From Pseudomonadota bacterium (GTDB lineage: Bacteria; Pseudomonadota; Gammaproteobacteria; Steroidobacterales; JBCBZW01), in NCBI GenBank assembly GCA_039193195.1, contig JBCCWS010000011.1:1-64000 (forward strand): 64,000 bases of DNA, in the 5' to 3' direction. Shown here one piece after another: positions 1 to 64,000 of the stretch. The notes beneath the pieces were generated by a model. That model was given only the letters and a program-made list of their open reading frames with translations. It was not told where the DNA came from and made no database searches. Position 1 is the first letter of the stretch. Every line of letters starts with the position of its first letter. Made by a program: the position numbers and the translations under genes.

Positions 1-466
1 GCATGAGCGACCCCAACACTCGGAAAACGCCGGCCTCAACCCTGAGAACGCCTCACAGGCACTCGCTCAGCTGCGGTCAACGCCCTACGATCTCATCTCA
101 GGGGCTCAACGCCACACCTCATGAATAAAGCAGGCTAGTAGCCGCGTCCGTACCTGCCACTTGAGCTGATGTGAAACTGAGTGCTTTCCTACCACATACC
201 TAACACTACATGTCGGTTATAGATTCGGCTCAGATCGCGTGATCTGGAGTCAGAGCGAGCCCAGCGGTACCCAGCCGGAGTAGTGCTCTCTTGGGAGTTT
301 CGCGCAATTCCATGTTCTTCCGGAGCACCCCGAGTGGGTTCCTTTCGAAAAGACAACCTTCCGATCACGGTCGCACGTCACCGAAGATTGATGCGCCAAC
401 GAACGGCTACTGCCGAAATTTCGGAAATCCGTCCAGCATAAGCTAATATTATGAAGCACACAGTGT
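1..466. other. Intergenic stretch with no supported gene
   Basis: I see no coding region with a recognisable product, no RNA gene and no strong terminator here. The last part, before the gene starting at 467, is somewhat AT-richer and probably holds that gene's promoter, but no convincing -35/-10 pair could be fixed by eye. A gene cut off by the window edge cannot be excluded at the far left. Confidence 0.4.
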
Positions 467-1786
467 ATGTCGTGGGTGCGATCCGGGTTGATTTACAAGA
501 GAGAACGGTCGGTGTCTAGCGAAGTGAGTGATACTAGGAGCGGGGCTCTAGGTGAGTCTCTCAAGGGTGAGGGATGGTGGGCGACTCAGCTCGTTTCTGA
601 GATAAGGCTGAAGATCCAGTTCATCGTCGCAACGATTGGTATCCTCAGCGCTGGCGCTTTCCTGAGTTTTACTGGTGAAAAGGAGAATATCCAGGATGCG
701 CAGATTCGGCTTGAGCAACGTATCGATAACGAACAGGAGAAGCTGCAGGGGCTGATCAAGGATGCGCAAACGCAGCTCCAGAACAAGATAGATGGGCTTT
801 TGGGCGATGCTCACATCATTCCATTGGATGCCAATGGCGAGACGCTCGAGGGTCGAACGATTGAAGCGCTTCTCGTGGCTGCGGCCCCTTCTGAAAGGCG
901 CAAGAGCTGGCACACGCACCGCTTAGTGATTCCCTACACTCTCATCAATAGAGGGGATGCAGCTGCCGAAAACCTCATCGCCAAATTCTACACGGATGAA
1001 ACCCTCCCGATGTTCTCTCCGAGCAGCCTGCTCCGAGGCTATGAATTTGAGATGGTCAACCCAAAATTGGTGTCCCACAAGATGCTACCCGGACTCTCAG
1101 TCAGTTTGCACTTTCCCGTTTGGATTCGGATGGACGAAGGTGAACTGCAGGTCGATTCCGTTCACCGGGTGGCAGTCGAACTGGTCTCTGAAGGCGACTC
1201 CGAAGTTGTCGAGCACCAAATCAGACTCGTAGAGGAGTTCAGCAACGAGCGCGAAAACCGCAAAGTTCGTGCGACGAAGGAGTCACGCGGCGGACAGACA
1301 GCCAGCCTAAGGATGTACGCCCCCTCTGGCGAACCGCTGGAGGATTCCGCGCTAGAGGCGGTTCTTATCCCGAAGAGAGCTAAGGACGCGGATTGGATTA
1401 CTCACCGCCTTCTAGTCCCGTACGTGTTTCGGAACGAGGGCGGGGAAGCAGCCAGGATCGAGTCTGCCGGAATCTACTTTACCGACGAGCTGCCTGCTGG
1501 TATCCCGAGTCTCTTGGAAGCCGGCTTCGCGTACTCTACTGGTATGCAGTTCCAGGCGAACTTCCCACCTGGATATGCTTCGACCGACTCGTTTACCGTT
1601 CCGGTCATTGCGAGCGCTGTGCAAGAGAACTTGGTTACGTCCGCGCGCCTAGTTCTGTACTACGCTGGCCGAGTGGAAAAGCTGGACTTCACACTGAAGC
1701 TTGTAGACGAATTCTCTGATCCTGCATGGCAATACCACTTTGAGAAAACCAGTATTCAGGGTGCCGAGGAATCAGACTCTGAGTAG
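467..1786 (+). CDS. Membrane-anchored protein with coiled coil and two-fold internal repeat
   Basis: I do not recognise a named family. The protein (439 aa) has a cytoplasmic-looking N-terminus, one hydrophobic segment at about residues 49-68, then a Glu/Gln-rich stretch at about 71-112 that looks like a short coiled coil. The rest is a tandem duplication. Residues about 148-182 (SWHTHRLVIPYTLINRGD) match about 310-344 (DWITHRLLVPYVFRNEGG), both run on into FYTDE/YFTDE-LP, and each copy ends in RLVEEFS or KLVDEFS. Each unit is about 140 residues and probably a beta-rich domain outside the membrane. The start is uncertain: ATG 467 has no clear ribosome site, and a GTG a few codons downstream is possible. 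A membrane-anchored sensor or adaptor is only a guess. Confidence 0.6.
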   Translation: MSWVRSGLIYKRERSVSSEVSDTRSGALGESLKGEGWWATQLVSEIRLKIQFIVATIGILSAGAFLSFTGEKENIQDAQIRLEQRIDNEQEKLQGLIKDAQTQLQNKIDGLLGDAHIIPLDANGETLEGRTIEALLVAAAPSERRKSWHTHRLVIPYTLINRGDAAAENLIAKFYTDETLPMFSPSSLLRGYEFEMVNPKLVSHKMLPGLSVSLHFPVWIRMDEGELQVDSVHRVAVELVSEGDSEVVEHQIRLVEEFSNERENRKVRATKESRGGQTASLRMYAPSGEPLEDSALEAVLIPKRAKDADWITHRLLVPYVFRNEGGEAARIESAGIYFTDELPAGIPSLLEAGFAYSTGMQFQANFPPGYASTDSFTVPVIASAVQENLVTSARLVLYYAGRVEKLDFTLKLVDEFSDPAWQYHFEKTSIQGAEESDSE

Positions 1787-2017
1787 CGCGCACTGCTGCT
1801 GATTCCACAAGGAATCGTCGCGCGGAGAAGCTGCTGCTTCAGCGTCCCTTCAAGAGCCGTCGCCAGATACGTCGGATGAGGCCCCTGGGTATCTTCGCAA
1901 CGGGTTGCGGCGACTGGATTGTGCCGGAAGGCGAGGTGGGGCGGCGGCCCTATCAAGACTTGCCCCGATCATGCTCAACCGTCACGCAATACCTGTCGCG
2001 CCCTCAGACTCATGCAC

Positions 2018-2806
2018 TCATGTGGTCTCGGTTTTCGCTTTTTCGTCCTTCCAGTCATCCAACGCCTTCAGCGTAGCTTGGATAAACGGACTCTTGGTCG
2101 CTAGCCACAGAAACCCGTCTGCAATGGCCTTGCCCGGCTGGCGCAGCGGTCGCTCAACGTGCATCAGCAGCACCACACGGTTCTCTTCGGTATCGTTCCA
2201 GACCTCGTGATAGTAGGTGTCGTCGAAGACGAGGAACTTGCCGGGCTCCCAGCTGTAGTCAGAGCCATCGATATTGATGCGGCACGCGTGTCTGTCTTCG
2301 GGCACCTGCAGCCCGAGATGGCAGGTGATCATGCCATTGGTAGGGCCGTAGTGCCTTGGAAGGTGTGTGCCCGGCGTGTGAATAGAGAAGAACGCCGAAA
2401 TCAGTCCCGGCACGGACCTCACCAGCTCGCTGGTCTTTGGGCAGCGAGCCGTGTTCTCCTCGATCTCGTAGCGGTAGCCGAAGAGGAAGAATACCTTCCA
2501 TTTTTCATCGGTGGCGATGCGGCTGTGGTCTGGCGAGACCTCGCGCAGCGGGGGCGCGTCCTCCGGGCGGCAGACGGCGAGAGCCTCGTCCCGGATGGCC
2601 TCCCAGTTGGCCTCCAGGTTCGAGGTCCAGTCGAACACGTCGGACTCGAAGACGGGTGGATTGCCGACCTTCGAGAACAGCCCGATAAACCAATGGATGG
2701 GCGGCCGAATGTAGAAGCCGATCCAGAAGACCGACTTGCGAAACACGTAGGCGCTGGCGGCGCGAATCCGGCCCAGGGGGCCGGTGGCGATAGCGGTGTC
2801 CGACAT
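2018..2806 (-). CDS. Aspartyl/asparaginyl beta-hydroxylase family dioxygenase
   Basis: This 262-aa protein resembles the Asp_Arg_Hydrox family (PF05118) of 2-oxoglutarate/Fe(II) dioxygenases, which includes the lipid A hydroxylase LpxO and aspartyl beta-hydroxylases. The core signature is present: HYGPTNGMITCHLGL in the middle and FDDTYYHEVWND about 45 residues later. These would give the two iron-binding histidines and the basic residue that holds 2-oxoglutarate (RVVLLMHVERP). The N-terminal third has a hydrophobic stretch (VFWIGFYIRPPIHWFIGLF, about residues 26-44) that could attach it to the membrane, as in LpxO-like members. Substrate (protein, peptide or lipid) cannot be read from the sequence. 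It lies on the same strand downstream of the ABC transporter genes but is separated from them by about 130 bp. Confidence 0.85.
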   Translation of the reverse strand: MSDTAIATGPLGRIRAASAYVFRKSVFWIGFYIRPPIHWFIGLFSKVGNPPVFESDVFDWTSNLEANWEAIRDEALAVCRPEDAPPLREVSPDHSRIATDEKWKVFFLFGYRYEIEENTARCPKTSELVRSVPGLISAFFSIHTPGTHLPRHYGPTNGMITCHLGLQVPEDRHACRINIDGSDYSWEPGKFLVFDDTYYHEVWNDTEENRVVLLMHVERPLRQPGKAIADGFLWLATKSPFIQATLKALDDWKDEKAKTETT

Positions 2807-2937
2807 AAGGAGGATGCTTCTTCCTTGATTGGATCGACAGAGTATTCGGCATTATACGGGAGCCGGCGGCGGCGTCCGCCCGCAATGCGTCCGAAGGGCA
2901 GAGCAAGCCCGCGAAACGCGCCTCGCTACGATGCGTC

Positions 2938-3819
2938 TCAGCTCCTCGGCGCGCTTAGCGCGCGAACGCCTTCCGGCGTGAATTCCTCCGTCTCGTAGAC
3001 TACGTCGCGATCGCTTCGCGTGAAGCGAATGGTGGCGCGTTCCTGGGTGCCCGGCGTCTCCACGGTCAGCACGACCGGCAACCAGCCGCGGTCTTCACGA
3101 AAGATGAGCTTTTCCGCCCGGATGCGAGCGATAAGCTCGCCCTCGCCGTTGAAGCGTTCGATGATCAAAGGGATGTCTTCCTCTGCACCGACGCAGGAGC
3201 GCACGGCGGGGAAGCGCCTTTCCTCGTACTTATAGGACTCAACGATCCAGCAGTCCCGCCGCCCAGCGCTCATGGCGCCGACGGTGGCGTGGCGCGGCCA
3301 GTCCCAGAAGGACTCGAACAGATCCTCCGGGCGCACGGAGGTGCCGAACAGGGGCTCGCCGAGATCGTCCTCGGTGAGGGGCGTGGATGTATCGGGCGGC
3401 ACGAAGTGAAAGCCAGAGACCTCGGCCTCGTCGTCGCGCTGGATCATCAGCGCTTCGCCCTTGCGGTCTCGCGGCCACATGGCAATCAGCAGGGTCTGGC
3501 GGATCTTCTCGTCCTGGCGCTGCTTGATCAGTAGCTGCACGGCGCGGTCGTTCTCCTCGCCGGGCAGGTCGACTTCCAAGCGCGCCCGCAGGCGCAGGCT
3601 GCTGCTGCGCTGCTCCTGCGTTTGAAGCCGCTCTACGAGGTCGTTCGGGGAGGGCAGTTCCACCCCGTCTTGCGGCGCGCTCGCCACCAGTTCGCTGTCC
3701 GCGCTGACTGGGACGTCTTCGGTAGGCACGGCGTCTGCGATGCCCTGGCCCAAGGCCATCGGTGCTTGCACGCACAAGATGAAGGCCAGCGGCGCCCAAG
3801 GATTTCGATGACCTCTCAC
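2938..3819 (-). CDS. Outer-membrane lipoprotein-sorting (LolA-like) protein
   Basis: This 293-aa protein starts with a signal peptide (PLAFILCVQAPMALGQG, about residues 10-26). It resembles the periplasmic 'outer membrane lipoprotein-sorting protein' family (PF17131), a LolA/LolB-like beta-sheet fold that often accompanies MacB/LolCDE-like ABC transporters. Typical features are the repeated beta-strand pattern and the stretch FHFVPPDTSTPLTEDDLGEPLFGTS followed by DLFESF. The start is GTG at 3819, with CGGAG in the last codons of the upstream permease gene and only 3 bp between the genes, so translation is probably coupled. It is likely the periplasmic acceptor or chaperone for substrate released by the ABC permease at 3823-4938. 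Confidence 0.82.
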   Translation of the reverse strand: MRGHRNPWAPLAFILCVQAPMALGQGIADAVPTEDVPVSADSELVASAPQDGVELPSPNDLVERLQTQEQRSSSLRLRARLEVDLPGEENDRAVQLLIKQRQDEKIRQTLLIAMWPRDRKGEALMIQRDDEAEVSGFHFVPPDTSTPLTEDDLGEPLFGTSVRPEDLFESFWDWPRHATVGAMSAGRRDCWIVESYKYEERRFPAVRSCVGAEEDIPLIIERFNGEGELIARIRAEKLIFREDRGWLPVVLTVETPGTQERATIRFTRSDRDVVYETEEFTPEGVRALSAPRS

Positions 3820-3822
3820 GGC

Positions 3823-4938
3823 TTACTCCGCGCTCAGTGCAACGGTGGGACGCAGGCGGGCCGCGCGCCACGCAGGGTAAAGCCCCGCCGCTGTGCCGAG
3901 CCCCACGGCCACCAGGAAGGCGGTTAGGAACAGATCGGGGCCCACCTCGGCCTGCAGGCGACCGCGCATCACCTCAGTGGTCTCCATCAGGCGCGCCGCC
4001 CCGATCCCGATCGCCGTACCCACAGCGCCGCCGAGCAGCGCCAGCATCAGCGATTCGAGCAGGATCATGGCCATCACGCGCCTTCGGTTCCAACCGACTG
4101 CGAGCAGGATGCCGATCTCCCGTGTGCGCTCGAACACGCTCATGAGCATGGTGTTGGCAACGCCGAAGGCGCCTACGACGATGGCGATCAGCGAGGTGGC
4201 GAAGCTCATCGCCTTGGCCACCTCGATGCCGCTGTTACTCGACGCCACTTCGGTGGCCTCCAGTGCGGTGAAGGTGGGGTGTGATGCCTCCAGGGAGGCT
4301 TTCACGGTTGGGCCGTCATTGGCCGGATCGTGCAGGCGCACGTTCAGCAGGTTGACCAGCCCTGGGCGTTCGGTGGCCGTTTGCATAGCCTCCAAGGGCA
4401 GCACGATCGCGCCGGTCTCCACCAGCGCCGAGGTGCGGTAGATGCCGACCACTTCGAAGTCGTCGAACTCGATCTGCAGGGGATCGCCGACGCCTTTGCC
4501 CAAGGTCTCCGCGGCCAGCTCACCGAGCAGTGCCTCGCGCGAGTCGTTGCCTGAGGGCATACGGCCTTCGATGATCGTGAGGTGGTCCCACAGGAAGCTC
4601 GGGTACTCCCAGCCGAAGACGAAGATCGTCGAGACCTCCTCGACGCCCATCATGTCAGTGAGCAGCCCAGCCGTGGATTCCACCTCCGGAAGGTCCGTAA
4701 TGTCATCGAAGATATCTTGTTCGAAGTTGGCCGCCACCACGCTGCGGCTGGTCACCTTTCTTACCACCACGTCGGTGTCGCGCGCCTCGTAGATACCGGC
4801 CCAGCTCGCCTCCAGGCCCCGGGCGAAGCCGGTGAGGGCGACCACGGCAGCGATGCCGACGGCGATACCGACCACCGTAAGTGCCGTGCGGACCACTCGG
4901 CGCTGCAGGTTCTTCCACACGATGGTGAACAGGTTCAT
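3823..4938 (-). CDS. ABC transporter permease, MacB/LolC-like (FtsX domain)
   Basis: The 371-aa protein has the four-helix MacB/FtsX layout. TM1 is at about residues 17-40 (RTALTVVGIAVGIAAVVALT), followed by a large periplasmic MacB core domain. Three C-terminal helices follow: about 230-260 (FATSLIAIVVGAFGVANTML), about 285-305 and about 330-355 (FLTAFLVAVGLGTAAGLYPA). The motif FERTREIGILLAVGWNRR and the final PAWRAARLRPTVAL are hallmarks of this family, which moves lipoproteins or peptides at the periplasmic face (mechanotransmission). It overlaps the ATPase gene by 4 bp (ATGA), showing translational coupling, and is followed by the LolA-like gene. The three-gene set looks like a complete lipoprotein-type transporter. 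Confidence 0.93.
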   Translation of the reverse strand: MNLFTIVWKNLQRRVVRTALTVVGIAVGIAAVVALTGFARGLEASWAGIYEARDTDVVVRKVTSRSVVAANFEQDIFDDITDLPEVESTAGLLTDMMGVEEVSTIFVFGWEYPSFLWDHLTIIEGRMPSGNDSREALLGELAAETLGKGVGDPLQIEFDDFEVVGIYRTSALVETGAIVLPLEAMQTATERPGLVNLLNVRLHDPANDGPTVKASLEASHPTFTALEATEVASSNSGIEVAKAMSFATSLIAIVVGAFGVANTMLMSVFERTREIGILLAVGWNRRRVMAMILLESLMLALLGGAVGTAIGIGAARLMETTEVMRGRLQAEVGPDLFLTAFLVAVGLGTAAGLYPAWRAARLRPTVALSAE

Positions 4939-5642
4939 GCGCTTGTTGCCGCTGACTCGGCGGCGCCGGATTGCGCCTGGCAGCTACCGTCGAGCATATG
5001 CACCACGCGGTCGGCGCTCGATGCTACGCTCGCGTCATGGGTGACGATGATGAGCGTGGTGTCGAAACGCTCATGCACGTCGAGCAGCACCTGCAGGATG
5101 CGCTTGGCGTTTTCCGAATCCAGGTTACCGGTCGGTTCGTCGGCTAGCAGCAAGGCCGGGGAATTGGCAAGGCTCCGGGCCACTGCTACGCGCTGTCGTT
5201 CGCCGCCGGACATCTCCGTGGGGTGATGATGCAGGCGCTCGCCCAAGCCTACGCTCTCCAATAGCTCGCGCGCGCGAGCGGTTCGCGCTCGCGCTGAGCG
5301 CACTTGGCCGAGCATCGGCACCTGAACGTTTTGCAGGGCCGTCAGGGTGGGAATGAGATAGAAGGACTGGAAGACGAACCCGATGTGCTGGGAGCGGTAG
5401 CTGGCCAGCGCGCGTTGCCCGCGGATCGCCTTGCCGTCGAAGAGCAACTCGCCATCGGTGGGCTCATCCAGGGCACCGAGGAGTTGCAGCAGCGTCGACT
5501 TGCCGCTGCCGCTGGGGCCCATTATCGCCAGCACCTCTCCGTGTGCCACCGAGAGGTCTAGGCCACGCAAGGCGTGTACCCGATCCCCGTCGTACCATTT
5601 CTGTAGGCCCCTGGCTTCGATCAGCGGTGATTTTGCAGTCAT
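4935..5642 (-). CDS. ABC transporter ATP-binding protein, LolD/MacB-like
   Basis: This 235-aa protein is a single nucleotide-binding domain. It shows Walker A GPSGSGKST (about residues 41-49), the Q-loop, the ABC signature MSGGERQRVAVARSL (about 143-157), Walker B LLLADEPTGNLDSENA and the switch histidine in IIVTHD. The EPTGNLD form is typical of the LolD/MacB/FtsE group, which pairs with FtsX-type permeases such as its neighbour. Length is normal for LolD. It is the first gene of the operon (ATPase, permease, LolA-like). No good ribosome site is visible before ATG 5642. Confidence 0.95.
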   Translation of the reverse strand: MTAKSPLIEARGLQKWYDGDRVHALRGLDLSVAHGEVLAIMGPSGSGKSTLLQLLGALDEPTDGELLFDGKAIRGQRALASYRSQHIGFVFQSFYLIPTLTALQNVQVPMLGQVRSARARTARARELLESVGLGERLHHHPTEMSGGERQRVAVARSLANSPALLLADEPTGNLDSENAKRILQVLLDVHERFDTTLIIVTHDASVASSADRVVHMLDGSCQAQSGAAESAATSA

Positions 5643-6079
5643 CGGTTGCGTAGGGTCGAATCCTGGTGAGCAACGCCACGGGCTCGCTTCTGGAGCGGAA
5701 GCTCAGTGGCGGCTGCTGAGGGTGGCGCTGCGGGCAGCGTATGGTTCATCCGCGGGTTTGGGTCGGGCAGCGCAGGTGGTTGCCGGCGAGGCCCGCACGA
5801 AGCCGGAGTATGCGTTGCTTACTCGGCGCTGTCGAACGACCGGTTGGTGGCGGGTGCGACCGCGTTTGGCGGGGCGGCTGGATGCGACAATTCCTGCTCT
5901 CGAGCGTGCTCCGTAATAGTACGATGTTTGCTGGCTCTTCACCGTTGGCGCGGGCAGTTTCAATCTGGTGGGGCCTGGGGAATGGGCGCTGACCCGCCGG
6001 TGGATGGGCGAATGGTCCTTGCCAGCCCATCGAACGCTGCTGGACCATGAGGCGCAGTCGGTGAGTATGGAGAGACCGG
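5643..6079. other. Divergent intergenic region between ABC operon and serine hydrolase
   Basis: This 437-bp region separates two divergently transcribed genes and probably holds both promoters. Open frames exist on both strands, but none shows a recognisable domain, a credible ribosome site or a plausible amino-acid composition (they are rich in Arg, Ser and Pro from high-GC sequence). No hairpin or operator stood out. Confidence 0.4.
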
Positions 6080-7123
6080 ATGTTGCTACGACACCTCATT
6101 TGCATAGCGTGGCTGATGGCTTTGCTCGCCGCCTGTGGCGGCGACAGCAGCACCAGTTCTCCGGCGACCACTGCAGATACCAATTCAGCGGCAACGCCCT
6201 CAGATGGTATCAGCGGAGCTCTACAGAGCGGCCTCCAGAAGGGACTCGATGCCGCGTGGGTTTACGTCGACGCGGGTGGTAGTGCAAAGGCGACCTACTT
6301 CGACGGCGTCGAGGACCTACGCACGGATGAGCCTGCCAAAGCGGACGCTCTGTTCAAGATCGCCAGTGTCAGCAAGCTGTTCATCGCCGTCAGCGTCGTC
6401 AAACTCGCCGACACCGGCCTGCTGCAGCTCGACGATACGGTCGCCTTCTGGTTGCCTTCCCTCGCGGGGCGCTTGGCCAACGCCGAGCAGATCACCCTGC
6501 GCCATCTCCTCCAGCACCGCAGCGGCGTGCCCGACTTCGACAGCGAGCCGGGCTTCAGCTGGGAAGCTGCCCACACGGACCTTGAGGCGTTGCTAGCCCT
6601 CGTAGTGGACGACCCGGGGGACTTCTCTCCCGACGCCCGCTACGCATACAGCAACACCAACTACCTGCTGCTCGGACTGATCCTCGATACCGCCCTCGGC
6701 TACAGTCACCACGAATTCGTGCGCAACGACATTCTTTCGCCCCTAGGGTTGATCAGAACTGTCTCCCTACTGAGCGAGGTCGATACGTCACTGATGGCGC
6801 GTGGCTACTGGGATGGTGTGGATCGAACCACCCAAGACTACGTGGTGCCAGGCGGATCGATGATCTCGACCATTGAGGAAACCGGGGCGTTTCTGCGGGC
6901 GCTGGCGACGGGAGCGCTCCTCAGCGCGGCGCAACGTGAGCGGTATCTCGGTCTTTTCGGTAGTGTGGGTCACTCGGGATGGCTGCCGGGGTACCAGAGC
7001 ATCACCTACTACTTCACCGATATCGACACGGTGGTGGTGCAGTTCGTGAACAATACGGGCGGTAGCAGTGAGGCGACTTCCCAAGCGTTGTTCGATGCGG
7101 TTGTCGACGCGCTATACGATTGA
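6080..7123 (+). CDS. Serine hydrolase of the beta-lactamase/PBP-like family, lipoprotein
   Basis: This 347-aa protein has a lipoprotein signal peptide with lipobox LLAAC (Cys19), so it should be tethered to a membrane. It then shows the class C beta-lactamase/DD-peptidase fold (PF00144). The catalytic SxxK is SVSK at residues 95-98 in FKIASVSKLF, the YxN motif is YSN at about 189-191, and the third-motif region is GHSGWLPGYQ near residue 295. LRHLLQHRSGVPDF is a family landmark. Members include D-aminopeptidases, esterases and cell-wall peptidases; the substrate cannot be predicted. A GAGAG ribosome site precedes ATG 6080 by 5 bases. It is the first of three intact serine hydrolases in the window. 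Confidence 0.9.
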   Translation: MLLRHLICIAWLMALLAACGGDSSTSSPATTADTNSAATPSDGISGALQSGLQKGLDAAWVYVDAGGSAKATYFDGVEDLRTDEPAKADALFKIASVSKLFIAVSVVKLADTGLLQLDDTVAFWLPSLAGRLANAEQITLRHLLQHRSGVPDFDSEPGFSWEAAHTDLEALLALVVDDPGDFSPDARYAYSNTNYLLLGLILDTALGYSHHEFVRNDILSPLGLIRTVSLLSEVDTSLMARGYWDGVDRTTQDYVVPGGSMISTIEETGAFLRALATGALLSAAQRERYLGLFGSVGHSGWLPGYQSITYYFTDIDTVVVQFVNNTGGSSEATSQALFDAVVDALYD

Positions 7124-7197
7124 TCGCTGGCTTGCCTGGTTAGCGGATTCGTCTGCAGACTCGCGGGAGGAGTCTGCCCTTACGTCCGGAGTCACCC

Positions 7198-8970
7198 ATG
7201 CCTTCACTGAAGCCGCTCGTTCTCTCCTTGTGTTTCTGCGTGCCAGTGCTTGCGCCACTCGCTTCGCTCGCTCAAGAACCGGGGGCAGCAGAGGTCCGCG
7301 TATCAATAAGTGAAGGGGCGGTCACGGCCATCGCAGCGCTAGGCTTGCAGGTGCCCATCGTTGGGCGCATCTTCTTTATCGTGGCTCGCGACGATGAGCA
7401 GATGCCTCACCTAGGTACTGGCGTGACAGGCAATCCGCTCTGGGGTGTCGATGTGCGCGATTTCGGCCCTGGCGATCGCGCGCTCATCCGGGACGGGGAT
7501 ACGTCGGTCTCGGGCTATCCCTTCAACGCCCTCGCAGACCTGCCGCCCGGGGACTATCACGTGCAGGCCTTCATCAACGTGTACACCACTTTCCATCGAT
7601 CCGATGGGCACGTGATCGAGGCGCACATGAATAGCGGCGCGTTTCAAAGTCCCTTCAAGTCGCCGGGCAACGCGTACAGCGAGGTTCAGAGCGTCACGGT
7701 CGGCGAGCAGGGCTTGGGTGCGATTGACCTGACCATCAGCGAGGTCATCCAGCCATCGCGGCCCTTGCAAGATGGCGAGGTTCTTCAGCAAGGGAATTTC
7801 GAGGACACCGTATGGGTCCGCTACATCAAAATTCGAAGCGAGAAGCTCTCAGCGTTTTGGGGCCGAGACATGTACATCGGCGCCAACGTCCTGCTTCCAT
7901 CCGGGTACGAGGAGCGCCCTGACGCCACCTTCCCGGTGCTCTACATGCAGGGCCACTCTTCAGGATTAACGCCCATGCCTTGGGCGCCGGCGCCGTGGTT
8001 TCGGCCGGGCTACGAACCGGAGCATGTAGCCGTCGGCCCGCAGCTGGAGGGTTTCTACGAGGCCTGGACCGCGGGGGAGTTGCCCAAGATCGTCGTTATC
8101 ACGATTCGCGATGCCAACCCCTTCTTTGATACGTCCTACTCCGTGAACTCCCCGAACGTCGGACCGTATGCCGACGCCATCTACGAGGAGCTGATTCCTC
8201 ACTTAGAGGCGCAGTTTCGAATCGTTGCTGAGCCTTGGGGGCGCGTGCTGGCGGGTCGTTCGACCGGCGGCTGGGAGGCGGCGGCGATGATGGTGTTCAA
8301 CCCGGAGCGCTTCGCGGGTGCGTTTCCCTGGGCGCCAGACCCGATCGACTTCCGCAAGCTGATGCAGATCAACATCTACGATTCCAACAGCGCCTTCTAC
8401 AACGAACTCGAGTGGATTCGCACGCCCTTGCCAGCTCAACGAGATATTGATGGAATCATTAACTACTCGGTGCTTGATGAGCACCGCTACGAGCAAGTGG
8501 TGGCCACTAAAGATCGCTCAGGCGGTCAGTGGGCGATTTGGCAGGCGCTGTACAGCCCGGTCGCCGATGACGGCTACCCGGCGCCACTGTGGGATCCGGA
8601 TACGGGGGAGATCAACCGCGAGGTCGCTACCTACTGGCGAGAGCATTGGGATCTAAGTCACATCATCCAGCGAGACTGGCCAAGGCTAGGTCCGAAGCTT
8701 GCTGGCAAGCTTCATTTCGCTGTGGGGCGGCGCGACAACTACTACCTCGAGCAGGCGGTATACCTGACCCACGCGCGCATGGCGGCGCTCGCAAACCCCG
8801 CCGCAGCGGCGACCTTTCAATACGGTACGAACGGCCGTCACTCGTGGATAGGGCACAGCCTCGAAGATCCCACGCAGCAACTTCGCTATCGGGAGTTCAT
8901 CCGCGTGGTAGCACAGTTCGTGAGGGAGCGAGCCCCTGCCAATGCAGATCTAGAGAGTTGGGGCTACTGA
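7198..8970 (+). CDS. Exported esterase-like alpha/beta hydrolase (esterase D family)
   Basis: This 590-aa protein has a signal peptide ending at about ALASLAQEP (residues 1-26). The next 170 or so residues look like a beta-rich accessory domain. The C-terminal half is an esterase-D-like (PF00756) alpha/beta hydrolase: the nucleophile elbow is GRSTGG (Ser at about residue 355), and a catalytic His is likely in TNGRHSWIGHS near 545. FAGAFPWAPDPIDFRKLM downstream of the elbow is typical of this family. The start ATG 7198 has GGAG six bases upstream. It lies 74 bp after the serine hydrolase gene on the same strand, so the two may be co-transcribed; a strong bidirectional terminator follows. The substrate is unknown. 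Confidence 0.85.
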   Translation: MPSLKPLVLSLCFCVPVLAPLASLAQEPGAAEVRVSISEGAVTAIAALGLQVPIVGRIFFIVARDDEQMPHLGTGVTGNPLWGVDVRDFGPGDRALIRDGDTSVSGYPFNALADLPPGDYHVQAFINVYTTFHRSDGHVIEAHMNSGAFQSPFKSPGNAYSEVQSVTVGEQGLGAIDLTISEVIQPSRPLQDGEVLQQGNFEDTVWVRYIKIRSEKLSAFWGRDMYIGANVLLPSGYEERPDATFPVLYMQGHSSGLTPMPWAPAPWFRPGYEPEHVAVGPQLEGFYEAWTAGELPKIVVITIRDANPFFDTSYSVNSPNVGPYADAIYEELIPHLEAQFRIVAEPWGRVLAGRSTGGWEAAAMMVFNPERFAGAFPWAPDPIDFRKLMQINIYDSNSAFYNELEWIRTPLPAQRDIDGIINYSVLDEHRYEQVVATKDRSGGQWAIWQALYSPVADDGYPAPLWDPDTGEINREVATYWREHWDLSHIIQRDWPRLGPKLAGKLHFAVGRRDNYYLEQAVYLTHARMAALANPAAAATFQYGTNGRHSWIGHSLEDPTQQLRYREFIRVVAQFVRERAPANADLESWGY

Positions 8971-9011
8971 GGACGAAGATTTGCAGGGGGCTGCGCGGTG
9001 AGTGATTCCGA

Positions 9012-9047
9012 GGGTTTTTCGCGCCGCGAACGCCGCGCGAAAAACCC
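9012..9047. terminator. Bidirectional rho-independent terminator
   Basis: Arms GGGTTTTTCGCGC (9012-9024) and GCGCGAAAAACCC (9035-9047) form a perfect 13-bp stem with a 10-base loop. It lies between the convergent ends of the esterase gene (8970) and the sugar dehydrogenase gene (9070). The T/A runs are inside the stem base, so it can act in both directions. Confidence 0.8.
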
Positions 9048-9069
9048 CTTCTTCCCAACCGGCCTGCGA

Positions 9070-10374
9070 CTACTGTTGCGCAGTGATCCTGAAGATCTCC
9101 CCTTCATCCACTGCGGCGTAAAGAGCCCCATCGGGTCCGAGTCGCAGTCCTCGGAAACGCTTCTTCAGCCCCGTCGGCATCCGAATGACGCTTCTTACGG
9201 CCTGGCCGTCGTCGGTGATATCGATGACGTCGATACGCATTCCCGAGGGCGTACCGCCGAATCCGATGCCCATGATGCCAACCGCCAGACGACCTTCCCA
9301 ATAGCCCCAGTTGCTGCCCTTCAGGAAGGCGGCGGAGCCGGTGCCCTGGGATAATCCGTTGTTGTTCCACGCGGGCGGCATTAGATCTTCGAAGCGGGTG
9401 TCGCTCATTGGCGTGCCGGCGGCTGCGCGAGCGGCAGGTAGCATGCCGTCCATCTGGTTGGGCATGTACCCGCAGTATTCGTCTGGGCAGTCGCCGCGTC
9501 CGCCCATGTTCGGTCGTGGGTCCCAGCCACCGTTTCCGCCGTTGACCAGCATGGTGATCTCATCGTTGTGCCAGGGGCCGTGCTCGGCCACGAAGGCCCT
9601 ATCGTCGCTCGGGCGGAAGTCGATCCCTTGAACGTTGCGATGGCCGTAGGTGTACACGCGCTTGTCGAAGCCGTCCGGCGGGTTGTTGCCCGGATGGGGC
9701 TTGCCGTCCGTATCGATACGCAAAACGTTGCCGCCAAGGAGCGTCGGCGACTGCGGTACATCGCCCTTGTGCCTATCACCTGATGTTGCCCATAGGTAGC
9801 CCTCTGGGCCGAAGCGAAGTCGGTCGCCGTTGTGAGCGCCAGGGCCGCCGAAGGGGTGATTGGATTCGAAGGGCTTGTACTGGATGTCCTTCACGATGTC
9901 AGTGCGGTTGGCAACCTTGTTCATGCGTTTGTTGAGCGTGAGTCGCATGACGATGTTGCCATCGCACTTGTCGAAGTTCGTCTTGCACCCCGAGCCATGG
10001 TACTTGTTCGAGGTGGACGCCACGTAGACCCGGCGGTTGTTGTCGAAGTCGGGGTCTGCCGCCACGCCCAGCATGCCTGCCTGGCCTTCGCAGAACAGGT
10101 CCTGGCCGGCCGAGGCGTAGCCGCTGGACCCCTTCATGCCGTACAGTGCCACCACATCTCCAGACTTGGTCCTTAGGGAGAGGCCCCTGCACTTCTCCGT
10201 GAAGAACATGTGCCCGTCATCGGTGAAGGCCATGTCCCAGGGGTTTTCCAAACCGCTGAGTATCGACTCTGCGCTGATGCTCGGTGTCCCCATGGTGTCC
10301 GCAAGGGCGAGGGGTACGGCGACGGCGGTGGCCGTCAGGGTCGCTGCTGATGATAGGCTCAGTTTTCGATTCAA
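9070..10374 (-). CDS. PQQ-dependent sugar dehydrogenase (glucose/sorbosone dehydrogenase family)
   Basis: The protein belongs to the GSDH family (PF07995), six-bladed beta-propeller quinoproteins that oxidise aldose sugars or related substrates in the periplasm. Landmarks are GLENPWDMAFTDDGHMFFTE (first blade), GMLGVAADPDFDNNRRVYV, LRFGPEGYLWATSGDRH, YTYGHRNVQGIDFRP, FVAEHGPWHNDEITML and the final LGPDGALYAAVDEGEIFRI. I place the start at TTG 10374, because AGAGGAG lies 8 bases upstream and the signal peptide LNRKLSLSSAATLTATAVAV follows directly, giving 434 aa. An upstream ATG at 10443 would overlap the cytochrome gene and add a basic tail that does not look coding. The neighbouring small cytochrome c is the likely electron acceptor. 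Confidence 0.88.
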   Translation of the reverse strand: MNRKLSLSSAATLTATAVAVPLALADTMGTPSISAESILSGLENPWDMAFTDDGHMFFTEKCRGLSLRTKSGDVVALYGMKGSSGYASAGQDLFCEGQAGMLGVAADPDFDNNRRVYVASTSNKYHGSGCKTNFDKCDGNIVMRLTLNKRMNKVANRTDIVKDIQYKPFESNHPFGGPGAHNGDRLRFGPEGYLWATSGDRHKGDVPQSPTLLGGNVLRIDTDGKPHPGNNPPDGFDKRVYTYGHRNVQGIDFRPSDDRAFVAEHGPWHNDEITMLVNGGNGGWDPRPNMGGRGDCPDEYCGYMPNQMDGMLPAARAAAGTPMSDTRFEDLMPPAWNNNGLSQGTGSAAFLKGSNWGYWEGRLAVGIMGIGFGGTPSGMRIDVIDITDDGQAVRSVIRMPTGLKKRFRGLRLGPDGALYAAVDEGEIFRITAQQ

Positions 10375-10387
10375 GGCTTGTGCTCCT

Positions 10388-10717
10388 CTAGCCATTCGGC
10401 TGGACCGTCGATAGGTACGCAGCCAAATTCTTGATTTCCGCATCGGAAAGCGGTTTCGCCATCATGATCATCAGGGCAGAGTTGGGGCCGATTTTCGTGC
10501 CCGCCCTGTAGGTCTTGAGGCGCTCTTCGATGTAGCTAGCGTCCTTTCCAGCTAACCTTGGATAGCTGGCGAGTCCCATCCCTCCTGGGCCGTGGCAGTT
10601 TCCGCAGTTCTGCGCATACCGCGCCTCACCGGCTTCGGTGGCAGTCGTCTCGTCGTCGGCATAGCTTGTGCTGATAGTACCTATCAGTATCGATATACCT
10701 AATAAGAATATACGCAC
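10388..10717 (-). CDS. Small periplasmic cytochrome c, partner of the quinoprotein
   Basis: With a GTG start at 10717 this is a 109-aa class I cytochrome c precursor. The signal peptide is RIFLLGISILIGTISTSYA, one haem site is CGNCH, and the distal ligand methionine is probably in ALMIMMAKPLSD. GAGG lies six bases before the GTG. Longer in-frame starts up to 10903 would place about 60 Arg-rich residues before the signal peptide, which is implausible. PRLAGKDASYIEERLKTYR is typical of the cytochrome c553/c4 type. It is the first gene of a two-gene unit with the PQQ-type dehydrogenase (13 bp apart after start correction) and presumably takes its electrons. Confidence 0.88.
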   Translation of the reverse strand: MRIFLLGISILIGTISTSYADDETTATEAGEARYAQNCGNCHGPGGMGLASYPRLAGKDASYIEERLKTYRAGTKIGPNSALMIMMAKPLSDAEIKNLAAYLSTVQPNG

Positions 10718-11174
10718 AAAAGACCTCGAGGCTTGTGGCGCCTTGACCAAAGCTAAGGCATTGATGGAGTGTACGTTGTCTCCCGGAATGCGCCGGGAAG
10801 CCCCCTGATTGCGCTGCAGTCGCGATGTTTCGTCTACCAGGTTGGTTACCGCCTCGTCGATCCTGCGGACGATTCGCGTGCCCCGAAGCCCTCGACGCCT
10901 CACGAGGTGCTGCCCCGGCGCCGTTCAGATGGTTACGCATTACCGGTGCGAGACCAACCGCCACATCATCGAACGGGAAAAAGTCCCGAGTCTAGAGGCT
11001 ATGCCCCACAGGGCGGCCGGAGGGATCGCGCTTGGCAATTCGGGCATGGCGGCGGGCGGACTCTGCGGCTATCGACACCGCGCGGGATCTGGCGCCAACT
11101 GCCGACGGCCCTTATCGTGTACCCGTCAGTGTCGAAGACCTCCGATCGCACGCTTAACCCCCTGGTGACTGCAG
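10718..11174. other. Divergent intergenic region, no supported gene
   Basis: This stretch lies between the cytochrome c gene (leftward) and the OmpA-family gene (rightward). Frames here are open by GC bias only; the leftward one runs into the cytochrome signal peptide but has no domain of its own. It presumably holds both promoters. No clear dyad or riboswitch was recognised. Confidence 0.4.
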
Positions 11175-12098
11175 ATGACGAAGCCCTCTCTCACCGCGCT
11201 GTCTCTTCGCGTATGGTGCGTTGCCGTACTGCTGATATCCGTTGCCGACGCTGAGAGTCTCTTTGATAGCAAATTCCCCGGGGCGCAGCTCGTGGGCGAG
11301 GATCAACTTCCCTACGCGTCCGCCACCTTCTACATCGGTGACATGCAATCGAAGTTCGAGCCTGGTCCATCGCTGACCTTGGAGGGCAGTGTGCGCATCG
11401 TCGCCTATCAGCTACAGGAGGCGAGGGCGACGCTAGAGGTGTTCAAGGCCTACCAGCGAGCTGCGGCCGATCTTGGCTACGCGGAGCGCTACGTTTGCTC
11501 GGGCGTCTCAGGTTGCGGGGGCAACGTGGGTTACCTCATCAACCGCGACGGCCGCGGCAAGGTCGGGTTGGGGAACGACTTCCAGTATGCCGTGTTGGAG
11601 CGCAAGCGCGATGGAGTGCTCGAAGTCGTCCACGTGCTTGTGATGATGGCGGGGAGCCGACCGCCAGCGGTTTTTGTGGAGTCAGTGAAAAGGGACGGCA
11701 AGCAAGCGGACTTAGAGCCCCTTTCTGCCGACGAGATTTCCGCTGCAATCCGCAACGCGGGTGCCGTAGCGATCCACGGGCTCGAGTTCGCGACGGACTC
11801 GGCGGAGCTACTGTCGACCTCCCGTCCGGCGCTGGTGGAGATGGCCGAGTTTCTAAAGCGCGATAGCACCTCCTCGATGCTCCTCGTGGGTCACACGGAT
11901 AACCAGGGCTCGCTCGAGTACAACCTCGATCTATCGAGGCGGCGTGCGGGTGCAGTGCGAACTGCACTCGTTAGAGACTTTGCTATCTCCGGGGATCGCT
12001 TAGGGGCGCACGGTGTCGGGTTTCTTGCACCACGAGCCCTGAACAGCACCGCCCAGGGCAGGGCACGGAACCGGCGCGTGGAGCTGGTAGTACGCTGA
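11175..12098 (+). CDS. OmpA family outer-membrane/peptidoglycan-binding protein
   Basis: This 307-aa protein has a signal peptide (SLRVWCVAVLLISVADA, about residues 10-26). A middle region of about 150 residues resembles the DUF4892-like N-terminal part seen in some OmpA proteins. The C-terminal OmpA domain (PF00691) runs from about residue 198: GLEFATDSAELLSTSRPAL, then LLVGHTDNQGSLEYNLDLSR, then GRARNRRVELVV at the end. The Asp of HTDNQG and the Arg of RARNRR are the family's diaminopimelate-binding positions. It is probably periplasmic and binds peptidoglycan; no beta-barrel is evident. The ribosome site is weak. It ends against the remnant P450 fragment on the other strand. Confidence 0.85.
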   Translation: MTKPSLTALSLRVWCVAVLLISVADAESLFDSKFPGAQLVGEDQLPYASATFYIGDMQSKFEPGPSLTLEGSVRIVAYQLQEARATLEVFKAYQRAAADLGYAERYVCSGVSGCGGNVGYLINRDGRGKVGLGNDFQYAVLERKRDGVLEVVHVLVMMAGSRPPAVFVESVKRDGKQADLEPLSADEISAAIRNAGAVAIHGLEFATDSAELLSTSRPALVEMAEFLKRDSTSSMLLVGHTDNQGSLEYNLDLSRRRAGAVRTALVRDFAISGDRLGAHGVGFLAPRALNSTAQGRARNRRVELVVR

Positions 12099-12134
12099 GG
12101 CGGGGGTCCCTAAAGCCATCGACTCGTGCCAGCA

Positions 12135-12284
12135 GTAGCGCGTCAGCGACCAGTAGGCACCGAAAGCGCTTTCCTGGCACAAGTGCAGGGGCGCTTCATC
12201 GCGAAGCTGTGCAAACATCTGCGAGATGTCGTCCTCGATGAATCTGCTGATCTCGCTCGGATCCAGGCTCGCCAAGTTGTACAT
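12135..12284 (-). pseudogene. Truncated cytochrome P450 (N-terminal fragment only)
   Basis: Starting at ATG 12284, the leftward frame reads a P450 N-terminus: SEISRFIEDDISQMFAQLRDEAPLHL followed by ESAFGAYWSLTRY. The pattern LRxEAPxHxxxESxFGxYWSxTRY is characteristic of bacterial class I P450s, especially CYP153-like alkane hydroxylases. After Tyr at about 12135 similarity stops. The frame then runs in reverse through the end of the OmpA gene, and nothing of the I-helix, ExxR or haem-Cys regions remains. A good ribosome site (AGGGAG, six bases before the ATG) is still present, so a 3' deletion probably joined this stub to the OmpA gene. Only about 50 residues are left of an expected 400 or more. 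Confidence 0.7.
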
Positions 12285-12454
12285 CTTATGCTCCCTGTGG
12301 TGGTCCCTAACGTCAGTCTGGCTCTTCAGATAAGGCGGGAGGTCGGGAGTCCCCTTTCCTCGAAGAGCGAAGAGAAAAGATAAGCACAAGGATCTGATTG
12401 GCGCTGCTGGCAGCCAAGCTACACGAGCGTAGCGGACCTGAGCGAAGGCGCCAT

Positions 12455-13198
12455 TCAGCAGAGCGTGGTGTCCAGCATGATAACCTCCGCTTCAGTCGAC
12501 TCTGGATCCCAGATCAGTAGGCCTTGCTCTCGGTACGGCAGCTGCGCGACGAGCCGCCCCTTCTCGCTCCACGCGGCGGAGCCGCCAGCGCTCTCGAAGC
12601 CCTCGCTCTCGCCGATCCCATTCACCAGGGCGACCGCCATCGTCAGGCGTTGCGCCAATGACGCCATGTAGTCCAAGGCATTCGCCACGTCTGCATCGGT
12701 TTTGGCTACGCAGGCCAGGTACACCTCCGCGCCGGCCTCGCGGGCGGCTTCCGCGTGGGTAGGGTGCAGCGATTCGTAGCATATTGCCGGCCCGATCTGC
12801 GTCTCTCCGACTTTTGGCGCTAGGGGAGTGTCGCCGCCGATGAAGTAAGGTTGCTCATCGTTGTGGAGCAGTTGCTTTGCGTAGACTTGACGTGCGGAGT
12901 CCGGGCGGAAGACTGCCTGGCTAATGTGGCGTCCCGCCGATGATCGGGTCGGAAGGCCCGCTAGGATCGCACAATGGAATCGCTCGGCAGCGTCCTGAAG
13001 GGGGTCGAAGGCAGTGTCATCGGCTGCAAAGGCCCGGTCACCGAGCCTGTCGAGCCAGTAACCGGTCAGGGAGAGCTCCGGAAATGCCACCAGCTCCGCG
13101 CCGGCGGCCGCGGCGCGCTCCACGGCATACAAGTGGCTCGCGAGGTTGCCAGCGATGTCGAGCGGGGCGGATGCAAGTTGCGCGAGGGCGAGTTTCAT
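12455..13198 (-). CDS. Carbon-nitrogen hydrolase (nitrilase superfamily amidohydrolase)
   Basis: This 247-aa protein has the full nitrilase-superfamily (PF00795) triad: Glu41 in FPELSLTGY, Lys108 in VYAKQLLH and Cys140 in AICYESLHP. Length and the HxxHxEAAREAGAEVYL stretch fit the predicted omega-amidase/carbon-nitrogen hydrolase group, not nitrilases proper. No signal peptide is seen, so it is cytoplasmic. It is the third gene of a leftward unit after the carboxymuconolactone decarboxylase and sulfotransferase genes, 22 bp after the latter. The true substrate (an amide or nitrile) cannot be told from sequence. Confidence 0.9.
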   Translation of the reverse strand: MKLALAQLASAPLDIAGNLASHLYAVERAAAAGAELVAFPELSLTGYWLDRLGDRAFAADDTAFDPLQDAAERFHCAILAGLPTRSSAGRHISQAVFRPDSARQVYAKQLLHNDEQPYFIGGDTPLAPKVGETQIGPAICYESLHPTHAEAAREAGAEVYLACVAKTDADVANALDYMASLAQRLTMAVALVNGIGESEGFESAGGSAAWSEKGRLVAQLPYREQGLLIWDPESTEAEVIMLDTTLC

Positions 13199-13220
13199 TG
13201 CTGCTCAGCTTTCCCGTGTG

Positions 13221-13850
13221 TCAATCGAACGTATAGGCGAAGCGCTCGATGTCCTCAGACCAGTGCTCCGCCACCAACGAGCGCGCTTGTGTAGTGTACC
13301 GCTCGACGTACGGGGCGCGTTGAGTTGCGTTGACGTGAGGCAGCGTTACGTGGTCTAGCGCAAGGCGCTCACAGACCTGCGAGAAGTCTTGCTCGAGGCG
13401 CTCGAAGTGGCCCACGAAATCGACCAGTACACGGCCCTGCGTGTCACACAATTGATGCGCCTGACGGTAGCGACGCGCTCGCGCTTCGTAGGCTAGATAG
13501 GCCTCGAAGGTGCCGAGTGCATGCACTTGGCGATGACGATGGTGGCTCGGCGTTGCGCGGATGTACTCGTAGGCGGACAGCAAGAGATCCCAGGGATTGC
13601 GCACGAAGGCGAAGGTGAACATGTCATCGAAAGCACCGGGGCCTAAGCGCTGCCGTACGTAATGCGCGCTCGCGTGGATGGGCCAGTAAACGCGCCTCGG
13701 TGAGAGCACGATCCCAAGCTTGCTCAAGGCTCGCGACAGAGCATCACGGGGCATGGGATCTGCGTAGGGGGAGAGGGCGCGGGTGATGCTGGTGCCGGCG
13801 GCCTTGCCGACGTGCAGAAACACAAAGTGCTTCTCGTGGGAAACGATCAT
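13221..13850 (-). CDS. Sulfotransferase family protein
   Basis: From ATG 13850 the protein is 209 aa. It opens with KHFVFLHVGKAAGTSITRAL, the 5'-phosphosulfate-binding loop of PAPS-dependent sulfotransferases (Lys, Gly and Thr/Ser of KxAGTS). The 3'-phosphate motif follows as FAFVRNPWDLLLSAYEYI. This resembles the sulfotransferase_2/Gal-3-O-type group that modifies carbohydrates or lipids. Its start overlaps the stop of the upstream decarboxylase gene by 4 bp (ATGA), so the frame before 13850 belongs to neither gene. An acceptor cannot be predicted. Confidence in the family is good; confidence in PAPS use is moderate. Confidence 0.85.
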   Translation of the reverse strand: MIVSHEKHFVFLHVGKAAGTSITRALSPYADPMPRDALSRALSKLGIVLSPRRVYWPIHASAHYVRQRLGPGAFDDMFTFAFVRNPWDLLLSAYEYIRATPSHHRHRQVHALGTFEAYLAYEARARRYRQAHQLCDTQGRVLVDFVGHFERLEQDFSQVCERLALDHVTLPHVNATQRAPYVERYTTQARSLVAEHWSEDIERFAYTFD

Positions 13851-14248
13851 GACTCGGTAGCTCTGGCCGCTTGCGCCGCGCCGTCGATGACCTCCTGGGC
13901 GGCGCGGAATGCCTCCTGGGCGGCAGGGGCGCCGCAGTAGACGGCCGAGTGAAGAAGAACTTCGCGAATCTCCTCCACGGTGCAGCCGTTGTTGAGGGCT
14001 CCTCGCACATGGCCCTTGAGTTCGGTGGGCGCTCTCAAGGCGGCGAGCATCGCGATGGTGATCAAGGAGCGAGTCTGACGTGTGAGACCGTCGCGCTGCC
14101 AGGTGGAACCCCACGCGTGCTCGTTGATCCAGGCCTGTAGCGGGCGAGTGAGGTCGGTGGTAGTGCGCGCGGCCCGTTCAACGAAAGCCTCGCCCATCAC
14201 CTCCCTGCGCACTTCCAACCCCTTGCTCTCATTATCTTGCGACGACAC
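13847..14248 (-). CDS. Carboxymuconolactone decarboxylase family protein (PcaC-like)
   Basis: This protein fits the CMD family (PF02627). It contains WQRDGLTRQTRSLITIAMLAAL and ELKGHVRGALNNGCTVEEIREVLLHSAVYCGAPAA, the typical all-helical trimer/hexamer core of PcaC-type proteins. I choose GTG 14248 as start (133 aa) because AAAGGAG lies five bases before it; the ATG at 14305 adds 19 residues and lacks such a site. PcaC decarboxylates 4-carboxymuconolactone in the protocatechuate pathway, but no other pca gene is nearby, so the role may differ. It is the first gene of the unit that continues with the sulfotransferase and nitrilase-family genes. Confidence 0.88.
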   Translation of the reverse strand: MSSQDNESKGLEVRREVMGEAFVERAARTTTDLTRPLQAWINEHAWGSTWQRDGLTRQTRSLITIAMLAALRAPTELKGHVRGALNNGCTVEEIREVLLHSAVYCGAPAAQEAFRAAQEVIDGAAQAARATES

Positions 14249-14318
14249 GGTGGCTCCTTTGTCTGTGCTGGGCAACGCCAGGACGCAATATTCCTCACTA
14301 TTCAACTGGCATTCACAG

Positions 14319-14337
14319 TATTCCTGCTGAAAATACG
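14319..14337. promoter_or_regulatory. Candidate operator between divergent CMD and XRE genes
   Basis: A dyad GTATT-N9-AATAC spans 14319-14337 in the short divergent region, 21 bases before the XRE start. A related half, AATATTCCT, occurs upstream at about 14288-14296, repeated as GTATTCCT at 14319. The position suits autoregulation by the XRE protein, but this is a visual match only. Confidence 0.3.
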
Positions 14338-14358
14338 CTCTTAGGCAGGAGGAATTCT

Positions 14359-15033
14359 ATGAAATTCGGTGAGTTACTAAAGCAGGCGCGAGCCTCGCGA
14401 GACTGGACCCAACCGCAGGCCTGTGCCGAGATAGGCATCGAGCAGTCGTATCTGTCGAAGCTGGAGGCAGGTAAATCGGTGCCTTCGGAGGACGTCTATC
14501 AGCGTTTGGTGGCGGTCTACGAGCTGCAGGCGGCTGATCTAGCGGCTTCCCTCTACCCCGCGGAACTAGATCGCTTGCGATCGATCAGCGCGGTCCGCAA
14601 CGCCATTCTGGCCCAGGACACTCGCACCGAGTCCACTCGCCAGGGCTGGCTGATCGGTGGTGTAGCGGCATTGGCCCTAGGCGGGGCGCTCTTGGGCCTG
14701 GCACAGCTCGGGCACGGTGGCGCAGAGCAGCGCTTTACCTACCAGTCTATGGGCGTGGTCAACGCCGACGAACCGCTGGAGCTCTTCGCGACCGTAGACG
14801 ACGACGGGCCAGCCGATCTACTCGCCCGGGTGGATGAGCAGATCGCGTCCTTCCACAAGTACCGAGGGCCGCGCTTCGTCGAGACCCTGCCGTCCTCCGC
14901 AAGGCGCGTCTGGACGCTCGTCGGCGGCTATGAGGAGAAGCGGGTGGGGCCCTACCGTCTGGCGCTGGTGCCCGCCTTCGCGCTCCTGTTCGCAGGTGTT
15001 GGCTGTTTCGTTGCCAGTTGGCGCTGGCGTTAG
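14359..15033 (+). CDS. Membrane-bound XRE-family HTH regulator
   Basis: This 224-aa protein begins with a HTH_3 (Cro/CI-type) domain at residues 5-60: LLKQARASRDWTQPQACAEI and IEQSYLSKLEAGKSVPS are typical. Unlike soluble regulators it has two hydrophobic segments, about 95-115 (WLIGGVAALALGGALLGLA) and about 200-222 (LALVPAFALLFAGVGCFVASW). About 85 residues in between are likely periplasmic. It may sense an envelope signal and act on DNA from the membrane. A strong AGGAGG site precedes the ATG. The stop codon overlaps the ribosome site of the serine hydrolase gene that follows, so both proteins are made together. Confidence 0.88.
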   Translation: MKFGELLKQARASRDWTQPQACAEIGIEQSYLSKLEAGKSVPSEDVYQRLVAVYELQAADLAASLYPAELDRLRSISAVRNAILAQDTRTESTRQGWLIGGVAALALGGALLGLAQLGHGGAEQRFTYQSMGVVNADEPLELFATVDDDGPADLLARVDEQIASFHKYRGPRFVETLPSSARRVWTLVGGYEEKRVGPYRLALVPAFALLFAGVGCFVASWRWR

Positions 15034-15041
15034 GAGAGAAA

Positions 15042-16217
15042 ATGAAAATGACTTACGTAGTTGCCATTCTGCTGTTGCTCTCCCTTCACACCCACGCGCA
15101 AGCGCCATCGACTGCGCCCGCGCAAATCAGCGGCAAGTCGCTCGATGCTCGGATCGGCGAACTCATGGAGCGAGAACAAGTCGTTGGGCTCGCGGTGGCC
15201 GTCATAGAGGGTGGGAAGATCTCTCACGTGCAAGCCTACGGGTACCGCAATCGAGAGCAGCAGCTTGCGCTGGAGACGGACACGATCATGTACGGCGCGT
15301 CCCTCACCAAAGCGGCCTTCGCCTACATGGTGCTGCAGCTGGTGGATGAAGGCCTGCTAGAGCTCGATCGCTCGATCGCGGACTACTTGGAAGAGCCACT
15401 CCCCGCGTATGAGGAGTATCGCGCCTTCGCCGACGATGACACGTGGCGGGCGCTGACGCCGAGAATCATCCTCTCCCACCGCACGGGCCTGTCGAATCTG
15501 AGGTTTCTTGAGCCCGACGGCCAGCCGCGATTTCACTTCGCGCCTGGCACCCACTACGCGTACTCTGGCGAGGGCTTCTGGGTGCTCCAGCGCGTGCTCG
15601 AGTACGGCCTAGGCCTCGACATCAGAGAAGAGATGCGCAAGCGCGTCTTCGAGCCCTTCGGTCTCCGCAACACGGACATGCAGTGGCGCGACAGTTTTGC
15701 AAAGAACCTGGCTGATGGCTACGCCATGGACGGCAGCTTCGAACCGCACGACGAGCGCAGCAACGTAAGCGCAGCAGGCTCCATGGACACCACGATCGCC
15801 GACCAAGCGAAGCTGTGGCGCGCGCTTTTCGCGGGTGAAGGACTGTCCGAGGAGATGCGGGCAGAGTGGGTGCGCGCCCAGTTTCCCATCCGTACGGCGC
15901 AGAAGTTCCCGACGGTGCAGATGCACGACACTGAAATGCCCGGCGGCGAGCAAATCGCCCTAGCAGCCGGATTGGGCGTAGAGGTCTGGGAAGGGCCGCA
16001 CGGACCTGCCTTTGCTAAAGGCGGTCACAACCCCTGGACCGCCAATCTGGTGATTTGCCAGTCCCGGGCCGAGCGTTGCTTGGTCATGCTGGCCAATAGC
16101 GTCAGGGCGGAGATCATCTTCCCCGAGCTCGCGCAGTTGATGCTCGCAGAGACGGCCTATCCGTGGTGGTGGGTGTATCCGGCGCTACACGGCACGCCGG
16201 CCGCTATCTCGAGGTAA
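15042..16217 (+). CDS. Exported serine hydrolase (beta-lactamase/PBP-like), coupled to XRE gene
   Basis: With ATG 15042 (TAGGAG site overlapping the upstream stop) the protein is 391 aa. It has a signal peptide TYVVAILLLLSLHTHAQA. The beta-lactamase-like (PF00144) motifs are SLTK at residues 87-90, YSG at about 174-176 (HYAYSGEGF) and a late KGGHNPW segment in place of the KTG/HxG box. LSHRTGLSNLRF is a family landmark. It probably acts on an ester or peptide in the periplasm. It is translationally coupled to the membrane-bound XRE regulator, so the pair may be a sensor-enzyme module; the direction of any signal is unknown. Confidence 0.9.
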   Translation: MKMTYVVAILLLLSLHTHAQAPSTAPAQISGKSLDARIGELMEREQVVGLAVAVIEGGKISHVQAYGYRNREQQLALETDTIMYGASLTKAAFAYMVLQLVDEGLLELDRSIADYLEEPLPAYEEYRAFADDDTWRALTPRIILSHRTGLSNLRFLEPDGQPRFHFAPGTHYAYSGEGFWVLQRVLEYGLGLDIREEMRKRVFEPFGLRNTDMQWRDSFAKNLADGYAMDGSFEPHDERSNVSAAGSMDTTIADQAKLWRALFAGEGLSEEMRAEWVRAQFPIRTAQKFPTVQMHDTEMPGGEQIALAAGLGVEVWEGPHGPAFAKGGHNPWTANLVICQSRAERCLVMLANSVRAEIIFPELAQLMLAETAYPWWWVYPALHGTPAAISR

Positions 16218-16311
16218 CGTGCGCTTCGCTCGCTTTGGTCAGGGGGCGCGGATTCTCCCGACCTCTGCTAAGGCGCGTGCCGATACCAAGCAGGAGCAGG
16301 ACGAGTGGCGA

Positions 16312-16329
16312 GGTGGCGCCTGCGCCACC
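16312..16329. terminator. Compact hairpin between convergent genes
   Basis: GGTGGCGC and GCGCCACC (16312-16319 and 16322-16329) form a perfect 8-bp stem with a two-base loop in the 164-bp gap between convergent genes ending at 16217 and 16382. No T run follows, so it may be a stabilising hairpin, not a strong intrinsic terminator. Confidence 0.45.
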
Positions 16330-16381
16330 GTCCGGATCAGGCACCAGTCTCAATTCCGTGAAGTCGCTAAATGCTTCTCGC

Positions 16382-17530
16382 CTACTCCTCGATGCCGGGA
16401 ACGTCGTTCTCGTAGCGCTCCCAGTTTCCCGTGATCTCGTCGATTACCTCACCGCCCACGAGGTATAGGGACTCCAGCGACGCGAGCATCCCCGCGTAGC
16501 CTTCGCTCTCACGCAGCAGGTTGTCGGCCGCCGTGACGCCCGGGGGTGGCATCGTGTAGTTGCTGCCGGTGCGTAAGACCATGAAGCGGTTTGCGTCCAC
16601 GCGGTCTATCGCATCGAGATAGCGGATCGCCTGAAAAGTGCCCGTGTCCTCCATCGCCGACGTGACGAAGTCGGCGTTGCCGTCGGACCAGTAGGCCACC
16701 CAGTCGTTGGCCCATTGGTTCAAGATCTCGCCGTGCCAGAAGGTCATGGCCGCGATGTGTCCGCCCCGCGTCACGAAGGGCGGTAGGCGCGCCCTGTCGT
16801 GCGCCGTGTAGTGGGAGCGGGTCTCCTGCAGGGCCTCGGAGTCCGGCAGCGCGACGTCCCGTGTCAACTCGTAGGCCCAGTCGCGCAGGCCCTCGTTCAA
16901 TAGGTGTACCTCGCCCGAGGGCTCGGGTTTATCAGGGTCGTAGGGGCGCTTGCTGTTCATCGCGAAGTAGCCGGTGGGCCAGTCCTCGGGCTTCTCGCGG
17001 GCGTCGATCTCGTGGGCCAGGTCACCGTCGACGAGGTAGGCTGACCAGACGGCGGAGCCGATCGAAGCGTCCTCCGGATCGATCCCCGCGATGCCGGCGA
17101 CGAGCCAATAGGCTTTGCTCAGATCGAAGCGCGTGTCGAGGCCGAGGGCCATGGTCGCTGCCGTCGTCTTGGTGCTGCCAATGCCGGCGACCACCGCGAG
17201 GACTTGGTTTTGCGGGTCGTAGTGCAGGTCGTGGTGGGAGTGGGGGAAGGGGATCACCACATCGAGTGGGCGGCGCTCCTTCCACAGCTGGAACTCACCT
17301 GGCCGGTCGCCCGCGTCCTCGCCGATCTCGAACATCGTGATCAGCACCAGGCGGACGGGCAGGGGGTTGGCGCAGGGGGCTGCGATCTTGCATACGGTCA
17401 GCTCGTCACCGGCGCCTGCGCTAGTGCTCTTCGGATCCCTGTCCGCACACGCGGCGAGCGTGACTAGGGCAGTGCTGGCGAGAGCGAAGGTGAGCGTTCG
17501 ACGCATAGCGTAGGAAAGGGTGATCAACAT
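16382..17530 (-). CDS. Purine nucleoside permease-family (NUP) lipoprotein
   Basis: This 382-aa protein fits the NUP family (PF06516), named after a fungal nucleoside permease but with a nucleoside-phosphorylase-like fold. Landmarks are PVRLVLITMFEIGED near the start, VLAVVAGIGSTKTTAATMAL, YWLVAGIAGIDPEDASIGS, and VTSAMEDTGTFQAIRYLDA near the end. After a second start Met at residue 9 there is a lipoprotein signal with lipobox TLAAC, so it is probably membrane-tethered in the periplasm, not a channel. It overlaps the stop of the amidohydrolase gene by one base (TAATG), so translation is coupled. Together with the deaminase-type amidohydrolase, it may split or bind nucleosides outside the cytoplasm. 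Confidence 0.88.
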   Translation of the reverse strand: MLITLSYAMRRTLTFALASTALVTLAACADRDPKSTSAGAGDELTVCKIAAPCANPLPVRLVLITMFEIGEDAGDRPGEFQLWKERRPLDVVIPFPHSHHDLHYDPQNQVLAVVAGIGSTKTTAATMALGLDTRFDLSKAYWLVAGIAGIDPEDASIGSAVWSAYLVDGDLAHEIDAREKPEDWPTGYFAMNSKRPYDPDKPEPSGEVHLLNEGLRDWAYELTRDVALPDSEALQETRSHYTAHDRARLPPFVTRGGHIAAMTFWHGEILNQWANDWVAYWSDGNADFVTSAMEDTGTFQAIRYLDAIDRVDANRFMVLRTGSNYTMPPPGVTAADNLLRESEGYAGMLASLESLYLVGGEVIDEITGNWERYENDVPGIEE

Positions 17531-19002
17531 TATTCGATCTCGTCGACGGGGGTGTGGTTACGGCGGAGGTCCTTGGCGATGCGCTCGGCGAGGGTCTGTG
17601 CCTGCGCCCTTACTCGTTGGATGTCGATGGTAAGCAGCGCGCGCTCGCGCATCACCACGCGTCCGTCCACGATCACTGTCACCACGTCCTGTTCGTCGGC
17701 GACGTAGGCGAGGTGGGAGATCACGTCATACAGGGGAGCGAAGTGTAGGTTGGACAAGTCGATCTGGATCAGATCGGCGCGCATGCCTACGCGTAACGAT
17801 CCGATCTCATCGCCGAGGCCGATGGCGCGTGCGCCGCCGGCCGTGGCCATCTCCAGCACTGCGGATGCCGGCAGCACCGTCGGTTCCATCGTCGCCACCT
17901 TCTGCAGGAGGGCGGACAGGCGCAGCTCCTCGAACATATCGAGGTCGTTGTTGCTAGCCGCGCCGTCAGTGCCGATGCCCACTTCGACACCGGCTGCGAG
18001 CAGCGCGCTGATCGGTGCGATCCCGGAGGAGATCTTCATGTTCGATGTCGGGCAGTGAGCCACGCCCACACGACGCGAGGCGAGAATCTCCACGTCTTCC
18101 TCCGTGGGGTACACCACGTGGGCAGCGATCACGCGGTTGTTGAAGAAGTCCATGCTGTCCAGCAGACCGACCGGGGTGGTGTCGTGCTTCGATTGGATCG
18201 TGTCGATTTCGAAGCGCGACTCGGACAGGTGGATCGATATCGGCACGTCCAGGGATCGCGCCGCCTCGCTCACCGCTTTCAGGTGCGAGGGGGCGAGCGT
18301 GTACACCGAGTGAGGGCCCAGGATGGGCGTAATGCGCGGGTGCTTGCCCTTCCAGCGGCGGATGAACGCGTGGGCGTTGGCGAGGCCCTCGGCAGCATCG
18401 GCGGCGTCAGGGCTGTGCTGGTCGATTACCGTCGCCGAGACGAAGGCTCGCAGGCCGCAGCGCGCGACCGCCTCGGCGATGGCATCGGGGTGGTAGTACA
18501 TGTCGACGAAGGTGGTGGTGCCACCACGGATCATCTCCGCGCACGCCAGTTCCGTGCCAAGGCTGACCAGGGCGTCGTCGACGAAGCGCACTTCCGCCGG
18601 GAAGATGTAGTCGTTGAGCCAGGTGATGAGGTCTTGGTCGTCGGCGATCCCGCGCAGGATGGTCATGGCCGCGTGGCTGTGCGTGTTCACCAGGCCGGGC
18701 ATGAGCACGCGGTTGCTCTCGCTTACCTGCTCTCTGGCTTCGTAGGTGGCGGCGATCTCCTCGAGCGGGCCGATGGCGATGATGCGGCCTGCGTCGATGG
18801 CGAGGGCGGCGTCTTCGAGCAGTGGCTGGGCCGGGTCCATAGTGACCACCCAGTCCCCACCTACGATCAGATCGGTCGGGATCTTCTCGGCGCTTGCAGC
18901 AAGCGACAGAAACGAGCAGGCGGCGATGACCGCCCACCGCCTTCTGGGTGCCGGGGCGCAGAGGGGCCCTGGCCTTGAGCTAAACGGCGGTGCGAACACC
19001 AC
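17530..19002 (-). CDS. Exported amidohydrolase of the MTA/SAH deaminase (TRZ/ATZ) type
   Basis: The protein is a metal-dependent amidohydrolase (PF01979) most like 5-methylthioadenosine/S-adenosylhomocysteine deaminases and guanine/triazine deaminases. It has the HxH site in GLVNTHSHAAMTILRG, His in ISIHLSES, His in RVIAAHVVYP and the metal Asp in GIGTDGAASNNDLDMFEELR. Before the catalytic domain is a hydrophobic stretch RRRWAVIAACSFLSLAASAE that looks like a signal peptide, which is unusual for this cytoplasmic family. The start is uncertain: the ATG at 19128 lies inside the inverted-repeat element and would add an unlikely leader, so I use GTG 19002. It is coupled to the NUP gene downstream, suggesting extracytoplasmic purine nucleoside salvage. 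Confidence 0.82.
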   Translation of the reverse strand: MVFAPPFSSRPGPLCAPAPRRRWAVIAACSFLSLAASAEKIPTDLIVGGDWVVTMDPAQPLLEDAALAIDAGRIIAIGPLEEIAATYEAREQVSESNRVLMPGLVNTHSHAAMTILRGIADDQDLITWLNDYIFPAEVRFVDDALVSLGTELACAEMIRGGTTTFVDMYYHPDAIAEAVARCGLRAFVSATVIDQHSPDAADAAEGLANAHAFIRRWKGKHPRITPILGPHSVYTLAPSHLKAVSEAARSLDVPISIHLSESRFEIDTIQSKHDTTPVGLLDSMDFFNNRVIAAHVVYPTEEDVEILASRRVGVAHCPTSNMKISSGIAPISALLAAGVEVGIGTDGAASNNDLDMFEELRLSALLQKVATMEPTVLPASAVLEMATAGGARAIGLGDEIGSLRVGMRADLIQIDLSNLHFAPLYDVISHLAYVADEQDVVTVIVDGRVVMRERALLTIDIQRVRAQAQTLAERIAKDLRRNHTPVDEIE

Positions 19003-19019
19003 GGTGGGGGTGCGCGGCC

Positions 19020-19192
19020 CTAGCGGTCCGCTTAGCAAATAAGGTGCTACTCGCCCTTCGGGTCTGCCCAGTGGCAGCGTCCGCGGCGTTGCATCGCTTA
19101 CCAATGGCGATGCCATTGGCTGCGCCACGCGCCTTGCTGACGCTGCCCCTACGCAGACTGAGCGTTACCTTATTTAGCAAGCGGCCCACTAG
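19020..19192. repeat. 173-bp inverted-repeat element, copy A (putative MITE)
   Basis: The segment begins CTAGCGGTCCGCTTAGCAAA and ends with its imperfect complement TTTAGCAAGCGGCCCACTAG; about 26 bp at each end pair with a few mismatches. Inside are further dyads, for example CCAATGGCGATGCCATTGG and a GCAGCGTC/GACGCTGC pair. Copy B at 41072-41244 has the same length and about nine in ten bases agree by eye. Both are bounded by CTAG, which could be a duplicated target site as in YTAR-targeting IS5-type elements. It carries no gene. Its right end supplies the TAG stop of the TonB receptor gene (19189-19191). Confidence 0.8.
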
Positions 19193-21384
19193 TACCTGCC
19201 CGTGAAGGTGACGCCCCAGATGCGCGGCGCGTTAACGAAGCCGGTCAGGTTATTGAAGTCGATGCCGCCACGGGCAAACTCATTGTCGGTGATATTGCGG
19301 CCGAAGCCGGCGATCTCGTAGCGGCCGTCGTTCCAGCTGAAGCCGGCGCGCACGGCACCCTCGTAAGCGTCGTCGGTGAAGAACTCTTCCGATTCGTAGA
19401 GGAAGAAGTTCGTCTCCCCCTGGAACCACCAGTCTGTCTGCAGGAAGAACTGCGCCTCGCCTATGTCCAGGGTGTAGCGGGCGAGGAGCGAGAGGGTGAA
19501 GCCCGGCGCCTGGGGCAGGGGGTTGCCGTCGACCAGGGCGTTGCCGTCGACCAAGGGATCGAGCGGCGTGCAGGCGCCGGAGCCGCAGGGCGCGACGAGT
19601 AGATCGTCGTCGTTGATTTCCGTGTCGACGTAGCTGCCGCCGACGCGGGTGAGCAGGCTACTGGTCTCGCTGAGGGTGAACAAGGCTTCGAGGTCGCCCT
19701 CGATGCCGAAGCCGGTGGCTTCGTCGGCGTTTACCAGCTGCACCAGGTTGCCGTCGCCGCCGATAGCGGAGAGCTGCTGGTCCTGCACCGTGTAGTAGAA
19801 GACGGCGACGTTCGAGCGGAACACCCCGAAGTCGTTCTTCATGCCGATCTCGAAGGAGTCGACGGTCTCGGAGTCAGCCACGGAGGGCAGGCCGAAGAAG
19901 GCGACGTCGCGGCCCTGAATGGTAGGGGCACGGAAGCCGCGTGCGTAGCGGGTGAACAGCGTGGTCGTTTCGGTCGCTGCGAGGTTTAGGGCGAGGTCCC
20001 AGGTGAGTTCGCCTTCGTCGGTGCTGGGGCTGAACTCGGCACCGAGGCCTGCGGCGGGAGCACCGAACAGTTGGGTCACCTCGAAGTCGCGCGTGTCGTC
20101 CGTATAGCGCAAGCCGGCGGTGGCGGTCAGCTTGTCGCTTAGGTCGAAGCTGGTCTGGCCGAACACGGCCCAGGAGTCGTTGTCGTGCCCCACGGTGGTG
20201 GGGCCGACGAAGAACGGTGCCGTGGTGATCTCGAACTGCTGGGAGAAGTACAGGGCGCCGAACTGCCAGGTGAGCGGTCCGTCTCCTGGTGAGGCGAGGC
20301 GCACCTCGGCGGTGTACTGGTCCAGCGTATCGATGCTGTCCTGAGTCACGGAGTTAAAGGGGATGAAGCCCGGCCCGAAGGGCGGTGCAAAAGAGGCGCC
20401 GAAGCCGCCGTCGATGTCGCCGATGGAAAAGCCCTCGGTGGTCTCCCAGGAGCCAATCGCCGTGAGCGTGATGTCGTTGGCGAAGGTGCTTTCTAAGCGG
20501 ATGAGGCCGCCGTAACTCTCGTAGCGCTGGATGTTGTTGTCGCCCTCGTCGAACTGCACGGCGTCGCGATCGAAGTTCTCGTTCAACTCGTTGGAGCCGG
20601 TGGTGAAGATGTTGGCGCGGAAGACGGCGGCGGTGCCGTCCAGCTCGCGGCCGTGGCCGGAGATGAGGGCGGAGAAGCCGTCGTTCTCGTACAGCAGCTG
20701 GGCGCGGAAGGCGACTTCGCTGAAGCCGCCGAGGGCGTCCTCTTCACCGGTGAAGTCGTTGTCGATCCAGTCCGAACGGGTCTGGGACAGCACGGAGACG
20801 CGACCTGACCAATGCTCCGAGAGGCCGCCGCCCAGGGCGCCCTGCACGTTGAAGGTGCCGAGGTTACCCGCGGTGATGGCGCCGTAGGCGTCGAACTCCT
20901 GAGACGGCTTCACCGTGTCGAACTTGATCGTGCCGGCGGGCGTGTTGCGGCCGAACAGGGTGCCTTGCGGGCCGCGCAGCACCTCCACTCGCTCAATGTC
21001 GAACAGCGGGAAGCTTTTTAGCACCACGTTTTCCATCGGGACTTCGTCGACTAGCACCTGCACGGGCTGGGAGGCGGCGAGGTCGAAGTCCGTATTGCCG
21101 AGGCCGCGAATGTAGAAACGTGGCGCGACGCGGCCGTTGGACGACTCGGCGTTGAGGCTTGGGATGCGCGCGGAGAGTGCGCGGATGTCCTCACCGGCTT
21201 CGAAGTAATCTGCCGCATCCTCACCGGAGAGCGTGACCAGGGAGAACGGTACGTCGCTCTGCGCCTGTTCGCGGCGCTGGGCGGTCACAGTGACTTCTTC
21301 GAGCTCGGCGAAGGCCGGTGGCGTGAGCGTAGTGGCGAGGAGGGCAGCGCCCACGATGGGCGTTCGGTAGGCATGGCGGAACAT
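19189..21384 (-). CDS. TonB-dependent outer-membrane receptor (purine locus)
   Basis: From ATG 21384 the protein is 731 aa. The signal peptide is about YRTPIVGAALLATTLTPPAFA, followed by a TonB box-like EEVTVTAQRRE. The plug domain (PF07715) has RVAPRFYIRGLGNTDFD and IERVEVLRGPQGTLFGRNTPAG. The barrel ends in AGFGRNITDNEFARGG and a terminal aromatic (FTGRY). Such receptors import scarce ligands across the outer membrane using TonB energy. It lies in a leftward run with an NCS2 purine permease upstream and amidohydrolase and NUP genes downstream, so a purine or nucleoside ligand is plausible but unproven. The stop codon lies within the end of the inverted-repeat element. GGAGAG lies 11 bases before the start. 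Confidence 0.92.
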   Translation of the reverse strand: MFRHAYRTPIVGAALLATTLTPPAFAELEEVTVTAQRREQAQSDVPFSLVTLSGEDAADYFEAGEDIRALSARIPSLNAESSNGRVAPRFYIRGLGNTDFDLAASQPVQVLVDEVPMENVVLKSFPLFDIERVEVLRGPQGTLFGRNTPAGTIKFDTVKPSQEFDAYGAITAGNLGTFNVQGALGGGLSEHWSGRVSVLSQTRSDWIDNDFTGEEDALGGFSEVAFRAQLLYENDGFSALISGHGRELDGTAAVFRANIFTTGSNELNENFDRDAVQFDEGDNNIQRYESYGGLIRLESTFANDITLTAIGSWETTEGFSIGDIDGGFGASFAPPFGPGFIPFNSVTQDSIDTLDQYTAEVRLASPGDGPLTWQFGALYFSQQFEITTAPFFVGPTTVGHDNDSWAVFGQTSFDLSDKLTATAGLRYTDDTRDFEVTQLFGAPAAGLGAEFSPSTDEGELTWDLALNLAATETTTLFTRYARGFRAPTIQGRDVAFFGLPSVADSETVDSFEIGMKNDFGVFRSNVAVFYYTVQDQQLSAIGGDGNLVQLVNADEATGFGIEGDLEALFTLSETSSLLTRVGGSYVDTEINDDDLLVAPCGSGACTPLDPLVDGNALVDGNPLPQAPGFTLSLLARYTLDIGEAQFFLQTDWWFQGETNFFLYESEEFFTDDAYEGAVRAGFSWNDGRYEIAGFGRNITDNEFARGGIDFNNLTGFVNAPRIWGVTFTGRY

Positions 21385-21508
21385 CGGGTGTGGAACTCTC
21401 CGAGTTGAATGACGCAATGAACTCGGCCACCGCGGGCGGTGGCAGCCGCGCCTATTCATCATTGACACTCTGACGCTTGTCAATGAATCCGATTGCAGCG
21501 CCCTTTCG

Positions 21509-22804
21509 CTACAGGAAGACGTACTTGAGCGCGAACACTGCCGCGACCAAGTACACGGCGGCCGGACACTGGGCACCCCTGCCGCTCAGTAGCTTGATGG
21601 CGGCGTAACAGATGAAGCCAAGTCCGATGCCTTCGGCGATGGAAAAAGTCAATGGCATGGCGAGGGCGCCGACCATGGCGGGCGCTACCTCCGTCAGGTC
21701 ATCCCAATCGAGATCGGCCAGGGAACTTGCCATCAGGGAGGCGACGAACAGTAGGGCGGACGCCGTGGCGTAGGCCGGAATGCTCTGTGCTAAGGGCGAG
21801 AAGAATAGGCATACGAGAAACAGCAGCCCGCAGACCACCGCGGTGAGCCCCGTGCGCCCCCCCGCTTCCACGCCGGCCGCGCTTTCGATGTAGCTGGTGG
21901 TGGAGGAAGTACCGACCAGTGCGCCCACTGCCGTGGAGCTTGAATCGGCGAAGAGCGCCCCCCGAAGGCGCGGCAGATTGCCCTCCTCATCGACTAATCC
22001 TGCGCGCGTCGCCACCCCAACGAGCGTGCCCGCCGTATCGAACACATCTACCAGAAGCATCGTGAGCACCGTGGTGAGCATGCCGACTTCAAGCGCGCTC
22101 GAGATGTCCACCTGCAGCAACACGGGCGCCGGTGAGGGCGGCAGGGAGACGAGCCCGCGGAACTCGGCCACCCCCGTGAGCCAACCGATGGCGGCCACCG
22201 CGAGGATGCCAATCACCACGGCGCCCGCCACTCCTCGCGCGGCGAGCGCCGTAATCAGGATAAATCCGAACAGGGCCAAGGCAGGGCCGGGCGCAAGCAG
22301 CTCGCCAAGACCGACCAGCGTGGCCTCGTTGTCCGTCACCACGCCCGCGTTGCTCAAGGCGATGAAGCCGAGAAACAGTCCGATCCCTGCCGTCATGCTC
22401 TGCTTTAGGCTGCGCGGGATCGAGTTGATCAACCATTCGCGTACAGGCAGCAGGCTCAAGACCACGAACAGCACGCCAGAGACGAAGACGGCGCCGAGGG
22501 CTGTCTGCCAGCTGTGGCCCTGCGTCAGTACCACTGTGTAGGCAAAGAATGCGTTTTGGCCCATCCCCGGCGCCAGGGCGATGGGGTAGTTGGCCAGCAG
22601 GCCCATCACCAATGTGCCGTAGGCGGCGGCGAGGCAGGTGGCAACGAAGACGGCGCCGAAGTCCATGCCCGCATCGGACAAGATTGCCGGGTTCACCACG
22701 CTGATGTAGACCATGGTGAGGAAGGTCGACAGGCCGGCGATGACTTCCGTGCGCACGCTCGTGCCGGCGCTGTCGAGCTGAAATCGGCGGTTTATCGCCT
22801 CCAT
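21509..22804 (-). CDS. NCS2 family purine permease (AzgA/GhxP-like)
   Basis: This 431-aa membrane protein belongs to the NCS2/AzgA-like group of proton-coupled purine base transporters. It starts with the family's typical FxL-xxxGTSVRTEVIAGLSTFLTMVYI, followed by NYPIALAPGMGQNAFFAYTV, DVFDTAGTLVGVATRAGL and GTSSTTSYIESAAGVEAGGRTGL, all diagnostic of adenine or guanine/hypoxanthine permeases. About 12-14 hydrophobic segments are visible. It would bring bases released by nucleoside breakdown into the cytoplasm. GGAG lies five bases before the ATG, and the mRNA leader holds two hairpins that share bases (22821-22851). Confidence 0.94.
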   Translation of the reverse strand: MEAINRRFQLDSAGTSVRTEVIAGLSTFLTMVYISVVNPAILSDAGMDFGAVFVATCLAAAYGTLVMGLLANYPIALAPGMGQNAFFAYTVVLTQGHSWQTALGAVFVSGVLFVVLSLLPVREWLINSIPRSLKQSMTAGIGLFLGFIALSNAGVVTDNEATLVGLGELLAPGPALALFGFILITALAARGVAGAVVIGILAVAAIGWLTGVAEFRGLVSLPPSPAPVLLQVDISSALEVGMLTTVLTMLLVDVFDTAGTLVGVATRAGLVDEEGNLPRLRGALFADSSSTAVGALVGTSSTTSYIESAAGVEAGGRTGLTAVVCGLLFLVCLFFSPLAQSIPAYATASALLFVASLMASSLADLDWDDLTEVAPAMVGALAMPLTFSIAEGIGLGFICYAAIKLLSGRGAQCPAAVYLVAAVFALKYVFL

Positions 22805-22820
22805 GACGGCTCCGTGGTGA

Positions 22821-22851
22821 GGGGTGAGACCCCCGACGCGGCGGCGTCGGG
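22821..22851 (-). promoter_or_regulatory. Two overlapping hairpins in the NCS2 permease leader
   Basis: Read on the mRNA strand, CCCGACGC and GCGTCGGG (22832-22839 with 22844-22851) form an 8-bp stem with a four-base loop. Just after it GGGGT and ACCCC (22821-22825 with 22829-22833) form a second stem that shares two bases with the first. The pair ends a few bases before the GGAG ribosome site, so alternative folding could affect translation. I cannot match it to a known purine riboswitch. Confidence 0.35.
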
Positions 22852-22973
22852 CGGGTCCTCCAGACGAAGACTAAGACACTGCGGTGGGCGATGCGATGCG
22901 AAGAGTTGGGATGGGCGTTGCCCTGTAGCTATCACAATCGATAACTTGATGAGAAGTAGGTACTGGCAGGTGC

Positions 22974-24167
22974 CTACTCCATGCTAGCGGACTTCAGCCA
23001 GAAAGACTCGTCGAATCCGGGGATCTCCAGGTTGCAGATGAACTGTCGCGTGGCCGCCTCCCAGGAGTAGTTTTCGGACCATTCGCGGCACTGCGCACGA
23101 TCGCGGTTCTCGAGGGCCTTTATGCAGGCCTGCTCGAGGTCCTCATCCATCGCCCCGGCGCCGGGGGGCGCGCCATCGAGGATCTCCAGGGGGCCGCGCA
23201 CGGGGTAGGCTGCGACGGGCGTGCCGCAGGCCAAGGCCTCGACGTTGACCAGGCCGAAAGTGTCCGTGCGGGATGGGAACACGAAAACGTCTGCCGCACG
23301 GTAGCAGGCGGCGAGTTCGTCGCCGAACTTAGCGCCGAGGTACACCGCTTCGGGAAAACGCTTCTCGAGCTCAGGGCGCTGGGGGCCTTCGCCGACGACC
23401 ACCTTGGTGCCAGGCAACGCCAGTTTGAGCATGTCTTCGATGCTCTTCTCCACCGCAAGCCGCCCGACGTATAGCCAAATCGGCCGGGGAAGATCGGCGA
23501 ACAGCTCTGCCTCGCCGGGCGTGAAGGCCTGCAGATCGACCCCGCGGCACCAGAGCTTCATGTTGGAGAAACCGCGCTCGGTAAGCTCCTCGATCAGGCC
23601 GGGGGTCGCCACCATCATGGTTGCGCCGTCGCCATGGAAGTCGCGCAGCATCGCGTATCCCCAGGACACGGGGATGGCCCAGCGCTCAGCGGCGTACTCG
23701 GCGAACCGGGTGTGAAAGCTCGTGGTGTAGGGGTAACGCCGTCGCTTGCAGAAACGTCGAGCTGCGCGGCCGATCGGCCCCTCCGTTGCGATGTGGATCG
23801 CGTCCGGTTTGAAGTCGTTGATGATCTTCGCCACTTTTCGATTCGGCAGCAGGGAAAGGCGAATCTCGGGGTACGAAGGGAGCGGAATCGAGCGGAATTC
23901 ATTCGGCGTGATGTAGCGCACTTCGTTGCCGAACTTCTCCAGCTCCTGGCCGAGCACGTCCAGGGTGCGCACCACGCCGTTGAGCTGCGGTTTCCAGGCG
24001 TCAGTGGCTACGACGACTCTGAGGCCCGACCGCCCCGTTGGCATCGTGAATTTCTGCTTGGGGCGGGTCAGACGCGACACCCCGGAGCGCACCCGCGCGA
24101 AACGTGACTTGGCCTGGGGTTTTTCCGTGCCGGGGGGGTGATCGGGTGAGTGGTCGTTGCGGCTCAT
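22974..24167 (-). CDS. Glycosyltransferase, GT4 family (MgtA-like)
   Basis: From ATG 24167 this 397-aa protein has the two-domain GT-B fold of family 4. The N-terminal domain contains RVVVATDAWKPQLNGVVRTL, the acceptor-side loop of GDP-mannose or UDP-sugar enzymes acting on diacylglycerol. The C-terminal domain has LYVGRLAVEKSIEDMLKLAL, VVVGEGPQRPELE and the EX7E-type FPSRTDTFGLVNVEALACG. This form is typical of alpha-mannosyl- or glucosyltransferases making glycolipids (MgtA, SqdX-like). No signal peptide or transmembrane helix is seen; the basic N-terminus may dock to the inner membrane. It stands alone between the NCS2 gene and a divergent region. Confidence 0.9.
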   Translation of the reverse strand: MSRNDHSPDHPPGTEKPQAKSRFARVRSGVSRLTRPKQKFTMPTGRSGLRVVVATDAWKPQLNGVVRTLDVLGQELEKFGNEVRYITPNEFRSIPLPSYPEIRLSLLPNRKVAKIINDFKPDAIHIATEGPIGRAARRFCKRRRYPYTTSFHTRFAEYAAERWAIPVSWGYAMLRDFHGDGATMMVATPGLIEELTERGFSNMKLWCRGVDLQAFTPGEAELFADLPRPIWLYVGRLAVEKSIEDMLKLALPGTKVVVGEGPQRPELEKRFPEAVYLGAKFGDELAACYRAADVFVFPSRTDTFGLVNVEALACGTPVAAYPVRGPLEILDGAPPGAGAMDEDLEQACIKALENRDRAQCREWSENYSWEAATRQFICNLEIPGFDESFWLKSASME

Positions 24168-24598
24168 GTATCCCAATGCGGCGTGCGAGTCATACGCGCA
24201 CAGTATGCGCCATCGACCGCTCGACCGCCCTCATTCGCACCTCGCCCAGCGGCAGGAGTCCCGAGGATTGCCGTGTATGTCGTCGCTGGACGGGGCGGGG
24301 CCTGCGAGGAAGCCTCGCCGCGGCGCGCGTGGGCCTAGTTAGCGACGGCCCCGGACGCGGGGAAGCTCAGCACCACACGATTACTGAAATGGGCCCTGGC
24401 GAACGGCGCAATGAGTGCGCCAGCGAGTCTCGCTGCAACCGCTTGCCAAAGAGGATCGCATAGCACCCTAGCCATGCGATCCCGCTTGTCGGTGCGCGAA
24501 GGCGGGTCTACTGCATACCTATTGATTATGCTCACTTGTATGACCGACACCGAAAAACGGGATTGCGCAGAGTTCGGCCTCGACACGCTTGCATTCGT
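24168..24598. other. Divergent intergenic region, no supported gene
   Basis: This lies between the glycosyltransferase gene (leftward) and the ArsR gene (rightward). Open frames are short and have no recognisable domains. The last 100 bases are AT-richer (TTGATTATGCTCACTTGTATG) and likely hold the promoter of the ArsR gene, but I cannot fix the exact boxes. Confidence 0.4.
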
Positions 24599-24631
24599 GT
24601 AAGTCATCGCTTACCGTAAGTCATGGCTTAC
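24599..24631. promoter_or_regulatory. Tandem palindromic operators overlapping the ArsR start codon
   Basis: Two copies of GTAAG-N6-CTTAC sit side by side: GTAAGTCATCGCTTAC (24599-24614) and GTAAGTCATGGCTTAC (24616-24631), 17 bases centre to centre. The second contains the ATG of the ArsR-family gene (24623) and its first codons. No purine-rich ribosome site precedes this ATG, so the mRNA may be leaderless or nearly so. This is the expected layout for a self-repressing ArsR dimer blocking transcription at the start. Confidence 0.6.
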
Positions 24632-24961
24632 CGAACGGATGCAGTCCAGCCGTTGTTCGAGGCTCTGTCGGACCCCACTAGGCGGCGAGTCCTTGAGGCA
24701 GTGCGCAGAGGCCGTAGCACCCCCGGGGAGATTTCCGCGCAGCTCCCCGTGTCGCGCCCGGCAGTATCCCAGCACCTAAAGCAACTGCTCACTGCCGGAT
24801 TGGTCGTGGTGCAGGCTCGGGGCACTAGACGCCACTACCGCCTGGCGCCCACCTGTCCGGCCGCCTTGAGCGAGTATTTGGACGGTCTATGGGGCGATGC
24901 CCTCGGCTGCTTCGCAGACTACGTGAATCAGCAGCATGCGGGAGAACGCGATGACGAGTGA
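24623..24961 (+). CDS. ArsR-family winged-helix repressor
   Basis: This 112-aa protein has the ArsR/SmtB winged-helix domain: LFEALSDPTRRRVLEAVRRG, then SAQLPVSRPAVSQHLKQLLTAGLVVVQARGTRRHYRL, which is the recognition helix and wing. No metal-binding Cys pair (CVC) is visible, so it belongs to the metal-independent branch often paired with SRPBCC proteins. It overlaps the next gene by 11 bp, so the two are co-translated, and two palindromes at its start suggest autoregulation. ArsR-SRPBCC pairs are widespread; their ligand is usually unknown. Confidence 0.92.
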   Translation: MAYRTDAVQPLFEALSDPTRRRVLEAVRRGRSTPGEISAQLPVSRPAVSQHLKQLLTAGLVVVQARGTRRHYRLAPTCPAALSEYLDGLWGDALGCFADYVNQQHAGERDDE

Positions 24962-25430
24962 GCAAACGCCGGATGCGGTCCGCAAATCCGTGACTATCGC
25001 CGTCACGCCTTCACGAGCCTTCGAGCTCTTTACCTCCCACGTGGAGTATTGGTGGCCCTTGGGCACCCACAGCGTGAGCGCGCAGACCGGCAGTATGTCA
25101 GCGCAGCGCTGTGCCTTCGAACCGATCGCAGGTGGCGCCTTCTACGAGGTCGACTCCGAGGGGCGGCGCCATGTCTGGGGCAAGATCGACCTGTGGCAGC
25201 CGGGGGTGCGACTCAGCTTTAGCTGGCATCCTGGCTTGCCCGAGGCGCAGGCGACGCGCGTGGACGTGCGCTTCGAGCCCCACGGCCACGGCCAAACCCG
25301 CGTGGTTCTCACCCATGATGGTTGGGAGGCGCGAGGAGACGATGCCAGGCGGACCCGCGATCAATACCACACCGGATGGGACTCTGTGATCAATGCAGGC
25401 TATGCCGCGTACTGCGCGCGTTCCGCCTAG
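24951..25430 (+). CDS. SRPBCC/AHSA1-domain protein
   Basis: From ATG 24951 (GGAG six bases upstream, inside the ArsR gene) this 159-aa protein matches the AHSA1 (activator of Hsp90 ATPase-like) branch of the START/Bet v1 fold (PF08327). Seen are VRKSVTIAVTPSRAFELFT, then RRHVWGKIDLWQPGVRLSFSW, and the final VVLTHDGWEARGD with a conserved Trp. These proteins bind small hydrophobic ligands or act as stress-linked factors. It lies in an operon with the ArsR repressor, which probably controls it. The stop at 25430 is followed by a stretch without intact genes, holding the serine hydrolase remnant on the other strand. Confidence 0.88.
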   Translation: MTSEQTPDAVRKSVTIAVTPSRAFELFTSHVEYWWPLGTHSVSAQTGSMSAQRCAFEPIAGGAFYEVDSEGRRHVWGKIDLWQPGVRLSFSWHPGLPEAQATRVDVRFEPHGHGQTRVVLTHDGWEARGDDARRTRDQYHTGWDSVINAGYAAYCARSA

Positions 25431-25539
25431 CGATTTGCGCGTCGTCGAATGGTAGTCGCGATTCACTCCGGCCACCTGAGGTGCTAGCCCTGGCCATAAA
25501 ACCCGTGCTCGGATCGTAGATCGATCAACCGGTCTCATC

Positions 25540-26174
25540 GATTGCCCCGTAGCGCGGCGGTTGTGCAACCCCCACGACGAAGTGTCGCCGGTCACCGGGT
25601 CGCTCCCTGGGGGGGTGGCCGCTCAAGGCTAGTGAATCCGCTCGAAGCTGTCCGCCGACGTGCTGTAGCTGTAGGACCGCAATGCCCCGCGATGATCGCG
25701 GCGAAAGAACACGGCCCGCGAGCCGTCCTCGCTCGCGAACACGTCGCGTACCGCCGTCGCGAGGAAGTGCTCCTCGCCGATGCCCGAATCGGCAGCGCCT
25801 TGCTCGCCCGATCATCCACCTGGTCGATGTACTTGCTGAGTGGGTCGTTCAGGGTGAGGCGTCCGCGGTCGATCAGGCGGGCAGCCGGGAGCCCAGTCAA
25901 CGCCTTGGAGATAGCGCCGATACGGAACAGGCTACGCTTGGGGTCGACGGGGCGTCGCGGCTCGAGTTGCGCATAGCCGTTGTACGACAATCTCCCCCTC
26001 GTGCACGATCGCCACCGTAAGACCGGGCCGATGCTCCTCAGCCAGGAGCTGCGTGGCCAGCGCGTCGATCGTGGCCTTTAGTGCTTTCGCATCGCGGGCC
26101 TGGGCACCGATGGCAGCGAGCGCGGTCAATAGGAAGCAGGCGGCGAGGGCGCGCCTCAGGAGCTTGGTCATCAT
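25540..26174 (-). pseudogene. Decayed serine hydrolase (beta-lactamase-like) gene
   Basis: The leftward reading starts at ATG 26174 with a signal peptide (LRRALAACFLLTALAAIGA) and the usual LTVAIVHEGEIVVQR. It then breaks near 25980 and resumes in another frame with GYAQLEPRRPVD and SLFRIGAISKALTGLPAARL. Here the SxxK site reads AISK, so the catalytic Ser is Ala. After LTLNDPLSKYIDQVDD the frame breaks again, and what follows (RGIAVLQLQHVGGQLRAD) resembles the extreme C-terminal domain of the family. The middle of about 200 residues, with the YxN and HxG boxes, is missing. At least two frameshifts and one large deletion are inferred; the left end is approximate. Confidence 0.65.
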
Positions 26175-26203
26175 GGATACGGATTCTCGCTTGCCTTTAG
26201 GTC

Positions 26204-27841
26204 ATGGCCTTGTCTAGATCGCGAGGCAGCCGACGCAAGCTGCCGCATGTTCATGCCGCCACCGCATTATTGCTGGTTTGGAGTGTGGCGGCTGTCGCAT
26301 TCGAGGGAGCGCGGCCAGCGGTGTCCCTGTCGCTTCAGGATTTGACCCCCACGGGCGAGCCCTTCGGTTGGTATCTGCAGGCAGATGCGGAGAAGTTGGA
26401 ACAGCAAGTGCTGGCGGACCCGGCGACAGGGCTTCCTCGTTGGGTGTTACGCAACGCCGGCCCGTCGCCAGCGATCGCCTATACGCGCAGCGATGGTGCC
26501 AGCGTATGTCATCGGCGCCTGCGCATAGCCGCCGAGGCGAGGACCGAAGACTCCGGCTCCGTGAGTGGCGTGGTGCGCATCGACGGTAGCCCCAACTTTG
26601 GAGCGCCCGTCCCGCTTTCGCGCGAGTGGGTGGAAGCGCGCCACGAGGTCGAGGGCATTCCCTGTGTGGCGCCCAACGCGCTGGTCGGCTTCGCTGTGCG
26701 CGGACATGTGGAGTTGCGCCGTTTGCATATACTGCTGGACGGTCGACCGGAGGTGATGCCGAGTCTTTCGCCGGTGCGCTGGGCGGATCTTGCCGTCTTG
26801 CGGCGGGTGGCCGCCAGCCCGGCAGAGCCCGCGCGAACACCGCGTCTCGCCGCTGTGCTAGGACGTCGGGTGCTGGCCTTGGGCGAGAATGGCGACGGTG
26901 CCGCAGACGTGTTCTTGGCCAAATTCGATCTCATTCGCCACCTCGCCAGCACGGGGCGAATGCGCATGCTCGTGCTGGACGTGCCGGCAGTGGCAGCGGA
27001 GCGAGTGGATCGCTACGTACGCGGCAGCGCTGACGATCGGGAAGCCGTGGTCGACGCTCTGACCTACCCCGCCTTTCAGTCCGCGCAGATGCTGCAGATC
27101 ATCGACTGGCTGCGCACTACCAATGGTGAGCGTCCGCAGGCGATTGGCATCGCCGGCTTCGACGTACGGCAGCCGCGCTGGGCGTTGCGGGCGCTAGAGA
27201 GGGCAAGCATTCGCATCGACGCAGTGCTGGAGCCGTGGCAACGCGGCGAGGTGGCGCGCGCGCTGGCCAGGATCGAAGCATTGGCCCCGCGTACGGCCGG
27301 GGATCCTGCCCTTGCGCGCTACCTGCGACTGGCCCGCCGAGGTTTGCTCGTGGGCCGTCCTGACCTGAGTGGTCGATCCCGTGGCGCCTATATGGCGGAC
27401 GAGGTGCTGCGCCTGGCGCGAGCACAAACCGGACAACTTGTCCTATGGGCAGATAACTCGCACGTGGCGCGCCATGCGGGCCGGCTGGGAGGCGAGCTGG
27501 CACAAGCGCTCGGCGAAGACTACGCCGTGATTGGATTTACCTTCGCAGAGGGCGCCTACGCCGCCCATGGCCCCGACTCGCCCTACCCAGTGCAAACCCC
27601 CTACCCTGGCACTCACGAGCACCTCCTCGCAGATACAGGCCTGGAGCGCTTTATCCTAGGGCTCGCGGATGTCCCCGAAGCGCATCCTCTTCGAGAGCGG
27701 CGAGGACTGCGGGTGCTCGGCGCGTTGCCACAGCCGTTCGATCAGTTCCTGCCAGTTACCCTTGAGTCGCAGTTTGATGCTATCGGTTTTGTCAGGCGAA
27801 CGGCAGCCGCCCAACGGCTGCGGGAGGAGCCTGTCGACTAG
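26204..27841 (+). CDS. Erythromycin-esterase-like protein with altered active-site residues
   Basis: The 545-aa protein has a signal-anchor or signal peptide (ATALLLVWSVAAVAFEGARP). A beta-rich region of about 180 residues comes before a domain of the erythromycin esterase superfamily (PF05139). That superfamily normally has GExxHG, an internal catalytic Glu and a WAHNxHV box. Here the first reads LGENGDGAADVFLAKFDL (His replaced by Asp), and the last reads LWADNSHVARHAG (first His replaced by Asp, second His kept). LRTTNGERPQAIGIAGFDV matches the domain core. The usual carboxylic-ester role on macrolides is therefore doubtful; it may be a catalytically changed or non-enzymatic member. Its end overlaps the convergent PqqB-like gene by 4 bp. 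Confidence 0.75.
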   Translation: MALSRSRGSRRKLPHVHAATALLLVWSVAAVAFEGARPAVSLSLQDLTPTGEPFGWYLQADAEKLEQQVLADPATGLPRWVLRNAGPSPAIAYTRSDGASVCHRRLRIAAEARTEDSGSVSGVVRIDGSPNFGAPVPLSREWVEARHEVEGIPCVAPNALVGFAVRGHVELRRLHILLDGRPEVMPSLSPVRWADLAVLRRVAASPAEPARTPRLAAVLGRRVLALGENGDGAADVFLAKFDLIRHLASTGRMRMLVLDVPAVAAERVDRYVRGSADDREAVVDALTYPAFQSAQMLQIIDWLRTTNGERPQAIGIAGFDVRQPRWALRALERASIRIDAVLEPWQRGEVARALARIEALAPRTAGDPALARYLRLARRGLLVGRPDLSGRSRGAYMADEVLRLARAQTGQLVLWADNSHVARHAGRLGGELAQALGEDYAVIGFTFAEGAYAAHGPDSPYPVQTPYPGTHEHLLADTGLERFILGLADVPEAHPLRERRGLRVLGALPQPFDQFLPVTLESQFDAIGFVRRTAAAQRLREEPVD

Positions 27842-28797
27842 GGCTTGGCGTGAGCTTCTTGCCTTGCACCCCCGAGGCAGTGCCGATCGCCCTCGGACGC
27901 AACATGAAAGCCCGCCGCGCGCACTTGTGCAGCCTCCGTGCTTTGCGGGTCGCGCAGGGGATTGGTGTGATTGAAGTGGATGAAATGCACCTTCGCGCGA
28001 TCCTCCACGGCTAGGGGCGCAAAGCGCTCCATCGAGTGTCTAACGAGGGGGTGAGGGAAGCCGCTCATATCCCGCCCGGGGATCTCGCCGTTGGCGAAGA
28101 AGGTGGCGTCGAGAAAGGCTAGATCCACTTCGGCGATCAGTTCCTCGATGCGCACGCCCCAGTCATCCCACTGCTCCCAGGAATCGATGTCGGGGATAAA
28201 CAGAGCGGATGCCTGCGGACCTTCGATGCGAAAGCCCGCCACTTCGGCGTACTCCTGACGGTGAGGCACGGTGAAGGCGGTCACGTTTAGGCGTGCACCT
28301 AGCCGTTGGATGCCGCCTGCGGTCATCGGTTGGAGTCTGATGTTCTCGTAAGCGACGAGCTGGCTCCAGGGTCCGTGTTCGCGCAGGAACTGCGCGAAGC
28401 GCGGCAGCGTGTACACGGGGACGCTGCGCGCGCCGAGGGACTCGTGTCCGAGGAACATGAGCCCCGTGTAGTGGCCGATGTGAGCGTGGGTGATAAACAC
28501 GCCGTCGAGTATTGGTCGTCCACGCGCCTGTGGTCCTGCTAGGCGAGTCAGGTCGTATCCCTGACGGCGTATGTCCGGTGTTGCCTCGAACAGCCAACGA
28601 GCACCCCGTCGGTGATCGACCAGGCCCAGGGAGACGATCAAACGCGCAGCGGCAGGGTCCTCCCACGCAGGGTCTTGCCAGCGTCCGAACTGGGGCGTGC
28701 CGCCGTCCTGGGAGGTACCGAGGACCAGCAGTTCCACCTCGCAGGTTCCGAGGGCCGCGGCCGCGAGCAGCGCCGCAGCGGTGGCGGCGCTCAGCAT
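27838..28797 (-). CDS. PqqB-like MBL-fold hydrolase, exported
   Basis: This 319-aa protein resembles the PqqB group of metallo-beta-lactamase-fold proteins: ELLVLGTSQDGGTPQFG at the start, FITHAHIGHYTGLMFLG (the HxHxxH region reads HAHIGH), SALFIPDIDSW, then FIHFNHTNPLRDP and a terminal GFHVASEGD. A short signal peptide (MLSAATAAALLAAAALGT) suggests export, whereas canonical PqqB is cytoplasmic, so this is probably a related hydrolase of other function. No other pqq gene is nearby. Its ribosome site (GGAG) lies in the last codons of the SHOCT gene, with only 2 bp between the two genes, so they are coupled. Confidence 0.82.
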   Translation of the reverse strand: MLSAATAAALLAAAALGTCEVELLVLGTSQDGGTPQFGRWQDPAWEDPAAARLIVSLGLVDHRRGARWLFEATPDIRRQGYDLTRLAGPQARGRPILDGVFITHAHIGHYTGLMFLGHESLGARSVPVYTLPRFAQFLREHGPWSQLVAYENIRLQPMTAGGIQRLGARLNVTAFTVPHRQEYAEVAGFRIEGPQASALFIPDIDSWEQWDDWGVRIEELIAEVDLAFLDATFFANGEIPGRDMSGFPHPLVRHSMERFAPLAVEDRAKVHFIHFNHTNPLRDPQSTEAAQVRAAGFHVASEGDRHCLGGARQEAHAKP

Positions 28798-28799
28798 GG

Positions 28800-29861
28800 C
28801 TACAGCTCCGAGAGGATCTGACGCCGCTTGTCGTTGTACTCTGCCTCGGTGATCAGGCCCTGCTGGTACAGGTCGATCAGCAAGCGAAGGCGCTCTTCGA
28901 TGTTCGTTCCAGGCACCCTAAGGGGAGCACTCGGTGGTGCACTGGCAGCTGCGGGTACCGCGGCTGGAGCGCTGCTACTGTTGCTGGGGGCGGCCTCTAG
29001 TTGCTCACGCATGCGGGACATTTCCGCCCGCATTGCTTCTTGCTCAGCCTGCAGCGCGGTGGCCTCCTCGCTCGTCATGCCCGCGCTAGGCGCAGAGACT
29101 TCGGCGGCGGGTGCAGCACCACCGGCGGCGGTCGCTAGGGTAGGCTGGGCCTCGATACTGTCGAGGGCCAGGTCCACGTCGATAACGATCCAGTCCGTGC
29201 GAACCTTACCCTTGGAGGTCACCTGGTTGCTGAGCCCTTCGTAGGCGAGCAGCTGACCTTTGAGAGCGCCAGAGTTGCGCTTGCGGTTACCCGAGCTGAG
29301 CGCGTACGGCTGCACCGCACCGGTGGTATCGAAGAGCCGTTCGAACTCTCGGTTTCGTTGGCGATCGAGCTCGCCGATGATGATGTTCAGCTTGCCGTCC
29401 GCGTAGAAGATGCGGCCCGAGGTCAGGGCCAACCCGCTGAGCAGCACCAGCCGCCGCGCACGCCGCTGAATCACAAACGTGACGTCCTGATCGGGCTGCG
29501 CCAGCTGCAGGCCTTTCGCGATTTGACCGGCGAGCAAAGTCGCCTGCTGGGGTGAGAACAAAGTCTCCAGCTCGTTGTTTGAGAATAGTCCATCGGCGCG
29601 CACGGTGATGGCCTGAAGGATAGGCTTGAGATCGTCCGGCGACAGCTCGACAGGGTGCTCGTTAAGCCCGTAGCGATCCGTGTCCTGGTCGGCCAAGGCG
29701 AAGGTGGAGTAGGCCCCGTCCTTGTAGAACACGTTCGGGTCTCGCGCGTGGCTGACAGTTCCGGCGGTCAGGGTGAAAATTGTTGCCAAAGCAATGAATT
29801 GCGAGACAAGGGGGCGGAGCGGGCGCGGCCTTGCGCCGCACGACGAGAGAAGACTCAGCAT
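28800..29861 (-). CDS. Exported SHOCT-domain protein
   Basis: I do not recognise the main domain. The protein (353 aa) has a probable signal peptide (PLVSQFIALATIFTLTAGTVSHA, about residues 17-39). A folded region of about 190 residues with many beta-like stretches follows, then a Glu/Ala/Met-rich coiled-coil segment (about 255-290) and an Ala/Pro/Ser linker. It ends in a SHOCT domain (PF09851): ERLRLLIDLYQQGLITEAEY followed by RRQILSEL. SHOCT modules are thought to mediate oligomer or membrane contacts. The gene is the first of a two-gene unit with the PqqB-like hydrolase. The N-terminal domain may be a stress or envelope module, but this is only a guess. Confidence 0.7.
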   Translation of the reverse strand: MLSLLSSCGARPRPLRPLVSQFIALATIFTLTAGTVSHARDPNVFYKDGAYSTFALADQDTDRYGLNEHPVELSPDDLKPILQAITVRADGLFSNNELETLFSPQQATLLAGQIAKGLQLAQPDQDVTFVIQRRARRLVLLSGLALTSGRIFYADGKLNIIIGELDRQRNREFERLFDTTGAVQPYALSSGNRKRNSGALKGQLLAYEGLSNQVTSKGKVRTDWIVIDVDLALDSIEAQPTLATAAGGAAPAAEVSAPSAGMTSEEATALQAEQEAMRAEMSRMREQLEAAPSNSSSAPAAVPAAASAPPSAPLRVPGTNIEERLRLLIDLYQQGLITEAEYNDKRRQILSEL

Positions 29862-29950
29862 GATACGCCTGCGTCAGAAATTGATGGATCAGTGTACGAC
29901 GGGAAGCGGGCGCTGGGGTAGCGCTATGGGGGTGGCCGGGGAGCCTTCGA

Positions 29951-29980
29951 GGCACGGACGTCGAGACCGACGTCCGTGCC
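29951..29980 (-). terminator. Strong hairpin downstream of the porin gene
   Basis: GGCACGGACGTCG (29951-29963) and CGACGTCCGTGCC (29968-29980) form a perfect 13-bp stem with loop AGAC. It lies 29 bp after the porin stop, in the porin's direction of transcription, and upstream of the SHOCT gene start. There is no long T run, but the stem is strong enough to end or protect the porin mRNA. Confidence 0.65.
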
Positions 29981-30008
29981 ATTTCCCGTCGAGGTAAGCG
30001 TCGTTAGC

Positions 30009-31247
30009 TCAGAAGAAGAATGTCATGCCGAGCACCACAGAATTGATCTGCTCAGCATTGTTGAAGGCCGCTTCCACCTGGGTGGTAGTGCCATCTACTT
30101 CGATGTCGAGCGTCTCCCACACCAAGTACATGATCAGCTTGCTGCCGAAGTACTGGTCGATGGAGAGGCCGAAGCGATCCATCTGCGAGTCGGTGATCAT
30201 GCCGGTGGTCAGCGTGGCGTTGATGTCACCGAATTGATCGTTGTACTGGCCGTACCAACCCGTCAGTGCCGTGTCGCCCCAGGAGAAGAAGCTGCGCTTG
30301 ACGCCGCCCTTGAACCACCACGCAGTGGTGTCGTCGCCGTAGCCAATGGCCTGCGCCGTGGCGCTCAGGTCTTCGGCTTCCTCGGACTGGAAGGCTAGGG
30401 TGCCGAAAATGCCTGAGTCCTTATGCATTAGGCCGGCCTGCACCTGCAGGTTGCTTGCGGACTCGTAAAAGGTCGTGCCGCCATTGTTTTCGGCGTAGCC
30501 GATGTGGAAGACACCGGTAGCACCGCCGAAGTCGTGGTTGTACTTCAGTGCGACGTCGTAGATGTCGTCGTTAGCGTAACCGATGGCGATGTTGAGGCCT
30601 TCGGTGATGGTCGGTAGGTCGTAGCGGATACCGTTGCGGTAGATACCGTTACAGTCGATACCGATACCGCCGGCGCCCTGCAGCTCGTTGCCGGTCAAAC
30701 ACTCGGCGAAGTCACCCCAGACCGCGGCCCCGTCACCGGTGCCTCGGATGCTGAAGCCGTTGAAGCGGAACAGCGGCGAGATCGAGGACCACAGCGTGAG
30801 CGAGGGGTCTGCCAGCACGGCGATGTTATCTGTCGGCATAGACTGCAGACCGAAGGTCAGCTTACCGGCCTTGCCTTCGACGTACGCGCTGCTGCCCAAA
30901 AGCCGGATGTCGCCACCGACCTGGGAATCGAAGTTGGTCTGGTTACTGAAGATGAGTGGCGTGAAGATGGACTGCGGCTCGAGGATTACCTCGAAGCCTG
31001 CTTTCATGCCCGAGTTGGGCAGCGGTGCCGAGCCAGCAAAGGTAATGCGGCTACCCAACGTCGTGCCGTTGTCCGACGTTTGTACGATGTCGGAACTCTC
31101 GCCATCGTCGTAGAAGGCTGCGCCTTCGTTGATCCACCCTGAAATGCTGAACGTCGCTTCGTCGTCCTGGGCCACTGCGGGATACGCAGCTGCCAGGGCT
31201 AGAGCGACGCCTGCCGTCAGGCCTCTCGTCTTCCATTTAGAGATCAT
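30009..31247 (-). CDS. Outer-membrane porin
   Basis: This 412-aa protein has a signal peptide (RGLTAGVALALAAAYPAVAQ). It then shows an alternating beta-strand pattern typical of a 16-stranded general porin (porin_4-like), with many Gly/Asp-rich turns and no plug domain. It opens with FSISGWINEGAAFYDDGES and KAGFEVILEPQSI, then DIRLLGSSAYVEGKAGKLTF. It ends in GMTFFF, and the terminal Phe is the BAM recognition signal. AGGGG lies eight bases before ATG 31247; the TTG immediately before it is an unlikely start. It should form a passive diffusion channel. A strong hairpin follows it. Confidence 0.85.
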   Translation of the reverse strand: MISKWKTRGLTAGVALALAAAYPAVAQDDEATFSISGWINEGAAFYDDGESSDIVQTSDNGTTLGSRITFAGSAPLPNSGMKAGFEVILEPQSIFTPLIFSNQTNFDSQVGGDIRLLGSSAYVEGKAGKLTFGLQSMPTDNIAVLADPSLTLWSSISPLFRFNGFSIRGTGDGAAVWGDFAECLTGNELQGAGGIGIDCNGIYRNGIRYDLPTITEGLNIAIGYANDDIYDVALKYNHDFGGATGVFHIGYAENNGGTTFYESASNLQVQAGLMHKDSGIFGTLAFQSEEAEDLSATAQAIGYGDDTTAWWFKGGVKRSFFSWGDTALTGWYGQYNDQFGDINATLTTGMITDSQMDRFGLSIDQYFGSKLIMYLVWETLDIEVDGTTTQVEAAFNNAEQINSVVLGMTFFF

Positions 31248-32196
31248 CAATAGTTCCCCTCTTCTTCAACCGCAACGGCTCTCGATTGGTGTTGCGAGCA
31301 CGCCGTTTACGCCCTCAAAGATCGCTAGTCCGTTGCTTCGGAGCTACGCCCCGAAGCGTCCGGAAGGGAGCAAGTCTCCAAGACAGACCCCCCGATCATC
31401 GCGAACTTCCCCGAATAGCGGAAAAAAACATAACTGATCATTCGCGACAATGCACGTAAGTTGCGGTTAATACGGACCCAACCCTTAATCACACAGTCTC
31501 GTAGGTGAGTTTTTCGCCACAAGGTGCTCGCGCCGTTCCTACCCTTGATGCACCTCACCGTTCACGGGTCGCCCAAGGTGGGTCAACGCACCACAAGTAG
31601 CATGGAGAGTTTGATGAGGAGATGGCGGAACAGGTTTAAGGGTGTTGGCGGCCCGTCGCCAGCAACGTCGGAGTGCACGTGGACAGCCAGGTACGGCTGG
31701 TCAGCGAACCCTATATCTAGATCGATTCTAGCTCCGAGCTTGCATCGTTGCGGATGCACCGTTAGCTGCGCTCCGCCTTCCCGAGCAACTAGACGGTGTT
31801 TGACGGACCTCCGGCCGAGGGGGTGTTGGGGTCTTGTCTGCGCGCTGCAGCAAACGATCGTAGCGCCTCGTTTCCGGGCCAACCTGGCGACTCCGTGCTC
31901 AAGTCGTTTCCTCTGCAAAACAATCGGCTACGTACTCGAACGGTCGGCCCTGCTGTCGCCAAGCTCGCAGCATCGTTGCTGCCAGGCCAAGGTAACTTCT
32001 TGCGAACCGCGCCCCGGCACAGCAGGGCGGTGCGACCCCGCCGCTCCGGGGCCGAGCGGATCGGAAAGGGCTACAGGCAACGTTCATAAGTCAGTCGACA
32101 CAGTTAGCCTGCCGACGATCTGCGCATCGGGTCAGGCTCGCCGCAGGGCCCCATGGCAGTGTTCAGCGATGAGCCCCGCCAGCGCCCTCACCTGCG
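31248..32196. other. Long stretch without a supported gene
   Basis: This 950-bp region lies between the porin gene and the decayed GGDEF-EAL gene. The first 300 bases are AT-rich around 31420-31510 and probably hold the porin promoter (read leftward). Rightward and leftward frames are open for 100-226 codons near 31520-32200, but their products are rich in Arg, Ser, Cys and Pro, with no domain and no good start. They look like non-coding high-GC sequence or an unrecognisable old pseudogene. Confidence 0.45.
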
Positions 32197-34041
32197 ATGC
32201 CTGATGCCGGGGCCATGATCGGCGATCCTAACCTGCTCGCCCTCGTCGCGACGCACACGCGGGACATGATCATCGTCACCGACGCGCAGGAGCGCATCGT
32301 GTGGGTCAATGCTGCGTTCGTCGCGCGAACGGGCTACTCCGCCGAGGAGTCGATTGGCAATCGCCCGGCTCCTTGCTGCAGGGGCCGGCGACTGACCCTC
32401 GGCTGCGCCAGCGCGTAGCAGATGGACTCAGTGCGGCCGAGTCGATACGCGTGGAGCTCCTCAACTGCACCAAGCACGGCCAGGAGTACTGGATCGACAT
32501 GGAGATCTCACGGTGACATCGAGTGCTTCGTGGCAGTCGAGCGCGACGTGACCGAGGCGCGCGAAGTCAGCGGCACCCTATCCGCCTTCCAGCAAGCGCT
32601 CAATGAACAGGCGATCGTCTCCATCGCCGATCGCACTGGCGCCATCCGCTTTGTGAATGACCGCTTCTGTGCGATCAACGCCTATGCGCGCGAAGAACTG
32701 CTCGGACAGGAACATCGGGTTGTCAACAGCGGCTGGCACAGCAAGGGTTTCTTCCGCGATTTCTGGCGCACGATCTCGGGTTGGTAGCTGCTGGCGCGGT
32801 GAAATCTGCAATCGTCGTAAGACCGGTGAGTTGTACTAGGTCGATACCACTATCGTGCCCATCGCCGGTAACCACGGCACACCTGAGCGCTTCGTCTCGA
32901 TTCGCATAGACATCACGGAGCACAAGGAAGCTGAAGCGCAGGCGCAGCGCCTTGCTGAGCAAGACGATTTGACGGCCTTGTGTAATCGGCGAGCCTTGCT
33001 GCGGGCACTGGATGAGGCGCTGTCTGCCACGGGGCGGGACGGACAGGCGGCCTGCGGCTTAGTCCTGTTCTTGGACATCCAAGACTTCAAGTCCGTAAAC
33101 GAGTCTCGGGGGCACCAGGTGGGCGACCGTGTGCTCTACGCCGTGGCACGGCGCTCGATGATCTCTCGCGCAAGGTAGATACGGTGGCGCGTGTCGGTGG
33201 CAATGAGTTCTGCCTGCTCGTGCACGATGTGGAAGCGTCCGAGGCGGAACGTGCGGTGGATCGAATCGATCGCGCGCTGCAGGCGCCCTTCCACGTCGAT
33301 GGTGTCCCCCTAGCCCTCGCGCTTTCAATGGGTGCCAGGCGCTACCCTGGCGATGCGACAGACGCGCCACAGTTGCTGCGCTGTGCGGGTATGGCGACGC
33401 GTGCGGCCAAGGCTCAAGAGCCGAGCAAAGCGTTCTTCAGTAGTGCTCTGCAGGAGGACATCGAGGCGCGCTTCGCGCTGCAGCAGTCGCGCGAGGCGGG
33501 CTTCGATCCCGGCGTGTTCTCCGTCAACGTGAGCGCCGAGCAGCTACGCCTGCCTGGGCTGGCTCAGGAGGTAATCGCCGCCGCTCGCGACCACCGGATC
33601 GAGCCCAGGTGCTTGGAGTTGGAGATCACCGAGACTGCCTTCATCAGTCAGGCGACGGAGCATGTAGAGCGCAACGTCCGCGCGCTTCGCCAACATGGCT
33701 TCACGGTTGCCCTCGACGACTTCGGCACCGGTTCTCCTCCCTGACTCACCTCAAACGCTTCCGCGTTGATATCTTGAAGATCGATCGCCAATTTGCAGCA
33801 CGGCGGCGATGACGATGAAATAATGCGCTCGATCATCGGCTTGGCGGACAACCTCGGCCTCGGTGTCGTGGCTGAAGGCGTCGAGACTAGGGAGCAGGCG
33901 CAATGCCTGAGATCGCTTGGATGCTCGCTCTATCAAGGGTTCCTGTTTGGCAAACCCATGCCCTTCGAAAGGACATTCCATCTGCTGGTGGACGATGCGG
34001 CTGCGCTGCTCGAGCCGATCTCATCGCTCAGCGACGTCTGA
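32197..34041 (+). pseudogene. Decayed PAS-PAS-GGDEF-EAL gene
   Basis: Reading rightward across frames gives: a PAS domain (THTRDMIIVTDAQERIVWVN and GYSAEESIGN), a second PAS domain (SIADRTGAIRFVNDRFCAIN), a PAC segment (FVSIRIDITEHKEAEAQ), a GGDEF domain (QDDLTALCNRRALLRALDEA, with the active site as GGNEF), and an EAL domain (VNVSAEQLRLPGL, LELEITETAF, DDFGTG, LKIDRQF, GVVAEGVETREQAQ). At least six frame changes are needed (about 32365, 32510, 32780, 33150, 33730 and 33800). One in-frame TAG stands at 32837, where the family would have Trp. The start of the EAL domain, including the EAL motif, is deleted in frame near 33490-33520. It cannot be a working cyclic-di-GMP enzyme. Confidence 0.82.
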
Positions 34042-34056
34042 TCCAGAAGGGTCCCG

Positions 34057-34866
34057 GTGAGCGTTCTGCTCGCGATGGCGGCCTTTGTATTCGTCCACAT
34101 TCTGATGGCCAGGCCGGCGGTGAAGGTGCGCTGTGTCGAGGTTGTCGGTCGGCCCGCCTATCTGGTGATCTACAGCGCCGTTTCCGTGGCGTTGCTCAGC
34201 TGGGTAGTGGTGGCACTCTCGCAAGCTCCCCGGACGACCCTATGGGTGACGCCAGCGTGGGCTTACCCGTTCGCGATCGTAACCAGCTTTGGCGCGTTTT
34301 GCTCGATCGGGGTCGGGGCGACCACGCCAGCCCCGTGTTCCGTCAATCTGCGGCCGCAGGAGGGCTACGATCCGGACCGCCCGGGCGTGGTTGGGTGGTT
34401 ACGCCATCCGTTGCTTTGGGGCCTCAGTGCATGGGGCTTCGCCCACGTACCGGCCAACGGGGACTGGCCGAGTCTGGTCCTGTTCCTAGGTGCTGGTGTG
34501 TTCGGCATCTTGGGAGCGGGTGCCGTGGAACGCCGCCGCCGCCGACAGCTGGGGCGCGCAGCGTGGGCACGCTTGAGTCCTGGGCGTGGTCACTTGGATG
34601 GCCGCGCGGTCGCCGGGATTTTGCTCGGGAGCGTGCTGTGGCTCGCGATGCTCTTGTGGGGTCATCAGGCTGCCTTCGCCGTCGACCCCCTGATCACCCT
34701 GAGGGGCGCCCTGAGAGCAGGCTTAGTGCAAATGAGCGGTGAGCTCGCCGAAGCGCAGGCGTGCGGCGAGGGAGCAGTCCCCGTTGCCGAGGGCGTGCAC
34801 TACCTTGCTCCCCACCAGCAGCGGTCGCTTGCCGTCGATGGCATTGTCATCTACGTACAGCGCTGA
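34057..34866 (+). CDS. NnrU family membrane protein with extended C-terminus
   Basis: The protein matches the NnrU family (PF07298), polytopic membrane proteins linked to nitric oxide/denitrification or haem-type reactions in some bacteria. Seen are AFVFVHILMARPAVKVRC and GRPAYLVIYSAVSVALLSWV, then hydrophobic segments at about 70-90, 140-160 and 190-210. The start is GTG 34057, with AGAAGGG upstream. The usual end would be near residue 220. Here the frame runs another 45 or so residues into the convergent DUF4097-like gene (overlap 34723-34866, 144 bp), so the original stop was probably lost. The extension is unlikely to fold. Confidence 0.78.
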   Translation: MSVLLAMAAFVFVHILMARPAVKVRCVEVVGRPAYLVIYSAVSVALLSWVVVALSQAPRTTLWVTPAWAYPFAIVTSFGAFCSIGVGATTPAPCSVNLRPQEGYDPDRPGVVGWLRHPLLWGLSAWGFAHVPANGDWPSLVLFLGAGVFGILGAGAVERRRRRQLGRAAWARLSPGRGHLDGRAVAGILLGSVLWLAMLLWGHQAAFAVDPLITLRGALRAGLVQMSGELAEAQACGEGAVPVAEGVHYLAPHQQRSLAVDGIVIYVQR

Positions 34867-35409
34867 CTCGCCCATGCCTGTCTTTAGGTTGATCTCGTCG
34901 ATGCGGTCGTCTGCCAGATACAGGTCCGCCTCGCCGGCAAACATGCGGATGCTCAGGCATGCATCGACGTCTCTCACTTCGAGTTCACCGGCGCCGAACT
35001 CCACCTCGAGCGTGTCACTACGTGGTACCTCCACGGTGATACGTACGTTGCTGCCCTTGTAGGCATTCATGCCTTCGGGGGTCGCCGCTAGCGTTAGGTA
35101 AGCCCCGTCGCTTTCGCTTGTAAGGGAGGCGCGCCCGGCTCGTTTCGCACAGCGGCCCTTGCTCGACTTGCACTCGATCTGCATCCGAGCGCGCAGCTCG
35201 TCACCATCGGTGCCGACAACCTGCACCTCGCCGACCGGCAGGTCGAGGCGCAGATGTGCGTTGTGGGGCACGGTCAGACTGATCTCGTGGGTTGGGCCGA
35301 TCTGCACCCAGGTGTCAGCCTGTGCCGTGGCGCCTATGGCCAACAGGGTGACTGAGCTACACGCCGCTATCGCGGCTACTGTGGAGGAGAACGGGGCGCG
35401 CTGCGACAT
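34723..35409 (-). CDS. Exported DUF4097-like (adhesin-type) beta-strand protein
   Basis: From ATG 35409 (GAGG about ten bases upstream) the protein is 228 aa. A signal peptide STVAAIAACSSVTLLAIGATAQA is followed by a right-handed beta-solenoid-like pattern: LRLDLPVGEVQVVGTDGDEL, VEVPRSDTLEVEFGAGELEV and INLKTGMGESALYVDD. This matches DUF4097/putative-adhesin proteins (PF13349 type), whose role is unknown, often envelope stress-related. The C-terminal 48 codons overlap the NnrU extension on the other strand; this gene has the better ending. It is monocistronic. Confidence 0.75.
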   Translation of the reverse strand: MSQRAPFSSTVAAIAACSSVTLLAIGATAQADTWVQIGPTHEISLTVPHNAHLRLDLPVGEVQVVGTDGDELRARMQIECKSSKGRCAKRAGRASLTSESDGAYLTLAATPEGMNAYKGSNVRITVEVPRSDTLEVEFGAGELEVRDVDACLSIRMFAGEADLYLADDRIDEINLKTGMGESALYVDDNAIDGKRPLLVGSKVVHALGNGDCSLAARLRFGELTAHLH

Positions 35410-35613
35410 GCGTCGTGACCTCAAAACCGGGTGACTCAAACCCCTTAGATGCGGCGACCACGGCTTTGGTTGTTGTGGCCGGAGAAATCAACATATATCA
35501 GCACTTTGAGTGCCTTGCGGTCGTGGGGAGTCGCACGAGTGCCAAGTGCCCGGGGAGAGCGAAGGCGCTAGCGCCAGCGCGCCAGCACCCTCCGCTTTCG
35601 ACGAGCTATCGAG

Positions 35614-36342
35614 TCAGCTCTCCTCAAGCGCGCGGTAAGCCATCGCGGCGACCGCCGCACCGCCGATCGGGGCCAGCCAGAACAGCCACAGCTGCAGCAG
35701 TGCCTTTCCATGACCGGACAAGGCGAGTATCACCGCAGGCCCTGTGCTTCGCGCCGGGTTCACCGAGGTATTGGTGATGGGAATCGAGATTAGGTGGATC
35801 AGGGTGAGCGCTAGGCCTATCGCCAGGCCCGCGTTCATCGCTACGCCGCGCTTGTCCGTGGCGCCGAGAATGATGAACAGGAAAATGCCGGTCATCAGTA
35901 ACTCGGTGACTAGGGCCGCCGTCATGCCGTAACCCTGAGGTGATAAGCTATCGTAACCGTTCACTGCTAGGCTGGAGGCACCGAGCTGCAACGTTGGTTG
36001 GTCGGGGCGGTGGGCGCCCATGTCGCCAGCGATCCAGAGCAGAGCTGCAGCGGCAGCTATCGCGCCGATCGTCTGTGCGATGATGTAAGCTGGTACCTCT
36101 GCTGCCTTGAAGCGCCCCGCGACGGCCAGTCCCACGGACACGGCGGGGTTGAGGTGGCAGCCGGAGATATGGCCGATGGCGTATGCCATGGTGAGAACCG
36201 TGAGTCCAAAAGCTAGTGAAACCCCTAGGTACCCGATACCTGCGGCGGGGACGCCAGCGGCGAATACCGCCGCACCACAGCCACCGAGTACCAACCAGAA
36301 GGTGCCGATAGACTCGGCGACGCTGCGCTGGATCAGATTCAT
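35614..36342 (-). CDS. aqpZ: Aquaporin Z
   Basis: This 242-aa protein has the aquaporin fold with two NPA boxes, HLNPAVS (about residues 63-69) and SVNPARS (about 193-199), six membrane helices and the opening [20 protein letters not shown] typical of AqpZ. After the second NPA, the Arg of NPARS and the His in [12 protein letters not shown] form the water-selective filter. Length fits AqpZ (231-245 aa), and there is no glycerol-facilitator Asp after NPA. A strong AAGGAG site lies before the ATG. It lies alone between the DUF4097-like gene and the CBM9-like serine hydrolase. Confidence 0.96.
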
Positions 36343-36424
36343 CGATCACTCCTTGAAGGAAACCGACGCTGAAGCTAGCGCGGTTCCCCGCTCAAGGATG
36401 TGAACAATGATCCCGGGCCTTACC

Positions 36425-38482
36425 TCAACCGCTCCCCTCGCCGACGATGAGGAACTTGCGAAGGCCCTGCACTAGCTTTGCCCCCGTATCGGCGTTGGTG
36501 AAGACGATGAAGCCCACGTCGTGCTCATCGTACACCTCGAACAGGCACACGAAGTCTCCGTTGTTGCCGCCGTGCCCGTAGGTCAGTCCGTAGGGCGACT
36601 CCATGAGGTGAAAGCCAAGGCCGTACTGCGCGGGCCATGGGGGATCGTCCTCAGGCTCCTGTGGAATGGCAACCTGTGGTTCGAACATGCTCGCATAGCC
36701 TTGGGCCGAGAGCCCCTGTCGTGCCATCAGGGCGAGCATGAAGTTGGCGAACTCACCCGCATGGGTGTACATGCTGTGCGCCACGCCGATCTGCGCAGGC
36801 AGGTCTTGTACCGACGTGAACCCAGAGAAGTGCCCTCGAGAGGCGACCTTGCGCAGGTCGTCGGTGGCTGAAAACACCGTGTGTGCGGCGAACCCCATCG
36901 GCACCTGCACCTCATCGTAGACGACCTGGGCCAGGGGCTTACCGCCCAGCTTTGCGACTACCCGGCCAAGGTACTCAAAGCCCTCTCCGGAGTAGCCGTA
37001 GCGAGTGCCTGGGTGGAAGTTGATGTGCATGCGTCCGTCGACGGTGCTCCAGCGCCAGTTGGGAAAGCCCGTCTGATGAGAGAGCACGTGCCGCGCGGTA
37101 ATCTTGCGGTGACGCGGGTCGTCGGCGATCTCCTCGAAGGGCAAGTACTCGTGCAAGGGGCGATCGAGGTCAATATCGCCACGTTCGGCCATGCGGTTGA
37201 CGGCGAAGGCGAAGACGATCTTAGTGATCGAGGCGGCTTCGAAGAGGGTAGCGTCTGTCACCGAGTCGCCCGTGTAGGCATTGGCGAGACCGAGGGTGCG
37301 CTGGTAGGCGACCGCGCCATCCTTTACCAAAGCCACGGAAACACCGGGCACACTGTAGTAATTCATAAGTTCAGCGAGCGCCGCATCCACCTTGCCGCTG
37401 TGTAAGCTGGCATCGAAATCGAACAGCACCCCTTGGGGCTCGAAGATCGCCGGAGCTTCGGCTGCCGCCGCGTGTAGCGTTGGCGCGATCGTGCGTTGGG
37501 CGGCACTGACCGTCGCCGTTACCGGAACGCTATCGCCCACTACCGCATGGGCGCCCCAGGGGTCGCCCACAGCGTTATCGGCGATGCTCATCCGATAGGA
37601 TCCGCGGGGTACGAGTAGCTCGTAGTGACCGGCGTCATCGAGCGCCGCATGCAGCGCTCGCGTGGGATCTTGTGCCGGTGTTATCCGCACGCGGGTTGGG
37701 CGCGCAACCCGCGTGTCCTCCTCGCCCATGGCCGTTGGGGGCTGCCAATCGACCTTGCCCTCGAGGGTGCCGAGCGGTGCCAGCGTGTCGATTAGCAGCA
37801 AATCTCCGAGGCGCCCACCGGATTGGCTCTTGCCGAAACCGGGGCCCCAGGAGTAGAGCTTCGCGGGGTCTGCCTGGCCCGGCGTGTCGTCGTCGCTCAG
37901 CAGGAAGTCGAGGCCGAAGCTGAGTCCCGGTGCCAGCGGGCTAGTTGTGACGATACGCCACTCGTATAGCGTGCGGCGGTCGTCGCCGCGTGTCGTGGCC
38001 AGGGAGACTTGCTCCCAGCTGGCCTGCCGGACCGCCGGGTCCCAACTGTTCTCGTCGCTCAGTAGCCGTCGATGTTCGCCGGTTACTGAGTAGAGGATGG
38101 GGCCGGACCCGCGCGTCTCGTGACGCTCATCGAGGTAGAGGATGACGCCGTCCTGGGCTGACCAATCCGCCTGCGCTGAGTCTGCCACGCTGTGCACGTC
38201 ATCCAGTACTTCAAGGGCCACGTAGAGGGAGCGTGTGGCGGCATCGTAGGTGGTGCGGAACATGGCATCGAAGTCCGCGTTGCCAGCGCGGCGGGCGCCA
38301 TCGCCGTCGAAGGCGATCGCGTAGCGCGGCAGGTGGTCGGGCCAGTCGCTGAGGTCGCCGTCCACATGCGGCGCGTTGGTGGACGGCAGGGCGTGGGCGA
38401 GTTGGCCGTTGTCCGCTTGGCTGGTCGTGGCCGTAAGGGCGAGGACGATCGAGGCGAACAGGACGGTGACGCAGCGACACAT
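36425..38482 (-). CDS. Multi-domain exported serine hydrolase with CBM9-like N-terminus
   Basis: From ATG 38482 (CGGAG seven bases upstream) this 685-aa protein has a signal peptide CVTVLFASIVLALTATTSQA. A CBM9/DOMON-like sugar-binding region follows at about 30-225 (HVDGDLSDWPDHLPR, YVALEVLDDVHS, VILYLDERHETRG). Next comes a carboxypeptidase-regulatory/Ig-like segment at about 225-340 (LEGKVDWQPP and YELLVPRGSYRMSI), and finally a beta-lactamase-like hydrolase. That last domain has SITK (FEAASITKIVFAF), YSG in TRYGYSGEGFEYLG and the late GHGGNNG box. LSHQTGFPNWRW is a family landmark. The carbohydrate-binding part suggests action on glycan esters or peptidoglycan at the envelope. It is transcribed alone. 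Confidence 0.88.
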   Translation of the reverse strand: MCRCVTVLFASIVLALTATTSQADNGQLAHALPSTNAPHVDGDLSDWPDHLPRYAIAFDGDGARRAGNADFDAMFRTTYDAATRSLYVALEVLDDVHSVADSAQADWSAQDGVILYLDERHETRGSGPILYSVTGEHRRLLSDENSWDPAVRQASWEQVSLATTRGDDRRTLYEWRIVTTSPLAPGLSFGLDFLLSDDDTPGQADPAKLYSWGPGFGKSQSGGRLGDLLLIDTLAPLGTLEGKVDWQPPTAMGEEDTRVARPTRVRITPAQDPTRALHAALDDAGHYELLVPRGSYRMSIADNAVGDPWGAHAVVGDSVPVTATVSAAQRTIAPTLHAAAAEAPAIFEPQGVLFDFDASLHSGKVDAALAELMNYYSVPGVSVALVKDGAVAYQRTLGLANAYTGDSVTDATLFEAASITKIVFAFAVNRMAERGDIDLDRPLHEYLPFEEIADDPRHRKITARHVLSHQTGFPNWRWSTVDGRMHINFHPGTRYGYSGEGFEYLGRVVAKLGGKPLAQVVYDEVQVPMGFAAHTVFSATDDLRKVASRGHFSGFTSVQDLPAQIGVAHSMYTHAGEFANFMLALMARQGLSAQGYASMFEPQVAIPQEPEDDPPWPAQYGLGFHLMESPYGLTYGHGGNNGDFVCLFEVYDEHDVGFIVFTNADTGAKLVQGLRKFLIVGEGSG

Positions 38483-38565
38483 GGGCAAGCTCCGGGGGTA
38501 TGGGAAGACGACTTCCCTGGGATGTCACCCGGGCGGAGTTCGTTTGTTTGGGCCTTGCGTCGACC

Positions 38566-39384
38566 TCAGGCGGTCACCTCGATCTTGGCAGCGCAGCTGT
38601 TGTGTTGCGCCAGGGCGGCGAGGACTTCGGCCCACACCCTTGGGTTGAAGATCAGGCCGAGGTGGGCGCTTGCGATCTGCACGTGTCGCACGTTGGGGCT
38701 GTGCCCATCGAGGCTGGCCTGCCACTGCACAATGCCGTCGCTGCGGCTGTAGATGGCGGTGATGGGTTGCTGGATCGGCTGTCGCTCACGCCGCTCGACC
38801 ACCGCTTCGATCCAGTCGAGGTCCATGCCGCGGCGGGTAAAGAAGGATGCCGCCATGGTGTACTTGGGGCCACCGACGGTAGGCGCTCCCAGGGTGATTA
38901 CTTGCTCAACGATCTGGGGAAGGTCGCGGGCGGCCTCGCGGGCGATGTAGCCGCCTAGGCTCCAGCCGACGAGTGTCAAGGGGCGGCCGTGCGTCGCGTG
39001 CTGCTCGCGCAAGGTCTCGATGAAGCGTTCGCAGAGGTAAGGGACGCCTCCTTCGCCGCGATAGGGTTCGCGAGGTTCGATCGGCCAGGCGTTGGAGATG
39101 TCTTCGAGCGCGTGGCGCATGTCGACGCCTGCCAAGTTACGACCCAAGCCCCAGCCGATGGCGTCGTATCCATGGCGGTGCAGGTAGTGGCGCAGCGGTG
39201 CAAGGAAGCGATCGTCCGCGCCGAAGCCGGGTACGGCGACAACTGTCCGCTGCCGCGGCTGCCGCGGTCGTAGCTGCGCCGCGGCCAGGGGCGCGAGCAT
39301 GGTCAGTAGATCCAGTGCCGTGCGGCTCTCACCGATCAAGCCGAGTCGACCCGGTGGGCTCAGGTGGGGGGAAGCTGTGCTCAT
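38566..39384 (-). CDS. Lipase/esterase-like alpha/beta hydrolase
   Basis: This 272-aa protein has the alpha/beta-hydrolase fold: TVVAVPGFGADDRFLAPLR before the nucleophile, the elbow GWSLGG in PLTLVGWSLGGYIARE, an acid likely in YSRSDGIVQW, and His in ASAHLGLIFNP. The last fits the S-D-H triad of bacterial lipase/esterase and thioesterase-like enzymes. There is no signal peptide, so it is probably cytoplasmic. GAGAG lies three bases before ATG 39384. It precedes no obvious partner; the AEC transporter gene upstream on the same strand is separated by 99 bp. Confidence 0.88.
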   Translation of the reverse strand: MSTASPHLSPPGRLGLIGESRTALDLLTMLAPLAAAQLRPRQPRQRTVVAVPGFGADDRFLAPLRHYLHRHGYDAIGWGLGRNLAGVDMRHALEDISNAWPIEPREPYRGEGGVPYLCERFIETLREQHATHGRPLTLVGWSLGGYIAREAARDLPQIVEQVITLGAPTVGGPKYTMAASFFTRRGMDLDWIEAVVERRERQPIQQPITAIYSRSDGIVQWQASLDGHSPNVRHVQIASAHLGLIFNPRVWAEVLAALAQHNSCAAKIEVTA

Positions 39385-39483
39385 CTACTCTCTGGAGTGA
39401 TCGCTGGTGCAAGCATAGGTTCGCCGCGCCGGCCGACGCGGATCTGCACCCGCGGCATCCTCTTCGCTGCGGGCGCGGCCTGT

Positions 39484-40422
39484 CTAGACACCGGCCAGGT
39501 GGAGCACGAGTGGGATGGAGACAGCCGACAGCGCAACGCCTGCCGCTATCGCGCCCGTCACCGCCGCTACGCCCGTATCGAACTTCACGGAAAAGAAGTA
39601 GGCGTTCATTCCTGTGGGTAGGGCTGCGAACAGCGCGACGAGACCTGTTTCGCGCGCTGGGAGGGCGAACACGAACATGGCGAGAGCCCACGCCGTGAGG
39701 GGAAACACCAACATCTTCAGAACGATCAGGGCGCCGATGGCGGTGAGGTTGCCGCGCATCGGGTAGGCCGCCACCGCCAGTCCCAGGGCGAACAATCCCG
39801 TTGGGATGGCCGCATCGCCAGCCAAGGCGATCAGCCGCTCGCCAGTGGCGGGCATGGTCAGGTCGAGGGCGTTCCAGGCGGCTCCGAACATCAGCGCCAG
39901 CACGATCGGGTTCTTCAACAAGCTGAGGACGACGCTCGCGGCGACCGCGCCAGGGGAAACGTCTTGCCTGCGCAGGGCGAACTCCGCCCACAAGGTACAG
40001 AAGAACCAGTGATTAGCCGAGTGGATAGCGATGATGAGAGCGGCGATCACAAGGCCCTCATCGCCGAAGGCCAGGTAGGCGATCGACAGGCCGATCATCC
40101 CTAAGTTGCCAAAGGTTGCAGCGAAGGCTGTCCCCGCCCCGCCCGCAGCGCCTAGACCGGGGATACGTCGCACCGCGATCGCCACGATCGCCCAGATGAT
40201 GGCGACAGCGGAGTAGTAGACACCCCACACGCGAAGGGTGGAGCCCGCGTCCAGGTTGACCGTTTGCATCGTGCGAAAGAGCAGCGGCGGCACGCAAAAA
40301 TAGAGGACGAAGTCGCTCAGGCCCTTGGCGCCTTCGGCGCCGATGAGCTTCGCCTTGGCCGCGAGGAAGCCAGCGAAGATAAGCACGAAGACCGGCAGGA
40401 TGACGGTCAGCAGGTCAGACAT
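39484..40422 (-). CDS. AEC family transporter (auxin efflux carrier-like)
   Basis: From ATG 40422 the protein has 312 aa and about ten hydrophobic segments, starting SDLLTVILPVFVLIFAGFLAA. FAATFGNLGMIGLSIAYLAFGDEGL contains the family's broken-helix motif, and VALFAALPTGMNAYFFSVKF near the end is a hallmark of the AEC family (PF03547), which includes malonate (MdcF) and other organic-acid carriers. The substrate cannot be predicted. AGGT precedes the start by five bases. Confidence 0.9.
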   Translation of the reverse strand: MSDLLTVILPVFVLIFAGFLAAKAKLIGAEGAKGLSDFVLYFCVPPLLFRTMQTVNLDAGSTLRVWGVYYSAVAIIWAIVAIAVRRIPGLGAAGGAGTAFAATFGNLGMIGLSIAYLAFGDEGLVIAALIIAIHSANHWFFCTLWAEFALRRQDVSPGAVAASVVLSLLKNPIVLALMFGAAWNALDLTMPATGERLIALAGDAAIPTGLFALGLAVAAYPMRGNLTAIGALIVLKMLVFPLTAWALAMFVFALPARETGLVALFAALPTGMNAYFFSVKFDTGVAAVTGAIAAGVALSAVSIPLVLHLAGV

Positions 40423-40522
40423 GGGGGTACCTGACGGCGATTGGCGCAATACGCAGCCGATGGGCCGCGCGGCACCTTAGCATGGGCGAACGGTCTGCCG
40501 TCGCCCGTGGCACACTGCCACG

Positions 40523-41071
40523 ATGGAAGATGAGACCGTCGAATGCGCTACGCGCCGTTGGCTGGAGCGCTTTGTGGTAGGGATGGGCCTGTGCCCCTTC
40601 GCGGCGTCTCCCTTGGCGCAGGATCGCGTGCGCTTTGTGGTGAGCGCGGCGAGCGAGGAGGGGGCTCTGCTTGTGGCCTTGCAGGAGGAGATTGCGTTTC
40701 TCGATCGGCAGCCGGCGATCGACACCACGCTGCTGATCCATCCGGCTGTCCTGCAGGATTTCCTGGCCTACAACGACTTCCTCGACTTGGCGGACGCCCT
40801 GCTAGTCGATTGCGATCGCGACGGTGTGTACCAGGTGGCGAGCTTCCACCCCTCCTACCAGTTTGCGGGCACCGCGCCCGACGCGGCCGAAAACTACACC
40901 AACCGTTCGCCCTACCCGATGCTCCACCTGTTGCGCGAGGAGAGCGTGGGGAGGGCCGTCGCCTCCGGCATCGACACCAACGACGTACCCGTGCGTAACA
41001 TTCAGCAAATGAATAAATTAGGTGAGAAGGAGTTAGCGCGACTGCTAGACGCTTGCCGCAGCGGGCCCTAG
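40523..41071 (+). CDS. DUF1415 family protein
   Basis: This 182-aa protein matches DUF1415: LERFVVGMGLCPFAASPL at the start and YQVASFHPSYQFAGTAP with YTNRSPYPMLHLLREESVG in the second half, all conserved in proteobacterial members. The role is unknown. No signal peptide or membrane segment is seen. It is transcribed rightward, and its TAG stop is directly followed by the CTAG of the 173-bp repeat, which separates it from the convergent DUF1295 gene. The ribosome site is weak. Confidence 0.92.
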   Translation: MEDETVECATRRWLERFVVGMGLCPFAASPLAQDRVRFVVSAASEEGALLVALQEEIAFLDRQPAIDTTLLIHPAVLQDFLAYNDFLDLADALLVDCDRDGVYQVASFHPSYQFAGTAPDAAENYTNRSPYPMLHLLREESVGRAVASGIDTNDVPVRNIQQMNKLGEKELARLLDACRSGP

Positions 41072-41244
41072 CTAGTGGGCCACTTGGTAAACAAGGTGCT
41101 ACTCGCCCTTCGGGTTTGCCAGGGGCAGCGTCCGCGGCGTTGCATCGCTTGCCAATGGCCGATGCCATCGGCTGCGCGACGCGCCTTGCTGACGCTGCCC
41201 CTACGCAGACTGAGCGTTACCTTATTTGCCAAGCGGCCCACTAG
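41072..41244. repeat. 173-bp inverted-repeat element, copy B (putative MITE)
   Basis: This copy begins CTAGTGGGCCACTTGGTAAA and ends TTTGCCAAGCGGCCCACTAG, so the ends form a better inverted repeat than in copy A. It shares with copy A the core GGTGCTACTCGCCCTTCGGG and the tail GACGCTGCCCCTACGCAGAC. Inner dyads include AGGGGCAGCGTC with GACGCTGCCCCT, and CCGATG with CATCGG. It fills the whole gap between two convergent genes and supplies the TAG stop of the DUF1295 gene (41241-41243). It may act as a bidirectional terminator as well as a mobile relic. Confidence 0.82.
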
Positions 41245-42140
41245 GCGCTGCGCGAGGGAGGTTTGAGCACCAGCACGGGCGTTGCCGCCTTGTACTTCTC
41301 GTAGTCGCCTTGCCCGCCCCAACGCGCGTCCGCCCGCTCCTCGAGCATCGGGATACCGCTCACTTTGATGAGCAGGAATGCGACGAATACCGGTGAGATC
41401 AATGTGGCGTACTGCCAGCCTTGGAGCACCGGCAGGGCGATGATCGCCATGCCCACCCAGATGACGATCTCCCCGAAGTAGTTCGGATGTCGCGACCAGG
41501 CCCACAGCCCCGTGTCGATGAACTTGCCGTGGTTGGCCGGATCGGCCTTGAAGCGAGACTTCTGCGCGTCAGCCAGCGCTTCGACGGCAAAGCCTGCTGC
41601 CCAGACGGCGATCCCGATCGCACCGATCACGCCGAGGGGTTGCCGCTCGCCCCCGGTGATGACTGCGAGGGCGGCCGCGGCAGTCAGCAGCACCCAAAGG
41701 CCCTGTAGGGTCCAGGCCATGAGAAAGGTGATGGGGTTGGTCTTCATCTCATCGAAGCGTCCGTCTTTGCCGTCCTTCATGATGCGCATGAACAGAAAGG
41801 ACGCCAGCCGGGTGGCCCAGAGGATCACGCCCGCGGCAACCAGCTGTCCACGCAGGTCCAAATCACTGGACAAAAGGACCGCTACGGAAGTCACGCTTAG
41901 GTAGGTGATGCCGCCGGTGAGGTCGTAGATCCGTTCGCTGCGAGCAATTGCCGAGGGGATGAACGCCACCCAGTTGATGGCGAAGGCGAGGCCGGCACAG
42001 AGGGCGAAGATGGGCCAACCGCCAGCGGTGGTCTCGCCACCGTCACTCCCGGCGAATGCGATCGCTGCGCCGACAGCCGTGGCGATCACGGTGGCGATCA
42101 GCGACTTGGGATTGGAGTTTTCGGACTCTGACTCGGCCAC
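41241..42140 (-). CDS. DUF1295 family membrane protein (steroid-reductase-like)
   Basis: This 299-aa protein has about seven hydrophobic segments and the DUF1295 (PF06966) hallmark near the C-terminus: KFIDTGLWAWSRHPNYFGEI. This is the NAD(P)H/isoprenylcysteine-methyltransferase-like region shared with steroid 5-alpha reductases. The start is GTG 42140 with AAGGAG eight bases upstream. After the family signature it ends in KVSGIPMLEERADARWG and a tail KAATPVLVLKPPSRSA, whose stop is given by the repeat element. Its function is unknown; a membrane reductase or methyltransferase is plausible. Confidence 0.9.
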   Translation of the reverse strand: MAESESENSNPKSLIATVIATAVGAAIAFAGSDGGETTAGGWPIFALCAGLAFAINWVAFIPSAIARSERIYDLTGGITYLSVTSVAVLLSSDLDLRGQLVAAGVILWATRLASFLFMRIMKDGKDGRFDEMKTNPITFLMAWTLQGLWVLLTAAAALAVITGGERQPLGVIGAIGIAVWAAGFAVEALADAQKSRFKADPANHGKFIDTGLWAWSRHPNYFGEIVIWVGMAIIALPVLQGWQYATLISPVFVAFLLIKVSGIPMLEERADARWGGQGDYEKYKAATPVLVLKPPSRSA

Positions 42141-42548
42141 CTGAGGGCTCCTTTGCCTGCAGCGCCAATGGGATACAGGGGGCCTAGGCTACCCCACTGG
42201 CAGCGTTCGTCCGCCTCCCGTGCCCGGATGCGCCGTCGCGGGGACGCGCGCCCGATGCCCAACCTTGATGCACTGCACCGGCGTGGCGCACGACTTTAGC
42301 GCGCCGCTCACCTGATCGGCGCTGCGGCAAGTCGGGAGCACCTCAAGAGTCGCCGCGTGCCGGTCCATACTCACGACTTGGCGGTTGCGGCGGCCGTCAG
42401 CGCGGGCAGCAAACGTTTGCAGGGCAACGCCTGGCGTTAGCGAACAACTGGGTAAGGTGATGGCGCGTGCCCGGTAACGGCGTAAGAGTTGTGAGCTGGC
42501 GCACAAAATGCATGGCTGTCTTGTCACGGGTCGTCTTGTGGAGCCCCC
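42141..42548. other. Divergent intergenic region, no supported gene
   Basis: The region separates the DUF1295 gene (leftward) from the amine oxidase gene (rightward). Open frames on the minus strand lack domains and good starts. It should contain both promoters; no clear operator or riboswitch was seen. Confidence 0.4.
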
Positions 42549-44126
42549 ATGCAGCCACCGCCGCAGCTATCGCGTCGACGGTTTCTTGAACTTGTCGGAT
42601 CCTCCGGCGGCGCGAGTGCCGCCTACGGCGTCGCGATGGCGCTTGGTCTGTTGCCGGACTTTGCCAACGGCGCGAGCATCCCTTCAGCGCTGATGCGCCC
42701 GCGCTCACCTCAGCGTGTGGTCATCCTAGGTGCCGGCATCGCAGGGCTTGCAGCGGCCTACGAGCTTGGGCGGGCCGGCTACGAGGTGACGGTGTTGGAG
42801 GCGTCTGCCAGAGCCGGTGGGCGCAACTTCACCGTTCGCCACGGCACCGTGATCGACGAGATTGGCGCACGCCAAGTGTGCGATTTCGACGACCACCCCA
42901 ACCTCTACTTCAATGCGGGGCCGGCCCGCATCCCCGGCAACCACCGCCGCCTGTTGCACTATTGCCGCGTCCTCGGCGTGCCCCTCGAAGTGTTCGTCAA
43001 CGAGAACCGCAGCGCCTACGTGCAGGACGATCGCATGTTGGGAGGGCGGCCGATCCGCAACCGCGAGTACGTGACGGACATGCGCGGCTTCCTAAGTGAG
43101 CTGCTTTGTAAGGCCATGTCGCCCCAAGCCATGGACGGAACGCTGTCCGCTGACGACATCGAGCGCGTTCGCGAGTTTGCCCGCGCCTACGGCGATCTCG
43201 GGCCGGATCACACTTACCAGGGCTCCCATCGTGCGGGCATCGCGGGCGGCGGCATGATCATCCCCGCGAGCGAGCGCGATCCCTTCGAGTTAAAGGAGCT
43301 GCTGAAGTCCGATTTCTGGCGATTCCCGATGCACTGGGGAGAGCTAGGCGATCAGGCCACACCGATGATGCAGCCCGTCGGCGGCATGGATCGCATCGTT
43401 GCGGGCTTCATGCGTCAGGTTGGATCGATGGTGCGACTGAACTGTCCCGTACGCGGCGTGTTCCTGCGCCCGGGTGGCGTGCGCGTCGCCTACCAGGACG
43501 CCAATGGGGAACGTCAGGAGATCGACGCGACCTACTGCCTGAACAGTATCCCCTCCCATCTTCTCTCCGGCATAGAGCATAACTTCCCGGCCCGCTACGC
43601 TCGCGCATTGCAGGCACCGACCCGAGGCAAGCTGTTCAAAATTGGTCTGCAGGCGCGTGAACGGTTCTGGGAGCGTGAGGGTATCTACGGCGGTATCTCA
43701 TGGACTTTCCAGGACATTGCCCAGATTTGGTACCCCAGCCATGGCATCCATAGCGCCAAGGGAATCGTGCTCGGTGCCTACACCTTCCCGCCACAGGTGG
43801 GTGAGAAATTCGCACGCCTCACCCCCGCCGAACGCATCGCCAAGGCGATTCGGGAGGGCGAGAAGGTGCACCCGGGGTACGGCAGTTACATGCAAACGGG
43901 CATCTCTGTGGCGTGGCACCGGATGAATCACATGCTCGGCTGCGCGGCGCGCTGGGATGAGCAGAACCGGCGTGAGTACTTCCCCACGCTAGCCGCCCCC
44001 GTCGGTAATCACTTCATGATCGGCGATCAGGTGAGCTACCACGCGGGCTGGCAGGAGGGCGCTTTGGCATCAGCGCTCAAGGTGATCGAGCAGATCGACG
44101 AGCGGACCACGATGGCATCCACCTAA
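42549..44126 (+). CDS. Tat-exported flavin amine oxidase/L-amino-acid oxidase-like protein
   Basis: This 525-aa protein starts with a twin-arginine signal SRRRFLELVGSSGG (residues 8-21). The dinucleotide fold follows as RVVILGAGIAGLAAAYELGR (about 56-75), with GYEVTVLEASARAGGRN, all as in FAD-dependent monoamine and L-amino-acid oxidases (PF01593). Near the end HFMIGDQVSYHAGWQEGALASA is the usual second FAD-binding stretch. GGAG lies six bases before the ATG. The gene lies one base before the cytochrome c-RidA gene. This suggests a periplasmic oxidation in which electrons go to cytochrome c and the released imine is hydrolysed by RidA. The substrate is unknown. Confidence 0.92.
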   Translation: MQPPPQLSRRRFLELVGSSGGASAAYGVAMALGLLPDFANGASIPSALMRPRSPQRVVILGAGIAGLAAAYELGRAGYEVTVLEASARAGGRNFTVRHGTVIDEIGARQVCDFDDHPNLYFNAGPARIPGNHRRLLHYCRVLGVPLEVFVNENRSAYVQDDRMLGGRPIRNREYVTDMRGFLSELLCKAMSPQAMDGTLSADDIERVREFARAYGDLGPDHTYQGSHRAGIAGGGMIIPASERDPFELKELLKSDFWRFPMHWGELGDQATPMMQPVGGMDRIVAGFMRQVGSMVRLNCPVRGVFLRPGGVRVAYQDANGERQEIDATYCLNSIPSHLLSGIEHNFPARYARALQAPTRGKLFKIGLQARERFWEREGIYGGISWTFQDIAQIWYPSHGIHSAKGIVLGAYTFPPQVGEKFARLTPAERIAKAIREGEKVHPGYGSYMQTGISVAWHRMNHMLGCAARWDEQNRREYFPTLAAPVGNHFMIGDQVSYHAGWQEGALASALKVIEQIDERTTMAST

Positions 44127-44127
44127 C

Positions 44128-45285
44128 ATGGGGACAGTGTCTGATGCAGGGATTGCAACGATACTGTTAGGTGCTGCTCTGATCGCCCCTTCCACGGGGG
44201 CGCAGCCCCACGAGCAGTGTCTGCTATGTCATGGTGTACGTGCGCAGGGGAATCAAGCGATCGGCGCGCCCTCCTTGCGAGTGCTGGCCCCCTGGTACGT
44301 CGAACAGCAGCTTCATGCCTACCGGGAGGGTCGACGCGGTGGCAACGATGAGTACGGAGCGGTGATGCAGGCTGTGGCTGCGGCTATGAGCGATGAGCAG
44401 ATCGCAAGCGTAGCGCGCACGGTCATCTCCTTGGAGCCGGAGCAGTCCTCACCCGCTGGCGCTGTGCCCTCGGAGCCTACCGCGGCCGCCGCATACCCAG
44501 CGTGTGCCGCGTGCCACGGTGATGATGCCGGTGGCAATCAGACGCTCGGCGCCCCGGCCTTGGCGGGGCAGAACGCCTGGTACTTGCGCAAGCGCATGGA
44601 TGCCTTCACAAGCGCCAGCGAGTCCGAGCAGGACAGCAGTGTGTTGGCTATGCAGGCCTCACTCGTTAGCCTCGGCGGAGCGGATGCTCTAGATCAACTC
44701 AGTCAGTACCTGGCGGCCTTGCCGCCAGTGGACCACGACCGTCTTTCCGGCCAACAGGAGTCAGCCAAGATGAACACCCCCCGCGTGCGTGCAGCGGCCA
44801 TGCTAGCCAGCACCATGATCGCCGCAGCACCGCTAGCGGCGCAGGAAGTCACCCGGTACCCCCTGCCCAACGGCTCCACCTTCCCCATCGCCCTCGCGGT
44901 GGAAACCTCGCCGAACACTACGCTCATTCACCACAGTGGTCTGACACCGCGTCCCGTGGACCCCGACGCCGAGCGTTTCAGTGAGGCCTATTGGGGAGAC
45001 ACGAAGACCCAAGCGATGAGTGTCTTCAGCCGCATGGAGACGTCGCTGGAGAACCTTGGCGTGGGGTTCGGGGACATCATCAAGATGACCGTGTTCCTGG
45101 TCGGTACGGAGGCGACGGGAGGTCGGCTGGACTTCGCGGGCTTTATGGAAGCGTACACGCAGTACTTCGGTACCGAAGAGCAGCCCAATCTGCCCGCCCG
45201 CTCGGCCGTGCAAGTGGCTGGCTTGGCAGCCCCGGGGATGTTGGTAGAAGTAGAGGTCATCATCGCAAGGCCTGCTGGCGAGTAG
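44128..45285 (+). CDS. Di-haem cytochrome c (c4-like) fused to RidA domain
   Basis: The frame is 385 aa. The N-terminal part has a signal peptide (TILLGAALIAPSTGAQ) and two c-type haem sites, CLLCH (31-35) and CAACH (126-130), in a cytochrome c4-like tandem; LAPWYVEQQLHAYREGRRG and NAWYLRKRMDAF are typical. At Met215 (44770) a second signal-peptide-like stretch begins (RVRAAAMLASTMIAAAPLAAQ), followed by a RidA/YjgF domain: IIKMTVFLVGTEA and NLPARSAVQVAGLAAPGMLV, with the key Arg of PARS. An AGGAG site lies nine bases before this Met, and no stop separates the parts. Either one fused protein or two proteins from one frame is possible. It starts one base after the oxidase stop. Confidence 0.85.
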   Translation: MGTVSDAGIATILLGAALIAPSTGAQPHEQCLLCHGVRAQGNQAIGAPSLRVLAPWYVEQQLHAYREGRRGGNDEYGAVMQAVAAAMSDEQIASVARTVISLEPEQSSPAGAVPSEPTAAAAYPACAACHGDDAGGNQTLGAPALAGQNAWYLRKRMDAFTSASESEQDSSVLAMQASLVSLGGADALDQLSQYLAALPPVDHDRLSGQQESAKMNTPRVRAAAMLASTMIAAAPLAAQEVTRYPLPNGSTFPIALAVETSPNTTLIHHSGLTPRPVDPDAERFSEAYWGDTKTQAMSVFSRMETSLENLGVGFGDIIKMTVFLVGTEATGGRLDFAGFMEAYTQYFGTEEQPNLPARSAVQVAGLAAPGMLVEVEVIIARPAGE

Positions 45286-45762
45286 CGTCCCACTCGCCCC
45301 CCTCCCGAGCGTGTGTGCGAGCGCCCCTGTCGGTGTCGCTCGCGTGGGTGTATCGCCTGCCCAGGCGGCTCACTTCTCGGGCCAACCGGCACGCCGAAGT
45401 CTCCTGCCCGTCACTCTCGTACTTATCGATAAGCCGCTCATCGTTGTCAACTACAACTGCAATCAATTGCATTAGCTGAGTGCGCAGTTTTGGTGCATCG
45501 CGGAGAGCGTAGGGGTGCGGGCCGTCGCTCGCTTAGCCAAGGCTTGAGCTGCCCCAGACGTCCCTGGCGCTGTTGCTGCAAGCGGGAAAAGCTTCGGTTA
45601 ATCAGTTAGTAAGCATGCCCGTGGCGCTACTTCCGCTGCGCCGCGATAGGGTTGGCACGACCTATGCACAATTCCCCCCGAGGGCCCGTAGGGGTTCCGT
45701 CGGTCGCCGAACGTCTGGGGATGGCGGTGGGGCCAAATTCGTTTCTGGGGAGAGGTGACGCA
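45286..45762. other. Intergenic region upstream of TonB receptor with three dyads
   Basis: No gene is supported here. Three inverted repeats lie close together: CTTATCGATAAG (45422-45433, a perfect palindrome), GTTGTCAACTACAAC (45443-45457, arms GTTGT and ACAAC) and TGCAATCAATTGCA (45458-45471, arms TGCAAT and ATTGCA). They fall in the only AT-rich part of the region and may be operators or promoter elements for the TonB receptor gene, about 290 bases downstream. Confidence 0.35.
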
Positions 45763-48426
45763 ATGAGCGTACGCAGCAACAGTATTAGGATCGCATTCGC
45801 CTTGGGGGCGATGAGTGCGGTGGGGGTCGCGATCGCACAGGAAGGCGAAGTGGAAGAGGTCACCGTAACGGGCCTGCGCGGCGCGCCGCGCACGGCCGTG
45901 GATGCGGCAGTACCCGTAGACACCTTTGATGCTTCGGCCATCGAAGCCGTCTCGCACACGGACACACAGGACATCCTGCAGACGCTGGTGCCGTCCTACA
46001 ACGTCGGTCGCCAACCGATCAGCGACGGCTCCACCTTCATTCGCCCCGCGTCACTGCGGGGGCTACCTTCGCACCACACTTTGGTACTTGTGAACGGCAA
46101 GCGCCGCCATCGTGCCTCACTGGTGACGATTGGCGGCGATGGGGCCCAGGGCCCCGACGTTGCCACGATTCCCTCTATCGCTATCCAGAGCATCGAGGTG
46201 CTGCGCGATGGCGCGTCGTCACAGTACGGATCGGATGCTATCGCTGGCGTCATCAACTTCAACCTGAAGCAGAACTCCGAAGGCATCGACGTCGCCCTGG
46301 ACACAGGGCAGTTCTACGAGTCCGATGGCACCAGTGTCACCGCCCAAGCCAACGTAGGCTTGCCCTTGGGCGATTCAGGCTTTCTGTCCATCTCCGGTGA
46401 GTTCAACGACGCCGACTTCACCGAGCGAGCTGAGCAATACTGTGAGTCCTGGTTCTGCGTCGACCCTAGCAACCCGCGCTTCGATCCGGACGCCGGTTAC
46501 GCAGACTTCGTTCTCGGTCGTCCCAATGAGGATGATGCGCGTCTGGACGCCCTTCAGCAGGCCTTCCCGGGGGGCATCGACGATGCGTCCGTAGAGGGCA
46601 GCGTCGTCCAGCCCTGGGGCCAGCCCAACGCCCAGTCCGTGCGTTTTTTCTACAACGCGGGCTACGACTTCGACAACGGCATGGAACTCTACAGCTTCGG
46701 TAACTACTCCGACAGCGAGGGCGACGGTAGCTTCTTCTACCGCTATCCGGGCAACGGTACAGTGGAGGATCTGCGACTCGAGGACGGCTCACTCTACAGC
46801 CCCCTGGAAATCTTCCCGGGTGGCTTCACGCCGCGATTTGAAGGCGAGGTGACCGACTACTCCGTGGCTGGTGGCTTGCGCAGCCGGGAGAACGCCCTGT
46901 TCTCCTGGGACGCGAGTGCACGCTACGGGTTCAACGAGATCGACTACCGCCTGTTCAACACGATTAATCCATCACTGGGGCCGGATACGCCGACGGACTT
47001 CCGCCCCGGCACCCTGTCCAACGAAGAGTTCCAAGTGCAGCTGGACATGACCAGCGAGTTTGATATCGGGACGGCGTCGCCGCTGGTGGTCGCCTATGGC
47101 GCCTCATACCTGGATGAGAGCTACGAGGTAGGCCAGTCCGACGACCCTGCCTCCTACACGCCAGGCCCCTTCGCTGCTCAAGATCCCTTCGGCTTCTGCA
47201 CGGACGAGGCCGACGTGGCCACACGCACGCCCACGGCAGCGGGCGAGGCGGTCATCGCCAACGGCTCCAGCCTCAGCTGCGCGGATCCGAACGATGCGGT
47301 CTACACAGTGGTCGGTGTCGGCTCGAACGGTTTCCCAGGCTATTCGCCCGAATTCTCTGATACCTATGAACGCGATTCTTTCGCGGTGTACCTCGACCTA
47401 AGCGCGGACGTCACGGAGAAGTTGCTGTTGCAGGGGGCCGTGCGCTTTGAGGACTATTCGGACTTCGGTAGCGTGACCGTGGGCAAAGTGGCGGCGCGCT
47501 ACTACGTCACGCCGGCCTTTGGCATCCGTGGCTCTTGGGGCACGGGCTTTCGCGCGCCCACGCCAGGGCAGCAAGGCACTACGAACGTCTCCACCCGCTT
47601 GCCGAACGGTTTCCCCGTCGCAACCGGCCTGTTCCCAGCCTCTGGCCCCGTCGCCCAGGCGCTCGGCGCATCACCCCTCGATGCGGAAACCAGCGACAGC
47701 TTCACCGTCGGCTTCACCGCCGCGGTCGGTGCGCTGGATCTAACGGTTGACTTCTACCGCATCGACATTGATGACCGCTTCAACGCGATCTCTACGCTCG
47801 ACGTGTCTGCCGATCCCGAAAGCGGAGATGCCTTCGACAACTTCCTGGCCTTGCAAGCGGCTGGTGTGGTGGGTGCAGAGTCGATCGGCGGCGTCAACTA
47901 CTTTACCAACGCTTTCGATAGCCGCACGCAGGGTGTGGACGTGGTGGCCACCTACCCGGTGGCCTGGGGCAATGCGGGCACCACGGACTTCATGTTCTCG
48001 ATGAACTACAACGAAAACGAGCTTCGCTCGGATGCTAGTGAGTTTCTAAACCCCGAAGCACAGTTCGACTTTGAGAACGCTGACCCGAACCTACGTTTCA
48101 ATGTGACCGGAGTGCACAACATCGGCCGCTTCACCGTGCTCGCGCGCGGCCGCTTCTTCGGCCCGAGCGACAACTCGGATAACACCGATCCACTGTCGAT
48201 CCAGGAGTACGACAGCACGCTCTTCGTCGACCTCGAGGCGAGCTATCAGGTCACGGACCGCGTCCGCATGACCGTAGGCGGTCGTAACCTATTCGACACC
48301 TTCCCCGACGAGGTGGACCGCATCGCCAGCGATAACGACTTTTGCTGCGGGCGCATATTCGCGTCGAGCTCGATCGTGCCCTGGCAAGGTGGCTACTACT
48401 ACGCGCGCCTGAACGCTAGTTTCTAG
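45763..48426 (+). CDS. TonB-dependent outer-membrane receptor
   Basis: From ATG 45763 (AGAGG seven bases upstream) this 887-aa protein has a signal peptide (IRIAFALGAMSAVGVAIAQ) and a TonB box EEVTVTGLRG. Its plug domain carries FIRPASLRGLPSHHTLVLVN and IQSIEVLRDGASSQYGSDAI, typical of the larger receptors of the iron/siderophore and catechol types. The barrel ends in VRMTVGGRNLFDTFPDEVD and terminal NASF. Earlier in-frame Met codons (from 45652) would add an unlikely leader. The ligand is unknown; the neighbouring oxidase-cytochrome-RidA genes hint at amino acids or amines, but this is speculative. Two long hairpins follow the stop. Confidence 0.92.
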   Translation: MSVRSNSIRIAFALGAMSAVGVAIAQEGEVEEVTVTGLRGAPRTAVDAAVPVDTFDASAIEAVSHTDTQDILQTLVPSYNVGRQPISDGSTFIRPASLRGLPSHHTLVLVNGKRRHRASLVTIGGDGAQGPDVATIPSIAIQSIEVLRDGASSQYGSDAIAGVINFNLKQNSEGIDVALDTGQFYESDGTSVTAQANVGLPLGDSGFLSISGEFNDADFTERAEQYCESWFCVDPSNPRFDPDAGYADFVLGRPNEDDARLDALQQAFPGGIDDASVEGSVVQPWGQPNAQSVRFFYNAGYDFDNGMELYSFGNYSDSEGDGSFFYRYPGNGTVEDLRLEDGSLYSPLEIFPGGFTPRFEGEVTDYSVAGGLRSRENALFSWDASARYGFNEIDYRLFNTINPSLGPDTPTDFRPGTLSNEEFQVQLDMTSEFDIGTASPLVVAYGASYLDESYEVGQSDDPASYTPGPFAAQDPFGFCTDEADVATRTPTAAGEAVIANGSSLSCADPNDAVYTVVGVGSNGFPGYSPEFSDTYERDSFAVYLDLSADVTEKLLLQGAVRFEDYSDFGSVTVGKVAARYYVTPAFGIRGSWGTGFRAPTPGQQGTTNVSTRLPNGFPVATGLFPASGPVAQALGASPLDAETSDSFTVGFTAAVGALDLTVDFYRIDIDDRFNAISTLDVSADPESGDAFDNFLALQAAGVVGAESIGGVNYFTNAFDSRTQGVDVVATYPVAWGNAGTTDFMFSMNYNENELRSDASEFLNPEAQFDFENADPNLRFNVTGVHNIGRFTVLARGRFFGPSDNSDNTDPLSIQEYDSTLFVDLEASYQVTDRVRMTVGGRNLFDTFPDEVDRIASDNDFCCGRIFASSSIVPWQGGYYYARLNASF

Positions 48427-48441
48427 CGCGACGATCCCCCC

Positions 48442-48482
48442 GGGCGCGGCCAATCCCTCTCTTCCCTCTTTTGGCCGCGCCC
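48442..48482 (+). terminator. Terminator hairpin 1 after TonB receptor
   Basis: GGGCGCGGCCAA (48442-48453) and TTGGCCGCGCCC (48471-48482) form a perfect 12-bp stem with a pyrimidine-rich 17-base loop. The left arm starts 16 bp after the receptor stop. Confidence 0.7.
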
Positions 48483-48494
48483 ACCTTCTTGCTG

Positions 48495-48531
48495 ACGAGG
48501 GGCTAGCGACGTATCGACCCTAGCCCCTCGT
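48495..48531 (+). terminator. Terminator hairpin 2 after TonB receptor
   Basis: ACGAGGGGCTAG (48495-48506) and CTAGCCCCTCGT (48520-48531) form a second perfect 12-bp stem just after the first. Two tandem strong stems separate the receptor gene from the efflux operon. Confidence 0.65.
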
Positions 48532-48619
48532 TGCCCTGGGCCACGGTGGACATCGCTGGTGTTCGTCAGGGCAGGCGGTTACGCTCCTTCGCGTGATCGC
48601 TCAGGGAACGACCCTCCCC

Positions 48620-51022
48620 ATGAATTCCTCAGCCGCCCTTGGCTCGCGGCCCGCCCTCTTGTCGCTGCTCGCCCGGCTGCTCCTGTGCCTTGCCCTGCCC
48701 GCGCTAGCCCAACCTTCGGTCACGATCGGAGTGTTGCTCGACGGCCCTGACGAGCTGGCGCAAACGCAACTCCCCGCGATTCAGCGCGAGATGGTCGATC
48801 TCCTGCGCCCAGATGTACAGCCGCGCTTTCCCGCCGCCAAGCAGCTCGACGGAGGCTGGCGCCTAGCGGGGGTGCGTGCCAGCTTGCGCCAGCTTCTCGA
48901 TGATGACGAGGTAGACCTGATCATCACCTTAGGTCTCGTTGCCTCTCACGAGGCCGCCCGCGTTGAGCGCTTGCGAAAGCCGGTGATTGCGGCGCGAGTG
49001 GCAGACGCCGCACTGCAGGGCTTTCCCTTCGAGGCCGGCGCGAGCGGTAAGGCGAACTTCACCTACGTGACGAGCTTGCGCGAGGTGGAGCAGGACCTGG
49101 AGAGCTTCTATCGCATCAGCCCCTTCGAGCACCTCACGGTGCTGGTGGACGCGCTCACCTTGGAGTCGATTCCGCAGCTGCGCCAGCGTGCCGAGGCGAC
49201 TGAGGCCGCCTTCTCAGTGAGCGTGGATGTGGTCCCAGTCACCGATTCGGTGGCGGACGCGCTCCGGCGCTTGCCCAAGCGCACGGACGCAGTGTACGTG
49301 ACACCGTTGCACCGCTTTAGCGGTGCGGACATGCGCGCCCTGGCCGATGGGCTGATCGCGCAGCGCTTGCCAAGCTTCTCCCTGCTTGGGCGCACCCAGG
49401 TGGAGCAGGGGTTGATGCTGGCCACCGGCGGCGGCAGTGATGATCTCACGCGGTACGCCCGCCGAATCGCCTTGATGGCCCAGCGAATCCTGCTCGGCGA
49501 GCCGGCCGCGGAGTTGGGAGTCGCCTTGCCGCAAGCGGAGCGTGTCGCGATCAACATGCGCTCCGCAAGAGCCATCGGGTTCCTGCCCCGGTGGTCCGTC
49601 CTGGTCGATGCGATCCGCATTGACGATGTCGAACCCGATCAAGGGGAAGCCTTCAGCTTGATCGGCGCCATGCTAGACGCGATCGATCGCAACCTCGGCT
49701 TGCGCGCGGACGAGCTCGATGTGCGCATCGCCGAGGATACGGTCGATCAGGCTCGCTCAGGTCTGCTGCCTCAGGTATCAAGTTCTCTCAGCCGGACGCA
49801 GATCGACGGCGACCGTGCCGCGCCCGGGATCTCCAGCGAGCGCTCCATCGATGCGGGCATCGAAGTCTCGCAGGTGATCTATGCCGAAGAGGTGCGGGCG
49901 GGCTTCGTGGTCTCTCGCTTCCTGCGCGAGTCTCAAGACCATGCCTATCGCGCTCGTGTGCTCGATGTACTGCAGCTGGCGGCAAACGCCTACCTCGGCG
50001 TACTTCGGGCGAAGGCCCTCGAGAGCGTTCGAGCGTCCAACCTCGAAGTGACGCGCACCAACTTCGAACTCGCCCGTACCCGCGAGCGCATCGGCATTAG
50101 CGGCCGCGGCGATGTGCTGCGCTGGGAGAGCGAGCTGGCCACGGACAAGCGCGATCTGTTGGCGGCAGAGGCGGACCGTCGCGCCGCCGAAGTGGAGCTC
50201 AGCCGGGTTCTCAATCGACCTCAGCGTATCGCCTTGGCTACTACCGACGCTGGGACACAGGGCCCCTTACAGGCCTTGGAGGATCCGCGATTCACGCGCT
50301 TTATCGACAACCCCATCGTATGGGAGACGTTCCAGGAGTACGTCGTCGAAGACGCCCTGCGCCAGGCCCCGGAGTTAGCTCAATTCGACGCCCTGGAATC
50401 GGCCCAAGAACGGGACCTGCTTGCGCAGAAACGTAGCTTCTATATCCCTTCGGTGACCGTGGGTGGTAGCGGCTCGAGCAACCTCGATCGCAGTGGCCGC
50501 GGCTCTGACTTCGCGGGTGCCGGCCTCGATGATGAGAGTTGGAACGTGGGCGTGCAGCTGAGCTTGCCGCTCTTCGCTGGCGGCGCCCGCCGGGCGGCGC
50601 GTTCCCAGGCGGCCCACGAACTCGATCAAATTCAAACCCAGCGAGCAGACCTGGCGCAGCGGGTAGAGGCGCGCGCCCGCGCGGCGCTCAAGCAGACGGG
50701 CGGCTCCTATCCGGCGATTGAGCTGTCTGGGGATGCTGCCCGTGCGGCGGCCGAGAACCTCGAGCTTATCGCCGATGCCTACTCCCAGGGAGCCGTGTCC
50801 ATCACCGATCTGGTGAACGCCCAGGACGCAGCCCTGGCCGCCAACTTGGCCCAAGCCGAGGCCCGCTACGCCTTCCTGCTGGACTACGTGGAACTAGTAC
50901 GAGCCTCAGGCAGTTTCGAGTCTGTGCTCAGCCAGGATGGGCTGGAAGCCTGGTTCGTCCGCCTAGCGGAGTACTTTGCTGATCGCGGCGTGCAGCCGCT
51001 CGCGCCGGAGAGACCGAGATGA
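48620..51022 (+). CDS. TolC-family outer-membrane factor with N-terminal ABC substrate-binding domain
   Basis: From ATG 48620 the protein is 800 aa (GTG 48593 is also in frame). A signal peptide (LLSLLARLLLCLALPALA) leads into a region at about 33-335 like ABC_sub_bind proteins (PF04392, periplasmic binding fold): VTIGVLLDGPDELAQ, VDLIITLGLVASHEAAR, KRTDAVYVTPLHRF, YARRIALMAQRILLGEPAAE and VAINMRSARAIGF. After about 340 comes a TolC/OEP-type coiled-coil barrel: LRVLQLAAN-like DVLQLAANAYLGVLRAKALE, SGRGDVLRWESELA and VSITDLVNAQDAAL. Normal TolC is about 450 aa, so this is a fusion of two domain types. It overlaps the adaptor gene by 4 bp. The binding domain might gate or sense the substrate. 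Confidence 0.87.
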   Translation: MNSSAALGSRPALLSLLARLLLCLALPALAQPSVTIGVLLDGPDELAQTQLPAIQREMVDLLRPDVQPRFPAAKQLDGGWRLAGVRASLRQLLDDDEVDLIITLGLVASHEAARVERLRKPVIAARVADAALQGFPFEAGASGKANFTYVTSLREVEQDLESFYRISPFEHLTVLVDALTLESIPQLRQRAEATEAAFSVSVDVVPVTDSVADALRRLPKRTDAVYVTPLHRFSGADMRALADGLIAQRLPSFSLLGRTQVEQGLMLATGGGSDDLTRYARRIALMAQRILLGEPAAELGVALPQAERVAINMRSARAIGFLPRWSVLVDAIRIDDVEPDQGEAFSLIGAMLDAIDRNLGLRADELDVRIAEDTVDQARSGLLPQVSSSLSRTQIDGDRAAPGISSERSIDAGIEVSQVIYAEEVRAGFVVSRFLRESQDHAYRARVLDVLQLAANAYLGVLRAKALESVRASNLEVTRTNFELARTRERIGISGRGDVLRWESELATDKRDLLAAEADRRAAEVELSRVLNRPQRIALATTDAGTQGPLQALEDPRFTRFIDNPIVWETFQEYVVEDALRQAPELAQFDALESAQERDLLAQKRSFYIPSVTVGGSGSSNLDRSGRGSDFAGAGLDDESWNVGVQLSLPLFAGGARRAARSQAAHELDQIQTQRADLAQRVEARARAALKQTGGSYPAIELSGDAARAAAENLELIADAYSQGAVSITDLVNAQDAALAANLAQAEARYAFLLDYVELVRASGSFESVLSQDGLEAWFVRLAEYFADRGVQPLAPERPR

Positions 51023-52122
51023 CCCGTGCCAACGCCCAGCCTCGCGCCGCGCTGATCGCCGCACTGCCCCTGTTCACCCTGGCCGCGTGTGACACGCCGA
51101 CACCGGAGGTGGCTCCCGTGGTTCGGCCGGTGCGTTACGAACGCGTGCTGCCGAGGGATTCCGCGGAGGTGCGTACCTTCTCAGGTGTCGCCCAGGCGGC
51201 CCTCGAGAGTAACTTGAGCTTCAAGGTCAGCGGCACGGTCACGAATCTGCTGGTGGAGGTGGGAGATGGGGTCACGCCGCAGCAGGTGATCGCTCGCCTC
51301 GATCCCACGGATTACCAGGTGCGTGTGCAAGAGGCGGAGGCGGGCCTGGCCTCGGCCGAAGCCAGCGAGCGCAACGCCCGTGCCTCCTACGACCGTACCC
51401 GAGGGCTGTACGAGAACCGCAATGCGTCGCGCAGCGAACTGGACGCGTCCCGAGCTCAGTCCGAATCGGCGGCCGCGCAGGTACGCCAAGCCACTCAGCA
51501 GCTCGAAGCGGCACGCTTGCAGCTCTCCTATACGCGCTTGCGCGCGCCCCAGGAGTGCACGGTCGCGCAAACGCCGGTGAAGACGAGTGAGAACGTTTCG
51601 GCTGGCCAGCTGGTGGTGCGGGTGAACTGCGGCGACTGTCCCGAAGTGCAGGTGAGCGTTCCCGGCACGGTGATCTCGCGCGTGCGCGAGGGCGATCCCG
51701 TCTCCGTGGTGATCGGCGCTCTGGAGGACCGGCAGTTTCCGGCGACGGTGACCGAGGTCGGCGTGGCGTCGGGCAACGGGTCGTCGGCATTTCCCGTCAC
51801 GGTGGCACTGATCGAAGGCTGCAGCGCTGTGCGTTCCGGCATGGCGGGCGATGTGATCTTCGAGATCGGCGTCGAATCAAGTGGGGACGAGTTGGTCGTG
51901 CCGCTGGTGGCTGTCGGCGAGGATGCGGCGGGTAAATTCGTCTTCGTGCTGGAGCCGGATGAGGGTGAACTATGGCGGGCCTTGCGCAGAGAGGTGACCG
52001 TTGGGGACCTCACGCCCGGGGGCGTCTCCGTTCGCCAGGGTCTCTCACCCGGGGAGCTCGTAGTTACTGCTGGTGTTAGTCGCATCCAGCCGAATCAGAT
52101 CGTGCGCTTGCTGGAGCGCTGA
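51019..52122 (+). CDS. RND efflux periplasmic adaptor (membrane fusion protein)
   Basis: This 367-aa lipoprotein has a signal peptide with lipobox LAAC (near residue 24). The HlyD/AcrA layout follows: EVRTFSGVAQAALESNLSF, a coiled-coil hairpin at about 100-165 (LASAEASERNARASYDRTRG and SRAQSESAAAQVRQ), a barrel-sandwich segment and a membrane-proximal domain ending GLSPGELVVTAGVSRI. It overlaps the TolC-type gene at ATGA and is followed three bases later by the RND pump gene. Such adaptors link the inner-membrane pump to the outer-membrane channel. Confidence 0.93.
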   Translation: MTRANAQPRAALIAALPLFTLAACDTPTPEVAPVVRPVRYERVLPRDSAEVRTFSGVAQAALESNLSFKVSGTVTNLLVEVGDGVTPQQVIARLDPTDYQVRVQEAEAGLASAEASERNARASYDRTRGLYENRNASRSELDASRAQSESAAAQVRQATQQLEAARLQLSYTRLRAPQECTVAQTPVKTSENVSAGQLVVRVNCGDCPEVQVSVPGTVISRVREGDPVSVVIGALEDRQFPATVTEVGVASGNGSSAFPVTVALIEGCSAVRSGMAGDVIFEIGVESSGDELVVPLVAVGEDAAGKFVFVLEPDEGELWRALRREVTVGDLTPGGVSVRQGLSPGELVVTAGVSRIQPNQIVRLLER

Positions 52123-52125
52123 GCC

Positions 52126-55100
52126 GTGAACATCACCCAGCTGGCTATGTCCCGAGACCGGGTGACGTTGGTCGCCTTGGCAGTGGTGCTGATGGCAGGC
52201 CTCGCTGCCTACCAGTCGATGCCACGCAACGAGGATCCCGGTTTCATCATCCGCACTGCGTTAGTGCAGACCCTGTTTCCCGGTGCTAGCCCTGAGCGCG
52301 TCGAGCAGCTGGTCACCGACAAGCTCGAAGAGGCCATTCAAGAGATGCCGGAGCTCGACTACGTCAGTAGCGATTCGAAGGCTGGCGTCTCCGTCATATA
52401 CGTCAATGTAAAGGAGAGCTACACCCAGATGCGCCCCATCTGGGACAAGCTGCGGCGCAAGGTGGATTCCGCGCAAAGCAACCTGCCGGACGATGTGATC
52501 GGCCCCTTCGTGAACGATGAGTTCGGCGATGTTTTCGGCACTGTCGTCTCGGTAGTGGGCGAGGGCTTCAGCTACCGCGAGCTCGAGGATATCGCCGAGG
52601 AGGTGCGCGATGAGCTGCTGCTCATCGACAACGTTGCTAAGGTGGAGATCTTCGGTACGCAGGAGGAGCGGATCTTCGTCGAGTACGACAACGCGCGCCT
52701 CGCTGAGCTAGGTCTCTCTCCTGTGCAGCTGCAGAGCATTCTCACCAGTCGCAACATCATCCTGCCCGGCGGCGACCTGATCACCGAGTACGAGAAACTC
52801 CTGCTCGAGCCGTCCGGCAACTTCCAGACCCTCGACGAACTCGGGCGCACCATCGTCAACGTACCTGGCTCGAACGATGTGATTCGCTTGCAGGACATCG
52901 TCGCCATCGAGCGTGGCTATGTGGATCCGCCCGAGGAGCTGTTCCGCTACAACGGGGAGCCGGGCCTTTCCCTGCATGTATCACTGCGTGAGGGCGGCAA
53001 CGTCATCGATCTGGGGGAGGACGTGCGCCGCGTTGTAGAGCGCGCGCGTAGCGTCTACCCCATCGGCGTCGAGTTCGAACTGCTTCTGGATCAGGCGCAG
53101 GTGGTCCAGCGCAAGGTGGATGAGTTCACCGGCAGCCTGGTACAAGCGGTGCTGATTGTGGCGGCCGTCATGTTGGTGTTCCTCGGCCTGCGTACGGGCC
53201 TGATCGTGGCGAGCCTGATTCCGGCGGCGATGATCTCTGCTCTATTGATCATGTCTACGATCGGTGTCGGGCTCGATCAGATGTCCCTTGCGGCGTTGAT
53301 CATCGCTCTTGGGATGTTGGTTGATAACGCCATCGTCATGACCGAGTCGGTGATGGTGCGCATGGGCGCTGGGGAATCCGCTTGGGACGCGAGCCTGAAC
53401 GCGGCGGCGGAGCTACGTCTGCCTTTGCTGATCTCCTCGCTTACCACCTCGGCTGCCTTCCTGCCGATCTACCTTGCCGAGTCGTCCACGGGCGAGTACA
53501 CGGCGCCCTTGTTCATCGTGGTGACGATCACCTTGCTTTGCTCTTGGGTGCTCGCCCTCACGATGGTGCCTTTGCTGTGCTCTCGATTTCTTCGCATCAA
53601 GGTTCGCGAGGAGGGCACGGATCCCTACGGCGGCCCCTTTTATGGTGTCTACCGCGCGCTGCTGTTGCTGGCTCTGCGCCATCGGTTCATCGCCCTTGGC
53701 CTCGTCGGAGCCGTGTGGTGGGGTGCCATGCAGGGCTTTGCATACGTGCCGAACATCTTCTTTCCGGACAACGATCGTCCGCAGTTCACGGCCGAGGTTG
53801 AGCTGCCGAATAGTGCACCGATCGAGCGAATGGACGCCCTGATGCAGGCACTCGATGATTTCGTTCGCGATCGACTAAGTGCGCGTAATGAGGAGCCTGG
53901 GATTACTCAATGGGGCACCTTCGTCGGTGCCGGGGCACCGAAGTTTCTGCTGCCCTACAACCCCGAGCCCGCGTCGCCGAACTACGCGATGGTGCTCGGT
54001 GAGGCGAGCAGCGTAGAGCAGATCACGGCGCGTATCGTACCTGAGTTGGAGGACTACCTGGAGAACGAGTTTCCGGATGCGAACCCCACCATTCGCCCGC
54101 TACCCCTCGGTGCTCCCGCCTGGCCGCCGGTCTCCATAAGGCTCTCGGGACGAGACACGGAGGAGCTGTTCCGTATCGCCGACGCGCTCAAAGGGCAGCT
54201 CGAGCAGGTGGCCGGCGCGCGACAGGTGACCGACGACTGGGGCCCTCGCTCGAAGAAGCTGCAGGTGGGGGTGGATGAGACCCGCGCCCGCCTCGCTGGG
54301 GTGACGAACCAAGACGTGGCGCTCTCCCTGCAGACGGCCCTCGACGGTCTGGAGACCACCGAGTACCGCGAAGCGGATGAGCTTATCCCCGTGATCCTGC
54401 GTTCGCGCGGCGCGGTGGGCAGCTTGCCCAAGCGCGGCAGCGCGGTGCCATCGGTGAACGTGTACGCCCAGTCCAGCGGGCGCAACGTGCCCCTTGACGA
54501 TGTGGCCACCGTACGTTTGGTATGGGAGCCGGCGATCGTCCGCCATCGCGATCGCCTGCGCACCGTGGCGGTGGAAGCGCTGCTAGTACCAGGGTATACG
54601 GCGAGCGAAGTGAACGCCGCGATCAGTCCCTGGCTCGAGGAGCAAGCGAAGACCTGGCCCTTCGGCTACGCCTGGGAATTCGGCGGTGAGGCGGAGACCT
54701 CGGGCACGGCCAATGCGTCGATCGCAGCCAAGCTGCCGATCGCCGGTCTGATTATCCTGCTTTTGCTGGTGGCGCAGTTCAACAGCTTGCGCCGCCCCTT
54801 GATCGTGTTGATTACGATTCCCCTCGGCCTCATCGGCGTGGTGGCGGGGCTGCTCATCGCACGCTCCTACGTTGGCTTTATGACTCTGCTAGGTATCATT
54901 TCACTCGCAGGTATCGTGATCAACAACGCCATCGTACTGCTCGATCGCATCCGAATCGAGACTGATGAGCAGGGCCTGTCGCCAGCGGACGCCGTGCTGC
55001 GCTCGGCGCAAACGCGCCTGCGGCCGATCCTGTTGACGACGGTCACCACCGTGGGCGGGCTGCTGCCCCTGTGGTTGAGCGGTGGCCCCATGTGGGAGCC

Positions 55101-55209
55101 GATGGCGATCAGCATCATCTTTGGGCTGCTATTCGCCACCGTGTTGACCCTTGGCGTCGTGCCGCTCCTCTACTCCCTGTTCTTCGGGGTTAGCTTCAAG
55201 CGCACCTAG
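52126..55209 (+). CDS. RND family efflux pump, inner-membrane subunit
   Basis: This 1027-aa protein is an HAE1/AcrB-type RND transporter (PF00873) with the standard two-fold layout: TM1 at about 14-30, large periplasmic loops, and the TM4 region with LGMLVDNAIVMTESV. The conserved AcrB Asp-Asp pair reads Asp-Asn here, and the second-half Lys-containing site reads IVINNAIVLLD. Such changes occur in other subgroups of the family (NolG/MdtB type), so activity is likely but the proton relay differs from AcrB. The start GTG 52126 lies three bases after the adaptor stop. The three genes form a full tripartite pump; substrates are unknown. A decayed GGDEF-EAL gene follows. Confidence 0.94.
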   Translation: MNITQLAMSRDRVTLVALAVVLMAGLAAYQSMPRNEDPGFIIRTALVQTLFPGASPERVEQLVTDKLEEAIQEMPELDYVSSDSKAGVSVIYVNVKESYTQMRPIWDKLRRKVDSAQSNLPDDVIGPFVNDEFGDVFGTVVSVVGEGFSYRELEDIAEEVRDELLLIDNVAKVEIFGTQEERIFVEYDNARLAELGLSPVQLQSILTSRNIILPGGDLITEYEKLLLEPSGNFQTLDELGRTIVNVPGSNDVIRLQDIVAIERGYVDPPEELFRYNGEPGLSLHVSLREGGNVIDLGEDVRRVVERARSVYPIGVEFELLLDQAQVVQRKVDEFTGSLVQAVLIVAAVMLVFLGLRTGLIVASLIPAAMISALLIMSTIGVGLDQMSLAALIIALGMLVDNAIVMTESVMVRMGAGESAWDASLNAAAELRLPLLISSLTTSAAFLPIYLAESSTGEYTAPLFIVVTITLLCSWVLALTMVPLLCSRFLRIKVREEGTDPYGGPFYGVYRALLLLALRHRFIALGLVGAVWWGAMQGFAYVPNIFFPDNDRPQFTAEVELPNSAPIERMDALMQALDDFVRDRLSARNEEPGITQWGTFVGAGAPKFLLPYNPEPASPNYAMVLGEASSVEQITARIVPELEDYLENEFPDANPTIRPLPLGAPAWPPVSIRLSGRDTEELFRIADALKGQLEQVAGARQVTDDWGPRSKKLQVGVDETRARLAGVTNQDVALSLQTALDGLETTEYREADELIPVILRSRGAVGSLPKRGSAVPSVNVYAQSSGRNVPLDDVATVRLVWEPAIVRHRDRLRTVAVEALLVPGYTASEVNAAISPWLEEQAKTWPFGYAWEFGGEAETSGTANASIAAKLPIAGLIILLLLVAQFNSLRRPLIVLITIPLGLIGVVAGLLIARSYVGFMTLLGIISLAGIVINNAIVLLDRIRIETDEQGLSPADAVLRSAQTRLRPILLTTVTTVGGLLPLWLSGGPMWEPMAISIIFGLLFATVLTLGVVPLLYSLFFGVSFKRT

Positions 55210-55289
55210 GGGCCTAAGGCCTTTACCCGCATCGCGATTCGGCGGCATTCCTGCTCGTCGCTGCTTCCTCAGCCGCCCGCCTGCTGAGC

Positions 55290-56120
55290 AAGCAGCTGGC
55301 CCCTGGGTCACGCCGCCCGCGACATCGTGCTCATGACCACCGCTATGCGCCTTGCGGCGCGTGTGCGTGGTGAGGATACGGTCGCCCGCTTCGGTGGTGA
55401 TGAGTTCGCCGCAGTGCTCACGGACCTAATGATGCCGCGCGCATCGATGCGGTTTGCCAGGACATGATCGAGCGGGTGGCGGAGCCGATCACGATCGACG
55501 GTCATCAGGTGGGCGTGACCACCAGCATCGGCGTCGCCGTTTACCCGGATCATGGGGCGGACGCAAGTACGCTGATGAGCAATGCCGACATCGCCATGTA
55601 CGACGCAAAGGGAGCGGGAAAGAACCGCGTGCGGGTCTTCGACACCACGCTCCAAGATCGCCTGACCGACCGAGTGCGCATCCAGCGCGATCTTCGCCAG
55701 GCGATCGAGCAGGAGCAGCTGGAGGTGTACTTCCAGCCGGTGGTCAAGCTGCGCACCCAGCGGGTGGAGAGCGCCGAGGCACTGCCGTTCAAGGTGCTGA
55801 AGATCGACCGCTCATTGATCCGCAACATCGAAGACGAAGCACGTCCCCTGGCGATCGTCGCCTCCATTCTGTCTATGTCGCGAGCGCTTGGCATGAGCGT
55901 GATCGCAGAGGGTGTGGAGACCAGGGAAGCGCTCAGTGCCCTGCGCGGGCTAGGTTGCCAGGCGGCGCAAGGCTTCCTGTTCCAGGCGCCAGTCAGTGCC
56001 CAGGCCTTCGATCCGCAGACCGACTTCCCGCACGTGTCAGCGACGCCGCCAGACGCCGCCTCGGGAGTCACCGCCTTTGCAGCGGGTTGGAATTCGACCG
56101 ACAAAAGCCGAACGAGGTGT
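55290..56120 (+). pseudogene. Decayed GGDEF-EAL gene, 5'-truncated with internal deletion
   Basis: The reading begins inside a GGDEF domain (LGHAARDIVLMTTAMRLAAR and DTVARFGGDEFAAVLTDL). It shifts one frame near 55425 and continues as NDAARIDAVCQDMIERVAEP and VGVTTSIGVAVYPDHG. The EAL domain starts (LEVYFQPVVKLRT and SAEAL), but about 145 residues are missing in frame before LPFKVLKIDRSLI. The rest (MSVIAEGVETREAL, QAAQGFLFQAP) is intact. The domain's 5' part and any sensor are lost. After about 56020 the frame runs in reverse through the diguanylate cyclase gene to 56501, so the right end of the coding part is uncertain. It lies directly after the RND operon. Confidence 0.8.
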
Positions 56121-57860
56121 CTAGCCTGCGTCCCCAACGGAGCGCAAGTGCTTGACGCTCGGCGCCCCCACAGCGCGATCGCGCCCCTGCGTTTTGGCCA
56201 GGTAAAGGGCCTCGTCTGCCGCCTTCACAAGGGGATCACCCACGTGGCGCGTGCAGTCTTCGGCCGTGGCGAATCCGATGCTGACGGTGACCAGGCCCAG
56301 GGGCGATCGTTCGTGGGGCATTCGCTGTCGCGCGAGCGCTGCGCGAATTCGCTCTGCTACTTGAGCGGCGCCCGCGAAGGGCGTCTGCGGCAGGATGACG
56401 GCAAACTCCTCCCCGCCGTAGCGAGCCACGACGTCTCGCGGGCGGGCGCAGCTTTCCTGCAGGGCGCTGGCGATTCGACGCAGGGCGTCGTCGCCATCTA
56501 GGTGCCCGTAGTGATCGTTGTAGTGCTTGAAGTAGTCCACATCGATGAGCAGCACGGAAAGCGGTGTTCCCTCGCGCGCGGCCGATCTCGCGGCGCATTC
56601 CAGACCCTCATTTAGGGCACGTCGATTGAGCACACCGGTCAAGCCGTCCTGGCGGCTGAGTACTTCCAGCCGTGCGTTGGCCTCCACTAAATCAGCGGTA
56701 CGCTCGGCGATCTCCGCCTCCCGTTCGCGCACGGTGTTGGTCAACTGAGCCTGCAGGGTCTCGCCGCGGTCGACGGCCTCGCGAAGGGCGCTGTAGGAGA
56801 CACGCAGACGTTGGGTGACTTCCTTCAAATGCATGGCGATCCGTCGAATCTCAGGGGGCGCCAAGCGGGGAGCCTCCGGTGCCTGTGCCTGCTCCGGATC
56901 CAACGCGCTTACCTCCTGATCGAGCCAAGCCAACGGGTGGGAGATGAAAGCGGCCAGGCCGATCGCCACCGCCACCGTGACCAGTAGCGCCAACGCGGCC
57001 CATAGCAGCGCGAAGCGGAACTCGCCCCAGCGCTGGCTGGCGATACGATCGCGCGGCAGGCGCATTAGCACGCGCCAGCCGCTGCCTGCTGGCGCGGCGG
57101 CGGTGATGTAGCCATCAGGTCGTTCGATGCCCTGGGGGTCGTCCCTGGCCCAGCTGCTGTCGGAGATCTGTGTGAGTGGGCCGAAGCGCAGACCCGTGGA
57201 CTGGTGGATCATGCGATTTCGCTGGTCCACTAGCATCACCTCTAACCCTGGTGGGAGTTCCTCAGCGGTGAAGAGACCTTCGAACTCGTCGAGGACAAGC
57301 GAGCCCTCGACGATGCCGGCGAAGCTACCGTCGCTGAGCTGGATCGGTGCACTCACCGCGACGATGAGCACTTGCACGTCCGTGCCGCGGCCAAGGAAGA
57401 CCTCCGATACGAAGGCGCTCTCGGTCGCCTTGGCGATCTGAAAATAGTTGCGGTCGCTGACGTTGTCTGCGCTTACCACCCACTGCACGGGGGTGCCCGC
57501 CTCGCGGATCGTGGAGGCGAGGATGTTCGCCTTCACGTCCGTGGACAAGGTCGTGTTGAAGTCCCCGTAGGCGCGATGGAAGGCGAGGAGATCGCGCAGG
57601 CGATCGTCGCTCCCATACTCGATGCTGTGAGCCACGCTTTGCGCCAGCTGGATCACGGCGCGACGGTGTTCGGCGATGAAGGTATCCACGGAACGCCCGA
57701 GGAACGATCCAAGTCGCACCATACGCTCCGCCGAGCGCTCCGCGCGCTGTTCGGCGCCGCGGTCGGCCAGGAGGTAGGAGAGGGTGGTCGCAGGGATCAC
57801 GGCAACCGTACACATGGCCGTGATCAACCAACTCCGGAGGGACGTCTTCGAGAGCAACAT
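56121..57860 (-). CDS. Sensor diguanylate cyclase (dCACHE-HAMP-GGDEF type)
   Basis: From ATG 57860 the protein is 579 aa: a first membrane segment at about 6-26 (LRSWLITAMCTVAVIPATTL), then a periplasmic double-Cache sensor region at about 45-285 (DRNYFQIAKATESAF and GYITAAAPAGSGWRVLMRLP). A second membrane segment follows at about 290-310 (FALLWAALALLVTVAVAIGL), with a HAMP-like and coiled-coil linker. The C-terminal GGDEF domain contains RQDGLTGVLNRRALNEGLEC and the active site GGEEF. The inhibitory I-site RPRD lies five residues before it, so product inhibition by cyclic di-GMP is expected. No EAL domain is present. Its 3' end faces the decayed GGDEF-EAL gene. Confidence 0.9.
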   Translation of the reverse strand: MLLSKTSLRSWLITAMCTVAVIPATTLSYLLADRGAEQRAERSAERMVRLGSFLGRSVDTFIAEHRRAVIQLAQSVAHSIEYGSDDRLRDLLAFHRAYGDFNTTLSTDVKANILASTIREAGTPVQWVVSADNVSDRNYFQIAKATESAFVSEVFLGRGTDVQVLIVAVSAPIQLSDGSFAGIVEGSLVLDEFEGLFTAEELPPGLEVMLVDQRNRMIHQSTGLRFGPLTQISDSSWARDDPQGIERPDGYITAAAPAGSGWRVLMRLPRDRIASQRWGEFRFALLWAALALLVTVAVAIGLAAFISHPLAWLDQEVSALDPEQAQAPEAPRLAPPEIRRIAMHLKEVTQRLRVSYSALREAVDRGETLQAQLTNTVREREAEIAERTADLVEANARLEVLSRQDGLTGVLNRRALNEGLECAARSAAREGTPLSVLLIDVDYFKHYNDHYGHLDGDDALRRIASALQESCARPRDVVARYGGEEFAVILPQTPFAGAAQVAERIRAALARQRMPHERSPLGLVTVSIGFATAEDCTRHVGDPLVKAADEALYLAKTQGRDRAVGAPSVKHLRSVGDAG

Positions 57861-58052
57861 CACTTGATGGCAAAGCAACACCGGTCATAGCTAGGGTAAA
57901 CGCCCTTAGGGAGCGTTACCGTGGCCGGGTTCACCGGTTTTCGCGTCGCCTAGGCCGGCGGGGGGCGCTGGGTCGCGCGGTGCCCAGAACGGGAGTCCTG
58001 TGTGCGGTGGGTCACCCATCCACCGGTCGATTACGTTCAGTCGCAGAATCGG

Positions 58053-58925
58053 TCAGTTGCGGAGGGAGATTCGCGCGCGGTACTCGCGCGGTGACCAGCC
58101 AATAGTCTTACTGAACTGCTTGCTGAAGTGGTACTCGTCGCAAAAGCCCAGCTCCGCTGCGATATGGCTCAAGGTCTTGCTGCGGTCGCAGAGCAGGCGG
58201 CAGGCGGATTCCATGAGGACCGCGGTGCGGTAGCGGCCGGGCGACAGGCCCGACAGCTTCTTGAACTTCTTGCGAAAGACCTCGTAGTGAACGTTCATGG
58301 CGGCGGCGGCGACCTTGGGGTCGGAATACTCCTCGATGTTCTGCTTCGCTTCGGCGAGCCACATCAGTCGACCTTCCGCGTCTTCGCGGGTGGCGCGTTG
58401 GATCTCCGCCAGAAGTTCCTGCAGGCGGATGGCCTCGCGCATCATCTCGTCGGCATCGTCGCCGTGAGCTTCGCCGATCGCCTGCTTGATTCGCCCCAGC
58501 CAGTAGTCGACTGGCGAGAGGTGGATCACCGGTCTGGAGCGATCGAAGCAGCCCTGTTCGAGCCACAGGTCGAAGGCAGGGCCCTCGAATACCAGGTAGA
58601 GCTCATCCCATGTCTCTCCCCGCGGGGGGCCGTACCAGTGCTCGAGGCCCGGCAGCACCACGATCGCGTTGCCCGGCTCCACGTCGGCCCGGTTGCCGAG
58701 GGCGTCCCGATAGGCGCCGCGTCCCCGCACCACGTAGACCAAGGTGAAGTGGGGTAGCGTGCGCCGCGGCGTCAATACGCCTGCGCCCTGCTTGACGAAG
58801 CAGGCGATGCGAATCCCACCGAGGGGCGAGACGGCGATGCTGCGTTTGAAGAAGGTGCTCTCTTCCAAGGGGTCGGACCCTCCCCTCCAGGTCCACTCAT
58901 CTGCGTGAAGCACACCAAAAAACAC
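58053..58925 (-). CDS. AraC-family transcriptional regulator, likely of the galactoside locus
   Basis: This 290-aa protein has a cupin-like ligand-binding N-terminal half (LPHFTLVYVVRGRGAYRDAL and AIVVLPGLEHWYGPPRG). It ends in two helix-turn-helix units of AraC type: VAAAAMNVHYEVFRKKFKKL and the second, SKTLSHIAAELGFCDEYHFSKQFSKTIGWSPREYR. It is divergent from the alpha-galactosidase gene, about 130 bp away, and probably controls it. AraC/MelR-type regulators commonly sense the sugar. The start is uncertain: GTG 58925 has GGAAG upstream, and other in-frame GTG codons follow. Confidence 0.9.
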   Translation of the reverse strand: MFFGVLHADEWTWRGGSDPLEESTFFKRSIAVSPLGGIRIACFVKQGAGVLTPRRTLPHFTLVYVVRGRGAYRDALGNRADVEPGNAIVVLPGLEHWYGPPRGETWDELYLVFEGPAFDLWLEQGCFDRSRPVIHLSPVDYWLGRIKQAIGEAHGDDADEMMREAIRLQELLAEIQRATREDAEGRLMWLAEAKQNIEEYSDPKVAAAAMNVHYEVFRKKFKKLSGLSPGRYRTAVLMESACRLLCDRSKTLSHIAAELGFCDEYHFSKQFSKTIGWSPREYRARISLRN

Positions 58926-59056
58926 ATCTTCCGTCCAAATCCAACCTTCCCCTCGCCGATCCCAGAGATGATGCTGGGCGCAGGAATTTGGATCACTGCG
59001 CCTGGGCTGTCCGAGCTCGCGACGGTAACCTGGTGCCGGTCAAGAACTAAGTGCTC

Positions 59057-61282
59057 ATGGCGGAAGAACGCTCTACACCGAGCCCTGGCGAGGCCGATAT
59101 GACCTTGCATCGGGCCGCGCCCGCGCCCGTGGAAGATGCCGCGGGTGATCGCTTCACGCGCCTGCGCAGCGATGCGGTGGAGCTGATCTTGGACACTAGT
59201 CCCGGCGGGCGACCGTGTATCGTCTACTGGGGGCAAGCACTTCAGCACAGCTCTCCGGAGGAGCTGGCACTGCTCTCCGTGCGCCAGTGGACCGTGGGCG
59301 GCCCCGCCGTCGACGTGCAGTCCTCCCTATCGAACGAACTCGGCACCGGCCTATCCGGGCCAGCGGGGTTCGTTGCCCATCGTGCGAGCGAGGACTGGGC
59401 GGCGATCTTGCGCATCGTGCGCGTGGTCCAACCGACCCGCCACGAGGCCCAAATATACTGCGAGGACGCGAACACGCAGCTCAGTGCGGTGTACACCCTC
59501 AGCCTCGATCCCGAAAGCCATGTGTTGAGCGCACGCACGCGTATCGTGAACCGTGGCGAGAAGCCGCTCACGATCGATTGGTGTGCCTCCATCTGCATGC
59601 CGCTCGACAGGCGCCTCATACGTTTGCTCGCTTTTACCGGTCGCTGGGCCCAAGAGTTCCAGGCTCAGGAAGTCGCCTCCTTTCGGGGCAGCTACGTGCG
59701 GGAGAATCGCAGCGGGCGCACCAGTCACGACAATTTCCCCGGCCTGATCGCCATGGCCAAGTTCACCAGCGAGAAGGCGGGCCCTGCCGCCGGCTTTCAC
59801 CTCGGGTGGAGCGGCAACAATCGCGTGCGCGTCGATCGTCACGGGGACGGCCGGGCCTTCGCTCAGATGGGCGAGTTGTTCTATCCGGGCGAGATGGAGC
59901 TTGGTCAGGGCGAGGAGTACGAGACGCCGCCGGTCTACGCCGCCTGGAGCAACGACGGCCTCAACGCGCTCTCCCAGCGCTTCCATCGCCATTTGGTACG
60001 TCGGGTGATGGACGGCCGGGCGAGACGCAAGGCGCGTCCCGTTCACTTCAACACCTGGGAGGCGATCTACTTCGATCACTCGCCGCAGCGTCTGCTCACC
60101 CTGGCAACGCGCGCGGCCGCCCTTGGCGCGGAGCGCTTCGTGTTGGATGACGGCTGGTTCGGCGGCCGTCGCGACGAGCGCTCGGGGCTCGGCGATTGGT
60201 GGGTCTCCCGCGAGGTGTACCCGAACGGATTGGATGCTCTGGTCGAGCACGTGCGCGAGCTGGGGATGGAGTTTGGCATCTGGTTCGAACCGGAGATGGT
60301 CAATCCGAACAGCGATCTGTACCGGGCGCATCCCGACTGGATCTTGGAGGCGAACGGCGTAGAACAGGTGCCGTTTCGCGACCAGTACACCCTCGATCTC
60401 ACTAAGCCCGCAGTCTTCGACTATCTCTTTGACTGCATATCGCGCGTGGTGCAGGAGTACGGCGTGTCCTACGTGAAATGGGATATGAACCGGGATATTC
60501 ATCACCCCGGCAGCGCGGGTCGAGGGGCGATCCACCGCCAAACGCGCGCGGTGTACTCACTGATCGCCAAGCTACGGGCGGCGCACCCGTCGCTCGAGAT
60601 TGAGAGCTGCTCCTCGGGTGGCGGTCGCGCCGACTACGGCGTGCTTCGCTACGCCGATCGCCTGTGGCCGTCCGACAGCAACGATGCGGGCGATCGCCAG
60701 CACATCCAAAGAGGTGCGAGTTACTTTTTCCCGACCAGCGTCATAGGCACCCACGTCGGGCCTCGTACGTGTCATATCACCCGCCGCGTGTACAGCATGG
60801 AGTACCGCGCCGGCACTGCCCTGTTCGGCCACATGGGCATCGAGCTCGACCCGGAACAGGAGAGCGAAGAGGATCTCGAGACGCTGAGTAAGGCTGTCGC
60901 CCTCTACAAGCAGCATCGCCAGCTCATCCATGAGGGGGATTTCGCCCGCCTGGATTCCTCGGACTACCTGAACGTGATCGGCGTGGTAGCCCGTGACAAG
61001 TCGGCGGCGCTGTTCTCCTGTGCGAAGACGGACGGTCACAGCACGACCTTGCCTGGGCGGTTCCGCTTCGCTGGCTTGGATCCGGCCCGCCGCTATCGCA
61101 TGCGGGTGGTATGGCCGACGGCAAACGTGTCGGTGACCTCTCCGTCGATCGTCGACGCGGCCATGCTGCTGGAGCAAGGCGCGGTCTTCTCTGGTGAATC
61201 GCTTCTCGTGCACGGCGTCCAGCTACCCTTGATGCACCCAGATACCTGTCTCGTGTATCACTTCGCGGCCGAGGGTGACTGA
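59057..61282 (+). CDS. Alpha-galactosidase, GH36 family
   Basis: The protein is about 741 aa (ATG 59057; ATG 59099 has a better GAGG site five bases upstream and may be the true start). It matches GH36: an N-terminal beta-sandwich, then the TIM barrel with RFVLDDGWFGGRRDERSGLG and GIWFEPEMVNPNSDLY. The nucleophile is Asp in YVKWDMNRDIH (near residue 476), and the acid/base Asp lies in LWPSDSNDAGDR (near residue 542). The CSSGGGRADYG substrate-binding Cys motif is present. No signal peptide is seen, so it should act on alpha-galactosides already imported. It is followed by glpD and galT, which fits cleavage of a galactosyl-glycerol. Confidence 0.94.
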   Translation: MAEERSTPSPGEADMTLHRAAPAPVEDAAGDRFTRLRSDAVELILDTSPGGRPCIVYWGQALQHSSPEELALLSVRQWTVGGPAVDVQSSLSNELGTGLSGPAGFVAHRASEDWAAILRIVRVVQPTRHEAQIYCEDANTQLSAVYTLSLDPESHVLSARTRIVNRGEKPLTIDWCASICMPLDRRLIRLLAFTGRWAQEFQAQEVASFRGSYVRENRSGRTSHDNFPGLIAMAKFTSEKAGPAAGFHLGWSGNNRVRVDRHGDGRAFAQMGELFYPGEMELGQGEEYETPPVYAAWSNDGLNALSQRFHRHLVRRVMDGRARRKARPVHFNTWEAIYFDHSPQRLLTLATRAAALGAERFVLDDGWFGGRRDERSGLGDWWVSREVYPNGLDALVEHVRELGMEFGIWFEPEMVNPNSDLYRAHPDWILEANGVEQVPFRDQYTLDLTKPAVFDYLFDCISRVVQEYGVSYVKWDMNRDIHHPGSAGRGAIHRQTRAVYSLIAKLRAAHPSLEIESCSSGGGRADYGVLRYADRLWPSDSNDAGDRQHIQRGASYFFPTSVIGTHVGPRTCHITRRVYSMEYRAGTALFGHMGIELDPEQESEEDLETLSKAVALYKQHRQLIHEGDFARLDSSDYLNVIGVVARDKSAALFSCAKTDGHSTTLPGRFRFAGLDPARRYRMRVVWPTANVSVTSPSIVDAAMLLEQGAVFSGESLLVHGVQLPLMHPDTCLVYHFAAEGD

Positions 61283-61408
61283 GCGCGACCCAGGCCCTGG
61301 TGCTGTGGCCCAGAAAGCACAAGTCTGTGCCAAAGGGTCAATTGGATTGTCTGCGGCAGGCGCTAGCCTGCTTGCCTGTATCAGCGACTCGTGAGGGTTG
61401 TCGAGGCG

Positions 61409-62905
61409 ATGCGCACTACAGATCTGCTCGTGATCGGCGGCGGCATAAACGGCGCGGGGATCGCCCGCGATGCGTCTGGGCGTGGCTTAAAGGTCTTGTT
61501 ATGTGAGAAGGATGACCTCGCACGCCACACCTCTTCCGCTAGTACCAAGCTCATCCACGGAGGGCTGCGCTATCTGGAGCAGTACGAGTTTCGCCTCGTC
61601 CGAGAGGCCCTGCGCGAGCGCGAAGTGCTACTCGCCAATGCGCCCCACATCATTTGGCCCCTGCGCTTTGTGCTGCCGCACGAGCAAAGCATGCGCCCGG
61701 CCTGGCTGCTGCGCCTGGGCTTGTTCCTCTACGACCACCTCGGCGGACGACGGCACTTGCCAGGGACGCGTCGGGTGGATCTAGGTGCGCCTCCCCATGC
61801 GGGAATACTCAAGCCTGCCTTCGCCGTTGGTTTCGAGTACTCGGATTGTTGGGTCGACGACGCACGCTTGGTCGTGCTCAACGCCAAGGGGGCTGCAGAG
61901 CTCGGGGCCGAGGTGCGTACGCGTACTGCATGCGTTGGCTTGCAGCGCGAGGGGGACGCTTGGGTGGCCTCCCTCCAGCCGCGCGGCGGCGCTGCCTACA
62001 AGGTTCGGGCGCGAGCCGTAGTCAACGCGGCCGGTCCCTGGGTGGCGGATGTACTCGCCCTGTCGGCGCCGCGTGAGCATCCCCACGCCGTACGCTTGGT
62101 CAAGGGCAGTCATATCGTGGTGCCCAAGCTGTTCGAGGGCGATCATTGCTACATCTTTCAGAACGGCGACGGTCGCGTCGTCTTCGCCATTCCCTACGAG
62201 GACGAGTTCACCCTGGTGGGGACGACCGACCTGGCCTACGAGGGAGAGCGCAACACGGTTCAGATAGTGCCCGAGGAGGTGGACTACATCTGCCGGGCTG
62301 CCAGCGAGTACTTTGCGGCGGCGGTGTACCCGCAAGACGTCGTCTGGAGCTTCTCAGGCGTGCGCCCTCTCTACGATGACAAGGCCGAGAGTGACTCACA
62401 GGTCACTCGTGAGTACGTGTTCGACCTCCAAGGCGACGATGCAATGGCGCCCCTGCTATCCATTTTCGGCGGCAAGATCACGACCTATCGGCGGTTGGCG
62501 GAACAGGCGATGGCCAAGCTGACCCCCTGGTTCCCCGATGCACGCGAGCCGTGGACCGCAAACTCAACGCTGCCCGGTGGCGACGGGCTGGGATCAAACG
62601 TTACGCCGTTCTTCGATGCTCAGCGCGCAGAGCGACCATGGGTGCCACCGGAGCTGCTTTGGCGCTGGGTTCGTCAGTACGGCACGTGCCTGATGACAAT
62701 GCTCGGTGACGCGAAACACCTCGACGACTTGGGCGTCCACTTCGGGCACGGTCTGTACGAGCGAGAGGTCACATACCTAATGGACACGGAGTTCGCGCGC
62801 AGCGCGCAGGACGTGCTTTGGCGTCGCACGAAGTTGGGCCTGCGCCTGGACGCGCAGGCTGTGCAGCATCTGGAGCATTGGCTTCGCCTGCGGCAGGCGG
62901 CCTAG
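61409..62905 (+). CDS. glpD: Glycerol-3-phosphate dehydrogenase, aerobic
   Basis: From ATG 61409 the protein is 498 aa and matches GlpD, the FAD- and quinone-linked G3P dehydrogenase at the inner membrane. Seen are TTDLLVIGGGINGAGIARDA at the start, then HTSSASTKLIHGGLRYLEQY, AVVNAAGPWVADVLALS, and YDDKAESDSQVTREYVFDL with FGGKITTYRRLAEQAM near the end. The C-terminal all-helical domain is present to RTKLGLRLDAQAVQHLEHWL. It turns glycerol-3-phosphate into dihydroxyacetone phosphate. It lies between alpha-galactosidase and galT, about 125 bp after the former, so the locus seems to handle both glycerol and galactose. Confidence 0.95.
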   Translation: MRTTDLLVIGGGINGAGIARDASGRGLKVLLCEKDDLARHTSSASTKLIHGGLRYLEQYEFRLVREALREREVLLANAPHIIWPLRFVLPHEQSMRPAWLLRLGLFLYDHLGGRRHLPGTRRVDLGAPPHAGILKPAFAVGFEYSDCWVDDARLVVLNAKGAAELGAEVRTRTACVGLQREGDAWVASLQPRGGAAYKVRARAVVNAAGPWVADVLALSAPREHPHAVRLVKGSHIVVPKLFEGDHCYIFQNGDGRVVFAIPYEDEFTLVGTTDLAYEGERNTVQIVPEEVDYICRAASEYFAAAVYPQDVVWSFSGVRPLYDDKAESDSQVTREYVFDLQGDDAMAPLLSIFGGKITTYRRLAEQAMAKLTPWFPDAREPWTANSTLPGGDGLGSNVTPFFDAQRAERPWVPPELLWRWVRQYGTCLMTMLGDAKHLDDLGVHFGHGLYEREVTYLMDTEFARSAQDVLWRRTKLGLRLDAQAVQHLEHWLRLRQAA

Positions 62906-62923
62906 CGCCCCGGGAACGCAAGC

Positions 62924-64000
62924 TTGAGCAACGCAGATACTCACAACACGCTTGGGCAGAGCATCCTTGGGGCGCCGGTGTACCGACGCACTCACCGCCG
63001 CGCAGACGGTCGCAAGGTGCACCTTTACGGCTACGCGCCCCACGAGGGAGAGCCTGCGTCGCAGGTGCCCGAGGATCTCGCTCGCGGCGCGGAGCTTCGC
63101 TTTCATCCCTTGCGCAATGAGTGGAACGTGTACGCAGCGCATCGCCAACACCGTACCTTCAAGCCCTCATCGGCGGACAATCCGCTGGCGCCCACCGCGC
63201 CAGGGGGCGCGGTCACGGAGATACCCTTCGAGCACTTTGAACTGGCCGTCTTCGAGAATCGGTTCACGAGCTTCCATCCCGAGGCGCCTGCTCCTGCGCA
63301 ACAACCCGCCGTAACAGCTGCACCAGCGCGCGGGCTGTGCGAGGTAGTGGTTTACGGCACCGCGCCAACGGGAAACATGCACTCGATCGGGCAGGCGAGG
63401 CGTCGCCTGCTGCTAGCGGCCTGGATCGATCGTTACGAGGCGCTGTTCGCCTCCGGCTGCGACTTTGTGCTGCCCTTTGAAAACCGCGGCGACGCCGTCG
63501 GGGTCACCTTGCCCCACCCGCATGGGCAGATCTACGGGTTTGCCCGGGTGCCACGCATAAGCCAGGTAGCCTCCCGTGCCTTCGCCGAGGGCTACGATCT
63601 CGTCGCGGCACACGCCGCGACGGCCGAAACCTATGGAATACGTTCGCTCGACGGGGTAAGCGCGTGGTGTCCGCCCTTCGCTAGATTTCCCTATGAGGTT
63701 TGGCTGCTGCCGCAGCGGCGCGTGCCGGGGCCTTGGGATTTCGGCGAAGCGGAATCGAACGCTTTTGCAGAACTGCTCGGTGACATCACCGCTCGCTACG
63801 ATGCCCTTTTCGGCGAGCCTACGCCCTACATGCTGGCGCTGCACGCGGCGCCCAGAGGGCAGGAAGCGCTTTACCATTTCACCGCCCAGTTCTACCCGAT
63901 CCTTCGCGCGCCGGGCAGGCTGAAGTACCTGGCTTCCGTGGAGCAGCATACGGGTGTGTTCACCGTGGACGTCATGCCCGAGCAGGCCGCCACGAGCTTG
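62924..64000 (+). CDS. galT: Galactose-1-phosphate uridylyltransferase (cut by the window edge)
   Basis: The frame from TTG 62924 is open for 359 codons to the last base and continues beyond the window. It reads as GalT: PVYRRTHRRADGRKVHLYGY, then GAELRFHPLRNEWNVYAAHR, FENRFTSFHPEA, and the active-site HPHGQIYGF at about residues 198-206, where the second His is the nucleophile that takes UMP. Later RFPYEVWLLPQRRVPGPWDF and FTAQFYPILRAPGRLKYLAS are also family-typical. GalT exchanges UDP-glucose with galactose-1-phosphate in the Leloir pathway. The start codon is a guess (GGGAA upstream). The gene is 18 bp after glpD, so the two are co-transcribed. Confidence 0.93.
   Translation, partial: MSNADTHNTLGQSILGAPVYRRTHRRADGRKVHLYGYAPHEGEPASQVPEDLARGAELRFHPLRNEWNVYAAHRQHRTFKPSSADNPLAPTAPGGAVTEIPFEHFELAVFENRFTSFHPEAPAPAQQPAVTAAPARGLCEVVVYGTAPTGNMHSIGQARRRLLLAAWIDRYEALFASGCDFVLPFENRGDAVGVTLPHPHGQIYGFARVPRISQVASRAFAEGYDLVAAHAATAETYGIRSLDGVSAWCPPFARFPYEVWLLPQRRVPGPWDFGEAESNAFAELLGDITARYDALFGEPTPYMLALHAAPRGQEALYHFTAQFYPILRAPGRLKYLASVEQHTGVFTVDVMPEQAATSL

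Follow-up and report, generated by a model that had tools for sequence, protein, structure and literature searches.

The window, by which we mean the whole 64,000-nucleotide stretch of DNA analysed, carries on its forward strand a gene for a flavoenzyme (42549-44126; 525 aa, 94% identical in a congener), followed after a single base by an open reading frame (44128-45285) in which a cytochrome c4-like part is joined to a RidA domain. The flavoenzyme matches Pfam Amino_oxidase, has the FAD-binding GxGxxG motif in the form GAGIAG (residues 61-66) and shows near its N-terminus the sequence SRRRFLEL, recognized by eye as a twin-arginine motif. Among solved proteins it is closest to the Rhodococcus opacus L-amino acid oxidase 2jae (7e-79, residues 52-521). 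Arg127, invariant in a six-row alignment (A2), is aligned with the Arg of ATRIP in 2jae and is presumably the counterpart of the carboxylate-binding Arg84 of the R. opacus enzyme. A preliminary description of this DNA had called the protein a flavin amine oxidase; its reading as a probably exported flavoenzyme is supported, and L-amino acid oxidase (LAAO)-family enzyme is the better name.

The joined frame starts with ATG and runs for 385 codons with no internal stop. Pfam Cytochrom_C (9e-13) and Ribonuc_L-PSP (1.5e-15) are both matched by the one 385-aa protein, which confirms the earlier claim that the haem sites CLLCH and CAACH and a RidA domain lie in a single unbroken frame. The mass of the fused product is put at 40 kDa, an estimate from the length of the unprocessed chain. 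It is this joined frame that is unusual, the three-gene set itself being already described.

The cytochrome part (codons 1-214, 44128-44769) consists of a signal-like start, two haem domains and a tail. Haem site 1 (CLLCH, aa 31-35) lies at 44218-44232 and haem site 2 (CAACH, aa 126-130) at 44503-44517, and the probable distal ligands, assigned by analogy, are Met80 for haem 1 (44365-44367) and Met175 for haem 2 (44650-44652). The two CxxCH motifs and the two Met columns, all invariant in the cytochrome alignment (A4), make up a c4 signature. In a first model of the whole fusion (alignment A3, mean pLDDT 69) the alignment of the cytochrome rows went wrong beyond haem 1, and therefore only the RidA half of that model was used and the cytochrome half was refolded with A4. 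The refolded half (mean pLDDT 78) resembles the c4 chains 1h1o, 8uf3 and 1etp (TMt 0.61-0.70), and its top structural match, ahead of these, is the TsdBA thiosulfate dehydrogenase chain 5lo9_B. The signal-like start of the cytochrome (44128-44205) contains no Lys or Arg, hence none before the hydrophobic core. Upstream of ATG 44128 there is no evident ribosome-binding site, and translation of the cytochrome may therefore require coupling to the oxidase gene. The same genome contains three matches to the COX1 family and three to cytochrome c assembly proteins, so the cell has both an electron sink and a means of attaching haem.

The RidA domain (44845-45282) has its catalytic Arg358 at codon 45199-45201; this residue and a C-terminal VEVE stretch align with other Rid proteins (the imine-hydrolase Arg and Glu), and the catalytic Arg was found in all 40 Rid domains examined, including those of the window and the congener (36 by pattern, 4 by eye). 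The model of this half is of high confidence (TMt 0.95 to 9bka). By sequence and fold alike, the nearest solved relatives are the Rid3 proteins PSPTO_3006 (9bka) and PFL_1385 (9bkc), whose solved chains have no cytochrome part, in contrast to the joined RidA of the window, and which reduce the free imine produced by venom LAAO in vitro (PMC5619798). A tree of 87 RidA rows places the fused RidA from the two congeners with a stand-alone paralogue of the genus and a second RidA of genome G877 (see below) in a five-row group (support 96/91), itself inside a 29-row group (99/91), the rest of which comes mostly from LAAO loci. The stand-alone paralogue, found on contig C6 of the window's own genome (5883-6560 of locus L040) and contig C201 of the congener (22-645 of L042), is about 80% identical to the fused RidA domain and has similar neighbours in both congeners.

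As the preliminary description held, the RidA part comes with an AGGAG of its own (44756-44760), a probable ribosome-binding site 9 nt upstream of an internal ATG at 44770, and this ATG opens a signal-peptide-like stretch, judged by eye (MNTPRVRAAAMLASTMIAAAPLAAQ; 44770-44844). The cytochrome part ends in the tail PPVDHDRLSGQQESAK, after which RidA starts. Because the cytochromes of aligned relatives stop at or near the position where this tail begins, the tail plausibly includes former intergenic DNA. The frame would most simply have arisen when two genes lying close together lost the stop that ended the cytochrome, while RidA kept its ribosome-binding site; translation from ATG 44770 probably yields free RidA as well. 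A scan for promoters and terminators returned no promoter-like site and one terminator-like site, on the other strand and scoring below the shuffled mean.

Among 59 relatives searched, the window's own genome (G000) included, a stop-free match across both parts was found only in G000 itself and in G001, a member of the same genus (residues 12-383, 79% identity). Window and G001 share the gene order LAAO, cytochrome-RidA, TonB receptor and efflux ORF, and dS between them is 0.85-1.01 across the four genes compared. The LAAO has a dN of 0.033, mature RidA one of 0.022 and the signal stretch of RidA one of 0.038 (dS 0.78), whereas the cytochrome domains reach 0.22-0.27 and the signal stretch of the cytochrome 0.86; dN/dS of the cytochrome part is about 0.2. 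A run of 31 nt spanning the ribosome-binding site and the RidA start (44744-44774) is identical in G001, and the 8 codons that precede ATG 44770 are free of synonymous changes. This identity is suggestive only, since the run is one of 8 identical runs of 31 nt or longer in the four genes compared. Simulated neutral evolution left all 14 junction codons free of stops in both lineages with a probability of 37-51%; the open junction alone is thus no proof of selection, and an inference of selection from the absence of stops was accordingly dropped.

In the order to which the window belongs, 75 of 396 genomes have an LAAO match (own and G001 included). In the class the distribution of LAAO is patchy, with 6 of 369 genomes at E<=1e-40, the own genome among them; a RidA gene lies beside the LAAO in four of the other five and a cytochrome gene in two. 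We compared 40 loci fetched from whole genomes (L184-L223), a non-random set of which 15 came from phylum-search matches and 25, mostly from the top of the list, from the LAAO matches among the 75 order genomes, with 80 loci of named genomes found with an LAAO alignment; the two sets partly overlap, L058 and L186/L250 lying on contigs of equal length (12606). An LAAO is present in all 40 whole-genome loci and a Rid gene in 37, and 39 of the 41 LAAO ORFs in this set have an RR motif in the N-terminal part, the other two being one cut by a contig end and one with KR. Thirty of these loci contain an LAAO-cytochrome-Rid triplet (20 dihaem, 10 monohaem) with gaps of -4 to 138 nt, and the other ten have no adjacent Rid gene (five) or no adjacent cytochrome (five). 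A stop separates the cytochrome from the Rid gene in every triplet, and none of the 30 is fused, even counting two weak cases, L191, where the Rid gene is a fragment, and L198, where it forms a long branch. In the named-genome set a cytochrome follows the LAAO in 29 of 80 loci, together with a Rid gene within about 2.6 kb downstream in 18 (8 dihaem, 10 monohaem) and without a downstream Rid gene in 11. Another 15 have a Rid gene only (2 of them upstream), and 36 have neither partner nearby by the cut-offs used; 8 of the 80 loci have less than 2 kb of downstream sequence. Three gammaproteobacterial LAAO loci (L067, L071 and L072) have a 459-residue ORF, membrane-transporter-like by eye, between the dihaem cytochrome and RidA.

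A Rid match and a CxxCH motif in one ORF, in either order, were found nowhere in the 80 and 40 fetched loci besides the window genus; the named-genome scan was queried with LAAO and would miss fusions beside other oxidases. Searches with the fusion itself, for which the query was in cytochrome-RidA order and few candidates were scored per genome, gave a stop-free match across both parts only in G000 among 369 genomes of the class (E<=1e-25) and only in G000 among 398 genomes of the phylum (E<=1e-30). Matches spanning cytochrome and RidA occur in 8 of the 74 order genomes with an LAAO match (E<=1e-12), stop-free in G001 and with one to three stops in the remaining seven, and such a match in G743 from the phylum search contains two stops, both TAA. 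None of 22 matching plasmid records covers 80% of the cytochrome-RidA query. On annotated plasmids of Paracoccus marcusii and Microvirga ossetica, genes for flavin monoamine oxidase, cytochrome c and RidA follow one another in this same order, and in pGX5 of Komagataeibacter xylinus cytochrome and Rid genes come after insertion-sequence genes, in a stretch with no annotated oxidase. In each of the 17 non-own genomes that matched the cytochrome-RidA query in the phylum search (E<=1e-30), the locus that was fetched contains an LAAO homologue, the exceptions in closeness being G752, with RidA 3.4 kb downstream, and G560, with RidA upstream of an LAAO. RidA homologues without an LAAO in the fetched stretch (G042, G002, G017 and G004 of the order, G200 of the class) argue against strict linkage. 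A conserved fusion of cytochrome and RidA beside the oxidase, which the preliminary description suggested looking for, thus exists in the congener but in none of the 30 triplets. Of the two observations that together would have refuted the preliminary description, only one is made: relatives have a stop between the two parts, yet the oxidase neighbour is retained.

A joining in the opposite order was met by chance in G877, a genome of the same order whose LAAO is 60% identical to that of the window. Contig C487 of this genome (L249, 2-904) opens inside a RidA domain, and the frame stays open through a linker rich in Ala, Gly and Pro, which contains no ATG, GTG or TTG codon and no hydrophobic stretch, and on into a dihaem cytochrome; after the fused cytochrome come a TGA and the separate second RidA, with its own start. 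With neither an internal start nor a signal peptide at the joint, the fusion must be the product there. Contig C560, which carries the LAAO, ends within a RidA N-terminus that the beginning of C487 would nearly complete, and as the two contig ends do not overlap, the fusion is placed next to the LAAO by reconstruction. The draft assembly of G877 comprises about 620 contigs, with a completeness of 88% and a contamination of 5%. In the 22 genomes of the family of G877, which were searched for the RidA-cytochrome order, there was no other spanning match, and G805, of the same genus, gave no match. This RidA-cytochrome protein is apparently a second, independent fusion of the same partners.

Downstream of the joined frame lies a gene for a TonB-dependent receptor (45763-48426, forward strand). 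There are hints that it could be an outer-membrane partner for substrate uptake. Homologues of the receptor (E<=1e-20) lie near the LAAO in 16 of the 40 whole-genome and 9 of the 80 named-genome loci, counts that carry no background control. It is followed by an 809-aa ORF (48593-51022; 89% identity in G001) that oddly combines outer-membrane efflux (OEP) regions with a region resembling ABC substrate-binding proteins, the latter falling slightly short of the Pfam threshold.

Taken as a whole, we read the locus with moderate confidence as a periplasmic L-amino-acid oxidation operon that employs a fused cytochrome-RidA beside free RidA. The Tat-exported LAAO-family flavoenzyme would oxidise an L-amino acid to the imino acid, the reduced flavin would be reoxidised by the dihaem c4-type cytochrome, which would pass the electrons to the respiratory chain, and RidA would hydrolyse the imino acid to keto acid and ammonia. 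The reading as a periplasmic amino-acid dehydrogenase module draws on the chemistry of Rid proteins and LAAO (PMC4433059) and on the published observation that a Tat signal together with an adjacent cytochrome predicts cytochrome-using dehydrogenases in the flavin amine oxidase superfamily (PMC12224317). That Rid genes cluster with FAD amine oxidase genes has likewise been published (PMC4433059). What tells against the reading is the fast evolution of the cytochrome part and of its signal stretch, the modest reaction of published flavoenzymes with their c4-type partners (PMC12224317), and the LAAO loci that have neither partner nearby (36 of 80) or lack one adjacent partner (10 of 40). In the window genus the cytochrome stop would have been lost, so that the chain continues across the former gap between the genes, with its ribosome-binding site, and across what was the signal peptide of RidA into the RidA domain; the retained ribosome-binding site and ATG 44770 would probably also give free RidA beside the fusion, and the two forms might mix in RidA trimers. 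We infer the export, the electron flow, the substrate class, the dual products and the mixed trimers. If correct, the periplasm would house the whole path from amino acid to keto acid, with electrons saved instead of peroxide being made, and the frame would be a neat example of how a stop can be lost while a nested internal start is kept.

The main alternative is that the fusion is incidental, the loss of the stop being tolerated while the working RidA starts at ATG 44770 and the RidA tail of the cytochrome is cut off at the internal signal-peptide site or merely carried along. Retention and conservation of the ribosome-binding site, the ATG and the signal-like stretch would be expected in that case, the neutral expectation accounts for the open junction, and relatives manage with separate genes. 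Nevertheless, neither congener has regained a stop, though one is a single change away at several junction codons, and the apparently independent joining in G877 lacks the internal start and signal peptide that this explanation needs; we consider it rather improbable, while giving it real weight. A different objection is that the cytochrome domain is decaying and that only LAAO and RidA matter in the window genus. Its dN is far above that of its neighbours and its signal start is uncharged and poorly conserved, but a dN/dS near 0.2 and the intact haem motifs and Met columns in both congeners make decay very improbable. That a sequencing or assembly error deleted a stop codon could be suspected from the draft state of the own assembly (113 contigs), and is contradicted by the separately assembled G001, which has the same open frame at a dS of about 0.9; error and frameshift alike are ruled out, with practically no probability left to them.

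The flavoenzyme might also be a true O2-using oxidase that makes hydrogen peroxide, with the cytochrome in another role such as peroxide handling. This would agree with an L-amino acid oxidase as the closest solved relative and with the 15 named-genome loci that have RidA and no cytochrome. The cytochromes that follow the LAAO in 29 of the 80 loci and in the 30 triplets speak against it, as does the published prediction from Tat signal and adjacent cytochrome, and on comparative grounds a cytochrome-reducing dehydrogenase is more likely, an O2-using oxidase appearing unlikely. Whether LAAO-family enzymes with a neighbouring cytochrome act as dehydrogenases becomes directly testable with this joined frame.

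Going beyond the operon itself, it is conceivable, though we put it forward with considerable doubt, that joining cytochrome to deaminase is adaptive and evolved twice within one taxonomic order, once with each arrangement of the domains (window genus and G877). RidA trimers with cytochrome arms would then bind to the LAAO, where reoxidation of the flavin would be coupled to immediate on-site imine hydrolysis, and the nested start would set the ratio of fused to free protein. A physical link between a deaminase and the electron acceptor of its substrate-producing enzyme would, if true, point to a dedicated partnership rather than general housekeeping.

The module of oxidase, cytochrome and RidA proposed in the preliminary description is well supported by the conserved gene order and has already been published, as the lao-cccA-ridA cluster of Gluconacetobacter diazotrophicus PAL5 (GDI2456-2454), where adjacent LAAO, cytochrome c and RidA genes form a likely operon; the LAAO there carries a Tat signal, lao mutants lose production of indole-3-acetate from tryptophan, and the organisation is stated to be conserved in Caulobacter crescentus and Xanthomonas (PMC5053998). 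In both that cluster and the window the three functions are adjacent on one strand. The published genes are three separate ORFs, whereas in the window and in G001 a dihaem c4-like cytochrome is in frame with RidA. No cytochrome-RidA fusion was found in the published literature (open-licence PMC), and with the three-gene cluster in print, the novelty is that of a variant form of a described module. The partnership of LAAO and RidA is also found in Chlamydomonas, where LAO1 is a periplasmic LAAO and LAO2, from the same gene cluster, a putative RidA protein (PMC10805672), the two being cited as an enzyme complex (PMC5053998). That system is eukaryotic and, in the passages of PMC10805672 that deal with it, is described with no mention of a cytochrome partner, whereas the window has one. 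Cytochrome-using flavoprotein amine dehydrogenases include NicA2, Pnao and their relatives, with dihaem c4-type partners in clade 1 and covalent flavoenzyme-cytochrome fusions in subclade 3F (PMC12224317, PMC9396064); in vitro, flavoenzymes with c4-type partners reacted only modestly with those partners (PMC12224317). Neither 'RidA' nor 'L-amino acid' occurs in the main text of PMC12224317. These dehydrogenases and the window have in common a Tat flavoenzyme and an adjacent cytochrome gene, in the window SRRRFLEL and a one-base gap. The difference lies in the partner that is joined, for subclade 3F fuses the flavoenzyme with the cytochrome, whereas the window fuses the cytochrome with the deaminase.
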